Made by a program: the position numbers and the translations under genes. The notes below the pieces were generated by a model. It ran no database searches and was not told the origin of the DNA. It was given only the letters and a program-made list of their open reading frames with translations. This document shows, in pieces, positions 1 through 64,000 of a stretch of DNA of 64,000 nt. This DNA comes from Parafannyhessea umbonata (GTDB taxonomy: Bacteria > Actinomycetota > Coriobacteriia > Coriobacteriales > Atopobiaceae): contig NZ_LT629759.1 of assembly GCF_900105025.1 (NCBI RefSeq), positions 186,001 through 250,000 on the forward strand, written 5' to 3'. Numbering within the stretch: the first letter of the stretch is position 1; each line of letters starts with the position of its first letter.

Positions 1-909
1 CGTCCCGATCCCAGCCAGGAGCTGGTGGACGCCGGCGTCGAGATGATCTTCGGTGTCAAGCCCGACGTGGTCATCGCGTTCGGAGGCGGCTCCTGCATCG
101 ACGCGACGAAGGCCATCCTGTACTTTGCGGGACAGAAGGGCCTCGCCCACCCGTACTTCCTGGCCATTCCGACGACGGCCGGCACCGGCTCCGAGGTCAC
201 GAACTTCGCGGTCATTACGCGCGGCGACACGAAGGTCGCCCTCATCGACGACGCGCTCGCGCCGGACGGGGCGCTCCTGGATGCCAGCTTCACGCGCTCC
301 GTCCCACCCAAGATCACGGCCGACACCGGCATGGACGTCCTGACGCACGCCCTCGAGGCCTACGTGAGCAACCAGGCGACCACCTTCACGGACGCGCTTG
401 CCGTCAAGGCGCTGCGCGTCGTGTTCGAGGACCTTCCCGTCGTCTTCCACGATGGCGACGCCATGCGCGCACGCGGCCGCATGGCCGAGGCCTCATGCGT
501 GGCGGGTATCGCGTTCACCAACGCCGGGCTCGGCATCAACCACAGCCTGGCGCACGCCCTTGGTGGTCGCTTCCACGTTGCCCATGGCAGGCTGAACGCC
601 ATTCTGCTGCCGTACGTGATGCGCTTCCACATGGCTGACTCAAAGTATCGCGAGCCGTACGAGCGCTGCGCCCGCGAGCTTGGCATGGCGGACGCGGAGG
701 ACCTGCTGCGCCACGTGATTGACCTGCGAGCCGAGCTGGGGGTCGAGGATCGTCTGGCAGACCTTGGCAGCATCGACGCCAGCGCGTTCGAGGAGCACGT
801 GGGCGACATGGCCGAGGCCGCGCTTGGCGACCGCTGCACCCCGACGAATCCCCGTCCCGTCTCGCGGCAGGACCTCGTCAACCTCTATCGCGATGCCTAC
901 AACGGCTAG
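1..909 (+). CDS. Iron-containing alcohol dehydrogenase, EutG/PduQ-like (5' end outside window)
   Basis: The reading frame is open from the first base, so the start lies upstream; 302 residues are visible. The NAD-binding GGGS loop is at visible residues 28-31, and the metal-binding region with HSLAHALGG followed by HGRLNAILLP is near residues 181-202, as in group III Fe-dependent alcohol dehydrogenases. Members of this family in microcompartment loci reduce the aldehyde intermediate to an alcohol and regenerate NAD+ in the lumen. The next genes are shell proteins and EutP/PduV, so I infer an ethanolamine- or propanediol-type compartment role. The sequence does not decide between ethanol and propanol as product. 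Confidence 0.9.
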   Translation, partial: RPDPSQELVDAGVEMIFGVKPDVVIAFGGGSCIDATKAILYFAGQKGLAHPYFLAIPTTAGTGSEVTNFAVITRGDTKVALIDDALAPDGALLDASFTRSVPPKITADTGMDVLTHALEAYVSNQATTFTDALAVKALRVVFEDLPVVFHDGDAMRARGRMAEASCVAGIAFTNAGLGINHSLAHALGGRFHVAHGRLNAILLPYVMRFHMADSKYREPYERCARELGMADAEDLLRHVIDLRAELGVEDRLADLGSIDASAFEEHVGDMAEAALGDRCTPTNPRPVSRQDLVNLYRDAYNG

Positions 910-918
910 CTAGAGATA

Positions 919-957
919 CCGCCCCTAGCCTCTCTTCCCTGGGCTCGCATGGGGCGG
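919..957 (+). terminator. Possible hairpin after the alcohol dehydrogenase gene
   Basis: A 7-bp inverted repeat, CCGCCCC (919-925) and GGGGCGG (951-957), lies just after the stop codon. No T-run follows, so this could be a weak terminator or a processing hairpin. The rest of the gap before the shell gene contains a TTGACA (1032-1037) that could be a -35 element for the shell operon, but no convincing -10 box. Confidence 0.3.
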
Positions 958-1143
958 CGGCGAGGGCGGCTGTCCTTCTCGCCTGCGGGCTTGGCCCGAT
1001 GCGAGAGGGCGGCCGCCCACCGATTCGCTGCTTGACACTCACGGTGCGTGAGCACCTACAAAGGAGTACGAAAGACATTTGCATGATGTGCGCCGGGGGC
1101 GGGGGAGAAGAGCCGCCGCCGTACGAAGGCTGTGGGAGTGGAC

Positions 1144-1500
1144 ATGGAACAGGACCAGATTCGCGTCGTTCAGGAGACCGTCTCGGGCAAGGAGATCACC
1201 CTCGCCCACGTCATAGGCGGACCCGAGCCCATCATCTATACGAAGCTTGGTCTGAACCCGTCCGTGGACTACGGTTCCAGCGCACTTGGCATCATGAACA
1301 TCACGCCGCCGGAGTCCGCGGTCATCGCGTCGGACATCGCCATCAAGAGCGCGGATGTCTACCTGGGGTTCGCGGACCGCTTCACCGGCACCATGATCAT
1401 CAGCGGGGAAATCGCGGATGTCACGACGGCCATCAAGGAGGTCGTCGAGTTCTTCCACGACACGCTGGGATACGTTACCTGCAAGGTTACGAAGCGCTAG
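1144..1500 (+). CDS. eutS: Bacterial microcompartment shell protein, EutS/PduU type
   Basis: A 118-residue single BMC-domain protein of the circularly permuted EutS/PduU class, which forms hexamers in the protein shell. Family marks are TLAHVIGG near the N-terminus, the LGIMNITP strand, ASDIAIKSADVYLGF with the conserved lumen-facing helix, and a short C-terminus ending in TCKVTKR. The ATG at 1144 is chosen because GGGAG sits six bases upstream; an in-frame GTG at 1132 has no comparable ribosome-binding site. It is followed after seven bases by a second, diverged copy and then eutP, so the three are probably one transcript. Confidence 0.88.
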   Translation: MEQDQIRVVQETVSGKEITLAHVIGGPEPIIYTKLGLNPSVDYGSSALGIMNITPPESAVIASDIAIKSADVYLGFADRFTGTMIISGEIADVTTAIKEVVEFFHDTLGYVTCKVTKR

Positions 1501-1507
1501 GCACGCC

Positions 1508-1942
1508 ATGGCAAGGCAGAGGGTCACGAGGCAGCAGTTCTTCGACGAGGTGTTCCACGGCAGTGTGCCGCGAGACGAGAACGGCGAAATCCGCATCACG
1601 CGCGTGCGCGTTCCCGGACGCGAGGTGGACCTCGCGCACGTGATGGGGACGTCCGCGCGCCGCACGTGCGAGACGCTTGGTTTGGACATCGGCACGCATG
1701 AGGGCGAAGACCACACTGGCGAGGCATTGGGCTTCATGCGCTTCACGCCGTGGGAGGCCGTCGTGGTGGCGGCGGACATCGCCGTGAAGCACGGGTCGGT
1801 CGAGCTGGGATTCATGGACCGGTTCAACGGATCGCTCATACTGTGCGGGCAGATAGCCGAGATAGAGAGCGCGGAGCAAGAGATTCTGGATTACTTCGAC
1901 CACGAGCTCGACTTTCATGTGTGCAAGATGACTCGCAGGTAG
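1508..1942 (+). CDS. Second EutS/PduU-type shell protein, longer and diverged
   Basis: A 144-residue BMC-domain protein sharing the EutS core with its upstream neighbour (DLAHVMG, LGFMRFTP, AADIAVKHGSVELGFMDRF, VCKMTRR). It is longer at the N-terminus and carries an insertion rich in acidic and His residues between the first two core strands (GTHEGEDHTGE). A tandem pair of permuted shell proteins suggests two non-identical hexamers, perhaps with different pores. It lies seven bases after eutS and six bases before eutP. The function as a shell tile is secure from the family; the separate role of the second copy is inference. Confidence 0.82.
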   Translation: MARQRVTRQQFFDEVFHGSVPRDENGEIRITRVRVPGREVDLAHVMGTSARRTCETLGLDIGTHEGEDHTGEALGFMRFTPWEAVVVAADIAVKHGSVELGFMDRFNGSLILCGQIAEIESAEQEILDYFDHELDFHVCKMTRR

Positions 1943-1948
1943 GTGGGT

Positions 1949-2473
1949 ATGAAGCGACTGTTTCTGATGGGCAGGAGCGAGGCGGGCAAGACCTCGCTCA
2001 CACAGGCCCTGCGCGGCGAGAAGCTGCACTATCACAAGACGCAGTACACCTACGCCGACGGTGACACCATCGACACGCCGGGCGAGTACTCCGAGTCGAA
2101 GCAGGTGGGCGTCGGGCTCGCGTGCTTCTCGTTCGAGTCGGACGTCGTGGCGATTCTCATCGCGGCGAATGAGCCGTTCACGGTGTTCGCGCCCAACTGC
2201 AACGCGTTTCTTAACCGACCGCTCATCGGCATCATCACCAAGATCAACGAGCCGAACGCGAACGTTCCCATGGTGCGCCAGTGGTTGGAGGAGTGCCGCT
2301 GCGAGCGCATCTTCCTGGTGGACAACGCGACGGGGGAGGGCATCCCGGAGCTGCGGGCCTACCTCGAAGAGGACATCCCCTCCATCTCGCTCGAGGAGGC
2401 GAAGGCCCGCCAGCGCCGTGGCCTTACGGACTGGGAGAGCGCCTCGCGCCCGACCTTCGCTACGGGCGCCTGA
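1949..2473 (+). CDS. eutP: EutP/PduV-family GTPase of the microcompartment locus
   Basis: A 174-residue P-loop protein. Walker A is GRSEAGKT at residues 8-15, and a DTPGEY switch-II-like motif lies near residues 36-41, as in EutP and PduV, small Ras-like NTPases of ethanolamine and propanediol loci. The ITKIN motif supplies the NKxD-like base-recognition element. The ATG at 1949 is used, with AGGTAGGTGGG upstream; the stop of the preceding shell gene is six bases away. The biochemical role in compartments is not settled for the family, with targeting or acetate-kinase activity both proposed. The 3' end overlaps the convergent methyltransferase by 14 bases. Confidence 0.85.
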   Translation: MKRLFLMGRSEAGKTSLTQALRGEKLHYHKTQYTYADGDTIDTPGEYSESKQVGVGLACFSFESDVVAILIAANEPFTVFAPNCNAFLNRPLIGIITKINEPNANVPMVRQWLEECRCERIFLVDNATGEGIPELRAYLEEDIPSISLEEAKARQRRGLTDWESASRPTFATGA

Positions 2474-3329
2474 GGACCACGTATGCGTTGAGGTCTCCGG
2501 AGCGCCCGTCCGAGGCGAACCTCGCCACGGGACGAGCGACTCCGCCCAGGTCGGAAAGCAGCTCGTCCACCTCTGCATCGTCGAAGCTGTGGCAGTAGCG
2601 CCACGCTCCGGGCGCGCCCTGCCATCCAAGCAGGTAGTCGCTCGTGCCTAGGTCCCCTTTGGACATGCCCAGCGCCGCCAGGGCCTCGTGGGTCGTCGCA
2701 TTCGCCTTCGTGGCAAACCGCTCGTCCGACATGAACCTCCAGAACGATACGCAGCACATACCGCCCGGACGCGTCGCCGCAAGCATCGCGCGAAGCAGGG
2801 CGAGACGCGCCGCGTGCGTCGGGACGTGGTGGAGAAACCCAAAGGCAACCGACAGGTCCGCCTTCGCGTGCCCCGTCGCCGCGCCGCCCCACGCCCGCGC
2901 AATGGCAGTGCCCAGCTCGTCTTGCAAGTCTCCTGCCAGAAGGGCGTCCACGATGTCCAGGCGCCGTAGGCTCACGTCCCACGTACTCGGAAGCGATGCA
3001 CCCGCGGCGAGCTCTGGGCAGTCGTCCGTTCCCAGGTAGGAGACGCCCTCGAGGCCGGCATCCGCAAGGAACCGCGCGAAGCGCAGGTTTCCGCACGCAA
3101 GGTCAAGCACGTGACACGTCGTTTCGCACGGGGCCGAATGCAAGTCCGTGGCGGCGCCCTCCCTACGCCCGAACTCTTCCAGGCAGCGCTGCCAGCCAGG
3201 CCAACCCGACCGCCTTGTCTGCGAGAACGATGTGGCGTTCTCGCGATAGAACCGCGCGTTCAGCGCGTTCATGCGTCGTGCCACGTCGATTCCCATGTCG
3301 CGGTGCGCGCCGTCCTCTTGCAGCTGCAT
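2460..3329 (-). CDS. Class I SAM-dependent methyltransferase
   Basis: A 289-residue protein. Motif I is VLDLACGNLRFARFL, a Rossmann SAM-binding loop, followed by an acidic strand end (LGTDD) and a motif IV-like stretch with GFLHHVP. The overall pattern resembles Trm9/TrmB-like or small-molecule methyltransferases, but I cannot name the substrate. The frame is open further upstream; the ATG at 3329 is preferred because GGAGAGG lies just before it. The gene converges on eutP and is transcribed away from amtB, so it is probably a single-gene unit. Confidence 0.75.
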   Translation of the reverse strand: MQLQEDGAHRDMGIDVARRMNALNARFYRENATSFSQTRRSGWPGWQRCLEEFGRREGAATDLHSAPCETTCHVLDLACGNLRFARFLADAGLEGVSYLGTDDCPELAAGASLPSTWDVSLRRLDIVDALLAGDLQDELGTAIARAWGGAATGHAKADLSVAFGFLHHVPTHAARLALLRAMLAATRPGGMCCVSFWRFMSDERFATKANATTHEALAALGMSKGDLGTSDYLLGWQGAPGAWRYCHSFDDAEVDELLSDLGGVARPVARFASDGRSGDLNAYVVLRRP

Positions 3330-3562
3330 GGAGCCTCTCCAGTCGTGCCGCCGTCCTTCTCGCCCATAGCGGCGTTTTCCTTTGCCCCCCCGCACGGACA
3401 CGTGTCGCGGGTATGCACGCTAAAGGTTACCGCAAGGCTTGTGCCTGCGTCGCCGCGCGATGGTCACAGCATGGGCGTCTCGTCGCAACGGACGCGTCAC
3501 GTCCTCGCAATGTGCGCAGGCCATCATCTGTGTGCCTTACACCATCGGCGTTAGGGGGATAC

Positions 3563-4813
3563 ATGAGTGCCGCAGACACTGGGTTCATGCTCATTTGCGC
3601 TGCTCTGGTGCTGTTTATGACACCTGGGCTCGCGTTCTTCTATGGGGGCCTTGGCAGGCGCAAGAACGTGGTCAACAACATCCTCGCGTCCGTGTGCACC
3701 ATTGGGCTTGAGACCGTGCTGTGGGTCGTCGTGGGCTTCTCGCTCGCGTTCGGGCAGGACCATGGAGGCATCATCGGCGGTCTCGAGTACGTGATGATGA
3801 ACGGCGTCGGTGCCGCGAAAGCGGGACCGTATGCACCCAGCATCCCGTTTCTTGCATATGCCCTGTTCCAGATGATGTTCGCCATCATCACCCCGGCGCT
3901 CGTCACGGGTGCCGTCGCCGGGCGCATGCGCTTCAAGTCGCTCGTACTGTTCGTGCTGTTCTGGACGTTCGTGGTGTACTATCCCGTCGCCCACATGGTA
4001 TGGGGTCAGGGCGGTGCGCTCGCGGCGATCGGCTCTGTCGACTTTGCGGGAGGCAACGTGGTCCACATTAGCTCCGGCGTATCCGGCCTGGTGCTCTGCA
4101 TTGTCCTGGGTAGGCGCATCGGGTATAAGAATGTGAACTACAGAGTCCATAACGTGCCGCTGGTGGCAATCGGAGCGACCATGCTCCTGCTTGGTTGGTT
4201 CGGCTTCAATGCCGGCAGCGCGCTCGCGGCAAACGGGCTCGCGGTGCACGCATTCGCCACGACGGCCCTCTCGTGCGCCGCCGCGGAGCTCTCGTGGATG
4301 ATGATGGATGTCATTCTCTCCAAGAAGCCCACCCTCGTGGGGGCCTGCACAGGGCTCGTAATCGGGCTCGTTGCCATCACGCCCGGCTGCGGCTTCGTCG
4401 CGCTGTGGGCGGCGATTCCCATCGGGTTCGTGGGCAGCGTCATCTGCTATCTCACATGCTCGCGCATGAAGCTGCGCTTCGGCTACGACGATGCGCTCGA
4501 CGCGTTTGGCTGTCACGGCATCGGCGGCATCTGGGGAGGCGTCGCGACCGGCCTCTTCGCGAGCAAGGCGGTCAATCCGGCGCTGCGCTGGGACGGCTTG
4601 CTGTACGGAAGCGCAAGCCTCTTCGGCGCGCAGCTGCTCTCCATCGTCGTCACCATTGCCTGGGCCATCGCCGGTACGTTCGTCTGCGTCGCCATCGTGC
4701 GCGCATGCTGCGGCGGACGCCTGCGCGTGAGCGAGCACGAGGAGCGCGTCGGCCTCGACGTGTCGGAGCACGGCGAGCGCGCCTACCCCTCGTTCGCGGG
4801 TCTTGACGACTAG
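3563..4813 (+). CDS. amtB: Ammonium transporter AmtB
   Basis: A 416-residue membrane protein with about eleven hydrophobic segments. The N-terminus (TGFMLICAALVLFMTPGLAF) matches Amt family TM1. The conduction-pore twin histidines are visible in VAHMVWGQGG and DAFGCHGIGGIWGG. It imports ammonium across the cytoplasmic membrane. The frame stays open upstream, but ATG 3563 has AGGGGGA as ribosome-binding site and gives the correct family N-terminus. glnK follows after 44 bases, the standard pairing in which the PII protein plugs the channel when nitrogen is plentiful. The hydrophilic C-terminal tail is the usual PII contact region. Confidence 0.96.
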   Translation: MSAADTGFMLICAALVLFMTPGLAFFYGGLGRRKNVVNNILASVCTIGLETVLWVVVGFSLAFGQDHGGIIGGLEYVMMNGVGAAKAGPYAPSIPFLAYALFQMMFAIITPALVTGAVAGRMRFKSLVLFVLFWTFVVYYPVAHMVWGQGGALAAIGSVDFAGGNVVHISSGVSGLVLCIVLGRRIGYKNVNYRVHNVPLVAIGATMLLLGWFGFNAGSALAANGLAVHAFATTALSCAAAELSWMMMDVILSKKPTLVGACTGLVIGLVAITPGCGFVALWAAIPIGFVGSVICYLTCSRMKLRFGYDDALDAFGCHGIGGIWGGVATGLFASKAVNPALRWDGLLYGSASLFGAQLLSIVVTIAWAIAGTFVCVAIVRACCGGRLRVSEHEERVGLDVSEHGERAYPSFAGLDD

Positions 4814-4857
4814 TGCGACCAGGTGCAGATTGGGCGTAACCCAAGGGAGGACACAAC

Positions 4858-5232
4858 ATGATCAAGGTTGAGGCGATAGTAAGGGAAGAGCGACTCGAGG
4901 ACGTGAAAGAGGCCCTGCGAGAGATCGACGTGCGCGGAATCACTGTCAGCCAGGTCATGGGCTGTGGTACGCAGCTCGGCTACACGCATGTTGTCCGTGG
5001 CAGCAAGGTCTCGATGAACATGTTGCCCAAGGTGAAGTTCGAGATAGTGGTCTCCAACGAGGACTGGGCACAGCGAGCGACGAACGCCATCGTGAAGGCG
5101 GCGCGGACGGGCGAGCCCGGAGACGGCAAGGTGTTCTGGTACCCCGTGGCCCGTGCCGTCAGGATACGCACGGGCGAGAGGGACATGGAGGCCATCACCC
5201 CCGCACCTTCGCAGGCGGAGGGGGAGCTGTAA
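4858..5232 (+). CDS. glnK: Nitrogen regulatory PII protein (GlnK type)
   Basis: A 124-residue PII protein. The core fold is clear: IKVEAIVREERLEDVKEAL at the start, LPKVKFEIVV after the T-loop, and the C-terminal VRIRTGE nucleotide-binding signature. Next to amtB it is expected to gate ammonium uptake by binding 2-oxoglutarate and ATP or ADP. The T-loop reads CGTQLGYTHVVRGSKV, so the tyrosine uridylylated in enteric PII (Tyr51 in TELYRG) is valine here; control by that modification is therefore unlikely. The start has a strong AAGGGAGG site, and a 12-residue extension follows the usual C-terminus. Confidence 0.95.
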   Translation: MIKVEAIVREERLEDVKEALREIDVRGITVSQVMGCGTQLGYTHVVRGSKVSMNMLPKVKFEIVVSNEDWAQRATNAIVKAARTGEPGDGKVFWYPVARAVRIRTGERDMEAITPAPSQAEGEL

Positions 5233-5298
5233 CCAGAGACATCAGAAAAGCCGCCGGCTTTTGCAGCGAATTTCACTCGATAGGCGTGGCGCAAAAGG

Positions 5299-5334
5299 GA
5301 AGGGGGCCGCGGCACATGTGCCGCGGCCCCCTTC
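5299..5334. terminator. 36-bp perfect palindrome, bidirectional terminator
   Basis: Two perfect 18-bp arms meet at 5316/5317 with core GGGGGCCGCGGC and outer A/T flanks. It sits between the convergent glnK and rubrerythrin genes, where a shared intrinsic terminator is expected. Confidence 0.8.
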
Positions 5335-5367
5335 GAACATCAGGCGTGCTTTGCCTCTCGGGCGATC

Positions 5368-5925
5368 CTAGCCGAAGTAGCGCTTCAGCAGACCGGCGAA
5401 GGCCTTGCCGTGGCGAGCCTCGTCACGTGCCATCTCATGGACGGTGTCGTGGATGGCATCGAGGTTTGCGGCCTTGGCGCGCTTGGCAAGGTCGAACTTG
5501 CCGGCGGTGGCGCCGTTCTCGGCCTCGACGCGCATCTCGAGGTTCTTCTTGGTGGAGTCGGTCACGACCTCGCCGAGCAGTTCGGCGAAGCGAGAGGCGT
5601 GGTCGGCCTCCTCGAAGGCTGCCTGACGGTAGTACATGCCGACCTCGGGATAACCCTCGCGCATGGCGACGCGGCTCATTGCGAGGTACATGCCGACCTC
5701 GGAGCACTCGCCGTTGAAGTTGGCGCGCAGGTCCTCGATGATGTCCTCAGAGACGCCCTCGGCCTTGCCGACGCCCACGACGTGCTCGGCGGCCCAGGTC
5801 AGCTCTCCCTCCTGCTTGGTGAAGCGGTCACCGGGGCAACCGCACTGGGGGCACTTGTAGTCGGCGGGCAGCTCGTCGCCGTCGAACTCCTCAACGTAAC
5901 CGCAAACGGGGCAAACAAACTTCAT
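5368..5925 (-). CDS. Reverse rubrerythrin (rubredoxin domain at N-terminus)
   Basis: A 185-residue non-heme iron peroxidase. A rubredoxin-like Fe(Cys)4 site comes first (CPVCGY at residues 5-10, CPQCG near 28-32), then the ferritin-like diiron domain with [18 protein letters not shown] and [11 protein letters not shown] supplying the Glu/His ligands. This order, opposite to classical rubrerythrin, is that of the reverse rubrerythrins of anaerobes, which reduce hydrogen peroxide in the cytoplasm. The ATG at 5925 gives MKFVCPVCG with GGGAGAGG upstream. The gene is divergent from a PerR/Fur regulator with a PerR-like box between them. Confidence 0.93.
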
Positions 5926-5976
5926 GTTGGTTCCTCTCCCTAGGTCTGACGTTTTGTCTGTTGCGTTCTTAACAAC

Positions 5977-5991
5977 AACGATTATCATTAT
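5977..5991. promoter_or_regulatory. PerR/Fur-like box between rubrerythrin and perR
   Basis: The segment AACGATTATCATTAT resembles the 7-1-7 PerR/Fur box (ATAATGATAAT on the other strand). It lies 52 bases upstream of the rubrerythrin start and 55 bases upstream of perR, in an AT-rich patch that stands out from its surroundings. I infer peroxide- or iron-responsive control of both genes. Confidence 0.6.
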
Positions 5992-6045
5992 GGACAGACG
6001 AGGGGTCGTGTCAACGGCAAATCGAAAGTTTTTTGGGAGTCGGTG

Positions 6046-6483
6046 ATGGAAGAGAGAAGAATGCGATTGAGCGCCCCCGTGCGGCGCAACACGAGGCAGC
6101 GCCAGATGGTTCTGGAGGAGGTTCGCTCTCGTTGCGACCATCCCACCGCAGAGCAGATATACCAAAGCGTCCACGAACGTGACCCACGCGTAAGCCAGGC
6201 GACTGTCTACCGCAATCTTCATCTGCTTGCAGAGGAGGGGGAGATTCTCTCCATCAAGGCCCCGGGCGTCGAGCACTTCGACCTGCGAAGGGACGTTCAT
6301 CCCCATATGGTTTGCACCCGGTGCGGCTCGGTGGTGGACGTGCCGCTTCCGTTGGGTGACACAGGCCTCGATGGGCGAGCGGCAGATGCGACCGGCTGGA
6401 AGGTCCTAGACCATGCGGTATTATTCCGCGGTATCTGCCCCGCGTGCCTGAAGCGAGAACGTGACAACAAAATGGCCTCGTGA
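6046..6483 (+). CDS. perR: Fur-family transcriptional regulator, PerR-like
   Basis: A 145-residue Fur-superfamily protein. An N-terminal winged helix ([32 protein letters not shown]) precedes a metal-binding domain with [14 protein letters not shown]. Two CxxC pairs, C90/C93 and C131/C134, form the structural zinc site typical of PerR and Fur. Position opposite rubrerythrin argues for PerR. The start is ATG 6046 with GGGAG upstream; a second ATG at 6061 preceded by a purine run would remove five residues. No residue that distinguishes PerR from Fur is decisive here, so the PerR name rests on context. Confidence 0.85.
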
Positions 6484-6552
6484 GCGCGCCCGCATGCGTT
6501 CGCGCTGCCATGGGTATCATGTGACGGTAAACCTCGACGGAAGGAAACCGCC

Positions 6553-6924
6553 ATGCAAGCCAGGTTCGTGCATCGCTGCACCCACGTAATCGACAAGCAG
6601 AGGACCATCGAGTTCTACGAGAAGGCGCTCGGCTTTCACGTGGTAAGGGAGAGCGGTCCGGCGGATGGCTCGTGGACGAACACGTTCATGGAAAGCGACG
6701 CGTGCCCGTTCCAGCTTGAGCTCACGTGGAACCGAGGACGAACCGAGCCGTATGACAACGGCGGCCGGGACCAGCACATCGCGTTCGTCGTGGATGATTT
6801 CGATGCCTATCACGAGCTGCACAGGCAGATGGGGTGCATCGACTACGAGAACGTGGCGATGGGACTCTACTTCATCTGCGACCCGGAGGGCCAGCGCATC
6901 GAGATTCTGCCGGAGAAGCGCTAG
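6553..6924 (+). CDS. VOC-family protein, lactoylglutathione lyase-like
   Basis: A 123-residue vicinal-oxygen-chelate protein made of two beta-alpha-beta-beta-beta units. Family marks are FVHRCTHVIDKQRTIEFYEKALGF at the start (a metal His in the first strand), LELTWN with the first Glu ligand, HIAFVVDDFDAY with the second His, and DPEGQRIEILP with the final Glu ligand. The metal-ligand set is that of glyoxalase I, so methylglyoxal detoxification is plausible, but other VOC activities are possible. GGAAGG lies upstream of the ATG. It stands alone between perR and elp3. Confidence 0.82.
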   Translation: MQARFVHRCTHVIDKQRTIEFYEKALGFHVVRESGPADGSWTNTFMESDACPFQLELTWNRGRTEPYDNGGRDQHIAFVVDDFDAYHELHRQMGCIDYENVAMGLYFICDPEGQRIEILPEKR

Positions 6925-6991
6925 CATCGCCAGCCCGCCGCCATGTCGCCACCGCGTTGTGGACGTGCGTGGTGACATGGTGCTGTGGGCA

Positions 6992-6997
6992 TATAAT
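6992..6997 (+). promoter_or_regulatory. TATAAT -10 box, probably leaderless elp3 transcript
   Basis: A perfect TATAAT ends eight bases before the elp3 ATG at 7006. Transcription would start almost at the ATG, so the mRNA is probably leaderless. No Shine-Dalgarno sequence is present before this ATG, which fits. No good -35 element is visible. Confidence 0.6.
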
Positions 6998-7005
6998 TGC
7001 GACCT

Positions 7006-8664
7006 ATGGAAGAACTGCTGACCGACATACTGGACGAGCTTCGACGCCTGCCTGACAAACCAGGCGAGGGCGCGCTCGGACCGCTTGAGCTTGACCGGAT
7101 AGTCCGTAGGCACAACCGCGGCATCAGCAACAACTCGAAGCATCTATCGAAGCGCTACATTCTGCCTTTCTACCTACGCGTGAAGCAGGAGGACCCCGCC
7201 CGCTGGAAGGGGTGGGCCGTGGACCCTGGGTTGGAGCGGCGCCTACTGCGCACGCTTCGCATGAAGCCGCGTCGCACGGCATCTGGCGTGGCTACGATTA
7301 CGGTGCTCACTCGTCCGCAGCCGTGCTCCAGCAACTGCGTGTATTGTCCCAACGACCTGCGCATGCCGAAGAGCTACCTCTCCAACGAACCCGCCTGCCA
7401 GCGTGCCGAGCAAAACTTCTTTGATCCATACCTGCAGGTTATGACTCGCCTTACGGCCCTGTACCAGATGGGACACTCCGTGGACAAGGTCGAGCTCATC
7501 GTGCTTGGGGGCACGTGGAGCGACTATCCGCGCAGCTACCAGCTCTGGTTCATTCGCGAGCTCTTTCGTGCCCTCAACGACTGGCCCGTCCCCGAGGATG
7601 TTCTTGCCCTGCGGCAGTCCCATTACCGCAACCTCGGCATCAGCAACGACCCGCAAGAGATCGCGCGATTCGTGGCGCCAGAGCAGCGTCTTGTCAACGC
7701 GGGGCTCGAGTCCTACAACCAGGGGTTTGCGAGGCTGTATGGTGAGGTTCCTACGGACGAAGACCCTTGGGGCGAGAAGAGCGAGCGCTTCCGGCAGGCA
7801 CAGAGCATTATGCAAGCGACCGAAGAGGAGCTCGCGGCAGAGCAGGCGAGAAACGAGACGGCCGCGCATCGCGTCGTTGGACTGGTCATCGAGACGCGTC
7901 CCGATACCATCACGCCAGAGAGCCTCACGCTTTTCAGGCGCCTTGGCTGCACCAAGATACAGATTGGAATCCAGTCCACGCGTCAGGAGATCCTGGACGC
8001 AAACCATCGCGCAACGACGATCGCCCAGGTGAAGAGGGCCTTCTCTCTCATAAGGCTCTTTGGGTTCAAGATTCATGCGCACCTCATGGTCAACCTTCTG
8101 GGCTCTACGCCGCGGGAGGACAAGGCCGACTTCAAGACGTTCGTGTGCGACCCGGGCTTCCTGCCGGATGAGGTCAAGCTCTATCCATGCGCCCTCGTGG
8201 CGGGCACGCGGTTGGTTCCGCGTTACCATTCGGGGGAGTGGCGTCCCTACACGGAGGAGGAGCTCTTGGACGTCCTCGTTGCCGACACGCTTGCGACGCC
8301 TCCTTACATGCGCATTAGCAGGATGATTCGCGACATCGGCGCGGATGACATTCTTGTGGGCAACAAGAAGACGAACCTTCGCCAGATGGTGGAGGGACGC
8401 ATACGTGAGCTCGGCGCTGCGGGACGAGTACGCGACATCCGCTTCAGGGAGATAGCGCGTTCCGAGGTGGACCTGGGGACGCTTTCTATTGACGACGTTT
8501 GCTACCAGACAACCGTCACGTGCGAGCACTTCCTCCAATGGGTAACGCCGGACGGCCGCATAGCGGGATTCCTCAGGCTGTCGCTTCCGAAGTGGGATGC
8601 TCTGCAGAGTGGTGTGACGGACGTGCGCGCAAGCGAGCTCCCCACGCACCCGGGGATGCCATGA
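7006..8664 (+). CDS. elp3: Elp3-type radical SAM tRNA-modification enzyme, N-terminal part (frame broken before GNAT domain)
   Basis: A 552-residue protein matching Elp3, which attaches a carboxymethyl-type group to uridine 34 of tRNA using SAM chemistry and acetyl-CoA. The radical SAM cysteines are C107, C111 and C114 in PCSSNCVYCP. The middle follows the family through IETRPDTI and KIQIGIQSTRQEILDANHR to the segment before the acetyltransferase domain. The frame then ends in THPGMP-stop, while the rest of the GNAT domain continues in another frame at 8661. In typical Elp3 these are one chain, so this is either a frameshift or a two-gene arrangement. The start is ATG 7006 just after a TATAAT box. 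Confidence 0.85.
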   Translation: MEELLTDILDELRRLPDKPGEGALGPLELDRIVRRHNRGISNNSKHLSKRYILPFYLRVKQEDPARWKGWAVDPGLERRLLRTLRMKPRRTASGVATITVLTRPQPCSSNCVYCPNDLRMPKSYLSNEPACQRAEQNFFDPYLQVMTRLTALYQMGHSVDKVELIVLGGTWSDYPRSYQLWFIRELFRALNDWPVPEDVLALRQSHYRNLGISNDPQEIARFVAPEQRLVNAGLESYNQGFARLYGEVPTDEDPWGEKSERFRQAQSIMQATEEELAAEQARNETAAHRVVGLVIETRPDTITPESLTLFRRLGCTKIQIGIQSTRQEILDANHRATTIAQVKRAFSLIRLFGFKIHAHLMVNLLGSTPREDKADFKTFVCDPGFLPDEVKLYPCALVAGTRLVPRYHSGEWRPYTEEELLDVLVADTLATPPYMRISRMIRDIGADDILVGNKKTNLRQMVEGRIRELGAAGRVRDIRFREIARSEVDLGTLSIDDVCYQTTVTCEHFLQWVTPDGRIAGFLRLSLPKWDALQSGVTDVRASELPTHPGMP

Positions 8665-8885
8665 TCCGTGAGGTGCATGTGTACGGACAGGCTGCCCACC
8701 TGGGGAAGGCGGACTCCTCCTCCCAGCACCAGGGGCTTGGTCGCGGACTCGTGCGTCGTGCGTGCGATATCGCTCGCGAGGAGGGCTACACGCGCATACA
8801 CGTGATCAGCTCCGTGGGAACTCGCGAGTATTATCGCAAGCTGGGTTTCGTGGATGCAGGACTGTACCAGAGCATGAAGCTTTAG
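8661..8885 (+). CDS. Elp3 C-terminal GNAT domain in a shifted frame
   Basis: A 74-residue reading frame begins with MIREVHVYG and continues through QHQGLGRGLVRRACDIA and VISSVGTREYYRKLGF to YQSMKL, the characteristic end of Elp3 (acetyl-CoA-binding GNAT fold). The ATG overlaps the upstream TGA as ATGA, so translational coupling could deliver it as a separate chain. The frame is also open upstream of this ATG, so a -1 shift near 8640-8660 would restore a single protein. It is unlikely to function alone. Confidence 0.75.
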   Translation: MIREVHVYGQAAHLGKADSSSQHQGLGRGLVRRACDIAREEGYTRIHVISSVGTREYYRKLGFVDAGLYQSMKL

Positions 8886-9044
8886 CAGGCAGAGCACTAC
8901 GATCACCCCTTCTGCCCGCCATGCCGTGAGGTGCTACATAGGCGGGTGCGCCGAATTGCGGATGGTCTGGCAAGTGTGGACACTCTAGCACAAATAGCAG
9001 AACAGGTGTTCGTAATAAGTAAGAATAAAGCCAAGCTAAGGCCT

Positions 9045-9076
9045 GCGGGCGAGAAGGACGCGTCCTTCTCGCCCGC
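9045..9076. terminator. 32-bp perfect palindrome built from the GGGCGAGAAGGACG motif
   Basis: Two 16-bp arms meet at 9060/9061, each being GCGGGCGAGAAGGACG or its complement. It lies between the elp3 region and the IS110 element, in a 310-base stretch (8886-9199) with no gene. It is probably a terminator; the following bases GGCGTGTTTCTGG offer only a short T-run. The stem belongs to a family of similar hairpins in this window. Confidence 0.6.
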
Positions 9077-9106
9077 GGCGTGTTTCTGGTAGCACGATTG
9101 TCGTGC

Positions 9107-9300
9107 GACGCAAATCTCTGGGTTGCGTGCGCGGCATCGCTGCGCTGCGCGTGGCACTGGCGTGATGCCGATGCGGCGGCTAGACGATATGTAGAGTGAT
9201 CGGGACCTCACTCTGTAAAGCAGTGGCCATCGAGTGGCAGCGTGGGTTAGGCTCGGTCTTGAAGGAGTCCGGCTTACCACATTCACAGGAGGTCCCGACC
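9107..9300 (+). ncRNA. Candidate bridge-RNA/leader region of the IS110 element
   Basis: This non-coding stretch lies directly upstream of the transposase, where IS110-group elements carry the bridge RNA that pairs with donor and target DNA. TCGGGACCTC at 9200-9209 is perfectly complementary to GAGGTCCCGA at 9289-9298, enclosing about 80 bases and covering the AGGAGG ribosome-binding site. The enclosed segment could form the internal loops expected of a bridge RNA. I could not fold it, so the assignment rests on position and this one long-range stem. Confidence 0.45.
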
Positions 9301-10386
9301 ATGTTGTACTCTACCAGCATCGGCCTTGACGTGCACGCCCGTTCCATCAGCGCCGCGGCGTTCGTCTTCGAGACGGGCGAGGTCGTGCAGCGCACGTTCG
9401 GCTACGACCCCGACGCGGTCGCCGCCTGGGCGGCCTCGCTGCCGCAGCCCGCGGGCTGCCTCTACGAGAGCGGCCCCACGGGCTTCGACCTGCAGAGGAG
9501 GCTCGTCGCCCTCGGGCTGCCCTGCCACGTGGGCGCCGTCTCGAAGATGGTGCGGCCCTCGGGCGACCGCGTCAAGACCGACAGGAGGGACGCCCTTTTC
9601 CTCTCGAGGCTGCTGGCCGTGGGAGAGTTCGTCGAGTGCGCCCCTCCCACGCCGGCCATGGAGGCGGCGCGCGACCTGTCCCGCGCCCGCGAGGACGCGC
9701 GCGAGGCGCTGATGAGGGCGCGCCACCAGCTGTCGAAGTTCCTGCTCAGGAAGGGCCACGTGTGGCCGAAGGGCAGGTCCACGTGGACCAGGGCGCACCG
9801 CGAGTGGCTGCGCTCCATCGAGCTCGACGACCCGTGCGAGCGGCTCGTGCTCGAGGAGTACGTCGCGCAGGTCAGGGAGTGCGAGGAGCGCCGCGACCGC
9901 CTCGACTCGGCCATCGCCGAGAGGTCCGGCGCCGACGACCTCGCCGGCGTCACCTCCAGGCTCCGCGCCCTGCGCGGCGTCTCGACCGTCACCGCCTTCG
10001 GGATCGCCGTCGAGATCGGCGACTTCTCCCGCTTCGCCAGCCCCAGGGCGCTCATGTCCTACGTCGGCCTCGTGCCGTCGGAGTCGTCGTCGGGCGAGAC
10101 GACCTCGAGGGGCGGGATCACCAAGACCGGCAACTCGCACGTCAGGCGGCTCCTCGTCGAGGCCGCCTGGCACCACGCCAGGCCCCTGTCGCCGGCCTCC
10201 GAGACCGACGTGGCCTCGTCGGCGGGGCTCCCGGCGGAGGCGGCGGGGATTGCGGCGCGGGCCAACCGCAGGCTGCACCGCAGGTACCTCGACCTAAGGG
10301 CGAAGGGGAAGGGCGCCAACGTCACCAACGTCGCCGTCGCCCGCGAGCTCGTCGGGTTCTGCTGGGCGCTCGCCCTCTGCGGGTGA
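9301..10386 (+). CDS. IS110-family transposase (DEDD recombinase)
   Basis: A 361-residue recombinase. The N-terminal RuvC-like domain shows D10 (IGLDVHARS), E56 (CLYESGPTG) and D94/D97 (KTDRRDA), the DEDD catalytic set. The C-terminal Tnp domain is recognisable by LRALRGVSTVTAFGIAVEIG, SYVGLVPSE and KTGNSHVRRLL, including the serine-rich catalytic region. It catalyses RNA-guided recombination in this family. The ATG at 9301 has AGGAGG upstream, which is part of a long-range stem. Codon use is rich in AGG arginine, unlike most neighbours, which fits a mobile origin. The gene looks intact. Confidence 0.92.
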   Translation: MLYSTSIGLDVHARSISAAAFVFETGEVVQRTFGYDPDAVAAWAASLPQPAGCLYESGPTGFDLQRRLVALGLPCHVGAVSKMVRPSGDRVKTDRRDALFLSRLLAVGEFVECAPPTPAMEAARDLSRAREDAREALMRARHQLSKFLLRKGHVWPKGRSTWTRAHREWLRSIELDDPCERLVLEEYVAQVRECEERRDRLDSAIAERSGADDLAGVTSRLRALRGVSTVTAFGIAVEIGDFSRFASPRALMSYVGLVPSESSSGETTSRGGITKTGNSHVRRLLVEAAWHHARPLSPASETDVASSAGLPAEAAGIAARANRRLHRRYLDLRAKGKGANVTNVAVARELVGFCWALALCG

Positions 10387-10622
10387 GCCGCCGAGCCGCG
10401 AAACCACCCTCCCGCACGCGCGGCGCGGCCGAGGCGCGTGGGGCACCCCGCGATTCGACTATGCGCAGCGAGGCCGGGCCTCGCCACGCGCGACCCTAGA
10501 CCAGCGGAGCTCCCCAGCCGAAGCGTCGGAATGCGTTAGCCAACACGCGGATATCAGACTTGCAGTCGTGCGTCGAACCAGACACGCCCTGGGCGCCGTC
10601 GCGCGGGAGGTGGCCATAGAAA

Positions 10623-10666
10623 AAGGTGGGCCGGTCCCCGAGAAGTCGGAGGCTGGCCCACCTTTG
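10623..10666 (-). terminator. Intrinsic terminator of the flavin reductase gene
   Basis: An 11-bp inverted repeat (AAAGGTGGGCC at 10623-10633, complement at 10656-10666) lies just past the stop of the minus-strand gene ending at 10691. On that strand the stem is followed by TTTTT. The bases between 10387 and 10620 hold the presumed right end of the IS element and no gene. Confidence 0.8.
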
Positions 10667-10690
10667 CCACTTGACAAGTCTATCTACATA

Positions 10691-11206
10691 TCAGTCTGCC
10701 ACGAGGACGTGCTCGACGTAACCCACGTACATGGTGTGGTAGTTGCCGGCGTCCGCGCCGGAGTAGTTGCGGGGCTCGACCTCGGGGTCGCAGATGCCCT
10801 CCGGCGCGAGCGGGCCGACGTACGCCTTGCGGCACACCAGGATCACGCGCGCCTGGTCGATCACCGGCGTGCCATCTACCAGCGACTGCGTGAGGTCCGT
10901 CTTCGCGAGCTTGTCGCCGTCGCGTCCAGACACCTTGCCCAGGACGCCCAGCGCGGGACGCTCCGTTCCGTCGAACAGGTTGACGGAGAACGTGTCGCTG
11001 CCATCCAGGAACTGCTTGGTGTAGCGGCTCTGGCGCACGTACGCGGTCGCGACGGGCTTGTTCCACAGGGTGCCGAGGCCGCCCCAGCTGATGGTCATGC
11101 AGTTGGACGCCGCATCGTCGCCGGCCGCCAGAAGCGCCCAGCCCCGGTCGAACGCGTCAAAGGGCCTGAGCGTGAGCTCATGCGCGTCTACCTCGTGAAA
11201 TGCCAT
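10691..11206 (-). CDS. Flavin reductase-like FMN-binding protein
   Basis: A 171-residue split-barrel protein of the flavin reductase/flavoredoxin (DIM6/NTAB) family. The N-terminal strands WALLAAGDDAASNCMTISWGGLGTLWNKPVATAYVR match the FMN-binding segment, in which substrate-free flavin is held between a Thr/Ser loop and the Arg strand. DTFSVNLFDG and KVSGRDGDKLAKT are the following conserved parts. Related proteins in anaerobes shuttle electrons or reduce small molecules; the partner is unknown. AAGGAGGAG precedes the ATG. It is a single-gene unit closed by its own terminator. Confidence 0.82.
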   Translation of the reverse strand: MAFHEVDAHELTLRPFDAFDRGWALLAAGDDAASNCMTISWGGLGTLWNKPVATAYVRQSRYTKQFLDGSDTFSVNLFDGTERPALGVLGKVSGRDGDKLAKTDLTQSLVDGTPVIDQARVILVCRKAYVGPLAPEGICDPEVEPRNYSGADAGNYHTMYVGYVEHVLVAD

Positions 11207-11355
11207 GTTCTCCTCCTTGTGCCTGGGCCCGTGCGGGGGGCGGTTTCATCTGGCATTACTGTACCCGCTTTTTGGCTGGCGCGGCGGGGTTGCGACGTGC
11301 GGCATACAATGGGCAGGTGCCGCGGGGCCGCCGTGGCAAAGCGGGGGAGGCCGAC

Positions 11356-11691
11356 ATGACGTTTGACGAGGTAAGGCGCGACATCCTAAGGTTTCGCGAC
11401 GAGCGCGACTGGGCGCAGTTCCACAATCCCAAGGACCTGGCGATATCCGTCTCGCTCGAGGCGGCAGAGCTTCTGGAGTGCTTCCAGTGGTCTGGGGCGG
11501 ACCTTGAGTGCGCCGAGCGCGCGCCGCGCATGGAGGAGGAGCTTGCCGACGTGCTGATCTATTGCGTGATGCTGGCCGACCGCCTGGGCGTGGACCCCGT
11601 GGAGGCCATGCGGCGCAAGCTGGATCAGAACGCACGGAAGTATCCCGTTGAGAAGGCTCGCGGCAGGTCGAGCAAGTACACGGAGCTGTAG
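11356..11691 (+). CDS. MazG-like nucleotide pyrophosphohydrolase
   Basis: A 111-residue all-alpha NTP-PPase. The metal-binding pattern is visible as SLEAAELLECFQW followed by EEELADVLIYC, the ExxE and ExxD motifs of the MazG/dCTP pyrophosphatase group. FHNPKDLAISVSLEAAELLE is especially close to the short RS21-C6-like housecleaning enzymes that hydrolyse non-canonical dNTPs. The frame is open further upstream, but ATG 11356 has GGGGGAGG just before it and starts the family fold. It stands alone. Confidence 0.82.
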   Translation: MTFDEVRRDILRFRDERDWAQFHNPKDLAISVSLEAAELLECFQWSGADLECAERAPRMEEELADVLIYCVMLADRLGVDPVEAMRRKLDQNARKYPVEKARGRSSKYTEL

Positions 11692-11769
11692 GCCTGTCGG
11701 CGCCGCGAGCGAGACTTCGAGCAGGAGCCGCGAACGGTTGGATATGGCCTGTGAGCGGTTGGTGCCGGA

Positions 11770-11783
11770 ATTAATGTCCACTG
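11770..11783 (+). repeat. 14-bp direct repeat, copy 1 (ATTAATGTCCACTG)
   Basis: The same 14 bases recur at 12472-12485. Each copy lies 65-80 bases before a small gene, so the word may be a shared operator or promoter element. Confidence 0.5.
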
Positions 11784-11861
11784 GCCTTAATACCATGTTC
11801 CCGTGGCGCACGCTGCATTTGGCGGCGCGGCGTGCGATGACAACGGCATAGGGGGCGGTAG

Positions 11862-12398
11862 ATGTTTACCACTGGTGACTCCGAAGAGGCCTGCGCGCGC
11901 CGCAAGCAGGAGATGCTGGCGTTTCTGCGGGCGGTGGACGTTCCGCTGGATACGAGCTACCTCAAGCGCGGGAGCTGGGAGTGGTTTGACGACCTGGGAC
12001 AAGTGGTGGCGCTCTGCATGACGAAGGAGCCGTACGCGCGCGGGGTGGTGCGCAGCGAGGAGGACTGGCGCGCCCTGCTCGACCTTACGGTGAGCATCGT
12101 AACGAGCGTGATGAAGACCGCGGCCGACGAAGAGGTCTCGTTTCTAGAGATGGTCATGCTGGCGGTCTTTGCTGCCTCGTGCAAGGCGTATGACGGCCTT
12201 TACCAGGGCAAAGTTCCGCCCGAGCTTGCGCGGCGCATGGCGGAGGCGAACCGTCGCATGTACGAGACCGGCAAGGAACTCCGGAAGTTTTCGCAGGAGC
12301 TCGAGGACTTAGAGGGCTTTGGGCCCGAGGGTGCAGGTGGCGGCGATGCAGGAGACGGCGCGGATGCGGCCGAGAAGAACGAGGGGCCTGATCGATAG
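11862..12398 (+). CDS. Hypothetical protein with acidic C-terminal tail
   Basis: A 178-residue protein I do not recognise. The body is predicted helical, with a hydrophobic central stretch (EDWRALLDLTVSIVTSVMK, FLEMVMLAVFAASCKAY) and an amphipathic helix after it. The last 35 residues are rich in Gly, Asp, Ala and Glu and are probably disordered. There is no signal peptide. TAGGGGGCGG upstream of the ATG is a plausible ribosome-binding site. The 14-bp direct repeat lies 79 bases upstream. GC-ending codons support a real gene. Confidence 0.65.
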   Translation: MFTTGDSEEACARRKQEMLAFLRAVDVPLDTSYLKRGSWEWFDDLGQVVALCMTKEPYARGVVRSEEDWRALLDLTVSIVTSVMKTAADEEVSFLEMVMLAVFAASCKAYDGLYQGKVPPELARRMAEANRRMYETGKELRKFSQELEDLEGFGPEGAGGGDAGDGADAAEKNEGPDR

Positions 12399-12471
12399 GT
12401 GATGCTTCGGCCCGATGAGGCCATGGTGGGCGAGCGGCATGTTTTGGACGGCAAGTGGCGACGATGTGGGG

Positions 12472-12485
12472 ATTAATGTCCACTG
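12472..12485 (+). repeat. 14-bp direct repeat, copy 2 (ATTAATGTCCACTG)
   Basis: Identical to 11770-11783 and placed 67 bases before the HIRAN gene. Confidence 0.5.
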
Positions 12486-12551
12486 AAGCCGATAGAGTGC
12501 ATGGCAGAAGGACGGACGTGAACGTCGTCACCACGTTGGAAAGGGGATGCC

Positions 12552-12878
12552 ATGTACAAGCGGAGCAGGGAATACATAAGCTGCAACATCGCCGGCCAGT
12601 CGCACTGGGACATTGCGGAAGTCTTTGGCGAGTTGAAGCCGGGCAGCAAGCTGAAGTTGAAGGCGGAGTCGGACAACCCCTATGACCCCAACGCGGTCGC
12701 CGTGTACTACAAGGGCGTGAAGATCGGCTTTGTGCCCAGGGCGCAGAACGAAACGATCAGCCTGCTTCTGGCCTATGGGCACAAGGATGTTTTCAAGGCG
12801 TACGTGCTTGCTGTCGACCCGTCGAGGGACCTTGAGCACCGCGTTACCATGCGTATCAACGTGAGGGACGCACGCTAG
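12552..12878 (+). CDS. HIRAN-domain protein
   Basis: A 108-residue protein consisting of a single HIRAN domain. The core ESDNPYDPNAVAVYYKG followed by VKIGFVPR is the domain signature; it binds DNA ends in eukaryotic HLTF and is found standalone in many bacteria. The preceding WDIAEVFGELKPGSKLKLK supplies the first strands. A free-standing HIRAN protein may act in DNA repair or phage defence, but nothing adjacent proves either. Start and GGGGAT upstream are consistent. A 14-bp repeat shared with the upstream hypothetical gene suggests common control. Confidence 0.78.
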   Translation: MYKRSREYISCNIAGQSHWDIAEVFGELKPGSKLKLKAESDNPYDPNAVAVYYKGVKIGFVPRAQNETISLLLAYGHKDVFKAYVLAVDPSRDLEHRVTMRINVRDAR

Positions 12879-13210
12879 GAAGCAGTTCTTCTCACAAAAC
12901 CGCACGTGAGACATGTAGGTGGGGTGCAGGGTGCGTGGTGGAGCGTTGTCGTGGGGGTGCAGATTGTGTGCGTGGCCTTCGCCAGGGCGCCGAAATGCTT
13001 CCCGTCATACCGAGTTTACTTGACAAATGGCGCCCCTGCTGAGGTGCTGATTTCTTGCCACGAACACATTTCTGAGCGGATTTTGAAGGTAAGGATGTTG
13101 TTTCCGCAGATAAATGCGGAGTTAGGAGGGGGATTCTGGCGCGTTCCTCCGGACTCTTCTGGGTAAGGTGTAGTTGTCCCTTACGACGAGTTTGGAAGGA
13201 AGGTGTAAGT
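12879..13210. other. Gap without a convincing gene
   Basis: No frame looks coding. A TTGACA at 13020-13025 could be a -35 element, but no matching -10 is clear. A small CCGCA/TGCGG hairpin lies near 13106-13120. AAGGAAGG before 13211 is the ribosome-binding site of the next small gene. Confidence 0.5.
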
Positions 13211-13438
13211 GTGTTGAGGATCAAGGATATGAGCAAGCAGCAGAGGCGCGTGTTTGACGCCTGCAGCAACGGTTGGTTCGTCAGCGGCGTTTACACCGCC
13301 ATGTTCGACGACCACAAGCGTGACTTCGCCGTAGACAGCCTGGGAATGCTCTATGGTGGCGTCGAGAACTGGTTTGGCGAGCATGCTGCCGACCACGGCG
13401 ACTCTCACCTGTTGGTGAAGTGCGTCAAGGCGCTCTAG
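13211..13438 (+). CDS. Small hypothetical protein
   Basis: A 75-residue frame starting at GTG 13211 with GAAGGAAGG eight bases upstream; an internal ATG at 13229 is an alternative start. The sequence is mixed alpha/beta in character, with several aromatic residues (FVSGVYTAMF, YGGVENWFGE), and has no signal peptide or metal motif. I do not recognise it. It is followed by a hairpin made from the recurrent GGCGAGAAG-type motif, which supports a real transcription unit. Confidence 0.5.
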   Translation: MLRIKDMSKQQRRVFDACSNGWFVSGVYTAMFDDHKRDFAVDSLGMLYGGVENWFGEHAADHGDSHLLVKCVKAL

Positions 13439-13476
13439 TACCTGCGGGTACTCCGCTGCGTTCTGGCGTGGCCACG

Positions 13477-13502
13477 AGGCGGAAGGCGTGATCTTCTCGC
13501 CT
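13477..13502 (+). terminator. Imperfect hairpin with the CTTCTCGCC motif
   Basis: AGGCGGAAG (13477-13485) can pair with CTTCTCGCCT (13493-13502) with one bulge, just after the 75-residue gene. No strong T-run follows. Confidence 0.4.
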
Positions 13503-13642
13503 GCAAAACTTTGAAATAGAAATTCTGACAACCAAGATCGGCCGTCCTGCGGGGCGGTCGTTCTTATGTCGCGCGAAATGGGTACCAGAACAGGAAGGGC
13601 ACGACTGCCCGGACCGGTTTGCTTACGACGAAGGGGGTCGTC

Positions 13643-14596
13643 TTGTCCAAGGTGGATGGGGTTGGCATCGCGTTCTGCGGTGGCGGTTTCAGGTCCTTTG
13701 CCGAGGTTGCGGCGATTGAGGACATGCAGAGAAGCGACGTGAGATACGGTGCCGTGGCGGGAACGTCGATGGGATCATTGGTGGCGGCGCTTGCAGCATC
13801 GGGCGTGAGCACCGACCGCATGGCGGAGCTGCTTGTTGCGATGGACAAGCGCACCGTTGAGGAGGGCGTGCTCAGGAACATGCCCCTGAAGGTGCTGAAC
13901 GTGATATCGAACAAGGGCATGGTGGACAGCGCCATCCTTGAGGACTATGCGCGGGAGGTTCTGGAGGGTGCGGGGATCAGGACGTTTGCCGACTTCGTGA
14001 TGCCCGTTGCCATTACGGCCGTCGACATTGTGAGTGGTGAGCTCTTTGTGTTTACGAACGACGAGGAGCTCTTTGCGGCGGATGGTGGTAACTGGAACAC
14101 GGTGTGCGACCTGTCGCTGGACGTTGCGAAGTGCTGCGCGTGCTCGGGCTCGTATCCGCTAGTGATCACGCCGACTAAGTACCTTGGCCGGACGTTCATG
14201 GACGGTGGTTGCCGCATGAACCTGCCAACGCCCCTGTTCGACAGGAGCATGGTGGACGCCGTGGTAGGCGTGGGCCTTATCAGGAAGCCGCGACTGGTGG
14301 AGGACATCACTCCGCTGAACATTGCCATGCGAACGATGGGCTGCGGGGCGAACCAGCTGGACCGCATTCATGCGAACGCGGCGGACCTTTACATTAACCT
14401 GCCCGTGAGCGGCGACGACGCATTCCAGGCGGGCACGGGCGCCCAGGTGATAGACGAGGCTCGCCAGATGCTGCGCGACAATCCTCCCGACTGGAATGCC
14501 GTGCGCCCGAGCATGCTGGAATCCATCCGCAAACGTGCGGTGGACGCGTTCTACAACATGGTCAAGACGGTGCCGAAGAGCGTGAAGATGTCCTGA
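13643..14596 (+). CDS. Patatin-like phospholipase
   Basis: A 317-residue protein with all patatin marks: the oxyanion loop GGGFRS (residues 13-18), the nucleophile elbow GTSMGS with Ser42, and the catalytic Asp187 in MDGG. It should hydrolyse acyl esters of phospholipids or other lipids. There is no signal peptide, so it is cytoplasmic or peripheral. I choose TTG 13643 because AAGGGGG lies five bases upstream; an in-frame TTG at 13619 has nothing similar. Patatins are effectors in some CBASS defence systems, but no cyclase is nearby, so a housekeeping or unknown role is as likely. Confidence 0.87.
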   Translation: MSKVDGVGIAFCGGGFRSFAEVAAIEDMQRSDVRYGAVAGTSMGSLVAALAASGVSTDRMAELLVAMDKRTVEEGVLRNMPLKVLNVISNKGMVDSAILEDYAREVLEGAGIRTFADFVMPVAITAVDIVSGELFVFTNDEELFAADGGNWNTVCDLSLDVAKCCACSGSYPLVITPTKYLGRTFMDGGCRMNLPTPLFDRSMVDAVVGVGLIRKPRLVEDITPLNIAMRTMGCGANQLDRIHANAADLYINLPVSGDDAFQAGTGAQVIDEARQMLRDNPPDWNAVRPSMLESIRKRAVDAFYNMVKTVPKSVKMS

Positions 14597-15148
14597 GCCA
14601 CGTGTGGCGAGCGCCCATAACATGTGTGGGTCGTATGAAGATGACTGACAGAATAGTGTCCGGAGGAAGCGGGCGGTGCGCGCGCTGCGAAGGCAAATGG
14701 AAGAGAGCTGTCGCACGTTAAGCGTGCGGAACTTCTTTAGGAGCTGCGGCAGAGGAAGAAATGCGCGCCCTATTTCTGAAAGAATATACAGGTAGCTGAA
14801 ATACACTCAGATATGGGATGGAAACAGGGATGTATATGCACGCACTTGGATGAAACAACATGACTTGGGAAGAGAAATCAAGACAAGTGCAAGATAGGCG
14901 AGAACATCGTAACATTCGATTTTTAACCGAAATACGGGAAGGAAACACAAGGTAGTTATTTTGATGTGCCTGCTTCCAGAGGGGCAATCGAGTTGTGATA
15001 CGCGAGTGACAATAATAAAATTTCAAACCTATTAATCGGCTAGACTTTGCATCTCCGGCGGTCATAATTGTCCGTATGCGACGCTGGGAAACGCCCTGCG
15101 CGCGAAGCAGCCTGACGAGCGCGACCCAAATAAGGACGGAGAGACGCG
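14597..15148. other. AT-rich 550-base gap
   Basis: From about 14760 to 15055 the base composition drops to clearly AT-rich, unlike the rest of the window. Frames in it are short or improbable (a 115-residue minus-strand frame has atypical composition). I see no tRNA, repeat or operator. It may be decayed foreign DNA or an untranslated regulatory region ahead of the small gene at 15149. Confidence 0.5.
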
Positions 15149-15316
15149 ATGGCAGAAGACAAGTTTGTACTTCCCCCGTTGGACACGAAGTATCACTGCA
15201 CGAACCCGGACCGCGAGATGACGCTGGGACAGATGCTTGACGGTGTCGATCCCGACATGTGGCCGACGAACGAGGAGATGCTCGAGACGCTCCTGTTCTG
15301 CATGGACGCTGAGTAG
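15149..15316 (+). CDS. Small acidic protein upstream of ybaK
   Basis: A 55-residue frame from ATG 15149 with AAGGACGGAGAG upstream. The start is MAEDKFVLPPLDTKYHC; the rest is acidic and Met-rich (MTLGQMLDGVDPDMWPTNEEM). It ends two bases before the ybaK start, so the two are almost certainly co-translated. I do not recognise the family. The good ribosome-binding site, tight spacing and GC-ending codons argue that it is real. Confidence 0.6.
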   Translation: MAEDKFVLPPLDTKYHCTNPDREMTLGQMLDGVDPDMWPTNEEMLETLLFCMDAE

Positions 15317-15318
15317 CC

Positions 15319-15795
15319 TTGTCGGCGGAATCGACGCGCGCATACCTGGCTCGCTATGGTTTGGACGAGAAGATCATCACGTACGACGTGCTGACGGCGA
15401 CCGTGGAGCAGGCGGCGGAGGCATCTGGCCTGGAGCCCGGACAAATTGGCAAGACGATGGCCTTCGACGTGGGCGGCGATGCGGTGCTTGTGGTGTGCGC
15501 CGGCGACGCGAAGGTGTGGAACTCCGCGTTCAAAAGGCAGTTTCACACGAAGCCGACCTTCATAAAGCCGGAACAGCTCGAGGAGCGCGTGGGGCATCCC
15601 ATGGGCGGCGTATGCCCGTTTGACGTAAAGCCTGAGGTCAAGTGCTACTTAGACGTATCGCTCAAGCGCTACGACTTTGTGCGACCCGCCGCCGGCAGCG
15701 AGAACACAGGCGTCGATACCACGATGGAAGAGCTTGAGCAGGTAAGTCACTCCCTGGGATGGGTGGACGTGTGCAAGGGCTGGCGTGAGGAGTAG
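15319..15795 (+). CDS. ybaK: YbaK/EbsC-family aminoacyl-tRNA deacylase
   Basis: A 158-residue YbaK/ProX-type editing protein. Typical parts are KTMAFDVGGDAVLVVCAGD, the TKPTFIKPEQLEERVGHPMGGVCPF stretch containing the conserved G-x-x-x-G-G-V-x-P substrate loop, and the conserved KCYLDVSLKRYDFV. The catalytic Lys of the family fits FKRQFHTK. Members hydrolyse mischarged Cys-tRNA(Pro) or related species in trans. The TTG start at 15319 lies two bases after the preceding small gene and gives the right N-terminus. The gene is followed by a hairpin. Confidence 0.87.
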   Translation: MSAESTRAYLARYGLDEKIITYDVLTATVEQAAEASGLEPGQIGKTMAFDVGGDAVLVVCAGDAKVWNSAFKRQFHTKPTFIKPEQLEERVGHPMGGVCPFDVKPEVKCYLDVSLKRYDFVRPAAGSENTGVDTTMEELEQVSHSLGWVDVCKGWREE

Positions 15796-15842
15796 GCCCT
15801 AACGCCGCGGTGGCGTGACGCTTTGGCGCCACGGTGGACCCA

Positions 15843-15870
15843 CGCCGAGAAACGAAGGTGTTTCTCGGCG
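15843..15870. terminator. Hairpin between ybaK and the trp leader
   Basis: CGCCGAGAAAC (15843-15853) and GTTTCTCGGCG (15860-15870) form a perfect 11-bp stem. It is enclosed by a second inverted repeat, GGCGCCAC (15825-15832) and GTGGCGCC (15888-15895). There is no T-run, so it may be a terminator or a structured leader element. Confidence 0.5.
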
Positions 15871-15931
15871 GAAATAAGGCGGAAATAGTGGCGCCGTAAT
15901 GTTTGCTGCAACGTCAACAGGAGGAAGACAG

Positions 15932-16024
15932 ATGTCCCTTGCAGCCAACAACATCGTGAGCGCAGGCACCCAGGTGCTCGCTGGCGCATGGTGGTGGACA
16001 AGGACTGATGGACTTCCGGACTAG
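15932..16024 (+). CDS. trpL: Tryptophan leader peptide
   Basis: A 30-codon frame with an excellent AGGAGGAAGACAG ribosome-binding site. It contains three consecutive Trp codons (residues 20-22, 15989-15997), the hallmark of a trp attenuator. It is followed 28 bases later by a terminator hairpin with a T-run and then by trpB. Ribosome stalling at the Trp codons when charged tRNA-Trp is scarce should prevent terminator formation. The peptide itself is expected to have no other function. Confidence 0.88.
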   Translation: MSLAANNIVSAGTQVLAGAWWWTRTDGLPD

Positions 16025-16052
16025 CGACGGCCGCCTAACCATACTCATCAAA

Positions 16053-16082
16053 GGCCCTCGGACTAGCTCCGGGGGTCTTTTT
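16053..16082 (+). terminator. Attenuator terminator of the trpB leader
   Basis: GGCCCTCGGA (16053-16062) pairs with TCCGGGGGTC (16068-16077), including two wobble pairs, and is followed by TTTTT (16078-16082). The nine bases CGGACTAGC occur both at the end of trpL (16017-16025) and inside this hairpin (16059-16067). The upstream copy could act as an antiterminator by pairing CCGGA with TCCGG of the 3' arm. Confidence 0.8.
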
Positions 16083-16173
16083 GTATGCCGAGGCGGCATG
16101 GCACCGCGCGTGCCGCAAGAGACAGGTCACCATTAGACGGGTGCGGGAGCGCCCAGAGGAAAGGACAGCGACC

Positions 16174-17568
16174 ATGGCAGAGACGAAGACCACCGATCCC
16201 TATCGCACGTACCTGCGCGAGGACCAGATTCCGACCGCCTGGTACAACCTGCGCGCGGACATGCCTGAAAAGCCCGAGCCCATGAGGCTCCCCAACGGCA
16301 AGGTCGCCACGGTGGACGACATCGCGCCAGTGTTTGCGCGCGCCCTGTGCGAGCAGGAGCTGGATGATGACACGGCCTACTTCGACATTCCCGAGCCGGT
16401 CATGGAGATGTATCGCGTGTACCGCCCGAGTCCGCTGTGCCGCGCGTACAACCTGGAGCGCGCGCTGGGCACGCCGGCGAAGATCTACTACAAGTTCGAG
16501 GGCAACAACACCTCTGGTTCTCACAAGCTGAACTCCGCGCTGGCGCAGGCGTACTACGCGTACGCCGAGGGCATCACGAACATCACAACCGAGACGGGCG
16601 CCGGCCAATGGGGCACCGCACTTTCCGAGGCGGCGGCGCACTTTGGGCTGAGCCTGGACGTGTACATGGTGAAGTGCTCGTACGAGCAGAAGCCGTTCCG
16701 CCGCAGCGTGATGCAGACGTTTGGCGCCACCATCACGCCGTCGCCCTCCGACACCACCGCGGCCGGCCGCAAGATTCTTGCAGACGACCCCACGTGCACC
16801 GGGTCGTTGGGCACGGCCATCAGCGAGGCGGTGGAGCGCGCGCTCAACGTGCCGGGCAACAAGGGTCGCTACCAGCTGGGCAGCGTGCTGAACCAGGTGC
16901 TGCTGCACCAGTCCATCATCGGTCTGGAGTCGTATGAGGCGCTTGCGGAGTTGGGCGAGTACCCGGACATCGTGATTGGCTGCTGCGGCGGTGGTTCCAA
17001 CTTTGGTGGCCTCATCGCCCCGTTCATGCGCGACAAGCTGAACGGCACCCACCCCGATACGCGCTTCATTGGCGTGGAGCCCGCGAGCTGTCCTTCGCTC
17101 ACGCGCGGCGTGTACGCGTACGACTTTGCGGACACAGGCCAGACCTGCCCGCTCTGCAAGATGTACACGCTGGGAAGCGGCTTCATCCCGAGTCCGGACC
17201 ACGCCGGGGGCCTGCGCTACCACGGCATGAGCCCCGTCGTGTCCAAGCTGAAGCACGACGGCTACATGGAGGCGGTCGCGGTGAAGCAGACGGACGTGTT
17301 CGCTGTGGCGGAGCAGTTCGCGAAGCTCGAGACCATCCTGCCCGCGCCGGAGAGCTCGCACGCCATCCTGCAGGCAATCCGCGAGGCAGAGCGCTGCCGC
17401 GAGACCGGCGAGGCAAAGACCATCCTGTTTGGCCTCACGGGAACCGGCTACTTCGACATGGTGGCTTACGACAAGTACAACAAGGGCGAGCTCGAGGACC
17501 ACATCCCCACGGACGAGGAGCTTCAGGTGGGCTTCGATACCATCCCGCACATTCCCGGCCTGCAGTAG
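16174..17568 (+). CDS. trpB: Tryptophan synthase beta chain, TrpB2-like, without trpA nearby
   Basis: A 464-residue PLP enzyme that condenses indole with serine to give tryptophan. The PLP lysine is K118 in GSHKLNSA; ETGAGQWG and the phosphate loop CCGGGSNFGG are visible. Its length and the N-terminal extension are typical of the TrpB2 class, which often lacks a TrpA partner and salvages free indole. No other trp gene is in the window. The ATG at 16174 has GGAAAGGACAG upstream; the frame is open further up, but that part belongs to the attenuator. Expression should follow tryptophan supply through the leader peptide. Confidence 0.92.
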   Translation: MAETKTTDPYRTYLREDQIPTAWYNLRADMPEKPEPMRLPNGKVATVDDIAPVFARALCEQELDDDTAYFDIPEPVMEMYRVYRPSPLCRAYNLERALGTPAKIYYKFEGNNTSGSHKLNSALAQAYYAYAEGITNITTETGAGQWGTALSEAAAHFGLSLDVYMVKCSYEQKPFRRSVMQTFGATITPSPSDTTAAGRKILADDPTCTGSLGTAISEAVERALNVPGNKGRYQLGSVLNQVLLHQSIIGLESYEALAELGEYPDIVIGCCGGGSNFGGLIAPFMRDKLNGTHPDTRFIGVEPASCPSLTRGVYAYDFADTGQTCPLCKMYTLGSGFIPSPDHAGGLRYHGMSPVVSKLKHDGYMEAVAVKQTDVFAVAEQFAKLETILPAPESSHAILQAIREAERCRETGEAKTILFGLTGTGYFDMVAYDKYNKGELEDHIPTDEELQVGFDTIPHIPGLQ

Positions 17569-17607
17569 GACGCGGCAGTCGGACGGTTACGGCGGCGTAG
17601 GGCAAAG

Positions 17608-17651
17608 AGGCGAGAAGGACGCACGGCCATGGCCACACGTCCTTCTCGCCT
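17608..17651. terminator. Terminator hairpin after trpB
   Basis: AGGCGAGAAGGACG (17608-17621) pairs perfectly with CGTCCTTCTCGCCT (17638-17651). It lies between the convergent trpB and lipoprotein genes and carries the recurrent GGCGAGAAG motif in both arms. Confidence 0.65.
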
Positions 17652-17714
17652 GCGTCGTATTAATCGTGACTTGCGCCTTGTGCGGTGGTGCGGATGCCCA
17701 CCTGCGTGCCGCCG

Positions 17715-18524
17715 CTACGAGAGCGAGGACACGATCTGCGAGAGTGCGTCGTTCGCCTTCTGGCGGGCGGACTCGATGTCCGAGGACGACACGTTCTGGA
17801 AGTCGATGTTGGGCAGGTTATCGGAGTCGATGGTGATGCCGTCGACGGAGAGGCTGCCAAGCAGGTCGTTCGCGGCGTCCTGGGCGTCCTTCACCTTGGA
17901 CTTGTCCACCTTTACGTCGTCCGGGACGACGGTCTTGTCCAGCACCTTGCCGTCCTTGCCGACCAGCGTGACGGTGCACTTGACGTCCTTGCCCGTGACC
18001 TGCTGGTAGGCGCAGACGGGCAGGCCGACGGCGATGGCGTCGTACATGTCCGCCATCTTGAGCTTGTCCGTGCCGAGCGTGATCGTGACCTTCGAGAAGT
18101 CCTTGTTGTGCTCCACCTTTGTGACGTTGGGGAAGGCATCGGAGTTTGCCATGGCGTCGAGCGCTGCCTTCACGCTCTTGCGCAGCTTGGACGAGAAGGA
18201 CTTGTACTGCTCCTTGGTCATGGTGACCGTCCAGCTGCCGTTCTTGTTCTTGACGGCCTTCGTGCCGATGGTCTTCTCGAGCAGCTTCTTGATCTGCTTC
18301 GTGGACTTGCCCGCGTACTCGCTTCCCTGGAAGTAGTAGCTGGGGATGGTGACCTTCATGGTGTCGGAGGATTCGTCCTTCTGGCTCTTCTTTGCGGAGC
18401 TGACCTCCGTGGCGTCGACCGCCTTGCCGTTGACCGTGCCGCAGGCGACAAGGCCGAGCCCCATGGTGAGCGCGCATGCGACCGCAAGGCCCTTGCGCGC
18501 GATGCTGTGAGTGCGCTTGAGCAT
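17715..18524 (-). CDS. Secreted lipoprotein of unknown function
   Basis: A 269-residue protein with a signal peptide (RKGLAVACALTMGLGLVAC) ending in a lipobox, so it is anchored to the outer face of the membrane. The mature part is Lys- and Ser-rich, with a repeated beta-strand character (SWTVTMTKEQYKSF, KVTITLGTDKLKMADMYDA) and no enzymatic motif. Similar proteins in Coriobacteriia are annotated as hypothetical lipoproteins; I cannot assign a ligand. The ATG at 18524 is preceded by GGGAGGATGAC. It is a single-gene unit facing the trpB terminator. Confidence 0.75.
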   Translation of the reverse strand: MLKRTHSIARKGLAVACALTMGLGLVACGTVNGKAVDATEVSSAKKSQKDESSDTMKVTIPSYYFQGSEYAGKSTKQIKKLLEKTIGTKAVKNKNGSWTVTMTKEQYKSFSSKLRKSVKAALDAMANSDAFPNVTKVEHNKDFSKVTITLGTDKLKMADMYDAIAVGLPVCAYQQVTGKDVKCTVTLVGKDGKVLDKTVVPDDVKVDKSKVKDAQDAANDLLGSLSVDGITIDSDNLPNIDFQNVSSSDIESARQKANDALSQIVSSLS

Positions 18525-18649
18525 GTCATCCTCCCGATGTGCCTATGACGTGCTGATGCCGAATGCCCACATTCTACCCATTTGGGGCGGGTTGTGGCCG
18601 ATATGCCCGCGATGGTGACAAACGTCACGGGTGGATGAACGAAACGTGA

Positions 18650-18681
18650 ACGGCCCGCCGCGTGTTGTCGCGACGGGCCGT
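18650..18681. terminator. Hairpin downstream of the lipase gene
   Basis: ACGGCCCG (18650-18657) and CGGGCCGT (18674-18681) flank a GC-rich loop that can extend the stem. It sits just past the stop of the minus-strand lipase. A small GTGAC-N4-GTCAC inverted repeat at 18615-18628 lies between it and the lipoprotein gene and could be an operator. Confidence 0.5.
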
Positions 18682-18732
18682 GGAAGGCGTTGTGCATGGG
18701 GAAGTTGCGTATGGGGACGTTGTGCGCGCCGG

Positions 18733-19542
18733 TTAGATGCGATGCTCCATCCAGGCGATGTAGTCCGCGATGACCTCGTCGCGGCACCACTCGTTTACGA
18801 CCTCGTGGTAGCAGTTGCCGTAGATCTTCATCTGCTTGTCCGTGCTCGCGACGGCGGCAAACAGGTCGTAGGTGTCCTCGTAGGAGATGAGGCCGTCCTT
18901 CTCGCCGTGCGTGAGCAGCACGGGATACGCGAACTTGCGCTTGTTGTCCGCAAACCACGCAAGGCCGTCCTTCAGGGCATATACCAGGCCAATCGCGAAC
19001 GTCTTGCGGTTGAGGGGATCCCTTGCGTACCAGTCGCGAACCTCGTCGACGCTGCAGACGCCGCTGCCGAGCTCGTTGGGGAGCTGCGTGTGCGGGTCGA
19101 CGCCCGTGGGCGTGCTGGCAAACATGCCCGCCTTGTCCTCCGTGAGGCCGCCGTTACAGATGATGCCGCGGAGGTTCTTGTTGGGATACTTCACTCCGTA
19201 GAGCGCGACGCAGTAGCCACCCATGCTGTGGCCGAAGAGGAACACGGGACGATCGGGGTTCTCGGCGATGGCGCGGTCGACCACGACGTTGGTGTCGTCC
19301 AGAATCTCATCCCAGCGGGAGTAGTATGCGCATTCGCCCTCGCTCTTGCCGTGGCCGCGGTGGTCGAAGCGATACGTGCCGATGCCGGCCTCGTGCAGCT
19401 TCTGGGCCATGTAGTCGTAGCGGCCCTGGTGCTCGCACAGGCCGTGCACTATGACGCATACGGCCCTGTCGTCTGCGGTGACCTCTGGGTTGTAGAAGAG
19501 CCGCGTGCCGTCGAACGAGGTGATGAACTGGTCGTCTGCCAT
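18733..19542 (-). CDS. Alpha/beta hydrolase, monoacylglycerol lipase-like
   Basis: A 269-residue serine hydrolase. The nucleophile elbow is GHSMGG with Ser106, the oxyanion strand is VIVHGLCEHQGRY, and RFDHRGHGKSEG is the loop characteristic of the monoglyceride lipase/lysophospholipase group (PldB-like). The acid and base are in LLTHGEKDGLIS and GNCYHEVVNE. It lacks a signal peptide and should act on monoacylglycerols or lysophospholipids in the cytoplasm. The ATG at 19542 has AAGGAGG upstream. A long GC hairpin sits in its leader (19572-19635). Confidence 0.88.
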   Translation of the reverse strand: MADDQFITSFDGTRLFYNPEVTADDRAVCVIVHGLCEHQGRYDYMAQKLHEAGIGTYRFDHRGHGKSEGECAYYSRWDEILDDTNVVVDRAIAENPDRPVFLFGHSMGGYCVALYGVKYPNKNLRGIICNGGLTEDKAGMFASTPTGVDPHTQLPNELGSGVCSVDEVRDWYARDPLNRKTFAIGLVYALKDGLAWFADNKRKFAYPVLLTHGEKDGLISYEDTYDLFAAVASTDKQMKIYGNCYHEVVNEWCRDEVIADYIAWMEHRI

Positions 19543-19571
19543 GGGTGGCCTCCTTGTGGTCGCGTGCGTGG

Positions 19572-19635
19572 CTCGCGGGCGGAAGCGTCGTGCGCGCTGG
19601 GCGTCGGTGGCGCACACGGCGACGCCGCCCGCGAG
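19572..19635 (-). other. Long-range hairpin in the lipase leader
   Basis: CTCGCGGGCGG (19572-19582) and CCGCCCGCGAG (19625-19635) form a perfect 11-bp stem 30 bases upstream of the lipase start on the minus strand. The enclosed bases are also GC-rich with possible inner stems. There is no T-run. It may be a leader-RNA structure. Confidence 0.35.
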
Positions 19636-19768
19636 ACCGTTGCATGTTTGATTGTAGGCCGGTCGTGTGGGGTGTCGTGGCCTTCTGGGGAGACGGTCGC
19701 GGGCGCGCCGTGGGCGGAGGCGCGGGGCTGTCGCGCTGCCGCGGGAGTGGGATGCGCGTGCGGCGACG

Positions 19769-19788
19769 TCGCACTTCTAGAAGTGCGA
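19769..19788. promoter_or_regulatory. 20-bp perfect palindrome, candidate operator of the amylase gene
   Basis: The sequence TCGCACTTCTAGAAGTGCGA is a perfect palindrome 57 bases upstream of the amylase start. Size and symmetry suit a dimeric repressor or activator. No regulator gene is adjacent. Confidence 0.55.
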
Positions 19789-19845
19789 TATGTGGGGACA
19801 CCCGACGCGAGCGACTGGGTACGAATTACGAGGGAGGCGGAACTG

Positions 19846-21468
19846 ATGGACAACGGAACCATGCTGCAGGGGTTCAGCTGGTACCTTCCGGCTGACGGCG
19901 CGCACTGGAGGCGCCTTGCGAAGAGCGCGCAGCGCCTTGCGGACGAGGGGGTCACGGCGGTGTGGCTGCCGCCCGCGTACAAGGGCCAGGCTGGCGGGTT
20001 TGACGTGGGCTACGGCGTGTACGACACGTACGACCTGGGAGAATTTGACCAGAAGGGCACCGTCGCCACCAAGTACGGCACGAAGGACGAGTACCTTGCG
20101 TGCATTCGGGCGCTGCAGGCCGCGGGCGTACAGGCGCTGGGAGACGTGGTGCTGAACCAGCGCATGGGCGCGGATGCGACGGAGGACGTGGTTGCGCGCG
20201 AGGTTGCCGCCAACGACCGCAACCGCGTGGTTGCGGGCCCACACAAGATTCGCGCGTGGACCAGGTTCTGCTTCCCGGGCAGGCGCGGGAAGTACTCCGC
20301 GTTCACGTGGGACTGGCGCTGCTTTCACGGCGTGGACTGGGACGACGCCACACGGCGCGGCGGGATCTACCTGTTTGACGGCAAGAGCTGGGACAACGAG
20401 GTGGATCACGACGACAACGGCAACTACGACTACCTGATGGGCTGCGACGTGGACCTTTCGTACCCGCCCGTGTACGACGAGCTCGTGCGCTGGGGCAAGT
20501 GGTACCTGGACACGACGGGGCTCGATGGGTTCCGCTTCGACGCGCTCAAGCACATGGGTCGCGAGTTCTACCAGCGCTGGCTTCCCGAGATGCGCGACTA
20601 CACCGGGCGCGAGCTCTTCTCGGTGGGGGAATACTGGACGCCGCGCGTGGACGAGCTGGTCTCGTACATAAACGACATGCCGACGATGAGCCTGTTCGAC
20701 GTGCCGCTTCACTATCACTTCTATAGCGCGTCGTGCTCGAACGGGGACTTCGACCTGTCGAAGCTGTTCGATCGCACGCTGAGCACGTGGAACCCCGTGC
20801 GCGCGGTCACGTTTGTGGAGAACCACGACACGCAGCCTGGGCAGGCGCTGCAGTCGCTCGTGCTGCCGTGGTTCAAGCCGAGCGCGTACGCGTGCATCCT
20901 GCTTCGCGAGGCCGGCTACCCATGCGTGTTCTACGGCGACCTGTACGGCATGCCAAACGACGGCAACATCCCCGCGGTGGTGGAGCTACCACTTTTGATG
21001 GAGATCAGGCGGCGCTTCGCGTACGGTCGCCAGCGCGACTGGCTGGACGACGCGGACACCATCGGTTGGACGCGCGAGGGCGAGCGCGGGCGCGAGGGCT
21101 CCGGCGTGGCCGTGGTGCTGACGGACCGCGCCGGCGGCGCGAAGCGCATGCTGGTGGGCGAGGGGCACGCCGGCGAGCTGTGGCACTGCGTGATAGGGGA
21201 GGAGAAGGACGTTCGCATTGGGCCGGACGGCTGGGCGGAGTTTGGCTGCGGCGGCGGGCGGCTGTCCGTGTACCTGAGCGACGCGGCCGCCGGCGTGCTT
21301 GAGCATGACTGGGTGAACGCCATCCACACACCGGACGCGGACCCGTACACGGACGACGACCCCGTGCGCGCGGAGACCGAGGAGGCCGTGCGCGAGCATC
21401 CGGAACTCGAGGGCGAGGTGCGGCGACTTGCACGGGAAGGCCTCGACGGCGAGGGCGTCGCGGGCTAG
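19846..21468 (+). CDS. Cytoplasmic alpha-amylase, GH13 (subfamily 5-like)
   Basis: A 540-residue glycoside hydrolase without signal peptide, so it acts on intracellular or imported glucans. The catalytic regions are complete: DVVLNQ (region I, 100-105), GFRFDALKH with nucleophile D232, VGEYW with acid/base E262, and FVENHDTQPGQ with D328. In region I the usual His after Asn is Gln105. The C-terminal 40 residues are an acidic extension after the small beta domain. The frame is open far upstream, but ATG 19846 follows GAGGGAGG and gives the normal MDNGTMLQGFSWYLP start. A palindromic operator lies upstream. Confidence 0.92.
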   Translation: MDNGTMLQGFSWYLPADGAHWRRLAKSAQRLADEGVTAVWLPPAYKGQAGGFDVGYGVYDTYDLGEFDQKGTVATKYGTKDEYLACIRALQAAGVQALGDVVLNQRMGADATEDVVAREVAANDRNRVVAGPHKIRAWTRFCFPGRRGKYSAFTWDWRCFHGVDWDDATRRGGIYLFDGKSWDNEVDHDDNGNYDYLMGCDVDLSYPPVYDELVRWGKWYLDTTGLDGFRFDALKHMGREFYQRWLPEMRDYTGRELFSVGEYWTPRVDELVSYINDMPTMSLFDVPLHYHFYSASCSNGDFDLSKLFDRTLSTWNPVRAVTFVENHDTQPGQALQSLVLPWFKPSAYACILLREAGYPCVFYGDLYGMPNDGNIPAVVELPLLMEIRRRFAYGRQRDWLDDADTIGWTREGERGREGSGVAVVLTDRAGGAKRMLVGEGHAGELWHCVIGEEKDVRIGPDGWAEFGCGGGRLSVYLSDAAAGVLEHDWVNAIHTPDADPYTDDDPVRAETEEAVREHPELEGEVRRLAREGLDGEGVAG

Positions 21469-21543
21469 CGTGCGGCCGGCGCCGGCCCGTGCCGGCATTG
21501 CCGTCAAGCTCGCTGGCGCTGCCGGTATCTGGGCGAGAAGGGC

Positions 21544-22191
21544 CTAGAGTCCCTGCAGCGCCAGCCACGCGTCCGCAACGATCTGCGCGTGGTCGAAGGC
21601 AAGGCCGTCGCCCCTGACGTCCTGCGCGCGCAGGCGGTGCGTGATGGGCTGCTCGCGCGCCGTGAACTCGCTCGTGAGCGTCGTGCCCTCGTGCGCGAGC
21701 GCAAGCGTCACAGAGTCGCCGTCGCTCACGGGTCCCACGAGCGTCGCGGCAACGTCAAACCACGCGGCGCGAGCGGCGTCGTCTGCGGCAACGGGAATGG
21801 AGCCCGCATCGTCCAGCGCGACGAACGCGTACGAGATGGTCCAGCCGCGCGGGTCGCGGCCGGGGGTGCTGTACAGGCCTATGGGCTCGAGCTTCAGGCC
21901 GGACACGCAGGTCTCCTCCTCGAGCTCGCGCGCCGCGCAGGCGTCTGCGGTCTCGTCCGGGTTGCAGAAGCCGCCGGGCGTGGCCCAGCGTCCCAGGTAG
22001 GGGTGGCCGCCGCGCTGCACCAGCAGCAGCTGCAGACCACCGTCATGCCGACGGAACACGCAGATGTCTGCCGTGAGCGAGGGTTGGGGATACTTCTTCG
22101 GCGTGTAGCTTGCAAGGAACTCGGCCTCGGTCAGGCCGTTTTTGTCCCGCGGCTCCGTACCCTGCGCGGCGTTGGCTGCATCGTTAGGCAT
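21544..22191 (-). CDS. NUDIX hydrolase
   Basis: A 215-residue pyrophosphohydrolase. The Nudix box runs from G74 to V96 (GGFCNP, DETADACAAREL, EEET), with all metal-binding Glu residues. The N-terminal TEAEFLASYTPKKYPQPSLTADICVF matches a group acting on ADP-ribose-like or nucleotide-sugar substrates; the exact substrate is unknown. The ATG at 22191 overlaps the end of the upstream TPR gene by eight bases, so the two are one transcript. The C-terminal ITHRLRAQDVRGDGLAFDHA stretch resembles the helical end of this group. Confidence 0.87.
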   Translation of the reverse strand: MPNDAANAAQGTEPRDKNGLTEAEFLASYTPKKYPQPSLTADICVFRRHDGGLQLLLVQRGGHPYLGRWATPGGFCNPDETADACAARELEEETCVSGLKLEPIGLYSTPGRDPRGWTISYAFVALDDAGSIPVAADDAARAAWFDVAATLVGPVSDGDSVTLALAHEGTTLTSEFTAREQPITHRLRAQDVRGDGLAFDHAQIVADAWLALQGL

Positions 22192-23200
22192 TGGCGTCAC
22201 CGTCCTTCTCGCCCGTGCCGTCAGCGGCGTCGGGGGCGTCGTCGCCAGACGCCGCGTTAGGATCGTCCTGGGCGGCCTTGGCCAGAAACTCGTTCGCCCT
22301 GTCGCGGCGCTCGTCCGCGGAAAGGCTCGCAAGCTCGTCCAGCTTGTCGAGCAGCGTCTTCCAGCCGTCGAAGTGCGTGATCGCCCACAGACCCGCCGCC
22401 ACGTAGCGCGCGTCGTCGAACTTGCCGGCGTTCAGTGTGTCGTTCAGCAGCTCCTGCATGGTGTCGACCGCGAGCTTGGACGGGCCGTAGTTCTCGCCCG
22501 CGCGCTTCAGGCGCTGCGCGGCCTCCGCGCTGGAAAGGTGGGCGAGCCTGTGCCCGCGGCCGCTTGCGTGGGCAAGCTCGTGCAGCTCCGCGTGGGGATC
22601 CGCGTAGATGTCGTCCGGATCGAAGTCCTCGTACACGGCGTAGTGCGCGGCCGCGAGCTCGTACTTGCCCTGCGTCACCAGCACGTTTGCGCGGAACGCG
22701 TGGTACCGCGCGAGGTCGGTTGCAATAATGATGAGCGGCCATGCGGCCTCGATGTCACGCTCCACCGCGTCGAAATCGCCCATGGCCTCGTGCGACATGG
22801 CGCGCTCAAGGTAGAGGCCGGCGTCGGCCGTGTTGAAGCGCAGCGCGTTGTCGATGGCGGCCGCGGCGTCCTCGTAGCGCCCCAGCGCGTACAGCAGCGC
22901 GGAGTGGATGCCGTACGCGTCCGTGTACGGCGCAACGGTGGGCTTCACGGCGTTGGGGTCGACGTCCGGGTGCGCGTTGAGGTACAGGTACGCCTGCGCG
23001 GGGTCCGTGAAGTCCAGACGGTCGGGCAGGCAGTCTGGCTCCTCCTGCGCAGACTTCTGCAAGCGGTCCAGTAGCGGTGTCAGCATGCGCAGCGCCTGAT
23101 CGGGGTGCTTCATCTGCAGCGCAAACTGCACGCGCCTGAACGTTGCCTGCGCGTCGTCCCGCAGCTTCTGCTGCTCTGCCGTCAGGTCGGTGTCTGCCAT
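22184..23200 (-). CDS. TPR-repeat protein
   Basis: A 338-residue helical protein. Two or three tetratricopeptide-like units are visible in the middle (SALLYALGRYEDAAAAIDNA, LYLERAMSHEAMGDFDAVER, FRANVLVTQGKYELAAAHYA). The N-terminal part pairs helices of similar length, and the C-terminal 30 residues are acidic and disordered. There is no signal peptide. TPR units mediate protein contacts, but the partner cannot be inferred. It overlaps a NUDIX gene at its 3' end, and AAGGAGG precedes the ATG. The function is unknown. Confidence 0.75.
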   Translation of the reverse strand: MADTDLTAEQQKLRDDAQATFRRVQFALQMKHPDQALRMLTPLLDRLQKSAQEEPDCLPDRLDFTDPAQAYLYLNAHPDVDPNAVKPTVAPYTDAYGIHSALLYALGRYEDAAAAIDNALRFNTADAGLYLERAMSHEAMGDFDAVERDIEAAWPLIIIATDLARYHAFRANVLVTQGKYELAAAHYAVYEDFDPDDIYADPHAELHELAHASGRGHRLAHLSSAEAAQRLKRAGENYGPSKLAVDTMQELLNDTLNAGKFDDARYVAAGLWAITHFDGWKTLLDKLDELASLSADERRDRANEFLAKAAQDDPNAASGDDAPDAADGTGEKDGDANA

Positions 23201-23290
23201 GGTTCCTCCTTGTGCGGGACGCGCCCGCCTCGACTTTGCTCCGTTCAGTATAGACTGTGTCTGCAACGTCCGCGCACCGATGGGAGCCCC

Positions 23291-23812
23291 ATGCACAAGC
23301 CCGCACACAGCATTCTGTTTGTCTGCCACGGCAACATCTGCCGTTCGACCATGGCGGAGTTCGTGATGCAAGACCTCGTGCGCCGCGCCGGTCTTGCGCA
23401 AGACTTTCGCATAGACTCCGCCGCCACAAGCAGGGAGGAGCTGGGAAACGACGTCCACCCAGGAACCCGCGCGAAGCTTGCCGCGGAGGGCGTGCCGTGC
23501 GGGCATCACCTTGCGCGCCAGATGGGTCCTGCGGACTACGCCGCGTTCGACAACATCGTGGGCATGGACCAGGACAACATGGACGGCATCTGCCGTCTGC
23601 TTCTGGGCGAGAAGGGCTACGGCTTCAGCTGGCGCCCCGCCTCCGCGCGCGAGCGCGCCGCGGCCGATCCCGACCACAAGGTGTCGCGCCTGCTTGACTG
23701 GGCGGGAGTCGACCGTGACGTTGCGGACCCGTGGTACACCGGCAACTTCGACGTGACGTACGACGACGTGCTGTTGGGGTGCACCGCGATGTTGGACGCG
23801 CTCACGCGGTAG
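23291..23812 (+). CDS. Low-molecular-weight protein tyrosine phosphatase
   Basis: A 173-residue phosphatase. The P-loop CHGNICRS (residues 12-19, nucleophile C12, R18) is at the N-terminus, and the general acid Asp is in VADPWYTGN near residue 146, both typical of the LMW-PTP family. Relatives dephosphorylate tyrosine on proteins, often BY-kinases of capsule systems, but no such kinase is nearby. It is divergent from the TPR gene; GGGAG precedes the ATG. A hairpin follows the stop. Confidence 0.92.
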   Translation: MHKPAHSILFVCHGNICRSTMAEFVMQDLVRRAGLAQDFRIDSAATSREELGNDVHPGTRAKLAAEGVPCGHHLARQMGPADYAAFDNIVGMDQDNMDGICRLLLGEKGYGFSWRPASARERAAADPDHKVSRLLDWAGVDRDVADPWYTGNFDVTYDDVLLGCTAMLDALTR

Positions 23813-23851
23813 GCGCTGCCCCGGCGCCGCGCTCTTCTCGCCCAAAGCAAG

Positions 23852-23885
23852 AAGCCGCCCCACGCGCCAAGGCGTGAGGCGGCTT
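23852..23885. terminator. Bidirectional terminator
   Basis: AAGCCGCC (23852-23859) pairs with GGCGGCTT (23878-23885) around an inner stem CACGC/GCGTG. It lies between the convergent phosphatase and ABC ATPase genes, with short T-runs on both sides. Confidence 0.75.
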
Positions 23886-23920
23886 TCGTGCGGTTGCGGC
23901 CGATGCGGTTGCGGCCGGCG

Positions 23921-24703
23921 CTACGAGTTGTAGCTGTGGAAGAACGCGCGCGTCTCGGGGTCGGTCGCGTTGTCCATCACGTCTGCCGGGGTGCCGTTCT
24001 CCGCGACCTTGCCGCGGCGCAGAAGCACGATGCGGTCCGCGGCCTTGTGCGCAAAGCTCATCTCGTGCGTGGCCATCAGGATCGTGGCGCCCTGGTCCTT
24101 CAGCTCGGACACCATCTCGAGCACCTCGCCCACCAGCATGGGGTCGAGCGCGGAGGTGACTTCGTCCAGAAGCAGCAGCTCGGGGTCGCCCATCAGAGCA
24201 CGGCAGATGGCGACGCGCTGCTGCTGGCCGCCGGAAAGGCGGTCCGGGTACTCGCGGGCCTTCTGGTCCATGCCGATGCGCTTCAAGAGGGCCATGGCCT
24301 TCTCCTCCGCGTCCGCGCGGTTCCACTTGAACACCTTGCGCGCGGCGAGCGTCACGTTGTTGAGGACGGTCATGTGCGGGAAGAGGTTGAACTGCTGAAA
24401 CACCACGCCAATGCGCTTGCGGCACTCGTCCTGGTTGATGCGGGGGTCCGTTATGTCGGTCTCGCCGAGCCAGATCTGGCCGTCGTTCACGCGCTCCAGC
24501 ATGTTGACGCACTTCATGAGCGTGGACTTGCCCGAGCCGGACGGCCCCAAAAGCGCGACCACCTCGTGCTTGTTCACGTCGAACGAGATGTGGTCGAGCA
24601 CCACGTTGTCGCCAAAGCGCTTCACCACGTTGTCGATGCGCAGGACCTTCTGCGGCGCGCCACCCTGGGTGGCCGCGGTTCCCTCGTGTGCGATGTCTGG
24701 CAT
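23921..24703 (-). CDS. Polar amino-acid ABC transporter ATPase
   Basis: A 260-residue ATPase with Walker A GPSGSGKST (residues 53-61), the LSGGQQQR signature, and Walker B LLLLDEVTSALD. The segment VFQQFNLFPHMTVLNNV is diagnostic of the GlnQ/HisP amino-acid importer group. It powers uptake with the permease and binding protein encoded next to it. The start overlaps the permease stop as TAATG, so translation is coupled. The N-terminal 20 residues before the ABC fold are an unusual hydrophilic extension. The amino acid transported cannot be told from the sequence. Confidence 0.95.
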   Translation of the reverse strand: MPDIAHEGTAATQGGAPQKVLRIDNVVKRFGDNVVLDHISFDVNKHEVVALLGPSGSGKSTLMKCVNMLERVNDGQIWLGETDITDPRINQDECRKRIGVVFQQFNLFPHMTVLNNVTLAARKVFKWNRADAEEKAMALLKRIGMDQKAREYPDRLSGGQQQRVAICRALMGDPELLLLDEVTSALDPMLVGEVLEMVSELKDQGATILMATHEMSFAHKAADRIVLLRRGKVAENGTPADVMDNATDPETRAFFHSYNS

Positions 24704-25560
24704 TAGACCATGCCTCCCGTCTGCTCGCGGCGGCGCAGCTTTGCGGAGTACCAGTCGTTCAGCAGGATGAACGGCACGCTCAGCAGGATGAAGAGCACGC
24801 TTGCGACCACGTACGGCGTGAAGTTGTACGTCTTGGCAACCATGATCTGGGCGGCGCGCACGGCGTCGACGGCGCCCAGGGTCGAGATCAGGCCCACGTC
24901 CTTCTGCATCGATATGAAGTCGTTCATCAGGGCGGGAGCGATCTTGCGCAGCGCCTGCGGAATGATCACCAGGCGCATGGTCTGGCCGGACGTGAGTCCC
25001 AGCGAGCGCGCGGAAGCACGCTGCGACGGGTGCACGTCCTGGAAGCCGGCGCGCAGCACCTCCGCGATGTAGGCGGAGTACGACATGATGATGGCGACGG
25101 TACCCAGGATGGCCGGGTCTATGCGGCCAAAGATCCCCAGGCCCGGGATGCCAAAGCCAATCAGGTACAGCACGACCAGCATGGGGATGCCGCGCATGAT
25201 GGTGGTGTACAGCCGCGCGACCACGCGCAGCGGAAACATGACCGCGGACGTGGTGATGCGGCACAGCGCCAGCGCCGTGCCCAGGATGGCGACGCCGATG
25301 ACGGCGACCACCAGCACGCGCAGGTTCAGCAGCAGCCCGTCAAGCACCTGCGGCCACGCCTGCGCAAAGTACTCGGGCGAGAAGAACGACTGCTGTACTC
25401 GAGGCCAGCCCGGGGAGTTTGAAAGTCCAAACGCCACGAGGCCCACGAGCACGAGGGACGAAACGACGCTCGTGAGGTGCGAGCGTACGTTCTGCTTCCT
25501 GCGGTACTCCTCGCGTTCCAGCTCGACGTTGCTCACGGCGTCCTTGGAAGAGCCAGACAT
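24703..25560 (-). CDS. Polar amino-acid ABC transporter permease
   Basis: A 285-residue membrane protein of the HisMQ type. A hydrophilic N-terminus (about 25 residues) precedes five or six membrane segments. The cytoplasmic EAA loop is ASARSLGLTSGQTMRLVIIPQALR, which docks onto the ATPase. GLLLNLRVLVVAVIGVAIL starts the permease fold proper. It is the single permease gene, so it probably forms a homodimer. Upstream, a terminator separates it from the binding-protein gene; downstream, the ATPase gene overlaps it. Confidence 0.93.
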   Translation of the reverse strand: MSGSSKDAVSNVELEREEYRRKQNVRSHLTSVVSSLVLVGLVAFGLSNSPGWPRVQQSFFSPEYFAQAWPQVLDGLLLNLRVLVVAVIGVAILGTALALCRITTSAVMFPLRVVARLYTTIMRGIPMLVVLYLIGFGIPGLGIFGRIDPAILGTVAIIMSYSAYIAEVLRAGFQDVHPSQRASARSLGLTSGQTMRLVIIPQALRKIAPALMNDFISMQKDVGLISTLGAVDAVRAAQIMVAKTYNFTPYVVASVLFILLSVPFILLNDWYSAKLRRREQTGGMV

Positions 25561-25609
25561 TCGGGAAGCCCCCTTCCTTGGGGTAGGTTGCCAAAACGGT
25601 TGACGAAAA

Positions 25610-25635
25610 ACGGCCGAGACCAAGGTCCCGGCCGT
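25610..25635 (-). terminator. Terminator between binding-protein and permease genes
   Basis: ACGGCC (25610-25615) with GGCCGT (25630-25635) forms the base of a near-perfect hairpin, followed on the minus strand by TTTTTCG. Its place inside the operon suggests partial termination so that binding protein is made in excess. Confidence 0.7.
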
Positions 25636-25655
25636 CAGAGGGCGGCGCTTCGTCC

Positions 25656-26549
25656 CTACTTCTTCAGCGTGGGGATGTCCGTCGTGTACTCTGCAAGCCA
25701 CTTGTCCTGCAGCTTCTTGACCGTGCCGTCCTTGGTGAGGGCGTCCATGGCCTTCTTCACGTACTTCGTGAGCGGGGAGTTCTTCGCCAGGGTGATGCCC
25801 AGGCCCTCCTTGTCCTCGGTGCCGGGGATCTGGCCCACCACAAGGCCGTCGTCGATCTGCTTGGACTGGACCATGTACACGGCCTGCGGCGTGTCGGTCA
25901 CCAGCGCGTCGCACTGGCCGGAGGTCACGGCCTGCGCCGCGGCGGAGTTGTCGTCGAAGATGCTGATGCCCTTGTCCTTACCACCCTTGATGATGTCCTT
26001 CACGTAGTCGTACGCGGTGGTGCCCACCATCACGGCGATGTTGGCGTCCGCAAGGTCGGAGCACTTCGTGGCGCTGGCGTACTTGCTGCTCTTCTGCAGG
26101 ACGACGGCCTGAGTCGGGCGGAAGTACGCGGGCGAGAAGTCCACGGCCTTCTTGCGGTCGGAGTTGATGGACACCTGCTGGATGTTCAGGTCCCAGTCGT
26201 GCTCGCCGGGGGCGTATGCCTCGTCAAACGTGGTGCGTACCCACTTGACGTCCTTCTTCGCGAAGCCCATCTCGTCTGCGAGCGCGTAGACGAGGGCGGC
26301 CTCGAAGCCCTTGCCGGTCTGGGGCTTGTCGTCGATCACCCACGGGGTGTAGGCGGGGTTGCCGGTCGCGACGGTCAGCTTGCCCTCGGTGTGGGTCAGG
26401 CTCTTCACGCCGCCGCTCTTCTTGCTGGAGCTGCCGGAGTCACTCGAGCTGGACGATCCGCAGGCCGCGAGGCCCAGCGTGGCAAACGCGGAGGCTCCCA
26501 GTGCGATGGCCTGGCGCCTGCTGATGGCGGTATCGGTGATGGACTTCAT
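25656..26549 (-). CDS. Amino-acid ABC transporter substrate-binding lipoprotein
   Basis: A 297-residue binding protein. The signal peptide SRRQAIALGASAFATLGLAAC carries a lipobox (Cys30) and a twin-arginine pair (R11 R12), so Tat export is possible. A Ser-rich linker follows, then the two-lobed SBP fold: GKLTVATGNPAYTPWVI, KGFEAALVYALADEMGF and DWDLNIQQVSINSDRKKAVDFS, as in polar amino-acid binders. The ATG at 26549 has AAAGGAACAG upstream; the longer frame is discounted. It captures substrate outside the cell for the downstream permease/ATPase. Confidence 0.92.
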   Translation of the reverse strand: MKSITDTAISRRQAIALGASAFATLGLAACGSSSSSDSGSSSKKSGGVKSLTHTEGKLTVATGNPAYTPWVIDDKPQTGKGFEAALVYALADEMGFAKKDVKWVRTTFDEAYAPGEHDWDLNIQQVSINSDRKKAVDFSPAYFRPTQAVVLQKSSKYASATKCSDLADANIAVMVGTTAYDYVKDIIKGGKDKGISIFDDNSAAAQAVTSGQCDALVTDTPQAVYMVQSKQIDDGLVVGQIPGTEDKEGLGITLAKNSPLTKYVKKAMDALTKDGTVKKLQDKWLAEYTTDIPTLKK

Positions 26550-26859
26550 CGCTGTTCCTTTCACGCGTCCCCAAAGGGGGAGGCTCTTCTCATGCGTACG
26601 CCCCCACACTAGCAAATGGCGGATTACGGGCCGTGCAATGGCATATAAAACTCGGCATCTTGTTACGCAATGTTGTTATTTCGGGCCTCCTCCAGACTGC
26701 ATGGTGACGTGCCGTGCGTCTTGGCTTCGCACCGTCCGCCTTGGCGCCGCCCTTGGCTATACTTGCAGAGTCACATTGCAAGAGCCGCATCGCAATCCCA
26801 TTGGGGCAAACGCCATCGCAGCGCCCGGCGGCGTCCGGGCACATCGTCAGGGGGTTTAC
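26550..26859. other. Intergenic region between divergent genes
   Basis: No gene is seen. A short CCCC-AAA-GGGG inverted repeat (26569-26579) lies in the leader of the binding protein. A TATACT at 26758-26763 could be the -10 box for the nucleosidase gene. An AT-rich patch near 26640-26680 probably contains the promoter of the binding protein. Confidence 0.4.
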
Positions 26860-27645
26860 ATGGTCAAGACCGTCGCCGTGCTCAGCGCGCTTCGCAAGGA
26901 GTCGCTCGCGTTCTTCGAGCTTGGGGGAGAAGAGCCGCGCCGTCGCTGCGGCGTGGAGCTTGCGCGCCGATCCGTCGCGGGCCTCGACGTCGTGGCCGCT
27001 GCCGGCGGCATGGGCACCATCAACGCGGCGGCCTCCGCCCAGCTGCTCATCGATGCGTGCCGGCCGGACGTCCTGCTGTTTTGCGGCATCGCAGGGAGCC
27101 TCAACCCCAGGATCGGCCAGGGAGACGTGGTCGTGGGCGAGCGTCTGGAGTGCCTCGAGGCGGACATGGACATCATCGCGGAGTCAGAGCCTCACCTCAC
27201 GTCGTTTCCCTCCGACGCGCGGCTCGTGCGCCTGGCGAAGGAGGAGCTGGAGGCGCGGTCGTTCGAGCGCGTGGACAACGTGCGCGAGTCCGGCTCTGAC
27301 GCGAGCGCTTCTAAGTACGGCACGCTTGCGCCGCACGCGCCGCGCTACGTGTGCGGCGCCATCGCGACGAGCGACCTCTTCAGCACGGCGCCCGATGTGC
27401 TGCGCGAGGTGCGCGGCCGCTATGCCGCGGACTGCGAGGAGATGGAGGGCGTGGCGGCGGCCCAGGTGGCAGCACGTGCCGGCGTGCCGTTCCTTGCGAT
27501 CCGCTCCATCAGCAACGTGTGCGGCGAGCCGTACGAGGAGCTGGACGGCCGCGAGGCGGACCTCGTGGCGACGGCACGCCTTGCCGCGGACGTGACCATG
27601 GGCGTCATCGCGAGACTTGCGGCGGAGGGACTCGACTCGCGGTAA
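26860..27645 (+). CDS. Purine nucleosidase, MTA/SAH nucleosidase or futalosine hydrolase-like
   Basis: A 261-residue protein of the PNP/UDP family. AAGGMGTINAAASAQLLID and FCGIAGSLNPRIGQGDVVV are the ribose-binding parts, and CEEMEGVAAAQVA is the conserved ribose-contacting Glu motif. The catalytic Asp of MTA/SAH nucleosidases (IRxxSD) is Asn here, in AIRSISNVCG, as in enzymes acting on 6-oxopurines such as futalosine hydrolase. It may therefore cleave futalosine or an inosine nucleoside. An insertion of about 30 residues lies in the middle. The ATG 26860 follows CAGGGGG. A canonical paralogue lies at 33185. Confidence 0.78.
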   Translation: MVKTVAVLSALRKESLAFFELGGEEPRRRCGVELARRSVAGLDVVAAAGGMGTINAAASAQLLIDACRPDVLLFCGIAGSLNPRIGQGDVVVGERLECLEADMDIIAESEPHLTSFPSDARLVRLAKEELEARSFERVDNVRESGSDASASKYGTLAPHAPRYVCGAIATSDLFSTAPDVLREVRGRYAADCEEMEGVAAAQVAARAGVPFLAIRSISNVCGEPYEELDGREADLVATARLAADVTMGVIARLAAEGLDSR

Positions 27646-27658
27646 CCAGCGGCAATCC

Positions 27659-27763
27659 GGGTGGAAAATCCTTGGCGAGTAGGGTGGAAAAACCACATCG
27701 AGTAGGGTGGAAAAACCACATCGGATAGGGTGGAAAATCCACATCGGACAGGGTGGAAAAACG
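27659..27763 (+). repeat. Tandem repeats, 23-bp unit, about 4.5 copies
   Basis: Units begin at 27659, 27682, 27705, 27728 and 27751. Each starts with GGGTGGAAAA, and most include GTGGAAAAACCAC, itself an inverted repeat; the last four bases vary (AGTA, GATA, GACA). The first unit is diverged and the last is cut short. They lie 65 bases upstream of the DUF4143 ATPase and end near a GGTACC. They look like clustered binding sites. Confidence 0.85.
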
Positions 27764-27828
27764 GTACCATGGGTCTTAGCAGGGGAGATGTCCCCCGTGT
27801 GGAATGACCTGATTCTGGAGGGTATCGA

Positions 27829-29118
27829 ATGTCCATCACGCCCGAAGGGTATCTGCCGCGCCTTGTTGACGAGAAGGTTGAGCGGTATCTGCGGATATTT
27901 GGCGCAGTGGAAATCGGCGGCACGAAGTGGTGCGGCAAGACGTGGACGGCCCTTAGGCACGCGAACAGCGTGAGCTACGTTGACCAGAGCCTGGCACTTG
28001 CCACGGATGACCCGAGCTCGATGCTCGTTGGAAAAAGACCGCACGTCGTCGACGAGTGGCAGCGTGTCCCAACGATATGGGACTACGTGCGTCACGAGGT
28101 AGATAGCGCGAGGGGGGCCAGGGGCTCCTTCATACTCACGGGGTCCTCCTCACCTCTTGTGCGCGAGAAGGACGGTCTGCCGCAGCATAGTGGTGCGGGT
28201 CGCATTGGCAGGGTGCGTATGCGGCCTATGTCACTGTATGAGAGCGGGGATTCCGTCGGAAGGGTGTCGCTCGCCGGCCTTTTTGCGGGCGAGTTCGAGC
28301 CGGTGCAGGTGAAGACGGACGCGCAGAAGTTGGTGGACCTTGCCTGTAGGGGAGGCTGGCCGGAAGCGATTGATCTTTCTGCCGCGGACGCGCAGCAGAT
28401 AGCACGAGAGTACCTGCGGCTGTTTCGCATGTCGACGGTGCCCGACCAAGGCAAGGATCCCGAGCTGATGAGGAGGATGCTCTTCTCGCTTGCGAGAAAC
28501 CTGGGCCAGGCAGCGACGTACAGGACTATTGCCGCGGATGCGGGGGACTCCTCTGCGGGCGAGCCCTTGAGCGAAGGCACCATCTCCTCATACCTCGGCT
28601 TGCTGAGGGCGGCATACCTGCTGGACGAGGTTCCGGGGTGGGTTCCGCCAGCACGCTCCGCGAAGCGCGTGAACACGAAGCCGAAGCGCTATCTGGCGGA
28701 CCCTTCCCTCGCGGTGGCGCAGCTGGCCCTGCTCCCGGGTGCGCTGCTTGCCGACTGGCAGACGTTTGGCCTTGTGTTCGAGAACCTCTGCATGCGCGAC
28801 CTTCAGGTGTATGCGGAGGCGCAGGAGCTGTGCGGCGACGTGCCCGTGCGGTACTACCGTGACTCCGCAGGTCTCGAGGTGGATGCCATAGTGGAGCTTG
28901 CGGACGGTAGGTGGGGCGCGTTCGAAATCAAGACGAGCGAGGCGAAGGTGGAGGAGGGCGCAGCGAGCCTGAGGCGCCTGCGCCGCAAGCTGACGCAGAA
29001 CCCGAGTGCCCGCGTGAGGCCGCCGGAGTTCATGGCGGTGATAACGGGGGTGTCTGAGTACGCGCACCGCGTGGAGGATGGCATCTACGCGATACCGATT
29101 TGCGCACTTACGGCATAG
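27829..29118 (+). CDS. AAA-family ATPase with DUF4143 nuclease-like C-terminus
   Basis: A 429-residue protein. The P-loop is GGTKWCGKTW near residues 30-39, followed by Walker B-like HVVDEWQ and ILTGSSSP (sensor). The C-terminal domain carries YYRDSAGLEVDAIVEL and FEIKTSEAKVEEG, the D-x(n)-E-x-K pattern of restriction-type nuclease folds in DUF4143. Such proteins are common in anaerobes and of unknown function; some lie near defence genes. The start ATG 27829 has CTGGAGGG upstream. A tandem-repeat array precedes it, which suggests regulation by a DNA-binding factor or the protein itself. GC-ending codons match the region. Confidence 0.85.
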   Translation: MSITPEGYLPRLVDEKVERYLRIFGAVEIGGTKWCGKTWTALRHANSVSYVDQSLALATDDPSSMLVGKRPHVVDEWQRVPTIWDYVRHEVDSARGARGSFILTGSSSPLVREKDGLPQHSGAGRIGRVRMRPMSLYESGDSVGRVSLAGLFAGEFEPVQVKTDAQKLVDLACRGGWPEAIDLSAADAQQIAREYLRLFRMSTVPDQGKDPELMRRMLFSLARNLGQAATYRTIAADAGDSSAGEPLSEGTISSYLGLLRAAYLLDEVPGWVPPARSAKRVNTKPKRYLADPSLAVAQLALLPGALLADWQTFGLVFENLCMRDLQVYAEAQELCGDVPVRYYRDSAGLEVDAIVELADGRWGAFEIKTSEAKVEEGAASLRRLRRKLTQNPSARVRPPEFMAVITGVSEYAHRVEDGIYAIPICALTA

Positions 29119-29129
29119 CGCGAAAGCCG

Positions 29130-29648
29130 TTAGCGGTCTTCCAGCCTGAAACCCGCGTACACGAAGCCCGGGCTCACGACGCATGACACGAGGGCGTCCT
29201 CGCCTGAGGGGACGGTGCGCTGCCACACGCCGGCGGGGACCACGAGCTGCGTGAGGGCTCCGTCCTGGTCCACGCGCAGCGTAGTGGCCCTAAGCTGGGC
29301 GGGGTCCGGCGCCGCGCCCGAGCCGGCGAGCTCGATGGTGACGGCGCCGGGGCCGTGCCAGAGCCAGAGCTCGTCCGCGTCGACGACGTGCCAGTCGCTG
29401 GAGTCGCCGGCGGGCAGCAGGAAGTAGATGAGCGAGGCCAGCGGGCGCGCGGATGTGGAGTTCTCCGAGAGGTCCGCGGCGCCGGCGACGTTGGCAGCGG
29501 CTGCTGGCGCGTCGTCGGCGGGCGTGCCGGTTGGTGCCGCGATGGGAGACTGCCACGTGCGGCGGTACCAGCCGCCTTCCGGGTGTGGTGCCAGGTCCAG
29601 TGCGTCGATCAGGCGCTGGGCGTACGGGCTAACTCCAGATGCGGTCAT
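29130..29648 (-). CDS. Cupin, DUF985 family
   Basis: A 172-residue cupin of the DUF985 group. The family signature is LAPHPEGGWYRRTWQS at residues 18-33, then SLIYFLLPAGDSSDWHVVDADELWLWH and VVPAGVWQRTVP. A metal site is possible (His in DWHVV and LWH). The molecular function is unknown; relatives are thought to bind sugars or act as epimerase-like enzymes. A Pro/Ala-rich insertion lies between the first strands. The start overlaps the upstream amidohydrolase gene by 20 bases, so both come from one transcript. Confidence 0.83.
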   Translation of the reverse strand: MTASGVSPYAQRLIDALDLAPHPEGGWYRRTWQSPIAAPTGTPADDAPAAAANVAGAADLSENSTSARPLASLIYFLLPAGDSSDWHVVDADELWLWHGPGAVTIELAGSGAAPDPAQLRATTLRVDQDGALTQLVVPAGVWQRTVPSGEDALVSCVVSPGFVYAGFRLEDR

Positions 29649-30960
29649 ATGCGAGCCTTCCCTCGATGACGGTGGCGCGGCAGGTGCCGGAGCCGTGGCG
29701 GACGAAGCGCTCCAGCGTGTCCTCGAGCGCCTGAGGCGACGTGACGTCGACCGGTACGTCGAAGAACGCGAGGTCGGCGGATGCGCCGACGTTTATCTGG
29801 CCGATGCGCTTGGGACCGCAGTTGAGGCCCATGGCCTCCGCGCCGCCGAGCGTCATCATCCTGATGAGGCGGTGCGAGAGGTCGAGCTCCTCGTAGCCCT
29901 GGCTGATGGCGAGGTCGTACAGGAACGCGACGTCGTCCAGGACGTCGAGGCTCGGGCTCGAGGAGAGAGAGTCCGTGCCGACGGAGAGGGGGTTGCCCTC
30001 CTCGAGGTAGCGCGCGATGGGGGCGTCCGCCTCCGTGCAGGTGATGCGGTTGGAGCGCGGGCAGAGCGCGACCGAGACGCCCCTCTGGCGCAGGATCCTG
30101 CGATCTTCTCGCGATGCGTGCACGCCGTGTGCGATGTGGACGTCCGGCCCGAGGACGGCGAGCTGGTCGAGAAACTGGATGGCGCTTGCGCCGGCGCCAG
30201 CGCGCTTGAGGTCGTTGAAGCTCTGCCACTCCGTGCGGTTCCACGCCCACGACGTCTGGTTGGTGAGGCGCGACGGCAGTTTGCCCGCCTCGGCCGGGGT
30301 CTCGCCCAGGTGGATGTGGAGTCTCATGCCCAGCTGGCGCGCGATGTCCGGCAGGTCGAGCAGCGGGCCGGAGCCAAGCGAGTACGGCGCGTGCGGGCTG
30401 ATGCCAAGCTCTGTCACGCCCATGGCGCGGATGGCGCGGATCTGGTCTAGCAGGTCTTCCGGACCCTTGCGCCGCCAGTCCTCGTTGTTCCAGTCCATAA
30501 CCTCCCAGTAGGCGATGCCGTGCATGCCCTGGGACGCGAGCGCGTCGGCCGCCTCCACGTCTGACACGATGTCCGCCGCGGCCGTGGTACCGGCCTCCAC
30601 CATCTGGCGCGCGCCGTCGTGCGCCCACTGGCGCCACGGCTTGGGCTCCGGGCTGTCGTATATCTTGTTGAACGCGAGCTCCCAGTCGCGAAAGCTCGCG
30701 TACGTGCGCGAGCCGACGGACGCCATGCCGGTGTACTGCAGGTGGGTGTGGGCGTTCACCAGGCCGGGCGTGACGAGGCCGCCCCAGCGGCGGAGCTCCA
30801 CCTGCGAGCGGTCGTCCACGTCCTCCGCGAGCTTCTGCCGCACCCAGTCGCGCGTGCCCACGTGCAGGACGCGGCCGTCGCGCACCGCGACGGCGCCGTC
30901 GCAGATGACGGGGCCGGTGACGGGAATCACCAGCGGGGCTTCGTACAGGGTGACGCTCAT
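29629..30960 (-). CDS. Amidohydrolase of the MTA/SAH or aminofutalosine deaminase group
   Basis: A 443-residue metal-dependent deaminase of the ATZ/TRZ family. Metal ligands are in NAHTHLQYTG, HIHLGE, IAHGVH and GTDSLSS. The fold and motifs match adenosine-type deaminases that act on S-adenosylhomocysteine, methylthioadenosine or aminofutalosine. Its start overlaps the stop of the AhcY-like gene as ATGA, so the two are translated together; this suggests that one handles the deaminated product of the other. The cupin overlaps its 3' end. The exact substrate is not decided by the sequence. Confidence 0.83.
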   Translation of the reverse strand: MSVTLYEAPLVIPVTGPVICDGAVAVRDGRVLHVGTRDWVRQKLAEDVDDRSQVELRRWGGLVTPGLVNAHTHLQYTGMASVGSRTYASFRDWELAFNKIYDSPEPKPWRQWAHDGARQMVEAGTTAAADIVSDVEAADALASQGMHGIAYWEVMDWNNEDWRRKGPEDLLDQIRAIRAMGVTELGISPHAPYSLGSGPLLDLPDIARQLGMRLHIHLGETPAEAGKLPSRLTNQTSWAWNRTEWQSFNDLKRAGAGASAIQFLDQLAVLGPDVHIAHGVHASREDRRILRQRGVSVALCPRSNRITCTEADAPIARYLEEGNPLSVGTDSLSSSPSLDVLDDVAFLYDLAISQGYEELDLSHRLIRMMTLGGAEAMGLNCGPKRIGQINVGASADLAFFDVPVDVTSPQALEDTLERFVRHGSGTCRATVIEGRLAYDRIWS

Positions 30961-32522
30961 GCGTGCCTCTTCCGGTTTGTTGGGGCGGGGGTGGTGCCGG
31001 CGGTGTCGGCGTAGCGGGTGACGCGCCAGTCCGGCACGAAGGTGGGGGTGGACGGCGCGCTCTCCGTGCGGATGCCGCGCGTCTCGAGCGCGATGGATGC
31101 GATGCGGCGGTCTACCTCGGGACCCAGCCGCAGCACCTTTGCGGGAAGCGACCCCGCGTGGCGCAGCAGATGCTCCACGGCGGCGAGCTGCACGGCGAAG
31201 CTCAGGTCCATGATCTCGATGGGGTTGCCCGGGCCGGCGGCGTAGTTCACGCCGTCCCCGGACGCGAGCAGCCTGAGCGTGGGCCCCTGGGGCACGTCCA
31301 GCCACGAGACGCCGTCCTTCTCGCCCGGGCGCAGGGTACCGCCCTGGGAAAGCACCTGGTCAAGGGCCACCTCGTTTGCGATGCCGCCGATGACTGCGAC
31401 GGTGGCGCCGTCTGGCAGCAGGCGGAGAGCGTCTGCGGGGAGCGTGTGGCGCACGCCCGTGGCCGAGACCGCCATGTCCGTGGCGGGAAGCGCGCTGTCG
31501 AGCGGCGCGACCGCGAAGCCGGCGAAGCTCGCCTCAAGCGCGCGGACGGGGTCCGCCTCCGCCACGGTCACGCGCGCGCCCAGCGCCCGCACGCGACGGG
31601 CGAAGCCCTCGCCAACGGGGCCAAAGCCCACCACGGTGACGCGTGCCCCACCGGCGGCGGAGAAGAACGACGGTCCTACGAGGGACATCGTCGTGGCGGC
31701 GCAGGTCTCTCCCGTGCCGTGGCGGTTGTCGAAGCCGGTCTTCAGGCGGGAGTCGTTGACCGCCACGACGGGGAACGGCAGCTCGCCTTCCTGCTGCATG
31801 GCCGTGAACGCGCGGACGCCGGAGGTGGTCTCCTCCGCGACGCCCACGAGCCTCGCCGCCAGGGTCGGGCGCTCCATCACCATGAGGCGCGAGAAGTTCG
31901 CGCCGTCGTCGATGACGACGTCGGGCCGTATGCGGTCCATGAGGCGGAGCGACCCCTCGCGCTCCTGCGCGGGCGTCCACGTGGCGTCCGCCTCTATGGC
32001 GTAGCCGCGGGCGCGGATCTGGTTGGCGATGGCCTGGTCGCATTCGTGCGCGTGGCAGTACACGCCCACGGTGGCACCGGCCGCGGCAAGGCGCTCCACG
32101 AGGACGGCCGTCTTTGGCTCCACGATGAGGCTGAGCGCGATGTGGACGCCGCGAAGCAGGTCTTCCGCCGCGATCCGGCGTGCGAGCTCCGCCGAGACGG
32201 GCATGCCCCTCTCGGCGCGCGCCCAGGCGTCAGCCGCGGAAAGGTCCTTGCGTTTGGGCAGGTCGGGGTAGGTAAAATCCGCCTGTGCGGCATCGTTCGT
32301 AGGGACGAGGCCCCACTCCGCCATGCGCAGGGCAAGCACCCCGCCTTCGCGCGCGAGGTCCTGCGCGTCCACGAGCACGCGCGAGCCCGCAAGCGATGAG
32401 TTTGTGGCCTGCGCCCACGCGCAGGCCCAGTGTGCGAAGGTGTCCGTGGTTCCTCCCGGGTCGCATTGCGGCGCGTCCTTGCGGCGCGTCCTTGCGGCGC
32501 GCGCCGACCGTCGTGGAAACAT
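30957..32522 (-). CDS. Divergent adenosylhomocysteinase-like protein
   Basis: Up to 521 residues. AhcY-family landmarks are EETTSGV, NDSRLKTGFDN (Lys and Asp of the active site) and the NAD loop GFGPVGEG. However, the adenine-contacting LHMT motif is replaced (LIVEPKTAVL), the active-site Cys after FDN is changed (NRHGTGE), and the NIGHFD His is missing (IGGIANEV). So it binds NAD but probably acts on another nucleoside, for instance S-inosylhomocysteine. The start is uncertain: the frame is open to 32522, with ATG 32324 a shorter option, and neither has a strong ribosome-binding site. The gene is coupled to a deaminase. Confidence 0.7.
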   Translation of the reverse strand: MFPRRSARAARTRRKDAPQCDPGGTTDTFAHWACAWAQATNSSLAGSRVLVDAQDLAREGGVLALRMAEWGLVPTNDAAQADFTYPDLPKRKDLSAADAWARAERGMPVSAELARRIAAEDLLRGVHIALSLIVEPKTAVLVERLAAAGATVGVYCHAHECDQAIANQIRARGYAIEADATWTPAQEREGSLRLMDRIRPDVVIDDGANFSRLMVMERPTLAARLVGVAEETTSGVRAFTAMQQEGELPFPVVAVNDSRLKTGFDNRHGTGETCAATTMSLVGPSFFSAAGGARVTVVGFGPVGEGFARRVRALGARVTVAEADPVRALEASFAGFAVAPLDSALPATDMAVSATGVRHTLPADALRLLPDGATVAVIGGIANEVALDQVLSQGGTLRPGEKDGVSWLDVPQGPTLRLLASGDGVNYAAGPGNPIEIMDLSFAVQLAAVEHLLRHAGSLPAKVLRLGPEVDRRIASIALETRGIRTESAPSTPTFVPDWRVTRYADTAGTTPAPTNRKRHA

Positions 32523-32646
32523 GATATGCGAAACCGGATGGCGTGGGTTTCTCCCGTGTTTCGGACCGCGTGTGATGCCTTTGGAGAACGCGCGGTCGCA
32601 CCGCCTGCGGCGGGTACATGAAGTATCGTCACTACGAACGCAAACC

Positions 32647-32670
32647 GCTCCGCGGGACTACCCCCGGAGC
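32647..32670 (+). other. Small hairpin in the luxS leader
   Basis: GCTCCG (32647-32652) and CGGAGC (32665-32670) enclose an inner GGG/CCC pair, 18 bases before the luxS ATG. It matches no SAM- or SAH-riboswitch consensus I know. Confidence 0.35.
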
Positions 32671-32688
32671 CCAACGACAGGAGACACC

Positions 32689-33180
32689 ATGGAGCAGATC
32701 GCAAGCTTCACCATCGACCACCTTCGCCTGGAGCCCGGCGTCTACGTGAGCCGCGTCGACCGCGACCCGGCGTCCGGTGCCGTCATCACCACCTTCGACC
32801 TGCGCCTGACCGCACCCAACCGCGAGCCGGTCATGGACACGGCCGCCGTGCACGCCATCGAGCACCTGCTGGCCACGTTCCTGCGCAACGACGAGGAGTG
32901 GGCGAGCCGCATCGTGTACTTTGGGCCCATGGGCTGCCGCACCGGCTTCTATCTCATCGTGTTTGGCGAGTGCACGCCCAAGGAGGTGCTGCCGCTGGTC
33001 ACGCGCGCCTTCGAGTTTGCCCGCGACTTCGAGGGAGAGATTCCCGGCGCAAAGCCGGCGGAGTGCGGCAACTGGCACGACGCGGACCTGAACCAGGCGC
33101 ACTGGTGGGCCAGGCGCTACCTGGACAACACGCTGTACGCGATCGACGACGCGCACATGACCTACCCCGGCGCGGAGTAG
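32689..33180 (+). CDS. luxS: S-ribosylhomocysteine lyase LuxS
   Basis: A 163-residue iron/zinc enzyme that splits S-ribosylhomocysteine into homocysteine and DPD, the precursor of autoinducer 2. HAIEH (H55, E58, H59) and the Cys of ECGNW form the metal site; C83 in PMGCRTGFYL is the catalytic Cys. The ATG at 32689 has AGGAG upstream. Pfs follows after four bases, giving the complete two-step SAH recycling route. Together with metH and metF in this window it closes the methyl cycle. Confidence 0.95.
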   Translation: MEQIASFTIDHLRLEPGVYVSRVDRDPASGAVITTFDLRLTAPNREPVMDTAAVHAIEHLLATFLRNDEEWASRIVYFGPMGCRTGFYLIVFGECTPKEVLPLVTRAFEFARDFEGEIPGAKPAECGNWHDADLNQAHWWARRYLDNTLYAIDDAHMTYPGAE

Positions 33181-33184
33181 GCGC

Positions 33185-33883
33185 GTGGCGCTGGGAATCA
33201 TTGGCGCGATGGACGTCGAGGTGGAGCTGCTGAGGGCCCACCTCGACGGCGTGCGCGTGACGTGCGTGGGCGGCATGGAGTTTAGCGAGGGCCGCCTGGG
33301 CGGTACGGACGCGATCGTGGTGCGTTGCGGCGTGGGCAGCATCAACGCCGCCATGTGCGCGCAGACGCTCGCCGTGCGCTTTGGGGCGGACCGCGTGGTG
33401 AACACGGGCGTGGCCGGCTCGCTGAACGCGCGCGTGGGCATAGGCGACGTGGTGGTCTCAACGGACGCAGTCAACTACGACATGGACGTGCAGAACCTGG
33501 GCTACCGGCCCGGCCAGTGTCCGGGCATGGACACGCTTGCGTTTGCGGCGGACCCGACGCTGCGCCAGGTCGCCGTTTGCGCGGCGCGCGCCGTAGCGCC
33601 GGAGGCGGGCGTGTTCGAGGGGCGCGTGGCCTCAGGCGACAAGTTCGTGCACGAGGACGCCATGCGCCGGTGGATCGTTGAGGAGTTTGGCGCGCTGTGC
33701 TGCGAGATGGAGGGTGCCGCCATCGCGCAGGCGTGCCACGTGAACGACATCCCGTTCGCGATCGTGCGCACCATATCCGACGAGGCGAACGGAGCCTCCG
33801 CCACGGACTACCCGGCGTTCGAGCGCAAGATGGCCCTGCGCTGCGCGGCGATCGTGGAGCGCATGGCCGCCGGCTTGGCGTAG
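33185..33883 (+). CDS. mtnN: 5'-methylthioadenosine/S-adenosylhomocysteine nucleosidase
   Basis: A 232-residue nucleosidase (Pfs). LGIIGAMDVEVELL at the start, GVGSINAAMCAQTL, VNTGVAGSLNARVGIGDVV, the conserved Glu motif in CCEMEGAAIAQ, and the catalytic Asp in VRTISDEA are all present. It removes adenine from SAH and methylthioadenosine, feeding LuxS. GTG 33185 is the start, four bases after the luxS stop. Unlike the paralogue at 26860 it has the normal Asp, so it is the housekeeping enzyme. Confidence 0.95.
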   Translation: MALGIIGAMDVEVELLRAHLDGVRVTCVGGMEFSEGRLGGTDAIVVRCGVGSINAAMCAQTLAVRFGADRVVNTGVAGSLNARVGIGDVVVSTDAVNYDMDVQNLGYRPGQCPGMDTLAFAADPTLRQVAVCAARAVAPEAGVFEGRVASGDKFVHEDAMRRWIVEEFGALCCEMEGAAIAQACHVNDIPFAIVRTISDEANGASATDYPAFERKMALRCAAIVERMAAGLA

Positions 33884-33927
33884 GCGCCGGCGGCCTTGGA
33901 CGCGGCCGCGACTGATGGGGGGATTGC

Positions 33928-34800
33928 ATGGCGAGAAGAACGGGCCTTCCTGCGGTGGAGGTGCTGGACGCATGCGAGTCCACCAACGACGAGGCCTTGC
34001 GGCGCGCACGCGCGGGCGCGCCGCACGGTGCGGCCGTCGCCGCGGTGAGGCAGACTTTGGGGCGCGGCCGCAGGGGGCACGTGTGGGTGTCCCCGCCGGG
34101 CGGGCTGTACCTCTCCGTGGTGCTGCGCCCCGGCGTCGCGCGGGAGTGCCTGTGCGCCATCCCCGTGGCCGCCGGCCTGGGCGCGCTTGACGCATGCCGT
34201 GCGCTTGGCGCAACGACGCCGCGGCTGAAGTGGCCAAACGACCTGGTGGTTCCAGGGCCCGGCGGCGCATGCAAGCTCGGCGGCATCCTGGTGGAGCTCT
34301 GCCTGGGGTCGCAGCCTGGGGGCTCGGGCACGGCAGCGGACGGGGTCGCGGGCGTGGGCGACGCCGCCGTGTGCGGCATCGGCGTGAACCTCACGCGTCC
34401 GCGCAACAACGGCATCAGCCCGAAGGCGGTGCGGGACGGCATGCCGGCACCGCTTCCCGCCGCGTACCTGGACGAGTGCGGCGCGCCTTACGCAGCCGGC
34501 GACTACGCGGCTGTGGCGACGCTGTTTCGCGACGCCATCGTGCGACGCGTTGACGCGTGGGCCGCGGGCCTTGCAGGGGACGGCGCGACCGCGCCGCTCG
34601 CGCCCGTGCTGGAGGAGTACCGCTCCAGCCTCCTTGGCCTTGGGAGCACGGTCGCGGCCGTCGCCCCCGACGGTGCCGTCGTGGGAAGGGGCACGTTCTT
34701 CTCGGTAGACAAGACCGGGCGCGCGATCCTTGCGCTGCAAGGTGGTGGCACGCTTTCGTTTGCTCCCGAGCAGGCGTCGCTAAGGCCAGCTGGGTGCTAA
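33928..34800 (+). CDS. birA: Biotin-[acetyl-CoA carboxylase] ligase, monofunctional
   Basis: A 290-residue biotin protein ligase. GRGRRGHVWVSPPGGLYLSV binds biotinyl-AMP; KWPNDL and CKLGGILVEL complete the active site, and a C-terminal SH3-like domain (AVVGRGTFFSVDKTGRAIL) closes the protein. There is no N-terminal helix-turn-helix, so it is the non-regulatory class. It attaches biotin to AccB, encoded seven kilobases downstream. Insertions rich in Gly/Ala lie in the catalytic domain (near residues 110-140). TGGGGGGA precedes the ATG. Confidence 0.93.
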   Translation: MARRTGLPAVEVLDACESTNDEALRRARAGAPHGAAVAAVRQTLGRGRRGHVWVSPPGGLYLSVVLRPGVARECLCAIPVAAGLGALDACRALGATTPRLKWPNDLVVPGPGGACKLGGILVELCLGSQPGGSGTAADGVAGVGDAAVCGIGVNLTRPRNNGISPKAVRDGMPAPLPAAYLDECGAPYAAGDYAAVATLFRDAIVRRVDAWAAGLAGDGATAPLAPVLEEYRSSLLGLGSTVAAVAPDGAVVGRGTFFSVDKTGRAILALQGGGTLSFAPEQASLRPAGC

Positions 34801-34919
34801 GCGGCGCTACAAACCACCAATTTACGCAATCTATCTGCAAGAACGTAAGAGCCTGAACCAGAGTGCCCCCGTGTGCGCAATGTGTGTGCCCGGGGCAAAT
34901 CCGTCTTTCTCTAAAACTG

Positions 34920-34939
34920 TATGTTGACACGTCAACATA
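34920..34939. promoter_or_regulatory. FabT-type operator 1 overlapping the -35
   Basis: TATGTTGAC (34920-34928) and GTCAACATA (34931-34939) are perfect inverted arms with a two-base spacer. The palindrome covers a TTGACA -35 element (34924-34929) of the fab operon promoter. Confidence 0.65.
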
Positions 34940-34951
34940 CGTCGCTACACT
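34924..34951 (+). promoter_or_regulatory. Promoter of the fabT-acc operon
   Basis: TTGACA (34924-34929) and TACACT (34946-34951) are spaced by 16 bases. Both are in a clearly AT-richer stretch before fabT, and operators flank them. Confidence 0.6.
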
Positions 34952-34956
34952 CGAAA

Positions 34957-34975
34957 TAGTTAGACAGGCTAACTA
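34957..34975. promoter_or_regulatory. FabT-type operator 2 at the transcription start
   Basis: TAGTTAG (34957-34963) and CTAACTA (34969-34975) are perfect arms with a five-base spacer. The place just after the -10 box is ideal for repression by the MarR-type regulator encoded next. Confidence 0.65.
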
Positions 34976-35002
34976 AATTGGCGACGGGAGGGGAGCGGGC
35001 CC

Positions 35003-35596
35003 ATGGCTGCACCACAGGAACGCGGCGCGAGCGGCGCACGCGACGGCGCTACGGCGCCCACGCCCGCCCGCGACATCGACGTGAGCGACGGCTACGCGTT
35101 CATGTCAGAGATCTCGAGCCTCCTGGGCAGCACGTACGAGTCAATCGACCAGCTGGAGGAGCTCACGCGCCGCGCGCAGGGGATCGACCTCACCGTGGCA
35201 GAGTTGAACCTGGTTGAGGTCGTGGGCCGCGCGACGCTGCACAAGGACGCGGCCATCACCGTGTCCGAGGTGGCCCGCGCGCTCGACATCCGTGTGCCCT
35301 CCGCCACGGCCGCCGTGAACCGCCTGGTGCGGAAGGGCTACGTCCGCAAGCGGCGGGACCCAAAGGACGCGCGCCGCGTGAACGTGGGACTCACACGCGA
35401 CGGCGAGAAGGTCCTCCGCCTGCACGTGGTCTTCAACCAGCGCATGGCGGAGGAGGTCTCCAGCGGGCTCTCGCTGGACGAGCGGCGCGTGCTGCTTAAC
35501 GGCATCAGGCGGCTGGAGCAGTTCTATGCGAAGGCGCAGCAGAAGCAGCGCGACTACCTCAGGCGAACGGCGGGTCAGAAGGGGGGCAGGTCATAG
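35003..35596 (+). CDS. fabT: MarR-family regulator of fatty acid synthesis (FabT-like)
   Basis: A 197-residue MarR-type repressor. A disordered N-terminus of about 25 residues precedes the winged helix: LTVAELNLVEVVGR, AITVSEVARALDIRVPSATAAVNRLVRKGYVRKRRDPKDARRV and GLTRDGEKVL, the wing and the conserved DxR. As first gene of a fab operon it corresponds to FabT of Lactobacillales, which uses acyl-ACP as corepressor. GGGAGGGG is upstream of ATG 35003. Two palindromes in its own promoter imply autoregulation. The stop overlaps the fabH GTG. Confidence 0.9.
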   Translation: MAAPQERGASGARDGATAPTPARDIDVSDGYAFMSEISSLLGSTYESIDQLEELTRRAQGIDLTVAELNLVEVVGRATLHKDAAITVSEVARALDIRVPSATAAVNRLVRKGYVRKRRDPKDARRVNVGLTRDGEKVLRLHVVFNQRMAEEVSSGLSLDERRVLLNGIRRLEQFYAKAQQKQRDYLRRTAGQKGGRS

Positions 35597-36573
35597 TGGC
35601 GTACACCATCGTGGGAACGGGCTCGGCGCTGCCGTCGCGCAGCGTCACCAACGACGAGCTCTCGGCGTTCCTGGACACGAGCGACGAGTGGATCCGTACG
35701 CGTACGGGCATCCGCGAGCGCAGGGTCTGCACCACGGAGTCGCTGGACCAGCTTGCGGAGGAGGCGTCCCGTCGCGCGCTCGAGTCCGCGGGCGTCGACG
35801 CGTCGCAGCTCGACCTCATCGTGTGCTCCACCACTACGGGCGACCACCTGATGCCCGCGGAGGCGTGCGCCGTCGCGGAGCGCCTGGGCGCCGCGTGCCC
35901 CGCGTTCGACGTGTCCGCCGCGTGCTCCGGCTTCGTGTTCGCGCTCGACGTGGCCGACGGCTACCTCTCGCGCGGGCGCGCCGCCACGGCCCTCGTGCTC
36001 TCCGCCGAGAAGTGCTCGCGCATCATGGACTGGGCGGACCGCTCCACCTGCGTGCTGTTTGGCGACGCCGCCGCGGCCGTCGTCGTGCGCGCCGGCGGCG
36101 AGTCGCCGCTGTGGTGCCGCCTGCGCACCATACCCAACGTGGCCGCGCTCGACGTGCCGGGCGTCGCGGGCACGAGCCCGTTCGATGCCACCGCGGGCAC
36201 GGCCCCGGCAAGCGCGCTCTCCATGCGCGGCAGGAGCGTGTACCGCTTCGCCGTGACGGAGGTCGTGCGTGAGCTCCGCCAGATGGAGCAGGCCACGGGC
36301 ATCCCCCTGGGCCAGGTGGACCACTTCGTGCTCCACCAGGCAAACGAGAGGATCGTGGACGCCGTGGTCGAGCGCCTGGGGCTGGACCCGTCCCGCGTGG
36401 TGCTGAACCTGGCGCACACGGGCAACGTCTCCAGCGCGTGCATCCCGCTCGCCCTGGACGGACTCGCCCGCGCGGGAAAGCTCGCGGAGGGTCAGCTCGT
36501 CGCCCTCGTCGGCTTCGGCGCGGGTCTGGACGTGGCGTCGACGCTCCTGCGCTGGGAGGCCGCGCCAAGCTAG
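35596..36573 (+). CDS. fabH: 3-oxoacyl-ACP synthase III
   Basis: A 325-residue condensing enzyme that starts fatty acid synthesis by joining acetyl-CoA to malonyl-ACP. The catalytic triad is the Cys in DVSAACSGF, His in FVLHQANERI and Asn in AHTGNVSSA. The N-terminal MAYTIVGTGSALPSRSVTNDEL is the family start. GTG 35596 overlaps the fabT stop. Typical length. The neighbours are fabT and acpP, as in streptococcal fab operons. Confidence 0.96.
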   Translation: MAYTIVGTGSALPSRSVTNDELSAFLDTSDEWIRTRTGIRERRVCTTESLDQLAEEASRRALESAGVDASQLDLIVCSTTTGDHLMPAEACAVAERLGAACPAFDVSAACSGFVFALDVADGYLSRGRAATALVLSAEKCSRIMDWADRSTCVLFGDAAAAVVVRAGGESPLWCRLRTIPNVAALDVPGVAGTSPFDATAGTAPASALSMRGRSVYRFAVTEVVRELRQMEQATGIPLGQVDHFVLHQANERIVDAVVERLGLDPSRVVLNLAHTGNVSSACIPLALDGLARAGKLAEGQLVALVGFGAGLDVASTLLRWEAAPS

Positions 36574-36696
36574 GCGCCCCGCGCTTCTCGCCAGCCGCGG
36601 CCCCCGCGTCGCGCGCGGCGTCAACAAGGTATCCCGGGTGCCGGATGGCACCCTCGTTCGCGCCGGTCCCCGGCGCCAGAAGATAGGAGATAAACC

Positions 36697-36930
36697 ATGG
36701 CAGAGTCCACCTTCGATCGCGTCGTCAGCATCCTCAAGGACCAGGAGGGCTTGGACGATGTCGAGCTCACCCGCGACACCAACCTCGCGAGCGTCGGCCT
36801 CGACTCCATGGCCACCGTCGAGGCGGTCATGGCGTGCGAGGACGAGTTCGGCATCGAGATCGACCCCGAGGCCAACCCCCAGACCGTGGGCGAGTTCGTC
36901 GACCTGGTCGACGGCCTCCTTCAGAAGTAG
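36697..36930 (+). CDS. acpP: Acyl carrier protein
   Basis: A 77-residue acidic carrier. The phosphopantetheine-bearing Ser is in VGLDSMATVEA, with Met in place of the usual Leu after it. Helix order and length are standard. Acyl chains are carried on this protein through FabH, FabF, FabG, FabZ and FabK. AGGAGATAAACC precedes the ATG. The 123-base gap upstream contains a GC-rich stretch and one GGCGAGAAG-motif copy but no clear terminator. Confidence 0.95.
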   Translation: MAESTFDRVVSILKDQEGLDDVELTRDTNLASVGLDSMATVEAVMACEDEFGIEIDPEANPQTVGEFVDLVDGLLQK

Positions 36931-36980
36931 ACCGGCTTCCACACTTCCGGCAAACCCCAAACGCTAAGGACCGAACGCAC

Positions 36981-37925
36981 ATGATCAGGACCCCCATCTG
37001 CGAGCTTCTGGGAATAGAGAAGCCCCTGTTCCAGGGTGGCATGGCGTGGATCGCGGACGCGAGCCTCGCCGCCGCCGTCTCCGAGGCCGGCGGCCTCGGC
37101 ATCATCTCGGCCATGAACGCCGGACCCGACTGGGTGCGCGAGCAGATCCGGGACGTCCGCACGCGCACGCAGCGCCCGTTCGGCGTGAACGTGATGCTCC
37201 AGAGCCCGTTCGCGGCCGAGGTCGCGGACGTCGTGGCCCAGGAGCGCGTTCCCGTGGTCGTTACGGGCGCGGGCAACCCCAGCAAGTACATGCGCGCGTG
37301 GAAGGACGCCGGCGTGAGGGTGATCCCCGTCGTGTCCTCCGTCGCGCTCGCGCGCCTGTTGGAGCGCGCCGGTGCGGACGCAATCGTCGCCGAGGGCGGA
37401 GAGTCCGGCGGGCACGTGGGCGACCTCTCGACCATGGTTCTGGTGCCGCAGGTTGTGGACGCCGTCAAGGTGCCGGTGCTCGCCGCGGGCGGCATCGCGG
37501 ACGGCCGGCAGGTCGCGGCCGCGTTCATGCTGGGCGCGCAGGGCGTCCAGGTGGGCACCCGCTTCCTCGTCGCCACGGAGTGCACGGTGAGCCAGGAGTA
37601 CAAGGACCGCGTCATCAAGGCGAAGGACCTGTCCACCATCGTGACCGGCCGCAGCATCAACGGCGCGGTGCGCTGCCTGAAGACGCCGTTCTCGCAGGAG
37701 TTCGCGCGCAGGGAGCGCGAGGGCGCCACGGCGGAGGAGCTCGCGAGCCTTGGGGCGGGGTCGCTGCGCAAGGCCGCGAAGGACGGCAACTACCAGGAGG
37801 GCTCGTTCATGGCCGGCGAGGTTGCGGCCATGGTGCACCAGGAGCAGACGGCCGCCCAGATCGTGGACGACCTCATGGACGGCGTGGAGCGCTGCCTGAA
37901 GGGGGCGACGGCATGGGTGTGCTAG
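36981..37925 (+). CDS. fabK: Enoyl-ACP reductase II, FMN-dependent
   Basis: A 314-residue FMN enzyme that reduces the enoyl double bond with NADH. MIRTPICELLGIEKPLFQGGM is the family start, SEAGGLGIISA the FMN loop, EGGESGGHVG the conserved loop, and LAAGGIADGRQVAAAFMLGA the phosphate-binding part. Being FabK rather than FabI, it is expected to be insensitive to triclosan and is typical of Lactobacillales operons. It overlaps fabD by 13 bases. AAGGA precedes the ATG. Confidence 0.95.
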   Translation: MIRTPICELLGIEKPLFQGGMAWIADASLAAAVSEAGGLGIISAMNAGPDWVREQIRDVRTRTQRPFGVNVMLQSPFAAEVADVVAQERVPVVVTGAGNPSKYMRAWKDAGVRVIPVVSSVALARLLERAGADAIVAEGGESGGHVGDLSTMVLVPQVVDAVKVPVLAAGGIADGRQVAAAFMLGAQGVQVGTRFLVATECTVSQEYKDRVIKAKDLSTIVTGRSINGAVRCLKTPFSQEFARREREGATAEELASLGAGSLRKAAKDGNYQEGSFMAGEVAAMVHQEQTAAQIVDDLMDGVERCLKGATAWVC

Positions 37926-38869
37926 GCGCGGAGGCGACCCCGCGGCCAAACGTCGCGTTCCTGTTTGCGGGCCAGGGCTCGCAGCGTCCCGGCATGGGGC
38001 GTGCGCTGGCTGAGAAGAGCGCGGCTGCCAGGGCCGTGTTCGATGCGGTGGACGCGGTGCGTCCGGGCACGAGCGCCCAGTGCTTCGACGGCACGAAGGA
38101 GGAGCTCGCGCCCACGGCGAACACGCAGCCGTGCGTGCTGGCAGTGGACCTTGCGTGCGCGGCGGCGCTCGCGGAGCGCGGCGTCGTTCCGGCTGCCGTC
38201 GCGGGCCACTCCCTCGGCGAGCTCGGCGCACTCGCGTTCGCGGGGGCGTTCGACGTCGAGGCGGCCATGCGCCTGGCCGTGGTGCGCGCCTGCCTCATGA
38301 CCCAGTGCTGCGACGCTCACCCCGGCGCCATGCGCGCCGTGATGAAGCTTGCGCCGGAGCGCGTGGAGGAGCTCGCCTCCCAGGCGGGCGAGGCGTGGGC
38401 CGTCAACTATAACAGCCCGCTCCAGACCGTGGTCGCGGGCGCGCCGGACGCGTGCGAGCGGCTGGACGCGCTCGTGCGCGACGCCGGCGGCCGCAGCATG
38501 AGGGTCGCCGTGTCCGGCGCGTTCCACAGCCCGTACATGGCGGACGCCGCGACGGGTCTTTCGGCGCACCTTGCGCAGCATGCGCCGGCGTCCCCGCACA
38601 TGGCATGCTGGGCAAACCTGACGGGGCGTCCGTACCCGACGGAGCCCGCGAAGGTGGCGGCAACGCTCGCGAGCCAGGTGAAGAGCCCCGTCCGCTGGGC
38701 GGACGAGCTCCGCGGCATGCAGGCGGCCGGCATCGACACGTTCGTGGAGGTGGGCCCCGGCCACACGCTCACGGGCCTCGTCAAGCGCACGCTCGACGGC
38801 GTCCGTGCCATGAGCGTGGAAGACCCTGACCAGCTCGAGGCGGCTCTTGCCGCGATTGCGGAGGGCTAA
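37913..38869 (+). CDS. fabD: Malonyl-CoA:ACP transacylase
   Basis: A 318-residue transacylase loading malonate onto ACP. The oxyanion loop is FAGQGSQRPGMG, the nucleophile Ser is in GHSLGELGALA, and the catalytic His is in SGAFHSPYM. EVGPGHTLTGLVKRT is the conserved C-terminal part. It starts within the end of fabK and is followed by fabG after two bases, so it is in the middle of a coupled operon. Confidence 0.96.
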   Translation: MGVLGAEATPRPNVAFLFAGQGSQRPGMGRALAEKSAAARAVFDAVDAVRPGTSAQCFDGTKEELAPTANTQPCVLAVDLACAAALAERGVVPAAVAGHSLGELGALAFAGAFDVEAAMRLAVVRACLMTQCCDAHPGAMRAVMKLAPERVEELASQAGEAWAVNYNSPLQTVVAGAPDACERLDALVRDAGGRSMRVAVSGAFHSPYMADAATGLSAHLAQHAPASPHMACWANLTGRPYPTEPAKVAATLASQVKSPVRWADELRGMQAAGIDTFVEVGPGHTLTGLVKRTLDGVRAMSVEDPDQLEAALAAIAEG

Positions 38870-38871
38870 CA

Positions 38872-39624
38872 ATGGACGAGAAGGACACCACGCGCCGCTG
38901 CGCCCTGGTGACGGGCGGCTCGCGCGGCATCGGTCGCGCCTGCGCGGAGCGTCTCGCACGCGCCGGCTTCGACGTGGCCATCGTGTATGCCGGTAACGCG
39001 GAGGCGGCCGCGGACTGCGTCGTCGCGCTCGAGGCGCTTGGCGCGCGCGCGAGGGCGTACCGCTGCGACGTGTCGGACGCCGCCGCCGTGAAGCAGACGG
39101 TGAAGCAGGTGACCGACGACTTCGGCCCCGTGTGGGCGCTCGTGAACGACGCGGGCATCACGCGCGACGGCCTGTTTGCGCGCATGCGCGACGAGGACTT
39201 CGACCGCGTGCTCGACGTGAACCTGAAGGGCACGTTCAACATGGTGCGCGCCCTCGCGCGCAACTTCGTGCGCCAGCGTGGCGGGCGCATCGTGAACGTG
39301 AGCTCCGTCGTCGGGCTCCACGGCAATGCCGGCCAGGTCAACTACGCCGCGTCGAAGGCGGGAGTCATAGGGCTCACGAAGTCCGTGGCACGTGAGCTCG
39401 CCGGTCGCGGCGTCACGGCGAACGCCGTCGCGCCAGGCTTCATCGCGACGGACATGACGGAGAAGCTCCCGCAGGACGTCCGCGACGGCTATGCGGCCAG
39501 GGTCCCGCTCGGGCGCCTGGGCACGGCCGAGGAGGTGGCCGAGGTGGTGGCGTTTCTCGCCTCCGACGCCGCGAGCTACGTGACGGGCGAGGTCATACGC
39601 ATCGACGGCGGCCTTTGCATGTAG
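38872..39624 (+). CDS. fabG: 3-oxoacyl-ACP reductase
   Basis: A 250-residue short-chain dehydrogenase reducing 3-oxoacyl-ACP with NADPH. The cofactor loop is TGGSRGIGRA; the catalytic Ser is in NVSSVVG and the Tyr and Lys in YAASKAG, with NDAGITRDG as further mark. It starts two bases after the fabD stop and is followed by fabF after 33 bases. The ATG is immediately preceded by GGAGGGCTAACA. Confidence 0.96.
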   Translation: MDEKDTTRRCALVTGGSRGIGRACAERLARAGFDVAIVYAGNAEAAADCVVALEALGARARAYRCDVSDAAAVKQTVKQVTDDFGPVWALVNDAGITRDGLFARMRDEDFDRVLDVNLKGTFNMVRALARNFVRQRGGRIVNVSSVVGLHGNAGQVNYAASKAGVIGLTKSVARELAGRGVTANAVAPGFIATDMTEKLPQDVRDGYAARVPLGRLGTAEEVAEVVAFLASDAASYVTGEVIRIDGGLCM

Positions 39625-39657
39625 ACGGGCGCCTTTGCGCCCGGGAGGGGAAGTAGG

Positions 39658-40911
39658 ATGGATCGCAGGGTAGTCATCACGGGCATGGGTGCCATCACGC
39701 CCGTGGGCAACACGGCCCCGCAGAGCTGGGACGCGCTCGTCAGGGGCGAGTCCGGCATCGGGACCATCACGGCGTTCGACACCACGGGCTTCCGCGTGAG
39801 CGTGGCCGCGGAGGTGAAGGGCTTCGACGCGGCGGCCGCCCTTGGCAAGTCCGTCGCGCTGCACAACGACCGCAACGTGCAGTTTGCGCTCGTGGCGTCG
39901 GACGAGGCCATGGCGTCGAGCGGGCTCGACGCCGAGGGCGCCATCGAGCCGGAGCGCCTTGGCGTGTACGTGGGCTCTGGCATCGGCGGCATCGGCACCA
40001 CGGAGGCGCAGGTAAGGCGCCTGGCAGACGGCGGCGCCCGCAAGGTGAGCCCGTACCTGGTGCCCATGATCATCGCGAACATGGCCGCGGGGCAGGTGTC
40101 CATACGCCACAACGCGAAGGGCCCGACGCTTCCCGTGGTCACGGCGTGCGCCACCAGCACCAACGCCATCGGCGAGGCGTACCGTGCCATCCGCTACGGC
40201 TACGCGGACGCAATCCTGGCCGGCGGTGCCGAGGCGGCCATCGTGCCCGTGAGCATCGCGGGCTTCACCAACTGCCGCGCGCTCACGGTAAACCCCGACC
40301 CCAAGACGGCGTGCCGCCCGTTCGACGCGAACCGCGACGGCTTCGTGATGGGCGAGGGCGCGTGCATCCTGGTGCTGGAGGAGCTGGAGCATGCCCTGGC
40401 GCGCGGCGCGAACGTCGTGGCGGAGGTGTGCGGCTACGGCAACACCGCGGACGCGTACCACATCACGAGCCCCGACCCCTCCGCGGACGGCATCACCCGC
40501 GCCATCAGGCAGGCCGTGGACGAGTCCGGACTGGACGTGGCGGAGGGCCTGTACGTGAACGCGCACGGCACCTCGACGAAGCTGAACGACAAGACGGAGA
40601 CCCAGGGCCTGAAGCTGGCGCTGGGCGAGAAGGGCGCGCGTGCGGCCCGGATATCCTCGACCAAGTCCATGACCGGACACATGCTGGGGGCGACGGGCGC
40701 GGTCGAGGCCATGGCGTGCGCGCTGGCGCTGCGCGACTCCGTGATACCGCCTACCGTGGGCCTGACCACGCCGGACGCGGACTGCGACCTTGACTACACG
40801 CCGGGCCACAGCCAGGCGTTCGACGGCAGGTGGGCGCTCTCCACCTCGCTTGGCTTTGGCGGACACAACGCCGTCGTCGCGCTCAGGCGCTTCGACGGGA
40901 GGGAGGCGTAG
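39658..40911 (+). CDS. fabF: 3-oxoacyl-ACP synthase II
   Basis: A 417-residue elongating condensing enzyme. The Cys nucleophile is in VTACATSTNAIGEA, the two His in NAHGTSTKLND and MTGHMLGATGA. MDRRVVITGMGAITPVG is the family start. With no fabB, fabM or fabA in the operon, the source of unsaturated acyl chains is not seen here. GGGAGGGGAAG precedes the ATG. Confidence 0.96.
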   Translation: MDRRVVITGMGAITPVGNTAPQSWDALVRGESGIGTITAFDTTGFRVSVAAEVKGFDAAAALGKSVALHNDRNVQFALVASDEAMASSGLDAEGAIEPERLGVYVGSGIGGIGTTEAQVRRLADGGARKVSPYLVPMIIANMAAGQVSIRHNAKGPTLPVVTACATSTNAIGEAYRAIRYGYADAILAGGAEAAIVPVSIAGFTNCRALTVNPDPKTACRPFDANRDGFVMGEGACILVLEELEHALARGANVVAEVCGYGNTADAYHITSPDPSADGITRAIRQAVDESGLDVAEGLYVNAHGTSTKLNDKTETQGLKLALGEKGARAARISSTKSMTGHMLGATGAVEAMACALALRDSVIPPTVGLTTPDADCDLDYTPGHSQAFDGRWALSTSLGFGGHNAVVALRRFDGREA

Positions 40912-40915
40912 CGGC

Positions 40916-41506
40916 ATGGACACCAGCAGCACGCGCGTGGACGCGCTCGCACAGGTGATGCAGGCCCGCGGCCTTGCGCGCATGAGGATCGAGGAGGGCG
41001 ACTGCTCCATAGAGATGGAGCGCCCGGAGGCCTTCCCGGCGGGCGTCGCCGTGGCGCAGGTACCGCGCACGGCCGCGGCTGCGGCGACGCCGGCTGCGGC
41101 CGAGGCGGCGGCAGGCGCCTCCGCAGCGGTCGCGACGGACGGCGGACGGTCCTTCTCGCCCGCCGAGGGCGACGCGACAGGGCCTGCGCAGGCACCGTCC
41201 GCCGAAGACGCGCCCGCGGCCTCGACGGACGGCGCGGCCGACGCCGGCGAGAGGCCGCTTGACATGACGAAGGTCGTCGCGGTGAAGGCACCCATGGTCG
41301 GCGTGTACTACGCGGCTCCCGCACCCGGGGCCGATCCGTTCGTGCACGTGGGCTCCAAGGTGAAGAAGGGCGACACGCTGTGCGTGATCGAGGCCATGAA
41401 GGCCATGAACGAGGTCACGGCAGAGGTTGACGGCGAGGTCGTGGACGTGTGCGCCAGCGACGGCGAGCTGGTGGAATACGGCTGCGTGCTCATGAAGCTG
41501 TACTAG
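40916..41506 (+). CDS. accB: Biotin carboxyl carrier protein of acetyl-CoA carboxylase
   Basis: A 196-residue carrier. A long Ala/Pro-rich flexible linker (about residues 45-115) precedes the biotinyl domain with KAPMVGVYYAAPAPGADPFV and the biotin-accepting lysine in EAMKAMNEV. It carries carboxybiotin between AccC and AccDA; BirA upstream attaches the biotin. It begins four bases after fabF stops. Confidence 0.95.
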   Translation: MDTSSTRVDALAQVMQARGLARMRIEEGDCSIEMERPEAFPAGVAVAQVPRTAAAAATPAAAEAAAGASAAVATDGGRSFSPAEGDATGPAQAPSAEDAPAASTDGAADAGERPLDMTKVVAVKAPMVGVYYAAPAPGADPFVHVGSKVKKGDTLCVIEAMKAMNEVTAEVDGEVVDVCASDGELVEYGCVLMKLY

Positions 41507-41515
41507 GGGGAGCGC

Positions 41516-41944
41516 ATGAACCGAGAAGAGATCGAGACCATACTCCCGCACCGTCCGCCGATGCTTCTGATAGACGACTGCGAGCTGGTGGACGGGCGTG
41601 CCGTGGGGCACGTGCGCGTGACGGGCGAGGAGTTCTTCGTGCAGGGGCACTTTCCCGGAAACCCCGTGGTGCCCGGCGTCATCCTGTGCGAGATGCTTGC
41701 CCAGAACTGCTGCGTGCTGCTGGCCCAGGGCGGCGCGTCGAAGGGGACGACGCCGTACTACACGAGCCTGGACAAGGTTCGCTTCAAGCACCCCGTACGT
41801 CCGGGCGACACCGTGGAGCTCGACTGCTCCGTCGTGCGCTCGCACGGCATGTTCCACTTCGCGCACGGCGAGGCGCGCGTGGGCGGCGTGGTGTGCTGCG
41901 TGGCGGACATGTCGTTCGCGCTGGTGCCAGAGGGAAAGAAGTAG
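41516..41944 (+). CDS. fabZ: 3-hydroxyacyl-ACP dehydratase
   Basis: A 142-residue hot-dog enzyme. EIETILPHRPPMLLIDDCEL at the start, the catalytic His in GHFPGNPVVPGVI and Glu in ILCEMLAQ are clear. It dehydrates 3-hydroxyacyl-ACP to enoyl-ACP. It lies between accB and accC, exactly as in streptococci, with short gaps on both sides. Confidence 0.95.
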   Translation: MNREEIETILPHRPPMLLIDDCELVDGRAVGHVRVTGEEFFVQGHFPGNPVVPGVILCEMLAQNCCVLLAQGGASKGTTPYYTSLDKVRFKHPVRPGDTVELDCSVVRSHGMFHFAHGEARVGGVVCCVADMSFALVPEGKK

Positions 41945-41947
41945 ACC

Positions 41948-43285
41948 ATGTTCCAGAAGGTCCTCATCGCGAACAGGGGAGAGGTCGCCGTCCGCATCAT
42001 CCGCGCCTGCAAGGAGATGGGCGTCAGGACCGTGGCGGTGTACTCCACGGCGGACGAGGAGTCGCTGCACGCGACGCTCGCGGACGAGGCGTATTGCATA
42101 GGCGGCCCGCGCGCGAGCGAGTCCTACCTCAACATCGACGCGATCCTGACGGTCGCCATCGCCTCCGGGGCCTCCGCCGTGCACCCGGGTTACGGCTTCC
42201 TTTCCGAGAACGTGGAGTTTGCCCGCGAGTGCCGCGAGCACGGGCTGGTGTTCATTGGGCCCAGCCCCGAGGTGATGCAGCGCATGGGCGACAAGGACGA
42301 GGCGCGCCGGACCGCGCGCGCGGCGGGCGTGCCCATTGTGCCGGGCTGCGACCTTCTGGACTCGCCCGAGCAGGCAGAGGATCAGGCGCGAAAGATCGGC
42401 TGCCCCGTGCTGGTGAAGGCGCGCGCCGGCGGCGGTGGTCGCGGCATCCGCAAGGTGGAGCGGCCCGAGGACGCCGCGGTCGCGTTCGAGAGCGCGAGCG
42501 CGGAGGCGAAGGCGGCGTTTGGCGACGGCGCATGCTACATGGAGAAGTTCGTGAGCCCGGCGCACCACGTGGAGGTGCAGGTCATAGGCGACCGCTTTGG
42601 CCACGTGATGTCGCTTGGCGAGCGCGAGTGCTCCGTGCAGCGCAAGAACCAGAAGCTTATGGAGGAGAGCCCGAGCCCGTGCCCGGCGCTCACGGACGAC
42701 GTGCGCCTGCGCATGGAGAAGTGCGCGCGCGACCTGGCGCGCTCCGTGGGCTACGAGGGCCTGGGCACCATCGAGTTCCTGCTGGACGACGCCGGGAGCT
42801 TCTACTTCATGGAGATGAACACCCGCCTGCAGGTGGAGCACCCCGTGACGGAGTTCGTGACCGGCCACGACCTCGTGAAGTGGCAGCTGCGCGTCGCCGC
42901 GGGCATGCCGCTGCCGGACGGCGTGGACGCGGCGCCCGTGAGCGGACACGCCATCGAGTGCCGCATCAACGCGGAGACGCCGGACTTCAGGCCGTCATGC
43001 GGCACCATTACGATGCTGCACGTGCCCAACGGCCCGTGGGTCCGCTTCGACTCCGCGCTGTACGTGGGCTCGCTCGTCTCGCCGTTCTACGACTCCATGC
43101 TCGGCAAGCTCGTCGTGTACAGCCCCACGCGCGAGGAGGCCATCCGCAAGATGCGCTCCGCCCTGGGCGAGCTGGTGGTGGACGGCGTGGAGTGCAACGC
43201 CGACCTGCAGCTGGACGTGCTCGCGAACGACGAGTTCCTGAGCGGGAACTACCATACGAACCTGATGGAGCACCTGTATGAGTAG
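41948..43285 (+). CDS. accC: Biotin carboxylase
   Basis: A 445-residue ATP-grasp enzyme that carboxylates biotin on AccB. MFQKVLIANRGEVAVRIIRAC starts the family; the glycine-rich loop is KARAGGGGRGI, and MEMNTRLQVEHPVTE contains metal and catalytic residues. It starts three bases after fabZ and overlaps accDA by eight bases. Confidence 0.96.
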   Translation: MFQKVLIANRGEVAVRIIRACKEMGVRTVAVYSTADEESLHATLADEAYCIGGPRASESYLNIDAILTVAIASGASAVHPGYGFLSENVEFARECREHGLVFIGPSPEVMQRMGDKDEARRTARAAGVPIVPGCDLLDSPEQAEDQARKIGCPVLVKARAGGGGRGIRKVERPEDAAVAFESASAEAKAAFGDGACYMEKFVSPAHHVEVQVIGDRFGHVMSLGERECSVQRKNQKLMEESPSPCPALTDDVRLRMEKCARDLARSVGYEGLGTIEFLLDDAGSFYFMEMNTRLQVEHPVTEFVTGHDLVKWQLRVAAGMPLPDGVDAAPVSGHAIECRINAETPDFRPSCGTITMLHVPNGPWVRFDSALYVGSLVSPFYDSMLGKLVVYSPTREEAIRKMRSALGELVVDGVECNADLQLDVLANDEFLSGNYHTNLMEHLYE

Positions 43286-45014
43286 ACGCAACGACAAGAG
43301 CGTGAACGAGCTCGAGGGACCGGTGACCGAGGTCCCCGTGGACGTGCCCGAGCGCATGGTCTTGGTGCGCTGCCCGCACTGCCGCCACGTGGTCGAGGCG
43401 GACGCCCTTGCGAAGAACCTGGACGTGTGCCCGCGCTGCGGCCACCACCTGCGGCTTTCCGCGCGCGAGCGCATCGCCCTCACCGTGGACGACGGCAGCT
43501 TCGCAGAGTGGGACGCCGACGTCGCCCCGCGCGACGTGCTGTCGTTTCCGGACTACCGCCAGAAGCTGGCCGCGGCGCACGCGAAGTCGCACGAGCGCGA
43601 GGCCGTGGTCACGGGCGAGGCAACGATCGGCGGCGAGCCGTGCGCCCTCTTCGTGATGGACTCCTCGTTCATGATGGGCTCCATGGGAAGCGCCGTGGGC
43701 GAGAAGATCTGCCGCTGCTTCGAGCGGGCCACCCAGAGGCGCCTGCCCGTGGTGGGGTTCACCGTCTCCGGCGGGGCGCGCATGCAGGAGGGCGTGACGT
43801 CGCTCATGCAGATGGCGAAGGTGACGTGTGCCGTGCGGCGCCACGGCGACGCCGGCCTTCTGTACCTGGTGGTCCTGACGGACCCAACCACCGGTGGCGT
43901 CACGGCGAGCTTCGCCATGGACGCGGACGTCTGCCTTGCGGAGCCGGACGCCCTCGTGGCGTTCGCGGGCCCGCGCGTGGTGGAGCAGACCACGCACAAG
44001 CGTCTGCCCGCCGGCTTCCAGCGCGCGGAGTTCATACTGGAGCATGGCTTCGCGGACATGGTGGTCGAGCGCAAGGACCTGCCTTCCACCATAGCCTACC
44101 TGCTGTTCCTGCATGACCGCACCGCATGGGGCGACCCTGCGCGCGCCGTGCCGCACTGCCGCGCGGCGTTTCCGGAGCAGCCGCGCTGGCCGCGACCGCA
44201 CCACGAGCAGAGGGCGCTCGACCCCGAGCGCGCCACCCCGTACGACCTGGTGCGCCGCGTGCGCGACACAAGCCGCGCCAGCGTGCCAACCGTGGCGGAG
44301 CAGGCGTTCGAGGGGCTGGTCGAGCTCCACGGGGACCGTGAGTTTGGCGACGACCCCGCCATCGTGGGCGGCATCGCGCTTCTGCGCGGGCGCCCCGTGA
44401 CCGTCATCTGCACGGACCGTGGCCGCAACACGAAGGAGCGCGTCGCGCGCAACTTTGGCTCGCCGAAGCCGGAGGGCTACCGCAAGGCGCTGCGCCTCAT
44501 GCGACAGGCCCAGAAGTTCGGTCGGCCCGTCGTGACGCTCGTGGACACGTCCGGCGCCTACCCCGGCATGGAGGCGGAGGAGCGCGGCCAGGGCGCGGCC
44601 ATCGCGGACGACATTATGGCGATGAGCGGGCTTGCCGTGCCGGAGGTCGCCGTGATCATGGGCGAGGGCGGCTCCGGTGGAGCGCTCGCGCTTGCTACGG
44701 CGGACCGGGTGCTCATGCTGTCCGACGCCGTGTACAGCGTCGTGAGTCCGGAGAGTTGCGCCACCATCCTGTGGAAGTCGCAGAAGCGCGCCGCGGAGGC
44801 CGCGGACGCCCTGGGCATCACGGCAAAGGCGCTCATGCGCCTGGGCATCGTGGACGGGGAGGTCGACGCGGAGGGGCTCGGCACGTCCGAGTTCGCGTGG
44901 AGGCTCGCGGGCAGGATTCACGACGAGCTCGCGGAGCTCGGCGCGATGGGGACGGACGACCTTCTCGCCGAGCGATACGAGAGGTTCCGGAAGATCGGGA
45001 GGTACGACGCATGA
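43278..45014 (+). CDS. accDA: Acetyl-CoA carboxylase carboxyltransferase, fused beta and alpha subunits
   Basis: A 578-residue fusion. The AccD half comes first with its zinc ribbon (CPHC near 33-36 and CPRCG near 52-56), GSMGSAVGEK and FTVSGGARMQEG; a linker of about 50 residues follows, then the AccA half with TPYDLVRRVRDTSRAS, FGSPKPEGYRKALRLM, VDTSGAYPGMEAEERGQ and GEGGSGGALALA. It transfers the carboxyl group from biotin to acetyl-CoA. In streptococci these are two genes; here they are one chain. It ends in an ATGA overlap with the DegV gene. Confidence 0.95.
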   Translation: MSRRNDKSVNELEGPVTEVPVDVPERMVLVRCPHCRHVVEADALAKNLDVCPRCGHHLRLSARERIALTVDDGSFAEWDADVAPRDVLSFPDYRQKLAAAHAKSHEREAVVTGEATIGGEPCALFVMDSSFMMGSMGSAVGEKICRCFERATQRRLPVVGFTVSGGARMQEGVTSLMQMAKVTCAVRRHGDAGLLYLVVLTDPTTGGVTASFAMDADVCLAEPDALVAFAGPRVVEQTTHKRLPAGFQRAEFILEHGFADMVVERKDLPSTIAYLLFLHDRTAWGDPARAVPHCRAAFPEQPRWPRPHHEQRALDPERATPYDLVRRVRDTSRASVPTVAEQAFEGLVELHGDREFGDDPAIVGGIALLRGRPVTVICTDRGRNTKERVARNFGSPKPEGYRKALRLMRQAQKFGRPVVTLVDTSGAYPGMEAEERGQGAAIADDIMAMSGLAVPEVAVIMGEGGSGGALALATADRVLMLSDAVYSVVSPESCATILWKSQKRAAEAADALGITAKALMRLGIVDGEVDAEGLGTSEFAWRLAGRIHDELAELGAMGTDDLLAERYERFRKIGRYDA

Positions 45015-45916
45015 GCGAGGGAGCGAACGGTCGGCCGGAGGGCGGCGGCGCGACGCGGCCCGTCACCATCGTGTGCGACAGCTCCGCGTGCCTTTCGCGC
45101 GCAGAGGCGGCCGCGCTGGGCTGCGACATCGTCCCCATGCACTACCTGGTGGACGGCGTTCGCCGCGACGAGACGTACGAGGGCGAGAACGGCGCGTACG
45201 ACGCGCTGTTGCGTGGCGGCACGGTGCTGGGGACGGAGGCCGTGTACCACTCCGCGTTCTACGGCGAGTTCCGGCGCCTGCTGGCGTGCGGCTCGGACGT
45301 GCTGTGCGTCACGATGTCGTCCAGGCTCTCTGGCACGCATCGCAGCGCCGTGGAGGCGCGAGACCAGCTGGTGGGCGAGGGAGCGGACCCCGCCCGCGTG
45401 GCCATAGTGGACTCGTGGACGACGTCGGGCGGGCTCGAGCTCCTGGTGCGCCGCGCGCGACGCGAGCTTTCCGCCGGCGCGACGCTGCCCGAGGCCGTGG
45501 CGCGCCTGGAACGTGCGCGGGCGCTGCAGGGAATCGCTTTCACGGTCCCGAAGATGGACGTGCTGCGCCGTTCCGGCCGGCTGGGCGCCATGCGCCGCGC
45601 CGTCGCGGGAAAGCTGGACCGCTTCCTGGTGATGGAGCTGGACCGTGGCGGCATCCGCGACGTGGACGTGGCGCACGGCATGGGCGCCACCGTCCGCCTG
45701 CTGGTGCGGCAGGTGCCCCAGGCCGCGCGCGACGGGCGCATCGTGGTGGCGCACTACGGGGAATCGGACGCGACGCGCGCGCTTGCGGATTGCGCGCGCC
45801 GCACGATGCCCGCCGCGCAGGTCGAGGTGTGCGACGCCGGCCCCGTGGTGTCGCTGCACCTGGGCGTGGGCTCCGTCAGCATCGCGTGGGACGTGCCGCG
45901 CGACGCGGAGCGATAG
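45011..45916 (+). CDS. DegV-family fatty-acid-binding protein (FakB-like)
   Basis: A 301-residue protein of the DegV fold. VTIVCDSSACLSRAEAA is the first motif, and CVTMSSRLSGTHRSAV the SxLSGT motif that holds the carboxylate. These proteins bind a fatty acid; FakB members present it to the kinase FakA for phosphorylation and incorporation into lipids. No FakA (Dak-domain) gene is in the window. The ATGA overlap with accDA places it in the synthesis operon, which suggests a link between host fatty acid capture and synthesis control. Confidence 0.88.
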   Translation: MSEGANGRPEGGGATRPVTIVCDSSACLSRAEAAALGCDIVPMHYLVDGVRRDETYEGENGAYDALLRGGTVLGTEAVYHSAFYGEFRRLLACGSDVLCVTMSSRLSGTHRSAVEARDQLVGEGADPARVAIVDSWTTSGGLELLVRRARRELSAGATLPEAVARLERARALQGIAFTVPKMDVLRRSGRLGAMRRAVAGKLDRFLVMELDRGGIRDVDVAHGMGATVRLLVRQVPQAARDGRIVVAHYGESDATRALADCARRTMPAAQVEVCDAGPVVSLHLGVGSVSIAWDVPRDAER

Positions 45917-46021
45917 GCGCAAACCAGCCGCACGAGGCGGGTGGAAGGCGCGTGCAAGAAGAGCGGGAGAGAAGGGCGGGCGCCCGCCGTTGGCGGCGTC
46001 CCGTGGAAGAGAGGTGCAGGC

Positions 46022-46642
46022 ATGGTCGAGAACGGTGTGGTTTCGAACGGTGGACAGCGCACTCACGTGGTCGCGGCGCGCGTGCTGCGCGGCGAGGGTG
46101 CGGCAGCGGGCGTGCTTCGCGTGGCGCTGGGCACGCTGGCGCTGTGCGCGAGCGCCCGCGTGGAGGTGCCGCTGACGCCGGTGCCCTTCACGCTGCAGGT
46201 GCTGGCGCTCTGCCTGGTGGTGCTGGCGATGCGTCCGCGCGAGGCCGTGTCGAGCGCCGCGTCCTACGTGCTCGTGGGCTCGCTCGGCGCACCGGTGTTC
46301 TCTGGCGGCATGGGTGGCGTTGCGCGCATCGCCGGCCCCACCGGAGGCTTCATCCTGGGCTTTGTCGCTGCGGCCGCGGTGGGCACGCTTGTGCTCAGGG
46401 GCGCTTCTTGCCTGCGCGTGCCGTATGTCGTGCGCGCGATGCTTGCGCTCGCGACCACGATCGCCGTCGTGTACACATGTGGCTGGGCGCAGCTCATGGT
46501 AGTGGCGCACCTTGCGCCCGCGGCCGCGTTTGCGGCGGGCGTCGCGCCGTTCGTGGCGCTCGACCTGATGAAGGCCGGCATAGCCACGAGCCTTGCCGCT
46601 GCCGGACGCATGGCGCGTGGCGGTGACGCTGTCCGGGCCTAG
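46022..46642 (+). CDS. bioY: Biotin transporter BioY
   Basis: A 206-residue membrane protein with about six helices, the S-component of an ECF-type biotin importer. EVPLTPVPFTLQVLALCLV and the GPTGGFILGF segment are diagnostic. The ATPase and EcfT parts are not here, so it works with shared components or alone. Import of biotin feeds BirA and AccB, and its place after the acc genes fits. GAGAGGTGCAGG precedes the ATG. Confidence 0.93.
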   Translation: MVENGVVSNGGQRTHVVAARVLRGEGAAAGVLRVALGTLALCASARVEVPLTPVPFTLQVLALCLVVLAMRPREAVSSAASYVLVGSLGAPVFSGGMGGVARIAGPTGGFILGFVAAAAVGTLVLRGASCLRVPYVVRAMLALATTIAVVYTCGWAQLMVVAHLAPAAAFAAGVAPFVALDLMKAGIATSLAAAGRMARGGDAVRA

Positions 46643-46718
46643 CAGGGCCGCGGAGTCGCTTGCAGAACCTCTTGCGAAGGCGCCCGAAAACGGTGCTTGA
46701 CGGCGCGTAGTCACGCGG

Positions 46719-46741
46719 TGCATAATGCATGCATATTGCAT
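46719..46741. promoter_or_regulatory. Candidate operator of the VapBC pair
   Basis: The stretch has a palindromic core ATGCATGCAT flanked by TGCATA and ATTGCAT, an imperfect palindrome of 23 bases. It lies 28 bases upstream of the antitoxin start, the usual place for RHH-antitoxin binding. Confidence 0.5.
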
Positions 46742-46768
46742 GAGCATCGAGCCCAGGTGGTGATTGCC

Positions 46769-47095
46769 GTGGCGACGCTTCAGGTACGCGACCTTCCCCA
46801 GGATCTGTACGAGGGGCTCTCCCTTGCGGCCAAGAGCCAGCACCGCAGCCTTGCGCAGCAGACCGCGCACATAATCCAACTCTATCTACAGGGTGCGCCG
46901 GAAGGTGTCGATGGCACCGGCCGGCGCGTTCCCGCATGGATGGACTGGGTGGGGGAGGACCCTGCCGTGGTTGCGCAGCGGCGCGAGCGCCGTCGGCGCG
47001 CGTTTGCAGAGGCGGACACTCTGGGTCCAGTCAACGTGCCGGATGGGTTTCCCTCTGCGGAGGAGCTGGTCCGGGCGGACCGTGATGCCAGGTGA
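46769..47095 (+). CDS. FitA/VapB-type ribbon-helix-helix antitoxin
   Basis: A 108-residue protein. The N-terminus (ATLQVRDLPQDLYEGLSLAAKSQHRSLAQQTAHII) is a ribbon-helix-helix DNA-binding domain of the Arc/FitA type. The C-terminal part, with Trp and acidic residues (AWMDWVGEDP, EELVRADRD), should wrap the PIN toxin. GTG 46769 is used, with AGGTGG upstream; GTG 46760 is a possible alternative. It overlaps the toxin start by four bases (GTGA). Expected to repress its own promoter at the palindrome upstream. Confidence 0.85.
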   Translation: MATLQVRDLPQDLYEGLSLAAKSQHRSLAQQTAHIIQLYLQGAPEGVDGTGRRVPAWMDWVGEDPAVVAQRRERRRRAFAEADTLGPVNVPDGFPSAEELVRADRDAR

Positions 47096-47538
47096 TCGTG
47101 CTGGACAGCTCTGCCGCGATAGAGATCGCGCTCGACACCGTGGAAGGCCGCGCGCTGCGCGGGCTCTGGTACGTGGACGAACGCGTGGTGAGCGTGCCGC
47201 TCTTTCAATCCGAGGTGACGAACGCCTTCTGGAAGTACGTGCGGGCAGGGGTCATGCGGCGGGAGGAGGCCACAAGGCGGCTCTCCATCGCACTGTCGCT
47301 CGTGGACGAGTATGCAGACGCGCTCGACCTTGCATCGGAGGTGCTCGCGGAAGCAGTGCGACTGGAACATCCTGCCTACGACATCACGTATCTGGTGCTT
47401 GCCCGCAGGTCAGGTGGCACGCTCTTCTCGTGCGACAAGAAGCTTGTGAAGCTGTGCGAGGAGAACGGTGTCGACTGCATCCACACTGAAGACGTGCCTG
47501 TGACGGTGCCAAGGGGGCGTCATGGGGTTTGCGGCTAG
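47092..47538 (+). CDS. vapC: PIN-domain toxin, VapC family
   Basis: A 148-residue PIN ribonuclease. Acidic catalytic residues are D5 (IVLDSSAAIE), the Glu in SEVTNAFW, the Asp in AYDITYLVLAR and the Asp in FSCDKKLVKL. It cleaves RNA when not bound by antitoxin. The GTG start is within the antitoxin stop, so translation is coupled. The 3' end overlaps the convergent CDF gene by four bases. Confidence 0.88.
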   Translation: MIVLDSSAAIEIALDTVEGRALRGLWYVDERVVSVPLFQSEVTNAFWKYVRAGVMRREEATRRLSIALSLVDEYADALDLASEVLAEAVRLEHPAYDITYLVLARRSGGTLFSCDKKLVKLCEENGVDCIHTEDVPVTVPRGRHGVCG

Positions 47539-48713
47539 ACGCCGGTGGATACGTAGCTCGAGTCCACGGTCACGTGGCAGACGGCGTCAGCGCAACGCCT
47601 GTGCAGGATCTTGCAGATGCGCGCGCTCAGCTCCTCGTCGGTCATGGGCAGGTCGTGCGGGCGCACGCAGTCCAGCGACACGTGCAGGGTGCCGTCCTGG
47701 CGCGTCGTGCGCACGTCGTGCACGGTCAGGCGTCCGTCGATGGTCTTCACCTGGTCTGATACCCAGTGGCGCAGGTCGTGGTCCTCGGGGTCGAACGTGA
47801 CGATGGGGTCGTAGTGCAGCACGAGGGGCAGGTCCTCCTCGTCCTCGAAGTAGTGCTCGATGGAGTCCAGCACCTCGTGGCTGCGGATGGGGTCGATCTC
47901 GGCCGCCATCTCGACGTGGGCGCTCGCGAACTTGCGGCCGGGGCCGTAGTCATGCACCATCAGGTCGTGCGTGCCCAGCACGCCGGGGTAGCTCATGATC
48001 GTGTCGTGGATGTGGCTCACGAGCTGTGGATCGGGTGCCTGTCCAAGCAGGGGGTCCAGCGTGTCGCGCACCAGCTCGAAGCCGCTCCACATGATGAACG
48101 CGCCCACGGCAAGGCCGGCAAGGCCGTCCAGGTCGATCCCGGCGATCTTGCCAACGACGCCGGCGGCCAGCACCGCGGACGTCGCGAGCACGTCGTTCTT
48201 GGAGTCCTGGGACGTGGCCTCCAGCGTGACGGAGTCGATCCGCCTCGCAAGGGCGTGGTTGAAGCGGGCCATCCACGCCTTCACGCCGATGGAGAGCAGC
48301 AGCGCTACCACCACCGCGGGCGAGAAGTCCGTGGGCTCCGGGTGCGCGATCTTCTGGATCGAGGCCTTTGCCAGATCGAGGCCCACCGCCACGATGATGA
48401 ACGCGACGACGACCCCCGCCATGTACTCGATGCGGCCGTGTCCGTAGGGGTGGCCCTTGTCCGCCGGGCGGCTCGCGAGCTTGAAGCCTATGAGGCTCAC
48501 GATGTTGCTCGAGGCGTCCGTCAGGTTGTTCACGGCATCTGCCACGACGGAGACGGACCCCGCCGCCAGGCCCACGAGACCCTTCGTCGTGCACAGGAGG
48601 ATGTTGCACACGATGCACACGATGCTCGCGAGCGTGCCGTGAGCGCCCCTCACGTCGGGGCGGTCCGTCTGGTCCGCGTCGTGGATGAACCTATGTACCA
48701 GCCACTCTGTCAT
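47535..48713 (-). CDS. Cation diffusion facilitator family transporter
   Basis: A 392-residue membrane protein with six helices and a C-terminal cytoplasmic domain. Metal sites are DAVNNLTDASSN in TM2 and TSQDSKNDVLAT in TM5; GHPYGHGRIEYMAG is a typical loop. It exports divalent cations (Zn, Mn, Co or Fe; not decided). The C-terminal domain is about 100 residues longer than in the shortest members and contains His/Asp-rich segments (HYFEDEEDLPLVLHYD). The start overlaps the lysozyme stop as ATGA, so the two share a transcript. Confidence 0.9.
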   Translation of the reverse strand: MTEWLVHRFIHDADQTDRPDVRGAHGTLASIVCIVCNILLCTTKGLVGLAAGSVSVVADAVNNLTDASSNIVSLIGFKLASRPADKGHPYGHGRIEYMAGVVVAFIIVAVGLDLAKASIQKIAHPEPTDFSPAVVVALLLSIGVKAWMARFNHALARRIDSVTLEATSQDSKNDVLATSAVLAAGVVGKIAGIDLDGLAGLAVGAFIMWSGFELVRDTLDPLLGQAPDPQLVSHIHDTIMSYPGVLGTHDLMVHDYGPGRKFASAHVEMAAEIDPIRSHEVLDSIEHYFEDEEDLPLVLHYDPIVTFDPEDHDLRHWVSDQVKTIDGRLTVHDVRTTRQDGTLHVSLDCVRPHDLPMTDEELSARICKILHRRCADAVCHVTVDSSYVSTGV

Positions 48714-50131
48714 TGTGCCTTGCTCTTCTCGGCTCTTTGCACCTTTTCCAGCGCCCCGGTGAGGTCGATGTCCAGGTCGACGTCGCCGTCGATGCCGTCC
48801 ACCTTTCCGGAGTCCGTGTACTGCCAGATGCCGTAGCGCAGCGCCATCGTGGGCGCCTTCCCGTACTCCGCGTACCAGAAGCCGTAGCGCGAAAGCGCGG
48901 CGAGGTCGTAGTGCGCCAGGTCCGCGCGGCTGCCATAGACGCACGCGTAGTAGCCGTTCTTCTGCATCTCTTTGCAGAATGCCTTCGCGATGGCGGTCAT
49001 CTGGTCGTTCGTCAGGCTCGACACGCGGTCGTCGCCGCTGGTGGAAGGCTCCATGTCGAACACGACGGGGTACTCGGTGGCATAGCCGTCCAGCTGCCTT
49101 ACCACGTAGCGGGCCTCGTCGCGCGCCTCCTCTGCCGTTATGGCCTGCGAGAAGAAGTACACGCCCACGTCCAGCCCGTTCTTGCGCGCGCCATCGAAGT
49201 TCTGCTCAAAGCGCCTGTCGTGCGTGATGTTGCCCTCGACGCTGCCGCGGTAGCCAATGCGAATGTACGCGAAGTCGATGCCGTCCGCCGCGACCTTGGA
49301 CCAGTCGATCTTGCCGTTGTGCTCGGACACGTCGATGCCGGTGCGCGAGACCACGGTCCCGCCCATCTTGTAGCTGATGCGCCCGCGCTTGGTGGTGGCG
49401 TTGTCCCAGTCGTACGTGGTGGTGAAGATCTTCGCGCTGTCGTCGATGGCGGTGGACCTTCCGCCTTTCATCACGACCTTGCCGCCGGCCTCCTGCGTCT
49501 GGGCCGGCTGCCGCAGCGCGCGCATGATGCTGGTGCCCGCAAGCACGCCGACGCTTGCCACCAGGAGCACCGCCACGATGGCGATGAGCGGCTTGAACGG
49601 AAACGGCGGCCTGGTGGAGCCCAGGTCGCGAATCTTGCGAAGCCGGCTTTCCTGCCGGCGGCGGCTCGTCTGGCTGCGCGCGCCGAGGCTGGTCTGTCCG
49701 TACTCCTCGCGCCGCAGCTCGAGGCCGGTATCCTTCGGGCGGAGCATCTTGCGCGGCTGGCGCGCGTCATGGCCGCGACCGTCGCGGGAGCGCACCTCGC
49801 GCCCACGGTCCGCCCTGGTGCCGCGCACTTCTCGCGAACGCGCGGTGTCATGCGGCGCGCGGGAGCCCGTGCCCCTGTGGCTTGCGCGGGACGTGCCGTA
49901 CCTGGCGGCATGCGACGTGCCCATGGAGCTTCCGAGGCTGCTGCGCGAGCTGCCCCTGCTTCCGCGAGAAGCGCGTGGCGTGCCGGTCGCGCGCGACGTG
50001 CCGGTCCGGGGCGTGCCGTGGGCCGCGGCGCCGCCCGAGCGCTCGCTGCCACGACGAGAAGGCACGTGGCCCTGGGCCCTCTGCCCCTTGGGGCGCGACT
50101 GCCTCTTGCTGGGCCTTCGCTTTTCTGCCAA
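48710..50131 (-). CDS. Membrane-anchored GH25 lysozyme
   Basis: A 473-residue protein in three parts: a basic, disordered cytoplasmic region of about 175 residues rich in Ser, Arg and Gly; a membrane segment (PLIAIVAVLLVASVGVLAG, about 182-200); and an extracellular GH25 muramidase with GIDVSEHNGKIDWSKV, VGVYFFSQA, VFDMEPS (catalytic Asp/Glu) and GIWQYTDSG. It cleaves peptidoglycan outside the cell. The long cytoplasmic tail is unusual. TTG 50131 is the start, supported by GGGAGG upstream. Confidence 0.88.
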   Translation of the reverse strand: MAEKRRPSKRQSRPKGQRAQGHVPSRRGSERSGGAAAHGTPRTGTSRATGTPRASRGSRGSSRSSLGSSMGTSHAARYGTSRASHRGTGSRAPHDTARSREVRGTRADRGREVRSRDGRGHDARQPRKMLRPKDTGLELRREEYGQTSLGARSQTSRRRQESRLRKIRDLGSTRPPFPFKPLIAIVAVLLVASVGVLAGTSIMRALRQPAQTQEAGGKVVMKGGRSTAIDDSAKIFTTTYDWDNATTKRGRISYKMGGTVVSRTGIDVSEHNGKIDWSKVAADGIDFAYIRIGYRGSVEGNITHDRRFEQNFDGARKNGLDVGVYFFSQAITAEEARDEARYVVRQLDGYATEYPVVFDMEPSTSGDDRVSSLTNDQMTAIAKAFCKEMQKNGYYACVYGSRADLAHYDLAALSRYGFWYAEYGKAPTMALRYGIWQYTDSGKVDGIDGDVDLDIDLTGALEKVQRAEKSKAQ

Positions 50132-50251
50132 CGCGTCGCACCTCCCTGGGGTCGCCCGTCCGTCATGTCGCTAGTCGTCCCATTGTCGCACCCCGAGCGT
50201 CCCGGTGCGAGTGCGACCGGATGCAATGGCACAACATCATCAGAGGGCCAA

Positions 50252-50312
50252 GGGGGTGCCGGTGTGGGGGTGCCGGTGTGGGGGTGCTGGTGCGGGGGTG
50301 CTGGTGCGGGGG
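50252..50312 (+). repeat. Tandem 14-bp repeats, four units
   Basis: Units start at 50252, 50266, 50280 and 50294; two read GGGGGTGCCGGTGT and two GGGGGTGCTGGTGC. The tract lies in the 382-base gap (50132-50513) upstream of the lysozyme gene, which otherwise shows no gene. It is likely to vary in copy number. Confidence 0.85.
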
Positions 50313-50469
50313 AGCGCCGCCTGCACGCACCGGCGGTGAGCGGGCGGCGGTCACGCAAGGTTGCTACGGGTGTGTGACGCGGGCGCCCGGGCTCGCGCGG
50401 TGTCCGTTTGGCGTAGCTAGCATCCCTCGCGCATCCCTCGCGCGTAGTTAGCGCATCTTGGCAAAAATG

Positions 50470-50503
50470 CCGCGGGGAGAAGAGCTCGTCCTTCTCCCCG
50501 CGG
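50470..50503 (-). terminator. Intrinsic terminator of the PIN gene pair
   Basis: A perfect 13-bp stem, CCGCGGGGAGAAG (50470-50482) with its complement (50491-50503), is followed on the minus strand by CATTTTTGCC. It ends the transcript of the PIN gene whose stop is at 50514. A nearly identical copy lies at 51405-51438. Confidence 0.85.
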
Positions 50504-50513
50504 GTGGATGAAG

Positions 50514-50978
50514 TTAAACGAAGTTGCGACAGTGATTGAAGTTGATGCATTCAGGATTGATGTTTGATGCCGCTGCGTGTAGCTTACTGTCCATCGTCAG
50601 GAGAATGGTTGTGCCGTCGACGAGCGAGAGCAAAGAGCAGTCGGCGATACCAAGGTAGCTATATTGGGGCAGCTCGGCGACCTCCTTGCTAGGGACGTAC
50701 TTCTCCACTCGAACGGATTCACCGTTTTGCACAAACTCCTTTAGCCAGCGCTTCTCACCTTCGTCTGAAGTATCGGAAAGTAGGTCAGAACACTCGGTAA
50801 TTACGTTGGGGGTTACGACTGCCTGACGGAATCCCGATATTACGCTCACGGCAAGATCGTAATCCTCAGGAACGTATTCCTTGACGCGGCGCTTCCGCCC
50901 AAGGGCGCCTTTGTCTACTGATCCGACGGCCAGCAGGACAAGGATGTTTGCATCGAGGGCAATCCTAGTTGCCGCCAT
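50514..50978 (-). CDS. PIN-domain protein, probable toxin with non-canonical partner
   Basis: A 154-residue PIN-like protein. The first acidic residue is D9 in IALDANILVLLAVG; further acids are in ITECSDLL, GIADCSLLSL and TMDSKLH, the order expected of a PIN nuclease. It is AT-richer than its neighbours, which suggests acquisition. ATG 50978 is preferred because CAAGG precedes it; TTG 50984 is possible. It overlaps the upstream gene by 14 bases, as toxin-antitoxin genes often do, but the partner is not a known antitoxin family. Confidence 0.75.
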   Translation of the reverse strand: MAATRIALDANILVLLAVGSVDKGALGRKRRVKEYVPEDYDLAVSVISGFRQAVVTPNVITECSDLLSDTSDEGEKRWLKEFVQNGESVRVEKYVPSKEVAELPQYSYLGIADCSLLSLVDGTTILLTMDSKLHAAASNINPECINFNHCRNFV

Positions 50979-51273
50979 ACGCAAGCACCTTGCCCGTCTT
51001 ATCGTCGATGGTGACAGTCTTGATCGTGCGGTTGTCCTTCAGAGGTACAGTGGCGATTCCGGCAAGGGGGGAATGGGCCTGGTCCCATGGTCTCGAGAAG
51101 CCCACCTCGATTCTCCAGGTATCGTCCTCCTCGTTGAATCGCGTTCCCTCGACGGCGAAGCGGATGTCACGTAGCAGCTTCGTATCTGTATCGGCATCGG
51201 GATACTCATTCGTCATGCCTTCCAAGCTCGAAACGTAGTTCGCGGCAATCTTCACGGCCTGCTTCACGTCCAT
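50965..51273 (-). CDS. Small protein paired with a PIN gene, possible antitoxin
   Basis: A 102-residue acidic protein I do not recognise as any antitoxin family. It starts with an amphipathic helix (KQAVKIAANYVSSLEGM), followed by beta strands (IRFAVEGTRFNEEDDTWRIEVGF, TVPLKDNRTIKTVTIDDKTGKV), resembling a small PepSY- or NTF2-like fold. It has no visible DNA-binding motif. Its stop overlaps the PIN start, so the two are translated together. An inhibitor role is inference from this layout only. Confidence 0.6.
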   Translation of the reverse strand: MDVKQAVKIAANYVSSLEGMTNEYPDADTDTKLLRDIRFAVEGTRFNEEDDTWRIEVGFSRPWDQAHSPLAGIATVPLKDNRTIKTVTIDDKTGKVLAYGGN

Positions 51274-51404
51274 TTCCAGCCATCCCTTCAGTCGAGAGTT
51301 GAATGTCTGACTAGTATACGGCGAAGGGGGTGGTGGATTGAAAACATATAGTTTGGAAAAGAATCCAGCGCGAGTCCATTTGCGCAGAATAATGCAAGAA
51401 AATG

Positions 51405-51438
51405 CCGCGGGGAGAAGAACTCGTCCTTCTCCCCGCGG
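51405..51438 (-). terminator. Intrinsic terminator of malic enzyme
   Basis: The same 13-bp stem as at 50470 (CCGCGGGGAGAAG and complement) with one loop base different, followed on the minus strand by CATTTTCTTG. It lies just past the malic enzyme stop at 51493. The 219-base gap 51274-51492 holds nothing else. Confidence 0.85.
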
Positions 51439-51492
51439 CGTTGCCTTTGATGCATGTGAGTGCGGACCGCTGCCCGCTCTGCCGTCCTCGCG

Positions 51493-52647
<1,155 letters not shown>

Positions 52648-52650
52648 CCT

Positions 52651-54078
52651 CTAGACCATCTCCTCCGGTTTGAAAACCTCGTCGAACTTCTCTTCCGTCA
52701 GATACCCAAGGGAGACGCACGCCTCGCGGAGGCTCGTCCCCTCGTCAAACGCCTTGTGTGCAACCTTCGCCGCGCGCTCGTAGCCAATGTAGGGGTTCAG
52801 GCACGTCACCAGCATGAGCGAGTTGTGCAGGTTGTGGGCCATGCGCTCGCGGTTTGCCGTGATGCCCGCGGCGCAGCGCTCGTCAAACGAGCGGATCGCG
52901 TCGGACAGCAGCCGCACGCTCTGCAGGTAGTTGTACGCGATGACCGGCATGAACACGTTGAGCTCGAAGTTGCCCTGGCTCGCGGCGAAGCCTATGGCCG
53001 CGTCGTTTCCCATCACCTGCACGGCCACCATCGTGACGGCCTCGCACTGCGTGGGGTTCACCTTGCCGGGCATGATGGAGCTGCCCGGCTCGTTGGCGGG
53101 AATCGTTATCTCGCCCAGGCCCAGGCGCGGCCCGCTTGCCAGCCACCGCACGTCGTTCGCGATCTTCATCATGTTCGCGGCAAGCGCCTTTATGGCGCCG
53201 TGCGAGAAGACCATGGCGTCCTTGCTGGTGAGCGCATGGAACTTGTTGGCCTCGGTCTTAAAGTCCTCGCCGGTGAGCGCGCTGACGCGCTCTGCCACCA
53301 GCACGTCGAAGCCGGCGGGGGCGTTGAGCCCCGTGCCGACGGCCGTGCCGCCCAGCGCCAGGCGCCGGAGCATCGGAAGGCTTGCCTCGAGCTGCTCGCG
53401 CGAGGCCAGAAGCATGCCGCGCCAGCCAGAAATCTCCTGGCTAAAGGCTATGGGCACCGCGTCCTGCAGGTGGGTGCGGCCGCTCTTCACCACGCCGGCG
53501 TTCTTGCGCTCCAGGCGCTCGAACGTGGCTGCAAGCTGGTCAATCGTGGGCAACAGCTCGCGCGTGACGGCCAGCACGGCCGCGATGTGCATGGCCGTGG
53601 GGAACGTGTCGTTCGAGGACTGCGAGCGGTTGACGGAGTCGTTGGGGTGCACGGGCCTCTCGAGCGCGACGCCCTCTGCCTTGGCGATCTGGTTCGCGCG
53701 ATTGGCAAGGACCTCGTTCACGTTCATGTTCGACTGCGTGCCGGAGCCCGTCTGCCACACCTTGAGCGGGAACTGCTCGTCGTGCTCGCCGGTAAGGACC
53801 TCGTCCGCCGCGCGCTCGATGAGGTTCGCGGCATTGGGGTCTAGCACGCCGAGCTGGGCGTTTGCCTGTGCGGCAGCCTTCTTGAGGATGGCAAAGGCGC
53901 GCACGATGCCCTGGGGCATGGTCTCCGTCCCGATGGGGAAGTTCTGGTAGGAGCGCTGCGTCTGCGCGCCCCAGAGTGCCGTGGCGGGAACCCTGACCTG
54001 GCCCATGGAGTCATGCTCCATGCGATAGGCGCCCGCCTGGCCCGCGTTCTGGTCCGTGCATGTGGAGCCGTCTGCCAT
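52651..54078 (-). CDS. fumC: Fumarate hydratase, class II
   Basis: A 475-residue fumarase. [45 protein letters not shown] and the lyase signature [11 protein letters not shown] with the catalytic loop Ser are present. It interconverts fumarate and malate without an iron-sulfur cluster. The ATG at 54078 has GGAGG six bases upstream; it adds a 15-residue N-terminal extension before the usual fumarase start. Malic enzyme follows in the same transcript. Confidence 0.96.
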
Positions 54079-54461
54079 GTGCACCTCCGACTTGCGTCTG
54101 CCTTGCTCCCGCGTTGTGCGCGACCCCGGCGGGGAGCGCGGGGCCGATCATGGAGCGCGACCACCATTCTACTTTCTCTCCCCTCACGCCCGCGCCGCCG
54201 TAGCGAAGATTTTATGCAGCGAATCGTCTCGACCCGCGAAAACTATGCCCGCGCCGCATGCCGCATAGCGCCGCCAAGCTGGGACGCCGCGTTCCTCTCG
54301 CCTGCGGAATATGCATTTTCGAATGCATGAAAAAGCAAAAGTATTTGAGAAGAACTGATAAAAGCAACGTATCTTGCACTTCAGTATGCCAACCTGTGGT
54401 AAGAATATAAGCAGAGAGAAACACGATCCGCGGGGTGGGCCCGCGGGCGATGGGAGGCGTC
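54079..54461. other. 383-base intergenic region with two hairpins
   Basis: No gene is convincing. ATGCATT (54311-54317) and AATGCAT (54322-54328) form a perfect stem with TTCG loop in an AT-rich patch. CCGCGGG (54428-54434) and CCCGCGG (54440-54446) form a second stem just before the ribosome-binding site of the next gene. GAATATAAG near 54400 could be a -10 element. Confidence 0.45.
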
Positions 54462-55187
54462 ATGGGCAAGAGGTTTGTGGTCGAGGACTCGTTCTGGCAA
54501 GTGTTCCCCGACGTGGAGATCGGCGTGCTGTGCGTGGACGGCGTGAGGCCGACCGACCAGATCGGCGAGGAGGAGGCCAAGGCCGCGGCCAAGTTCCTGG
54601 ATCGCGCGAACGCGAGCGCGGAGGAGTGGCTGACGAGCTCGACCATCAGCCAGAACGAGGTCGTTGCCGTGTGGCGCGACGCGTACCGCAAGTTCAAGAC
54701 GAAGAAGGGCGCGCGCTGCTCTGTCGAGAACCTGCTGAAGCGCGTTCTGAAGGACAACCCCGTGGGCCACATCGTCCCGAGCGTGGACGTGAGCAACGCG
54801 ATATCGCTCAAGTACGCCCTGCCCATCGGCGCGGAGAACATCGACGCCATCGAGGGCACGTTCCGCCTTGCCATGACGGACGGCGGCGACTACTTCCTGC
54901 CCATCGGCGAGGACCAGAGCGACCCCACGCTGCCCGGCGAGATCGCCTACCTGGACGACGCGGGCGCGGTGTGCCGCTGCTGGAACTGGCGCGACGGCCA
55001 GCGCACGGAGGTGAGCGACGCGACGCCGCACTGCATGTTCATCATGGAGAACGTGATGCCCGAGCGCTCCGCGGACCTTCACGCAGCCATCGACGAGCTT
55101 GCCGAGAAGTGCGAGCAGCTTCTGGGCGCGACGGTCACGAACAAGGACTTCGTCACGAGGGAGCACCCGGAGACCGAGCTGGTGTAG
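54462..55187 (+). CDS. B3/4 (tRNA-binding-like) domain protein
   Basis: A 241-residue standalone B3/4-domain protein, related to the editing region of phenylalanyl-tRNA synthetase beta. WRDAYRKFKTKKGARCSVENLLKRVLK and IVPSVDVSNAISLKYALPIGAEN are the recognisable parts, and HCMFIMENVMPER lies near the C-terminus. Such proteins may hydrolyse mischarged tRNA or modify amino acids; none is firmly characterised to my knowledge. GGGAGG precedes ATG 54462. The second hairpin of the upstream gap may affect its translation. Confidence 0.8.
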   Translation: MGKRFVVEDSFWQVFPDVEIGVLCVDGVRPTDQIGEEEAKAAAKFLDRANASAEEWLTSSTISQNEVVAVWRDAYRKFKTKKGARCSVENLLKRVLKDNPVGHIVPSVDVSNAISLKYALPIGAENIDAIEGTFRLAMTDGGDYFLPIGEDQSDPTLPGEIAYLDDAGAVCRCWNWRDGQRTEVSDATPHCMFIMENVMPERSADLHAAIDELAEKCEQLLGATVTNKDFVTREHPETELV

Positions 55188-55241
55188 TCCATGCGGGAGG
55201 GCGGCGCCGTCGCGATCTGCCGGCGCCGCCAGCCGTGCCCG

Positions 55242-55739
55242 CTACGCCAGCCCGCCAAAGTCGCAGCAGCGCTCGAGTGCGGCGACCACGGTCTCCATCC
55301 CGCGCGCGTCCGCCTCGCCAAACCTACCCACCAGCGGGGAGTCCACGTCCAGCACGCCCACGACGCGGCCGCCGGCGTGGATCGGCACCACCACCTCGGA
55401 GTTCGACGCGCTGTCGCACGCGATGTGCCCCGCAAACTCGTGCACGTCGCGCACCAGCTGCGTCGAGTCCGTCGCCACGGCCGTCCCGCACACGCCGCGC
55501 CCCACGGCGATGCGCACGCACGCGACCTTACCCTGGAACGGCCCCAGCACCAGCTCGCGCGCGGCGCCGTCCGCGCCGTCGGGGCGCATCAGGTAGAACC
55601 CCGCCCAGTTCAGGTCTCCCACGCCATCCATCACTAGCGCGGACGCGTTCGCCAAAAGTGGCACCCAACGTGCGTCCTCCTCGGCCAGAGCCTCGATCTG
55701 CGCCGCAATCAGTCCGTAGTCCGCAAGCCCCTTCGCCAT
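55242..55739 (-). CDS. Free methionine-(R)-sulfoxide reductase (GAF domain)
   Basis: A 165-residue GAF-domain reductase of the fRMsr type. [19 protein letters not shown] with its Cys and [17 protein letters not shown] with the second Cys are the catalytic parts. It reduces free methionine sulfoxide in the cytoplasm. ATG 55739 gives the proper start ([10 protein letters not shown]); the longer frame is discounted. It is divergent from asnS. It fits the methionine-rich theme of the window. Confidence 0.9.
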
Positions 55740-55959
55740 GTCCGCCTCCAAGTCGCGATGTCGCCCGTGCAAACCACACCAGCGTAGCAAGGAGCCGCCC
55801 ACTGCGCGCGGCACGCGCACCCGTTTTGCGATATGGTTACGTGGTTGGACAGCATGCGCGCCAGGGCCCCAGAGCAGGCCCGCGGCAGGGCCGCGCCGGG
55901 CGAGAAGAGCCTGGCTCCCGCCCGAAGGCGCGCCCTTGGACAAAAGGGGGATCCCGCAG

Positions 55960-57363
55960 ATGGACCGCACCAGGATCGCGCAGCTCTATGCGCACATGGA
56001 CGAGTTTGGGGACAAGACGGTCACCGTGGCCGGCTGGGTCCGCTCGATCCGCGACATGAAGAACTTCGGCTTCGTCGTGCTGAACGACGGCAGCTGCTTC
56101 AAGGACCTGCAGGTCGTCATGAACCGCGAGAAGCTCGCCAACTACGAGGAGGTCGCAGCCCTCACCGTTGGCTCCGCCCTCATCATCACCGGCGAGCTCG
56201 CGCTCACGCCGGACCGCCCGCAGCCGTTCGAGCTCCAGGCCAAGACCATCGTGGTTGAGGGCGCGGCGCAGCCGGACTACCCCATGCAGAAGAAGCGCCA
56301 GACCCGCGAGTTCCTGCGCACCCAGCAGCACCTGCGCAGCCGCACCAACCTGTTCCGCGCGGTGTTCCGCGTGCGCAGCGTCGCGGCGTTCGCCATCCAC
56401 CGCTTCTTCCAGGAGCGCGGCTTCGTCTACGTCAACACGCCCATCATCACCGCGTCAGACGCCGAGGGCGCCGGAGAGATGTTCCGCGTCACCACGATAG
56501 ACCCGGCCAACCCGCCGCTCACCCAGGACGGCAAGGTCGACTACGGCCAGGACTTCTTCGGCAAGCAGACCAATCTCACCGTCTCCGGCCAGCTCCAGGC
56601 AGAGAACTTCGCCATGAGCTTCGGCGACGTCTACACGTTCGGCCCCACGTTCCGCGCGGAGAACTCCAACACCCGTCGCCACGCGGCGGAGTTCTGGATG
56701 GTCGAGCCCGAGATGGCGTTCTGCGACCTCGAGGGCGAGATGGACGTGTCCGAGCAGATGCTGAAGTACGTCATCAACTACGTGATGGAGCACTGCCCGG
56801 ACGAGCTCGACATGTTCAACAAGTTCGTGGACAAGGGCCTGAAGGAGCGCCTGCAGCACGTTGCCACCAGCGACTTCGCGCGCGTGTCCTACACGGATGC
56901 CGTCAAGATCCTCGAGGACGCCCAGGCTGCCGGCCACAAGTTCGAGTACCCGGTCAAGTGGGGCATCGACCTCCAGACCGAGCACGAGCGCTACCTCACG
57001 GAGCAGCACTTCAAGAAGCCAACGTTCGTCACCAACTACCCCAAGGACATCAAGGCGTTCTACATGCGCCAGAACGATGACGGCAAGACGGTCGCCGCCG
57101 CGGACTGCCTCGTCCCCGGCATCGGAGAGATCATCGGCGGCTCCCAGCGCGAGGAGCGCCTCGACGTGCTGGAGCGCCGCATCGAGGAGCTCGGCATGGA
57201 TAAGGACCAGTACAAGTACTACCTTGACCTCCGCCGCTACGGCACCTGCCACCACGCAGGCTTCGGCCTGGGCTTCGAGCGCCTCGTCATGTACCTCACG
57301 GGCGTCGATAACATCCGCGACGTCCTCCCGCACCCCCGCACCGTCGGCAACGCGGACTTCTAG
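55960..57363 (+). CDS. asnS: Asparaginyl-tRNA synthetase
   Basis: A 467-residue class IIb synthetase. The N-terminal OB fold ([19 protein letters not shown]) binds the anticodon. Motif 2 is in [25 protein letters not shown] and motif 3 in [15 protein letters not shown]. It charges tRNA-Asn directly. The ATG at 55960 has AAAAGGGGG upstream; the frame is open further up but outside the family alignment. No T-box is visible in the 220-base leader. Confidence 0.96.
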
Positions 57364-57390
57364 TTCCATCCACGCGCGAAGCGTCATCCC

Positions 57391-57423
57391 AAGGGCGTCC
57401 CGTCAAATCGGCGGGACGCCCTT
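57391..57423 (+). terminator. Intrinsic terminator of asnS
   Basis: AAGGGCGTCCCG (57391-57402) and CGGGACGCCCTT (57412-57423) form a perfect 12-bp stem with a nine-base loop, shortly after the asnS stop; CTTG follows. Confidence 0.85.
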
Positions 57424-57502
57424 CTTGTCGGTGCATATGGTGTAGCCTGTCTGTAGCTCAGGCTTGCTGCAAGATGCCTGACGGCTGCGAATGCGAGGCC
57501 CC

Positions 57503-58483
57503 ATGATCGAGTACTACAAGACGTCGCACGAGGTTGCCGCGGACGGCACGAAGGTGCCGTTCACGGGCAGGGTCGACGCTCCCGTGCGGGGGTGCTGGAT
57601 CAGCGTGGTGGCGCCCACGCAGGAGGAGCGCCGCTGGATGCTGGAAGAGCTGCACGTTAACCCGGAGTTCGTGACGTCCGCGCTCGACGACGAGGAGACG
57701 TCTCGGGTGGACCTGGACACGGAGACCGGGCAGGCGCTCGTGATCGTGGACTGCCCGTTTGTGGAGGACGAGCGCGAGGCCGTGGACCCCTCCATCGTGC
57801 AGTACGACACGCACCCGCTGGCCGTGCTGTTTCTACCGGAGCAGGACGCCATCATGACCGTGAGCCTCAAGCCAAACGCGACGGTGGACGCGGTGGCCGG
57901 CGGACGCATCGCCGGCGTCAACACGGCGCAGCGCACGCGCCTGCTGCTGCAGATGCTGCTGTTCATATCCAGGCGCTACCAGGCGGACCTTCGCTCCGTC
58001 AACCGGCAGTTCCGCGAGAACGAGCGCAAGCTCCGCCGCTCCATGCGCAACGCGGACCTCATCAAGATGCTCGGCTTCGAGAAGTCGCTCGTGTACTTCT
58101 CCGCCTCGCTCAAGGCGTTGGATGCAACTGTCAGGCGCATTGGCTACGGGCGCACCGTGCGGCTGTACGAGGAAGACCGCGACCTCCTGGACGACGTCTC
58201 CATCGAGATCAGGCAGGCCATCGAGATGTGCGGCATCTACACGGAGGTCTTCAACGAGACGATGGACACGTTTGGCTCGCTCATCAACAACAACCTCAAC
58301 CTCACGATGCGCACGCTCGCCATCATCACGCTGGTGCTCTCGATGCCGACGATGGTGTTCTCGTTCTACGGCATGAACACCGCGCTGCCGCTGGACGAGG
58401 CCTGGGTGTTCCCGCTGGTGCTCTCCATCGTGCTTTCCGCGGTGGCCGCGGTCTGGATCATGCGCAGCCGCCTGATAAAGTAG
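57503..58483 (+). CDS. corA: CorA-family magnesium/divalent cation transporter
   Basis: A 326-residue CorA. A cytoplasmic alpha/beta domain and a long coiled helix (RENERKLRRSMRNADLIKML) lead to two C-terminal membrane segments with the pore signature YGMN (GMN at 290-292) between them. It imports Mg2+ or Co2+ as a pentamer. ATG 57503 has GAGG upstream; ATG 57491 is a possible alternative. It stands alone after the asnS terminator. Confidence 0.93.
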   Translation: MIEYYKTSHEVAADGTKVPFTGRVDAPVRGCWISVVAPTQEERRWMLEELHVNPEFVTSALDDEETSRVDLDTETGQALVIVDCPFVEDEREAVDPSIVQYDTHPLAVLFLPEQDAIMTVSLKPNATVDAVAGGRIAGVNTAQRTRLLLQMLLFISRRYQADLRSVNRQFRENERKLRRSMRNADLIKMLGFEKSLVYFSASLKALDATVRRIGYGRTVRLYEEDRDLLDDVSIEIRQAIEMCGIYTEVFNETMDTFGSLINNNLNLTMRTLAIITLVLSMPTMVFSFYGMNTALPLDEAWVFPLVLSIVLSAVAAVWIMRSRLIK

Positions 58484-58538
58484 CGCCGAAGCCGTGGTGG
58501 CGCGGGTGGCGTCCGCACCGCACGGGGATTGGAGTCTC

Positions 58539-59819
58539 ATGGCAAGCAAGGGCAAGGGCTCGCATGCCGCGCCGCGCCCCGTCATAAGCCGTCGCAGCGT
58601 CGTGGCGTTGGGCGGCGCGGCCGTGGTCGCGGGCGGCGTGGCCGTCGCGCGCGGCGTGCTGGGCGGCACAGGTGCGGGCAAGGCGGGCGGCTCTGCGGGC
58701 GAGAAGAGCGGCCGCTCCGGCAGAGGCTCCGCCTCAAAGCGCGGCGGCTCCAAGGCCGCGAAGTCGGCTGCGGGCGAGAAGGCCGTCGCGCGGAAGGTCG
58801 CCTCGCTCACGCTGGAGCAGAAGGTGGCCCAGATGTTCTTCCCACAGCCGGAGGCGCTCACGGGCATGGGCCAGGTGACCGCAGCCGGGGACACCACCCG
58901 CAAGGCGTTTGCAAAGATCCCCGTGGGCGGCATGTGCTACTTTGCGCAGAACCTGCAAAGCGAGTCCCAGGCAAGGCAGATGCTTTCCGCCTCCAACCAG
59001 ATATCGCTGGACGAGGTGGGCCTGCCGCTCCTCATGTCCGTGGACGAGGAGGGCGGCACGGTCAGCCGCGTGGGCGGAAACAAGGGCTTCTCGATCGCAA
59101 ACGTCGGCAACATGCGCGACGTGGGGGACACGGGCGATGCGCAGCGCGCGTACGACGTGTGCAAGAAGATTGCGGGCTACCTGGTGCCGTTGGGCTTCAA
59201 CCTGGACTTTGCGCCGGACGCGGACATCGTGAACGGCACGAGCCAGACCATGGCGAAGCGCTCGTTTGGGACGACGGCGGACGTGGTGGCGCCCATGGTG
59301 GAGTCCGCGGTGAGGGGCTTTCTGGACGGCGGCATCATGTGCTGCGCGAAGCACTTCCCGGGCATAGGCGGCGCGCGGGGCGACAGCGAGACGGAGGCCA
59401 TCACCACGGACAAGACGCTCGACCAGCTGCGCCAGGAGGAGCTGATGCCATTCAAGCGCGCTATCGCGGCCGGCGTGCCCATGGTGATGGTCGGCCACAT
59501 CAGCTGTCCCAAGGTCACGGGCGACAGCGCGCCGGCGTCGCTCTCCCGCGCGATCGTGACGGACGTGCTCAGGGGCGAGCTCGGCTTCGACGGCATCATC
59601 ATCACGGACTCGCTGGGCATGGGGGCCGTCGCGGGCTTGCACAAGGCGCGGGACCTGGGCGTGGCCGCGATCCAGGCCGGCGTGGACATGCTGCTGATGA
59701 CGCCGGAGCTTACGGCCAGCTACCAGGGCGTGCTCGACGCGGTGAGGGCTGGCGCCATCACGGAGGAGCGCATCGACGAGTCCGTCACCCGCATCGTGCG
59801 GGCAAAGCTCGCCCTATAG
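58539..59819 (+). CDS. GH3 family protein, NagZ-like, secreted by Tat signal
   Basis: A 426-residue protein. The N-terminus carries a twin-arginine signal (SRRSVVALGGAAVVAGG), then a Ser/Gly/Lys-rich linker, then a GH3 barrel. KHFPG (271-275) and the nucleophile D357 in IITDSLGM are present. In NagZ enzymes the loop after KHFPG holds an Asp-Ser-His whose His is the acid/base; here it is GDSETE (D282, S283, E284), so the His is replaced by Glu. It may still be a beta-N-acetylglucosaminidase with a different acid, or a non-hydrolytic relative. GGAG precedes the ATG. Confidence 0.85.
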   Translation: MASKGKGSHAAPRPVISRRSVVALGGAAVVAGGVAVARGVLGGTGAGKAGGSAGEKSGRSGRGSASKRGGSKAAKSAAGEKAVARKVASLTLEQKVAQMFFPQPEALTGMGQVTAAGDTTRKAFAKIPVGGMCYFAQNLQSESQARQMLSASNQISLDEVGLPLLMSVDEEGGTVSRVGGNKGFSIANVGNMRDVGDTGDAQRAYDVCKKIAGYLVPLGFNLDFAPDADIVNGTSQTMAKRSFGTTADVVAPMVESAVRGFLDGGIMCCAKHFPGIGGARGDSETEAITTDKTLDQLRQEELMPFKRAIAAGVPMVMVGHISCPKVTGDSAPASLSRAIVTDVLRGELGFDGIIITDSLGMGAVAGLHKARDLGVAAIQAGVDMLLMTPELTASYQGVLDAVRAGAITEERIDESVTRIVRAKLAL

Positions 59820-59857
59820 GGGTAGGATTGCCCGCTCATAATCGCGGCATAAAATTA

Positions 59858-59905
59858 GGCGGAGGCGCTTGCGCGTCCCCGCCACATAAAACCCTACTGG
59901 GTTTT
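59858..59905. terminator. Double hairpin terminator between convergent genes
   Basis: GGCGGAGGCGC (59858-59868) pairs with GCGTCCCCGCC (59873-59883), 9 of 11 positions matching; then AAAACCC (59888-59894) and GGGTTTT (59899-59905) form a second stem with TACT loop. It serves the GH3 gene and probably metH. The rest up to 59970 has no gene. Confidence 0.65.
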
Positions 59906-59970
59906 GACATCCGCGATTACTGTATCCCATTTGGGCTGGCAGTCAACCATGGTGACGACCGGCCGGTTCG

Positions 59971-62541
59971 CTACTGGCCCAGGATCTCTCCCACGATGCG
60001 GGCGCTCTCCGCCGCGTCCTTCGCGTAGTAGTCCGCGCCCACCATCTTGGCGTACTCCGGGTTCAGCACGGCGCCGCCCACGATGACCTTGCACCACGGC
60101 GCCTGCTGGCGCAGCAGCTCGATGGTGTCGGCCATGGCGGGCACGGTCGCGGTCATCAGGGCGGAAAGCCCCACCACCCGCAGGTGCTCGCGGACCACGG
60201 TGTCCACCACCACCTGTGGGTCCACGTCGCGGCCCAGGTCGATCACGTCGTAGCCGTAGTTCTCCAGCAGCATCTTCACGATGTTCTTGCCGATGTCGTG
60301 GATGTCGCCCTTCACGGTGCACACCGCGACCTTTCCCTTGGAGGCAACCTCGACGCCCGCGGCGTCGTTTGCCTCCTTGATTGTGTTGAAGCCGGCCTTG
60401 GCGGCCTCGGCGGACGCCATGAGCTGCGGCAGGAAGAACGTGCCCTTCTCGAACCGCACGCCCACCTCGTCGAGGGCGGGAATCAGCACCTGGTTGATGG
60501 CGTACATGACGTCGTGCTGGGCGAGAACCGCAGAGACCAGGCCTGGCATCGGCCCCTTGCGCCCGGCAAGCACCATGGCCCTTGCCTGGTCGGCGGGGTC
60601 GGACGAGGCTGCGTCCCGGGAGCCGGCGCCGTCCGCGGCGCGAGGCGGGCATTCTGCAGGCGCGCCCTCTGCGCCGAGGCCGCCCGCCGATGCCGCGGAC
60701 GGCGCGGGGGCACGGTCGCTCCTGGTGGCGTAGCCCGCCACGTACGCCTGGGCGCTCTGGTCCTCGCCGGAGAGCACGCGCCAGCTGTTGACCACGTCCA
60801 TCATGCGCTGCTGACACGGGTTAATGATGCACAGGTCGAGCCCGGCCGCAAACGCCGCTGCCAGGAACGTGGCGTTCACGAGCGGGCGGAACGGCAGGCC
60901 AAAGCTGATGTTCGACACGCCGAGCACCGTGCGCACGCCCGGCAGCTCGCGCTTGACGAGCGAGATGCCGTCCAGGATCTGGCGTGGTGCGCTCTGGTCC
61001 GTGGAGGCAGCCATGCACAGGCAGTCCACCACCACGTCCTGGCGCGGGATGCCGGCCGTGTCCGTGGCGGCCACGATCCTGCGCGCCACCCCAAGGCGAC
61101 CCTCCGCCGTCTGGGGGATGCCCTTCTCGTCTATGGTCAGGGCCACCAGCGCGCAGCCGTAGTGCGCCGCTATGGGGATGACGGCGTCCATGGTCTCTTG
61201 CTTGCCGTTGGTGGAGTTGATGATGGGCTTGCCCGGGTAGCTGCGGACGGCCGCCTCGATGGTGGCCGGCACGGCGGAGTCCACCTGCAGGGGCAGGTTC
61301 GTGACGCCCTGGAGGTCCGCCATGAGGCGGCGCAGCGTCGCGGACTCGTCTATCTCGGGCAGGCCGGCGTTCACGTCCAGCACCTGCGCGCCGGCGTCCG
61401 TCTGGCTGATGGCTTCCTGCATCACGTAGTCGTAGTTGCCGGAGCGCAGGGCCTCCTTCATGCGGCGCTTGCCCGTGGGGTTGATGCGCTCGCCGATCAC
61501 GCCCACGTGTCCGGCCGGCAGGCTCACCAGGCGCTGCGAGCTCGTGACCGCGAAGTCGCGGCACACGTCGCGCGCGGCGGGGGTGCGGCCGGCAAGGAGG
61601 TCCCTCTCGCCCGCGATGTACTGTGGCGTGGTGCCGCAGCAGCCGCCCACCACCGTGACGCCGGCGTCCAGCATGTCGCGCACGGCCTCGCAGTACTCTT
61701 TGGGCTTGATGTCGTACAGCGTGATGCCGTCCTCCACGTGGGGAAGGCCGGCGTTTGCCTGTGCCATCACGGGGACGCTGGACCACGGCAGCATGCGCTT
61801 GACGAGCGGGGCAACGTCCTTGGGGCCAAGCGAGCAGTTGATGCCCACCACGCTCGCGCCCAGCGAGCTCAAGGTCTTCGCCGCGACCTCCGGCGTGGTG
61901 CCCAGGAAGGTGCGGCCGTCCTCGTCGAAGGTCATGGTACAGAATATTGGCAGGTCAGAGCACTCCTTTGCCGCGAGCACCGCCGCTTTGGCCTCTGCGA
62001 GGTCCGCCATGGTCTCGATGATGAAGAGGTCCGCGCCCGCGGCGTCCGCCGCACGCACCTGCTGTGCAAACAGCTCGTACGCGTCGTCAAAGGGCAGCGT
62101 GCCCATGGGCTCGAGGAGAGACCCCGTGGGGCCGATGTCCGCGGCGACGTAGCGCGCACCGGAGGCCTTTGCGCAGGCGACGGCTGCCGAGAAGACCTCC
62201 TCCACCGTGGCCGCACTGCCGAGCTTGGGTGCGCTCGCGCCAAAGGTGTTTGTGGTGACGACCTCGGAGCCCGCTTGCACGTACGCCTGGTGGATCTGGG
62301 TGATCTGCTGCGGGTTGGTGAGGCACAGGAGCTCCGGCACCTCGCCGGCCGCAAGGCCGCGCGCCTGCAGCTGCGTGCCCATGGCGCCGTCGAACAGCAG
62401 GAAGTCCTCGCCCGCGAGCACGCGGCGCAGGTGGTCGTCCTTCACGCGAAGGGGACGGCGGTCGTACGTGCCAAAGTACTTGCGGGTGTCGATGGTGCCC
62501 ACGCCCTTGCCGGCGGCCGTCTTGGTGGATGCATCAGTCAT
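59971..62541 (-). CDS. metH: Cobalamin-dependent methionine synthase lacking the activation domain
   Basis: An 856-residue MetH. The homocysteine domain (DGAMGTQLQARGL; zinc Cys in GINCS and GGCCGT), the methyltetrahydrofolate domain (GERINPTGKRRMKEAL, DVNAGLPEIDE) and the B12 domain with axial His in GDIHDIGKN are in order. A Pro/Ala-rich linker near residues 620-665 separates the folate and B12 parts. The C-terminal AdoMet-binding activation domain is absent; a separate gene supplies it directly upstream, overlapping by eight bases. It methylates homocysteine to methionine. Confidence 0.95.
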   Translation of the reverse strand: MTDASTKTAAGKGVGTIDTRKYFGTYDRRPLRVKDDHLRRVLAGEDFLLFDGAMGTQLQARGLAAGEVPELLCLTNPQQITQIHQAYVQAGSEVVTTNTFGASAPKLGSAATVEEVFSAAVACAKASGARYVAADIGPTGSLLEPMGTLPFDDAYELFAQQVRAADAAGADLFIIETMADLAEAKAAVLAAKECSDLPIFCTMTFDEDGRTFLGTTPEVAAKTLSSLGASVVGINCSLGPKDVAPLVKRMLPWSSVPVMAQANAGLPHVEDGITLYDIKPKEYCEAVRDMLDAGVTVVGGCCGTTPQYIAGERDLLAGRTPAARDVCRDFAVTSSQRLVSLPAGHVGVIGERINPTGKRRMKEALRSGNYDYVMQEAISQTDAGAQVLDVNAGLPEIDESATLRRLMADLQGVTNLPLQVDSAVPATIEAAVRSYPGKPIINSTNGKQETMDAVIPIAAHYGCALVALTIDEKGIPQTAEGRLGVARRIVAATDTAGIPRQDVVVDCLCMAASTDQSAPRQILDGISLVKRELPGVRTVLGVSNISFGLPFRPLVNATFLAAAFAAGLDLCIINPCQQRMMDVVNSWRVLSGEDQSAQAYVAGYATRSDRAPAPSAASAGGLGAEGAPAECPPRAADGAGSRDAASSDPADQARAMVLAGRKGPMPGLVSAVLAQHDVMYAINQVLIPALDEVGVRFEKGTFFLPQLMASAEAAKAGFNTIKEANDAAGVEVASKGKVAVCTVKGDIHDIGKNIVKMLLENYGYDVIDLGRDVDPQVVVDTVVREHLRVVGLSALMTATVPAMADTIELLRQQAPWCKVIVGGAVLNPEYAKMVGADYYAKDAAESARIVGEILGQ

Positions 62542-63259
62542 GGCAGGTCCTTCCTGTGGTGGCGCGAAGGTTGCAGAACGCGCGGCAGAAGCAGTCCGCG
62601 CAGCTTGCGTGCGTGGAGGGCTGCGGGGCGTCGAACATGCCCACGACGGCCGTCACGCTCTTGGTGGGGGTCATGAGCAGCGTGGGGCTGAGCGTGATGC
62701 CCAGGCGGCGGCGCGCGTCCAGCGCGTCGAGCAGCACGGGCTGCGTCTGCATGGGCATGTCGCCGTAGCCCGGCGAGAAGCGGAAGTTGGTGTAGAGCCC
62801 CTCGCGCGCGGCCATGCCCACGAGCGTGGCCTCCGCCGCGTCCGCCGCGCGCTCCACCATGGTGGTGGCCGCGGCGTCAAACAGCACCTGGCCAAGGTGG
62901 TCCGTGAGCGAGAGGCGCTTGAGCTCGCGCTCCACGCCCATGCCTATGGTGACGGCGAGCACGCCCACCTTGCGGGCGCCCGCCATGTGGCGCCGCATGG
63001 AGCTGCCCACGAGCGTGAGCGCGGTGTCCTCCAAGGCGATCTGCGGGGTGCCGTCGGGAAGATCTTCTCGCCCGGCGACTCTGTACACGGCGATGCTCGC
63101 GCGTGCACGCCCGATGGCAAGGCAGCGCGCGATGGCCTCGTCCAGGCGGCCGTCGAGCTCCGGCGTCACCTCTTGGCCGCGGTAGCCCAGGTAGCGCAGG
63201 ACCTCGTTGCGGTCCAGCGCATCTATCTGGTAGCTCGTGAGCGTTGGCGCGACGGGCAT
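62534..63259 (-). CDS. Methionine synthase activation-domain protein
   Basis: A 241-residue protein matching the reactivation domain of MetH as an independent chain. TNFRFSPGYGDMPMQTQPVLLDAL is the family signature that binds AdoMet; GMFDAP and the Cys-rich end (CADCFCRAFC) complete it. It should reductively methylate inactive cob(II)alamin on MetH. The Cys-rich tail, HASCADCFCRAFCNL, resembles an added metal or redox site. It lies between metF (three bases) and metH (overlap), so all three are one operon. Confidence 0.88.
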   Translation of the reverse strand: MPVAPTLTSYQIDALDRNEVLRYLGYRGQEVTPELDGRLDEAIARCLAIGRARASIAVYRVAGREDLPDGTPQIALEDTALTLVGSSMRRHMAGARKVGVLAVTIGMGVERELKRLSLTDHLGQVLFDAAATTMVERAADAAEATLVGMAAREGLYTNFRFSPGYGDMPMQTQPVLLDALDARRRLGITLSPTLLMTPTKSVTAVVGMFDAPQPSTHASCADCFCRAFCNLRATTGRTCHD

Positions 63260-63262
63260 GGC

Positions 63263-64000
63263 CTAGGCCTCCACGTAGCCCGCCTGCAGCAGGCAGTCGT
63301 GCGTGGCGTTTGCGACGGACGGGCGGTTCATGGTATAGACGTGCAGGCCGTCCACGCCGTTGCGCGCAAGGTCCACCAGCTGCTCGCACGCGTACGCGAC
63401 GCCGGCGTCCTGCTGGGCCTGCTTGCTATCGCCGGCGGCGACCAGGCGCTTGATGACGGCGGCCGGGATGGACGCGCCGCAGGTGAACGCCATGCGCTGG
63501 ATCTGCTGCACGCTGGTGAACGGCATGATGCCGCACACGATTGGCACCTTGATGCGGGCGCGGCTGCAGCGCTCGCGGAAGCGGTAGAAGTCCTCGTTGT
63601 CGAAGAAGAGCTGCGTCACCAGGAAGTCCGCGCCGGCGTCGACCTTTGCCTTAAGGTGCTCGATGTCCGCCTTGGGCGAGGGGGACTCAAGGTGGCCCTC
63701 CGGGTAGCAGGCGGCGCCCACGCACAGGCCGGCCTGCTTGAGGTATGCCACCAGGTCAGACGCGTGCTCGAAGTCGATCACGTCGCGGCCGGGCGCACGG
63801 TCGCCGCGCAGCGCCAGCACGTTCTGGACGCCGGCCGCCTTGATCTTCTCTACGTATGCGTCCACGTCCGCCCGGGACGACCCCAGGCACGTAAGGTGCG
63901 CCAGCGCCTGCGTCTTGCCGGACGCCTGGATGGCCTTCGCCACGCTGACGGTGTTTTGCGAGTTGCCCGATCCGCCCGCGCTGAACGTGACCGATATCCA
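63263..64000 (-). CDS. metF: Methylenetetrahydrofolate reductase (5' end outside window)
   Basis: The frame is open to the last base, so the N-terminus is beyond the window; 245 residues are visible. SVTFSAGGSGN, LTCLGSSRADVD, LALRGDRAPG, FLVTQLFFDN and the C-terminal GVDGLHVYTMNRP are MetF marks (FAD-binding barrel). It reduces methylene-THF to methyl-THF for MetH. It is the first visible gene of the met operon on the minus strand. Confidence 0.94.
   Translation of the reverse strand, partial: WISVTFSAGGSGNSQNTVSVAKAIQASGKTQALAHLTCLGSSRADVDAYVEKIKAAGVQNVLALRGDRAPGRDVIDFEHASDLVAYLKQAGLCVGAACYPEGHLESPSPKADIEHLKAKVDAGADFLVTQLFFDNEDFYRFRERCSRARIKVPIVCGIMPFTSVQQIQRMAFTCGASIPAAVIKRLVAAGDSKQAQQDAGVAYACEQLVDLARNGVDGLHVYTMNRPSVANATHDCLLQAGYVEA

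Follow-up and report, generated by a model that had tools for sequence, protein, structure and literature searches.

A conserved bacterial operon coupling a histidine-less SAH hydrolase-fold protein to a predicted deaminase: a candidate system for nucleoside uptake and salvage

RESULTS

Genes at the locus

The window, i.e. the whole stretch of DNA analysed, comprises 64,000 nucleotides of the Parafannyhessea umbonata genome (contig NZ_LT629759.1, positions 186,001 to 250,000). Its genes of interest encode an AhcY-like protein, an amidohydrolase (AmH), a cupin and an ABC importer (Table 1); two plus-strand genes, for a DUF4143 ATPase and for the Pfs-like nucleosidase Nuc2, separate the cupin from the importer. 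An earlier note on this DNA had described a coupled pair in which the start of AmH overlaps the stop of the AhcY-like gene as ATGA, and this is what the junction, CACGCATGAGC, shows: the ATG of AmH lies over the TGA stop codon of the AhcY-like frame. The same note placed LuxS and Pfs next door on the opposite strand, where we also find them. Counted from its first ATG, the AhcY-like frame has 521 amino acids; the true start is uncertain, since homology begins at about residue 28. A search of seven loci with Rfam gave no riboswitch near the operon, and a scan of upstream regions for McbR-, SahR- and MetR-like sites and for shared palindromes gave nothing above chance.

Table 1. Genes of the locus, with positions in the window
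Feature	Position	Strand	Family or model match
AhcY-like protein, histidine-less SAH/SIH-hydrolase subfamily, with an N-terminal extension of ~80 residues	30957..32522	-	PF05221/PF00670, NF004009
Amidohydrolase (AmH), predicted adenine-nucleoside deaminase	29629..30960	-	PF01979
Cupin_5 (DUF985) protein; start overlaps AmH stop	29130..29648	-	PF06172
Nuc2, Pfs-like nucleosidase; start approximate	26842..27645	+	PF01048
Substrate-binding lipoprotein of amino-acid-type ABC importer	25656..26549	-	PF00497
Permease of the same importer	24703..25557	-	PF00528
ATPase of the same importer	23921..24730	-	PF00005
LuxS, divergent neighbour, housekeeping SAH route	32689..33180	+	PF02664
Pfs, MTA/SAH nucleosidase, normal Asp	33185..33883	+	NF004079 (227 bits; cut-off 169)

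Conservation of the operon

We collected 83 loci by similarity to the AhcY-like protein; many of them are from Bifidobacterium and are therefore not independent samples. The taxonomic spread is wide: Atopobiaceae, Bifidobacteriaceae, Microbacteriaceae, Mycobacteriaceae, Nocardia, Schaalia, Xylanimonas and bins assigned to Clostridiales. At every one of the 83 loci an amidohydrolase gene follows the AhcY-like gene on the same strand. It is the next gene, at a distance of at most 350 nt, in 73, and in the other 10 (from Cryobacterium, Rathayibacter, mycobacteria and Nocardia) about 3 kb of ECF importer genes lie between the two. A DUF985 cupin is present at 74 of the 83 loci and an importer at 77 (67 ABC importers of the amino-acid type and the 10 ECF importers); four of the six loci devoid of an importer are on short contigs or close to contig ends. 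A survey of 60 related genomes gave a concordant picture: the AhcY-like protein (at least 50% identity) occurs in its own genome and in six others, and the amidohydrolase (at least 66%) is adjacent to it in those seven genomes and absent from all the others. Such co-occurrence, together with the one-strand linkage at all the loci, places the pairing far beyond chance. The linkage foreseen by the earlier note is thus borne out, with no instance of unlinking in relatives; what that note overlooked, by considering the pair only, is a larger conserved operon that includes the cupin and an importer. An importer in the operon suggests that the substrate comes from outside the cell, and speaks against housekeeping disposal of SAH. 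We found no description of this operon in the papers searched, the closest being the study of SIH hydrolases discussed below (PMC10978960).

Some features of individual operon members can be added. The ECF importer lying inside the operon (L127:11158-14226 and nine other loci) has an S component of the riboflavin type. The DUF985 cupin, encoded in the window at 29130-29648 (-), possibly acts on a keto-sugar product.

Residues, phylogeny and fold of the AhcY-like protein

Positions of the AhcY-like protein were mapped onto the enzymes of Thermotoga maritima and Pyrococcus furiosus and compared among relatives. The NAD loop (GxGxxG) and the Lys/Asp pair are kept, as the earlier note had it, human K186 and D190 corresponding to K261 and D265, and the active-site histidines are indeed replaced (H55 by I133, H301 by G380 and H353 by N433). 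That note also regarded the adenine-binding residues as lacking. This is right insofar as the HxTxE/Q motif is absent, but the site itself is not missing: it reads IxExK, and E-x-K is the signature of a hypoxanthine-type site. Enzymes with an HxExK motif prefer S-inosylhomocysteine (SIH) and those with HxTxE/Q prefer SAH; in the former, the Lys contacts O6 of inosine and the Glu contacts N1 (PMC10978960). E-x-K is found in 82 of 83 members in a first alignment and in 84 of 84 alignable rows in a later one, where the full base motif is [VIF]xExK; Glu and Lys are thus kept and the His is gone, being replaced by V, I or F (and once, in the 83-sequence alignment, by A). The equivalents of human D131, E156, T157, K186, D190 and N191 are invariant in all 83 sequences. 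Equally constant are the losses, the gate His being Gly in 83 of 83 sequences and the H353 equivalent being Asn in every member.

Comparison with the traits of SIH hydrolases therefore gives a mixed result. The family has the NAD domain with the Lys/Asp pair for 3′-oxidation; the HxExK motif has lost its His, the His-Phe molecular gate has Gly in place of His and, in the IQ-TREE phylogeny, the family forms a clade of its own (support 100/100) beside the HxExK grade and not among its enzymes. The 37 HxTxE/Q enzymes all fall into one group apart from this clade, so that the protein lies outside the canonical SAH hydrolases, in agreement with the earlier proposal. The motif His is described as important for catalysis and the gate His as shielding unstable 3′-keto intermediates (PMC10978960); the missing histidines suggest that the substrate or the chemistry may differ from those of SIH hydrolase. 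From the E-x-K signature we infer that the family prefers a 6-oxopurine base. The AlphaFold2 model (pLDDT 93.6) has as its best PDB match 3x2f, the T. maritima SAHH (TM 0.92 by target), followed by the P. furiosus SAHH with inosine.

A canonical adenosylhomocysteinase was considered as a candidate and ruled out, both by the absence of HxTxE/Q and of the three active-site histidines and by the tree. The protein nevertheless scores 526 bits against NCBIfam model NF004009, 'adenosylhomocysteinase' (PRK05476.3-2), above the curated cut-off of 485, i.e. the model already includes such sequences. By its name the model implies hydrolysis of SAH, but the residues of the AhcY-like protein give this no support, and we did not find an experimental basis for it. 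The operons covered by this plain adenosylhomocysteinase model, including those of bifidobacteria and Gardnerella, very likely do something else.

The amidohydrolase

AmH has the metal-binding and catalytic set of amidohydrolase deaminases (HxH, His, HxxE, His, Asp): among 30 sequences, H73, H190, H217, E220, H278 and D330 are invariant and H71 is nearly so. Among known folds its model matches MTA/SAH or adenosine deaminases best (TM ~0.75). AmH resembles the MTA/SAH deaminases (TM0936, 4f0r) in fold, metal site and the predicted deamination of a 5′-substituted adenosine, but its identity to them is only about 22-23%. Membership of the TM0936/DadD group of SAH deaminases was rejected: the match to TM0936 is worth about 63 bits, its best stretch covering the second half only, compared with 253 bits over the full length for the SAH deaminase-like protein of genome G030, from which AmH is grouped apart. 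Trp152/Glu153 of AmH are invariant and stand where TM0936 has an Arg; this Arg binds the carboxylate of SAH.

Nuc2 and the transporter

Nuc2 belongs by its family match, and by retention of both catalytic glutamates, with the futalosine hydrolases and MTA/SAH nucleosidases. It differs from them in lying beside the operon, outside any menaquinone pathway, and in having Asn for Asp197 of MTAN, a residue whose replacement in D197A leaves the enzyme inactive (PMC7203018). The Asn is present in all 19 distinct context-linked Nuc2 homologues that cover the position; Asp is found there in a distant match (26%) lying 9 kb away at locus L119 and, on a residue check, in the neighbouring Pfs. In calf and human PNP the Asn form (Asn243 in calf) takes inosine and guanosine, and N243D gains adenosine (PMC6274182). 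Should this Asn/Asp rule carry over, by analogy, to the Nuc2 family, Nuc2 would probably be a 6-oxopurine nucleosidase, for which the label 'MTA/SAH nucleosidase-like' would mislead. Deaminase, E-x-K enzyme and Asn nucleosidase all point to a deaminated (6-oxopurine) nucleoside.

Class-wide searches, made on a sample of genomes from the class, revealed a close transporter in few genomes. In G010, a genome with neither the divergent pair nor LuxS, its neighbours are a TM0936-like deaminase together with an HxExK hydrolase; in G030 and G291 it lies beside both pairs, i.e. AhcY-like/AmH and conventional SIH hydrolase/SAH deaminase; and in G032 it adjoins Nuc2, about 2 kb from LuxS. The transporter thus repeatedly meets alternative sets of enzymes leading from SAH to homocysteine, contexts that a plain importer of sulfur-containing amino acids would explain too. 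A more distant copy occurs in G087, G096 and G112 with none of these enzymes nearby. In the binding protein Arg132, of the carboxylate-binding type, is invariant (68 of 68 sequences). The Asp that binds the alpha-amino group is kept in just 48 of the 68, where invariance would be expected for an amino-acid ligand, so that the case for an amino-acid part of the substrate comes down to the invariant Arg and family membership.

Other SAH routes in the same genomes

Another SAH route exists in 29 of 30 genomes that carry the AhcY-like family: LuxS in 18, a full canonical SAHH in eight and an HxExK SIH hydrolase in three. In the remaining one, that of Aeriscardovia aeriphila (G063, locus L062), the divergent pair is present and none of the three was found. 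At loci L045 (G030) and L211 (G291), a conventional SIH hydrolase and a TM0936-like SAH deaminase adjoin the divergent pair. G030 and G291, like G010, are without LuxS, which the conventional hydrolase/deaminase pair therefore probably replaces.

DISCUSSION

Gene context and residues together give good support to an uptake-and-salvage operon in which a deaminase makes a 6-oxopurine nucleoside for a SAHH-fold enzyme lacking the active-site histidines. Which nucleoside is less clear: SAH, processed via SIH, is our best single guess. On that tentative reading, which takes the operon as one for salvage of an imported S-adenosyl amino acid, the ABC importer (or the ECF importer in some taxa) would bring the compound, most likely SAH, into the cell, where AmH would remove its 6-amino group, the product being SIH or a closely similar compound. 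With its bound NAD, the AhcY-like enzyme would then oxidise the 3′-OH and eliminate the 5′-thiol, yielding a 6-oxopurine nucleoside and homocysteine, and Nuc2, where present, may remove hypoxanthine from the former. The base preference has better support than three other elements of this scheme: the homocysteine moiety, import as the direction of transport, and the net reaction.

The salvage reading draws support from the constant linkage of the two genes, the importer at most loci, the conserved E-x-K, the complete metal site of AmH and its fold nearest to MTA/SAH or adenosine deaminases, the occurrence of the transporter beside SAH-type enzyme sets and the availability of other SAH routes. 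It is weakened by the replacement of three active-site histidines in every member, by the position of AmH outside the TM0936 clade, by the coexistence with an SIH hydrolase pair in two genomes, by the variable Asp of the binding protein and by the lone distant transporter copies. Of the route put forward in the earlier note, deamination of SAH followed by hydrolysis, the order (deamination first) and the inosyl-type cleavage agree with the E-x-K motif, the place of the clade beside the HxExK grade and the Asn of Nuc2; SIH as the substrate fares less well, on account of the lost histidines and of the conventional enzymes encoded beside the pair.

These same points make it possible, if somewhat doubtful, that the logic is as described (uptake, deamination and NAD-dependent cleavage of a 6-oxopurine nucleoside) and that the substrate carries a 5′ group other than that of SAH or SIH. 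With all three histidines replaced in every member, including that of the gate, the pocket must be different at its 5′ end; conventional enzymes for SIH and SAH are retained in G030 and G291; AmH has Trp152/Glu153 where TM0936 has Arg; and the S component of the ECF importer is of a riboflavin-transporter type. However, the transporter is shared with the SAH-type enzyme sets of G010 and G032, and no neighbouring gene indicates an alternative nucleoside. It is unlikely, though worth stating, that we are dealing with a new kind of SAHH-fold enzyme whose cycle of oxidation, elimination, hydration and reduction is incomplete: in the absence of the histidines and the gate, an oxidised 6-oxopurine nucleoside (3′-keto or 4′,5′-didehydro) would be kept or released, and the linked cupin or Nuc2 would process it.

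A housekeeping role in disposing of SAH made by the cell itself, on the pattern of Methanocaldococcus and Thermotoga, would account for the homology to SIH hydrolase and for the deaminase partner; we consider it very unlikely, because nearly all the genomes of the family already have LuxS, SAHH or SIH hydrolase, and the family is patchy and linked to an importer. The loss of catalytic histidines might also suggest a dead enzyme turned regulator or NAD sensor, controlling the deaminase in the manner of the mammalian AHCYL proteins. Such a protein would need neither the six invariant residues (the equivalents of K186, D190, D131, E156, T157 and N191) nor the E-x-K base contact, which makes this proposal highly improbable. 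There is hardly any chance that AmH is the aminofutalosine deaminase of menaquinone synthesis: it matches these deaminases over its full length, but the candidate was rejected on genome content, an MqnA-family protein being absent from seven of nine genomes checked and represented by weak matches in the other two, and the futalosine pathway has no place for an AhcY-like partner.

The nearest known system is the DadD and SIH hydrolase pathway of Methanocaldococcus and Thermotoga (PMC10978960), which likewise combines a deaminase with a SAHH-fold enzyme having E-x-K and the NAD machinery; in fold, the AhcY-like protein is closest to the SAHHs of T. maritima and P. furiosus. Unlike the SIH hydrolases of that pathway, the AhcY-like family is a separate clade devoid of the catalytic and gate histidines; AmH belongs to another subgroup of deaminases, and the operon adds a cupin and an importer and coexists with complete SAH routes. 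If SAH or a relative of it is imported and salvaged, then members of the microbiota would have a way to feed on by-products of methylation, and the deamination-first methyl cycle would no longer be confined to archaea and thermophiles. That the catalytic histidines are lost without exception also makes the family a direct test case for the mechanism of SAHH-fold enzymes.

At ECF-type loci where the AhcY-like protein lacks the N-terminal extension present in the window, its gene is overlapped at the start by a separate small Rossmann-like gene with a weak AdoHcyase_NAD match (L127:9132-9947 and upstream genes at other such loci); the extension may be what remains of a fusion.
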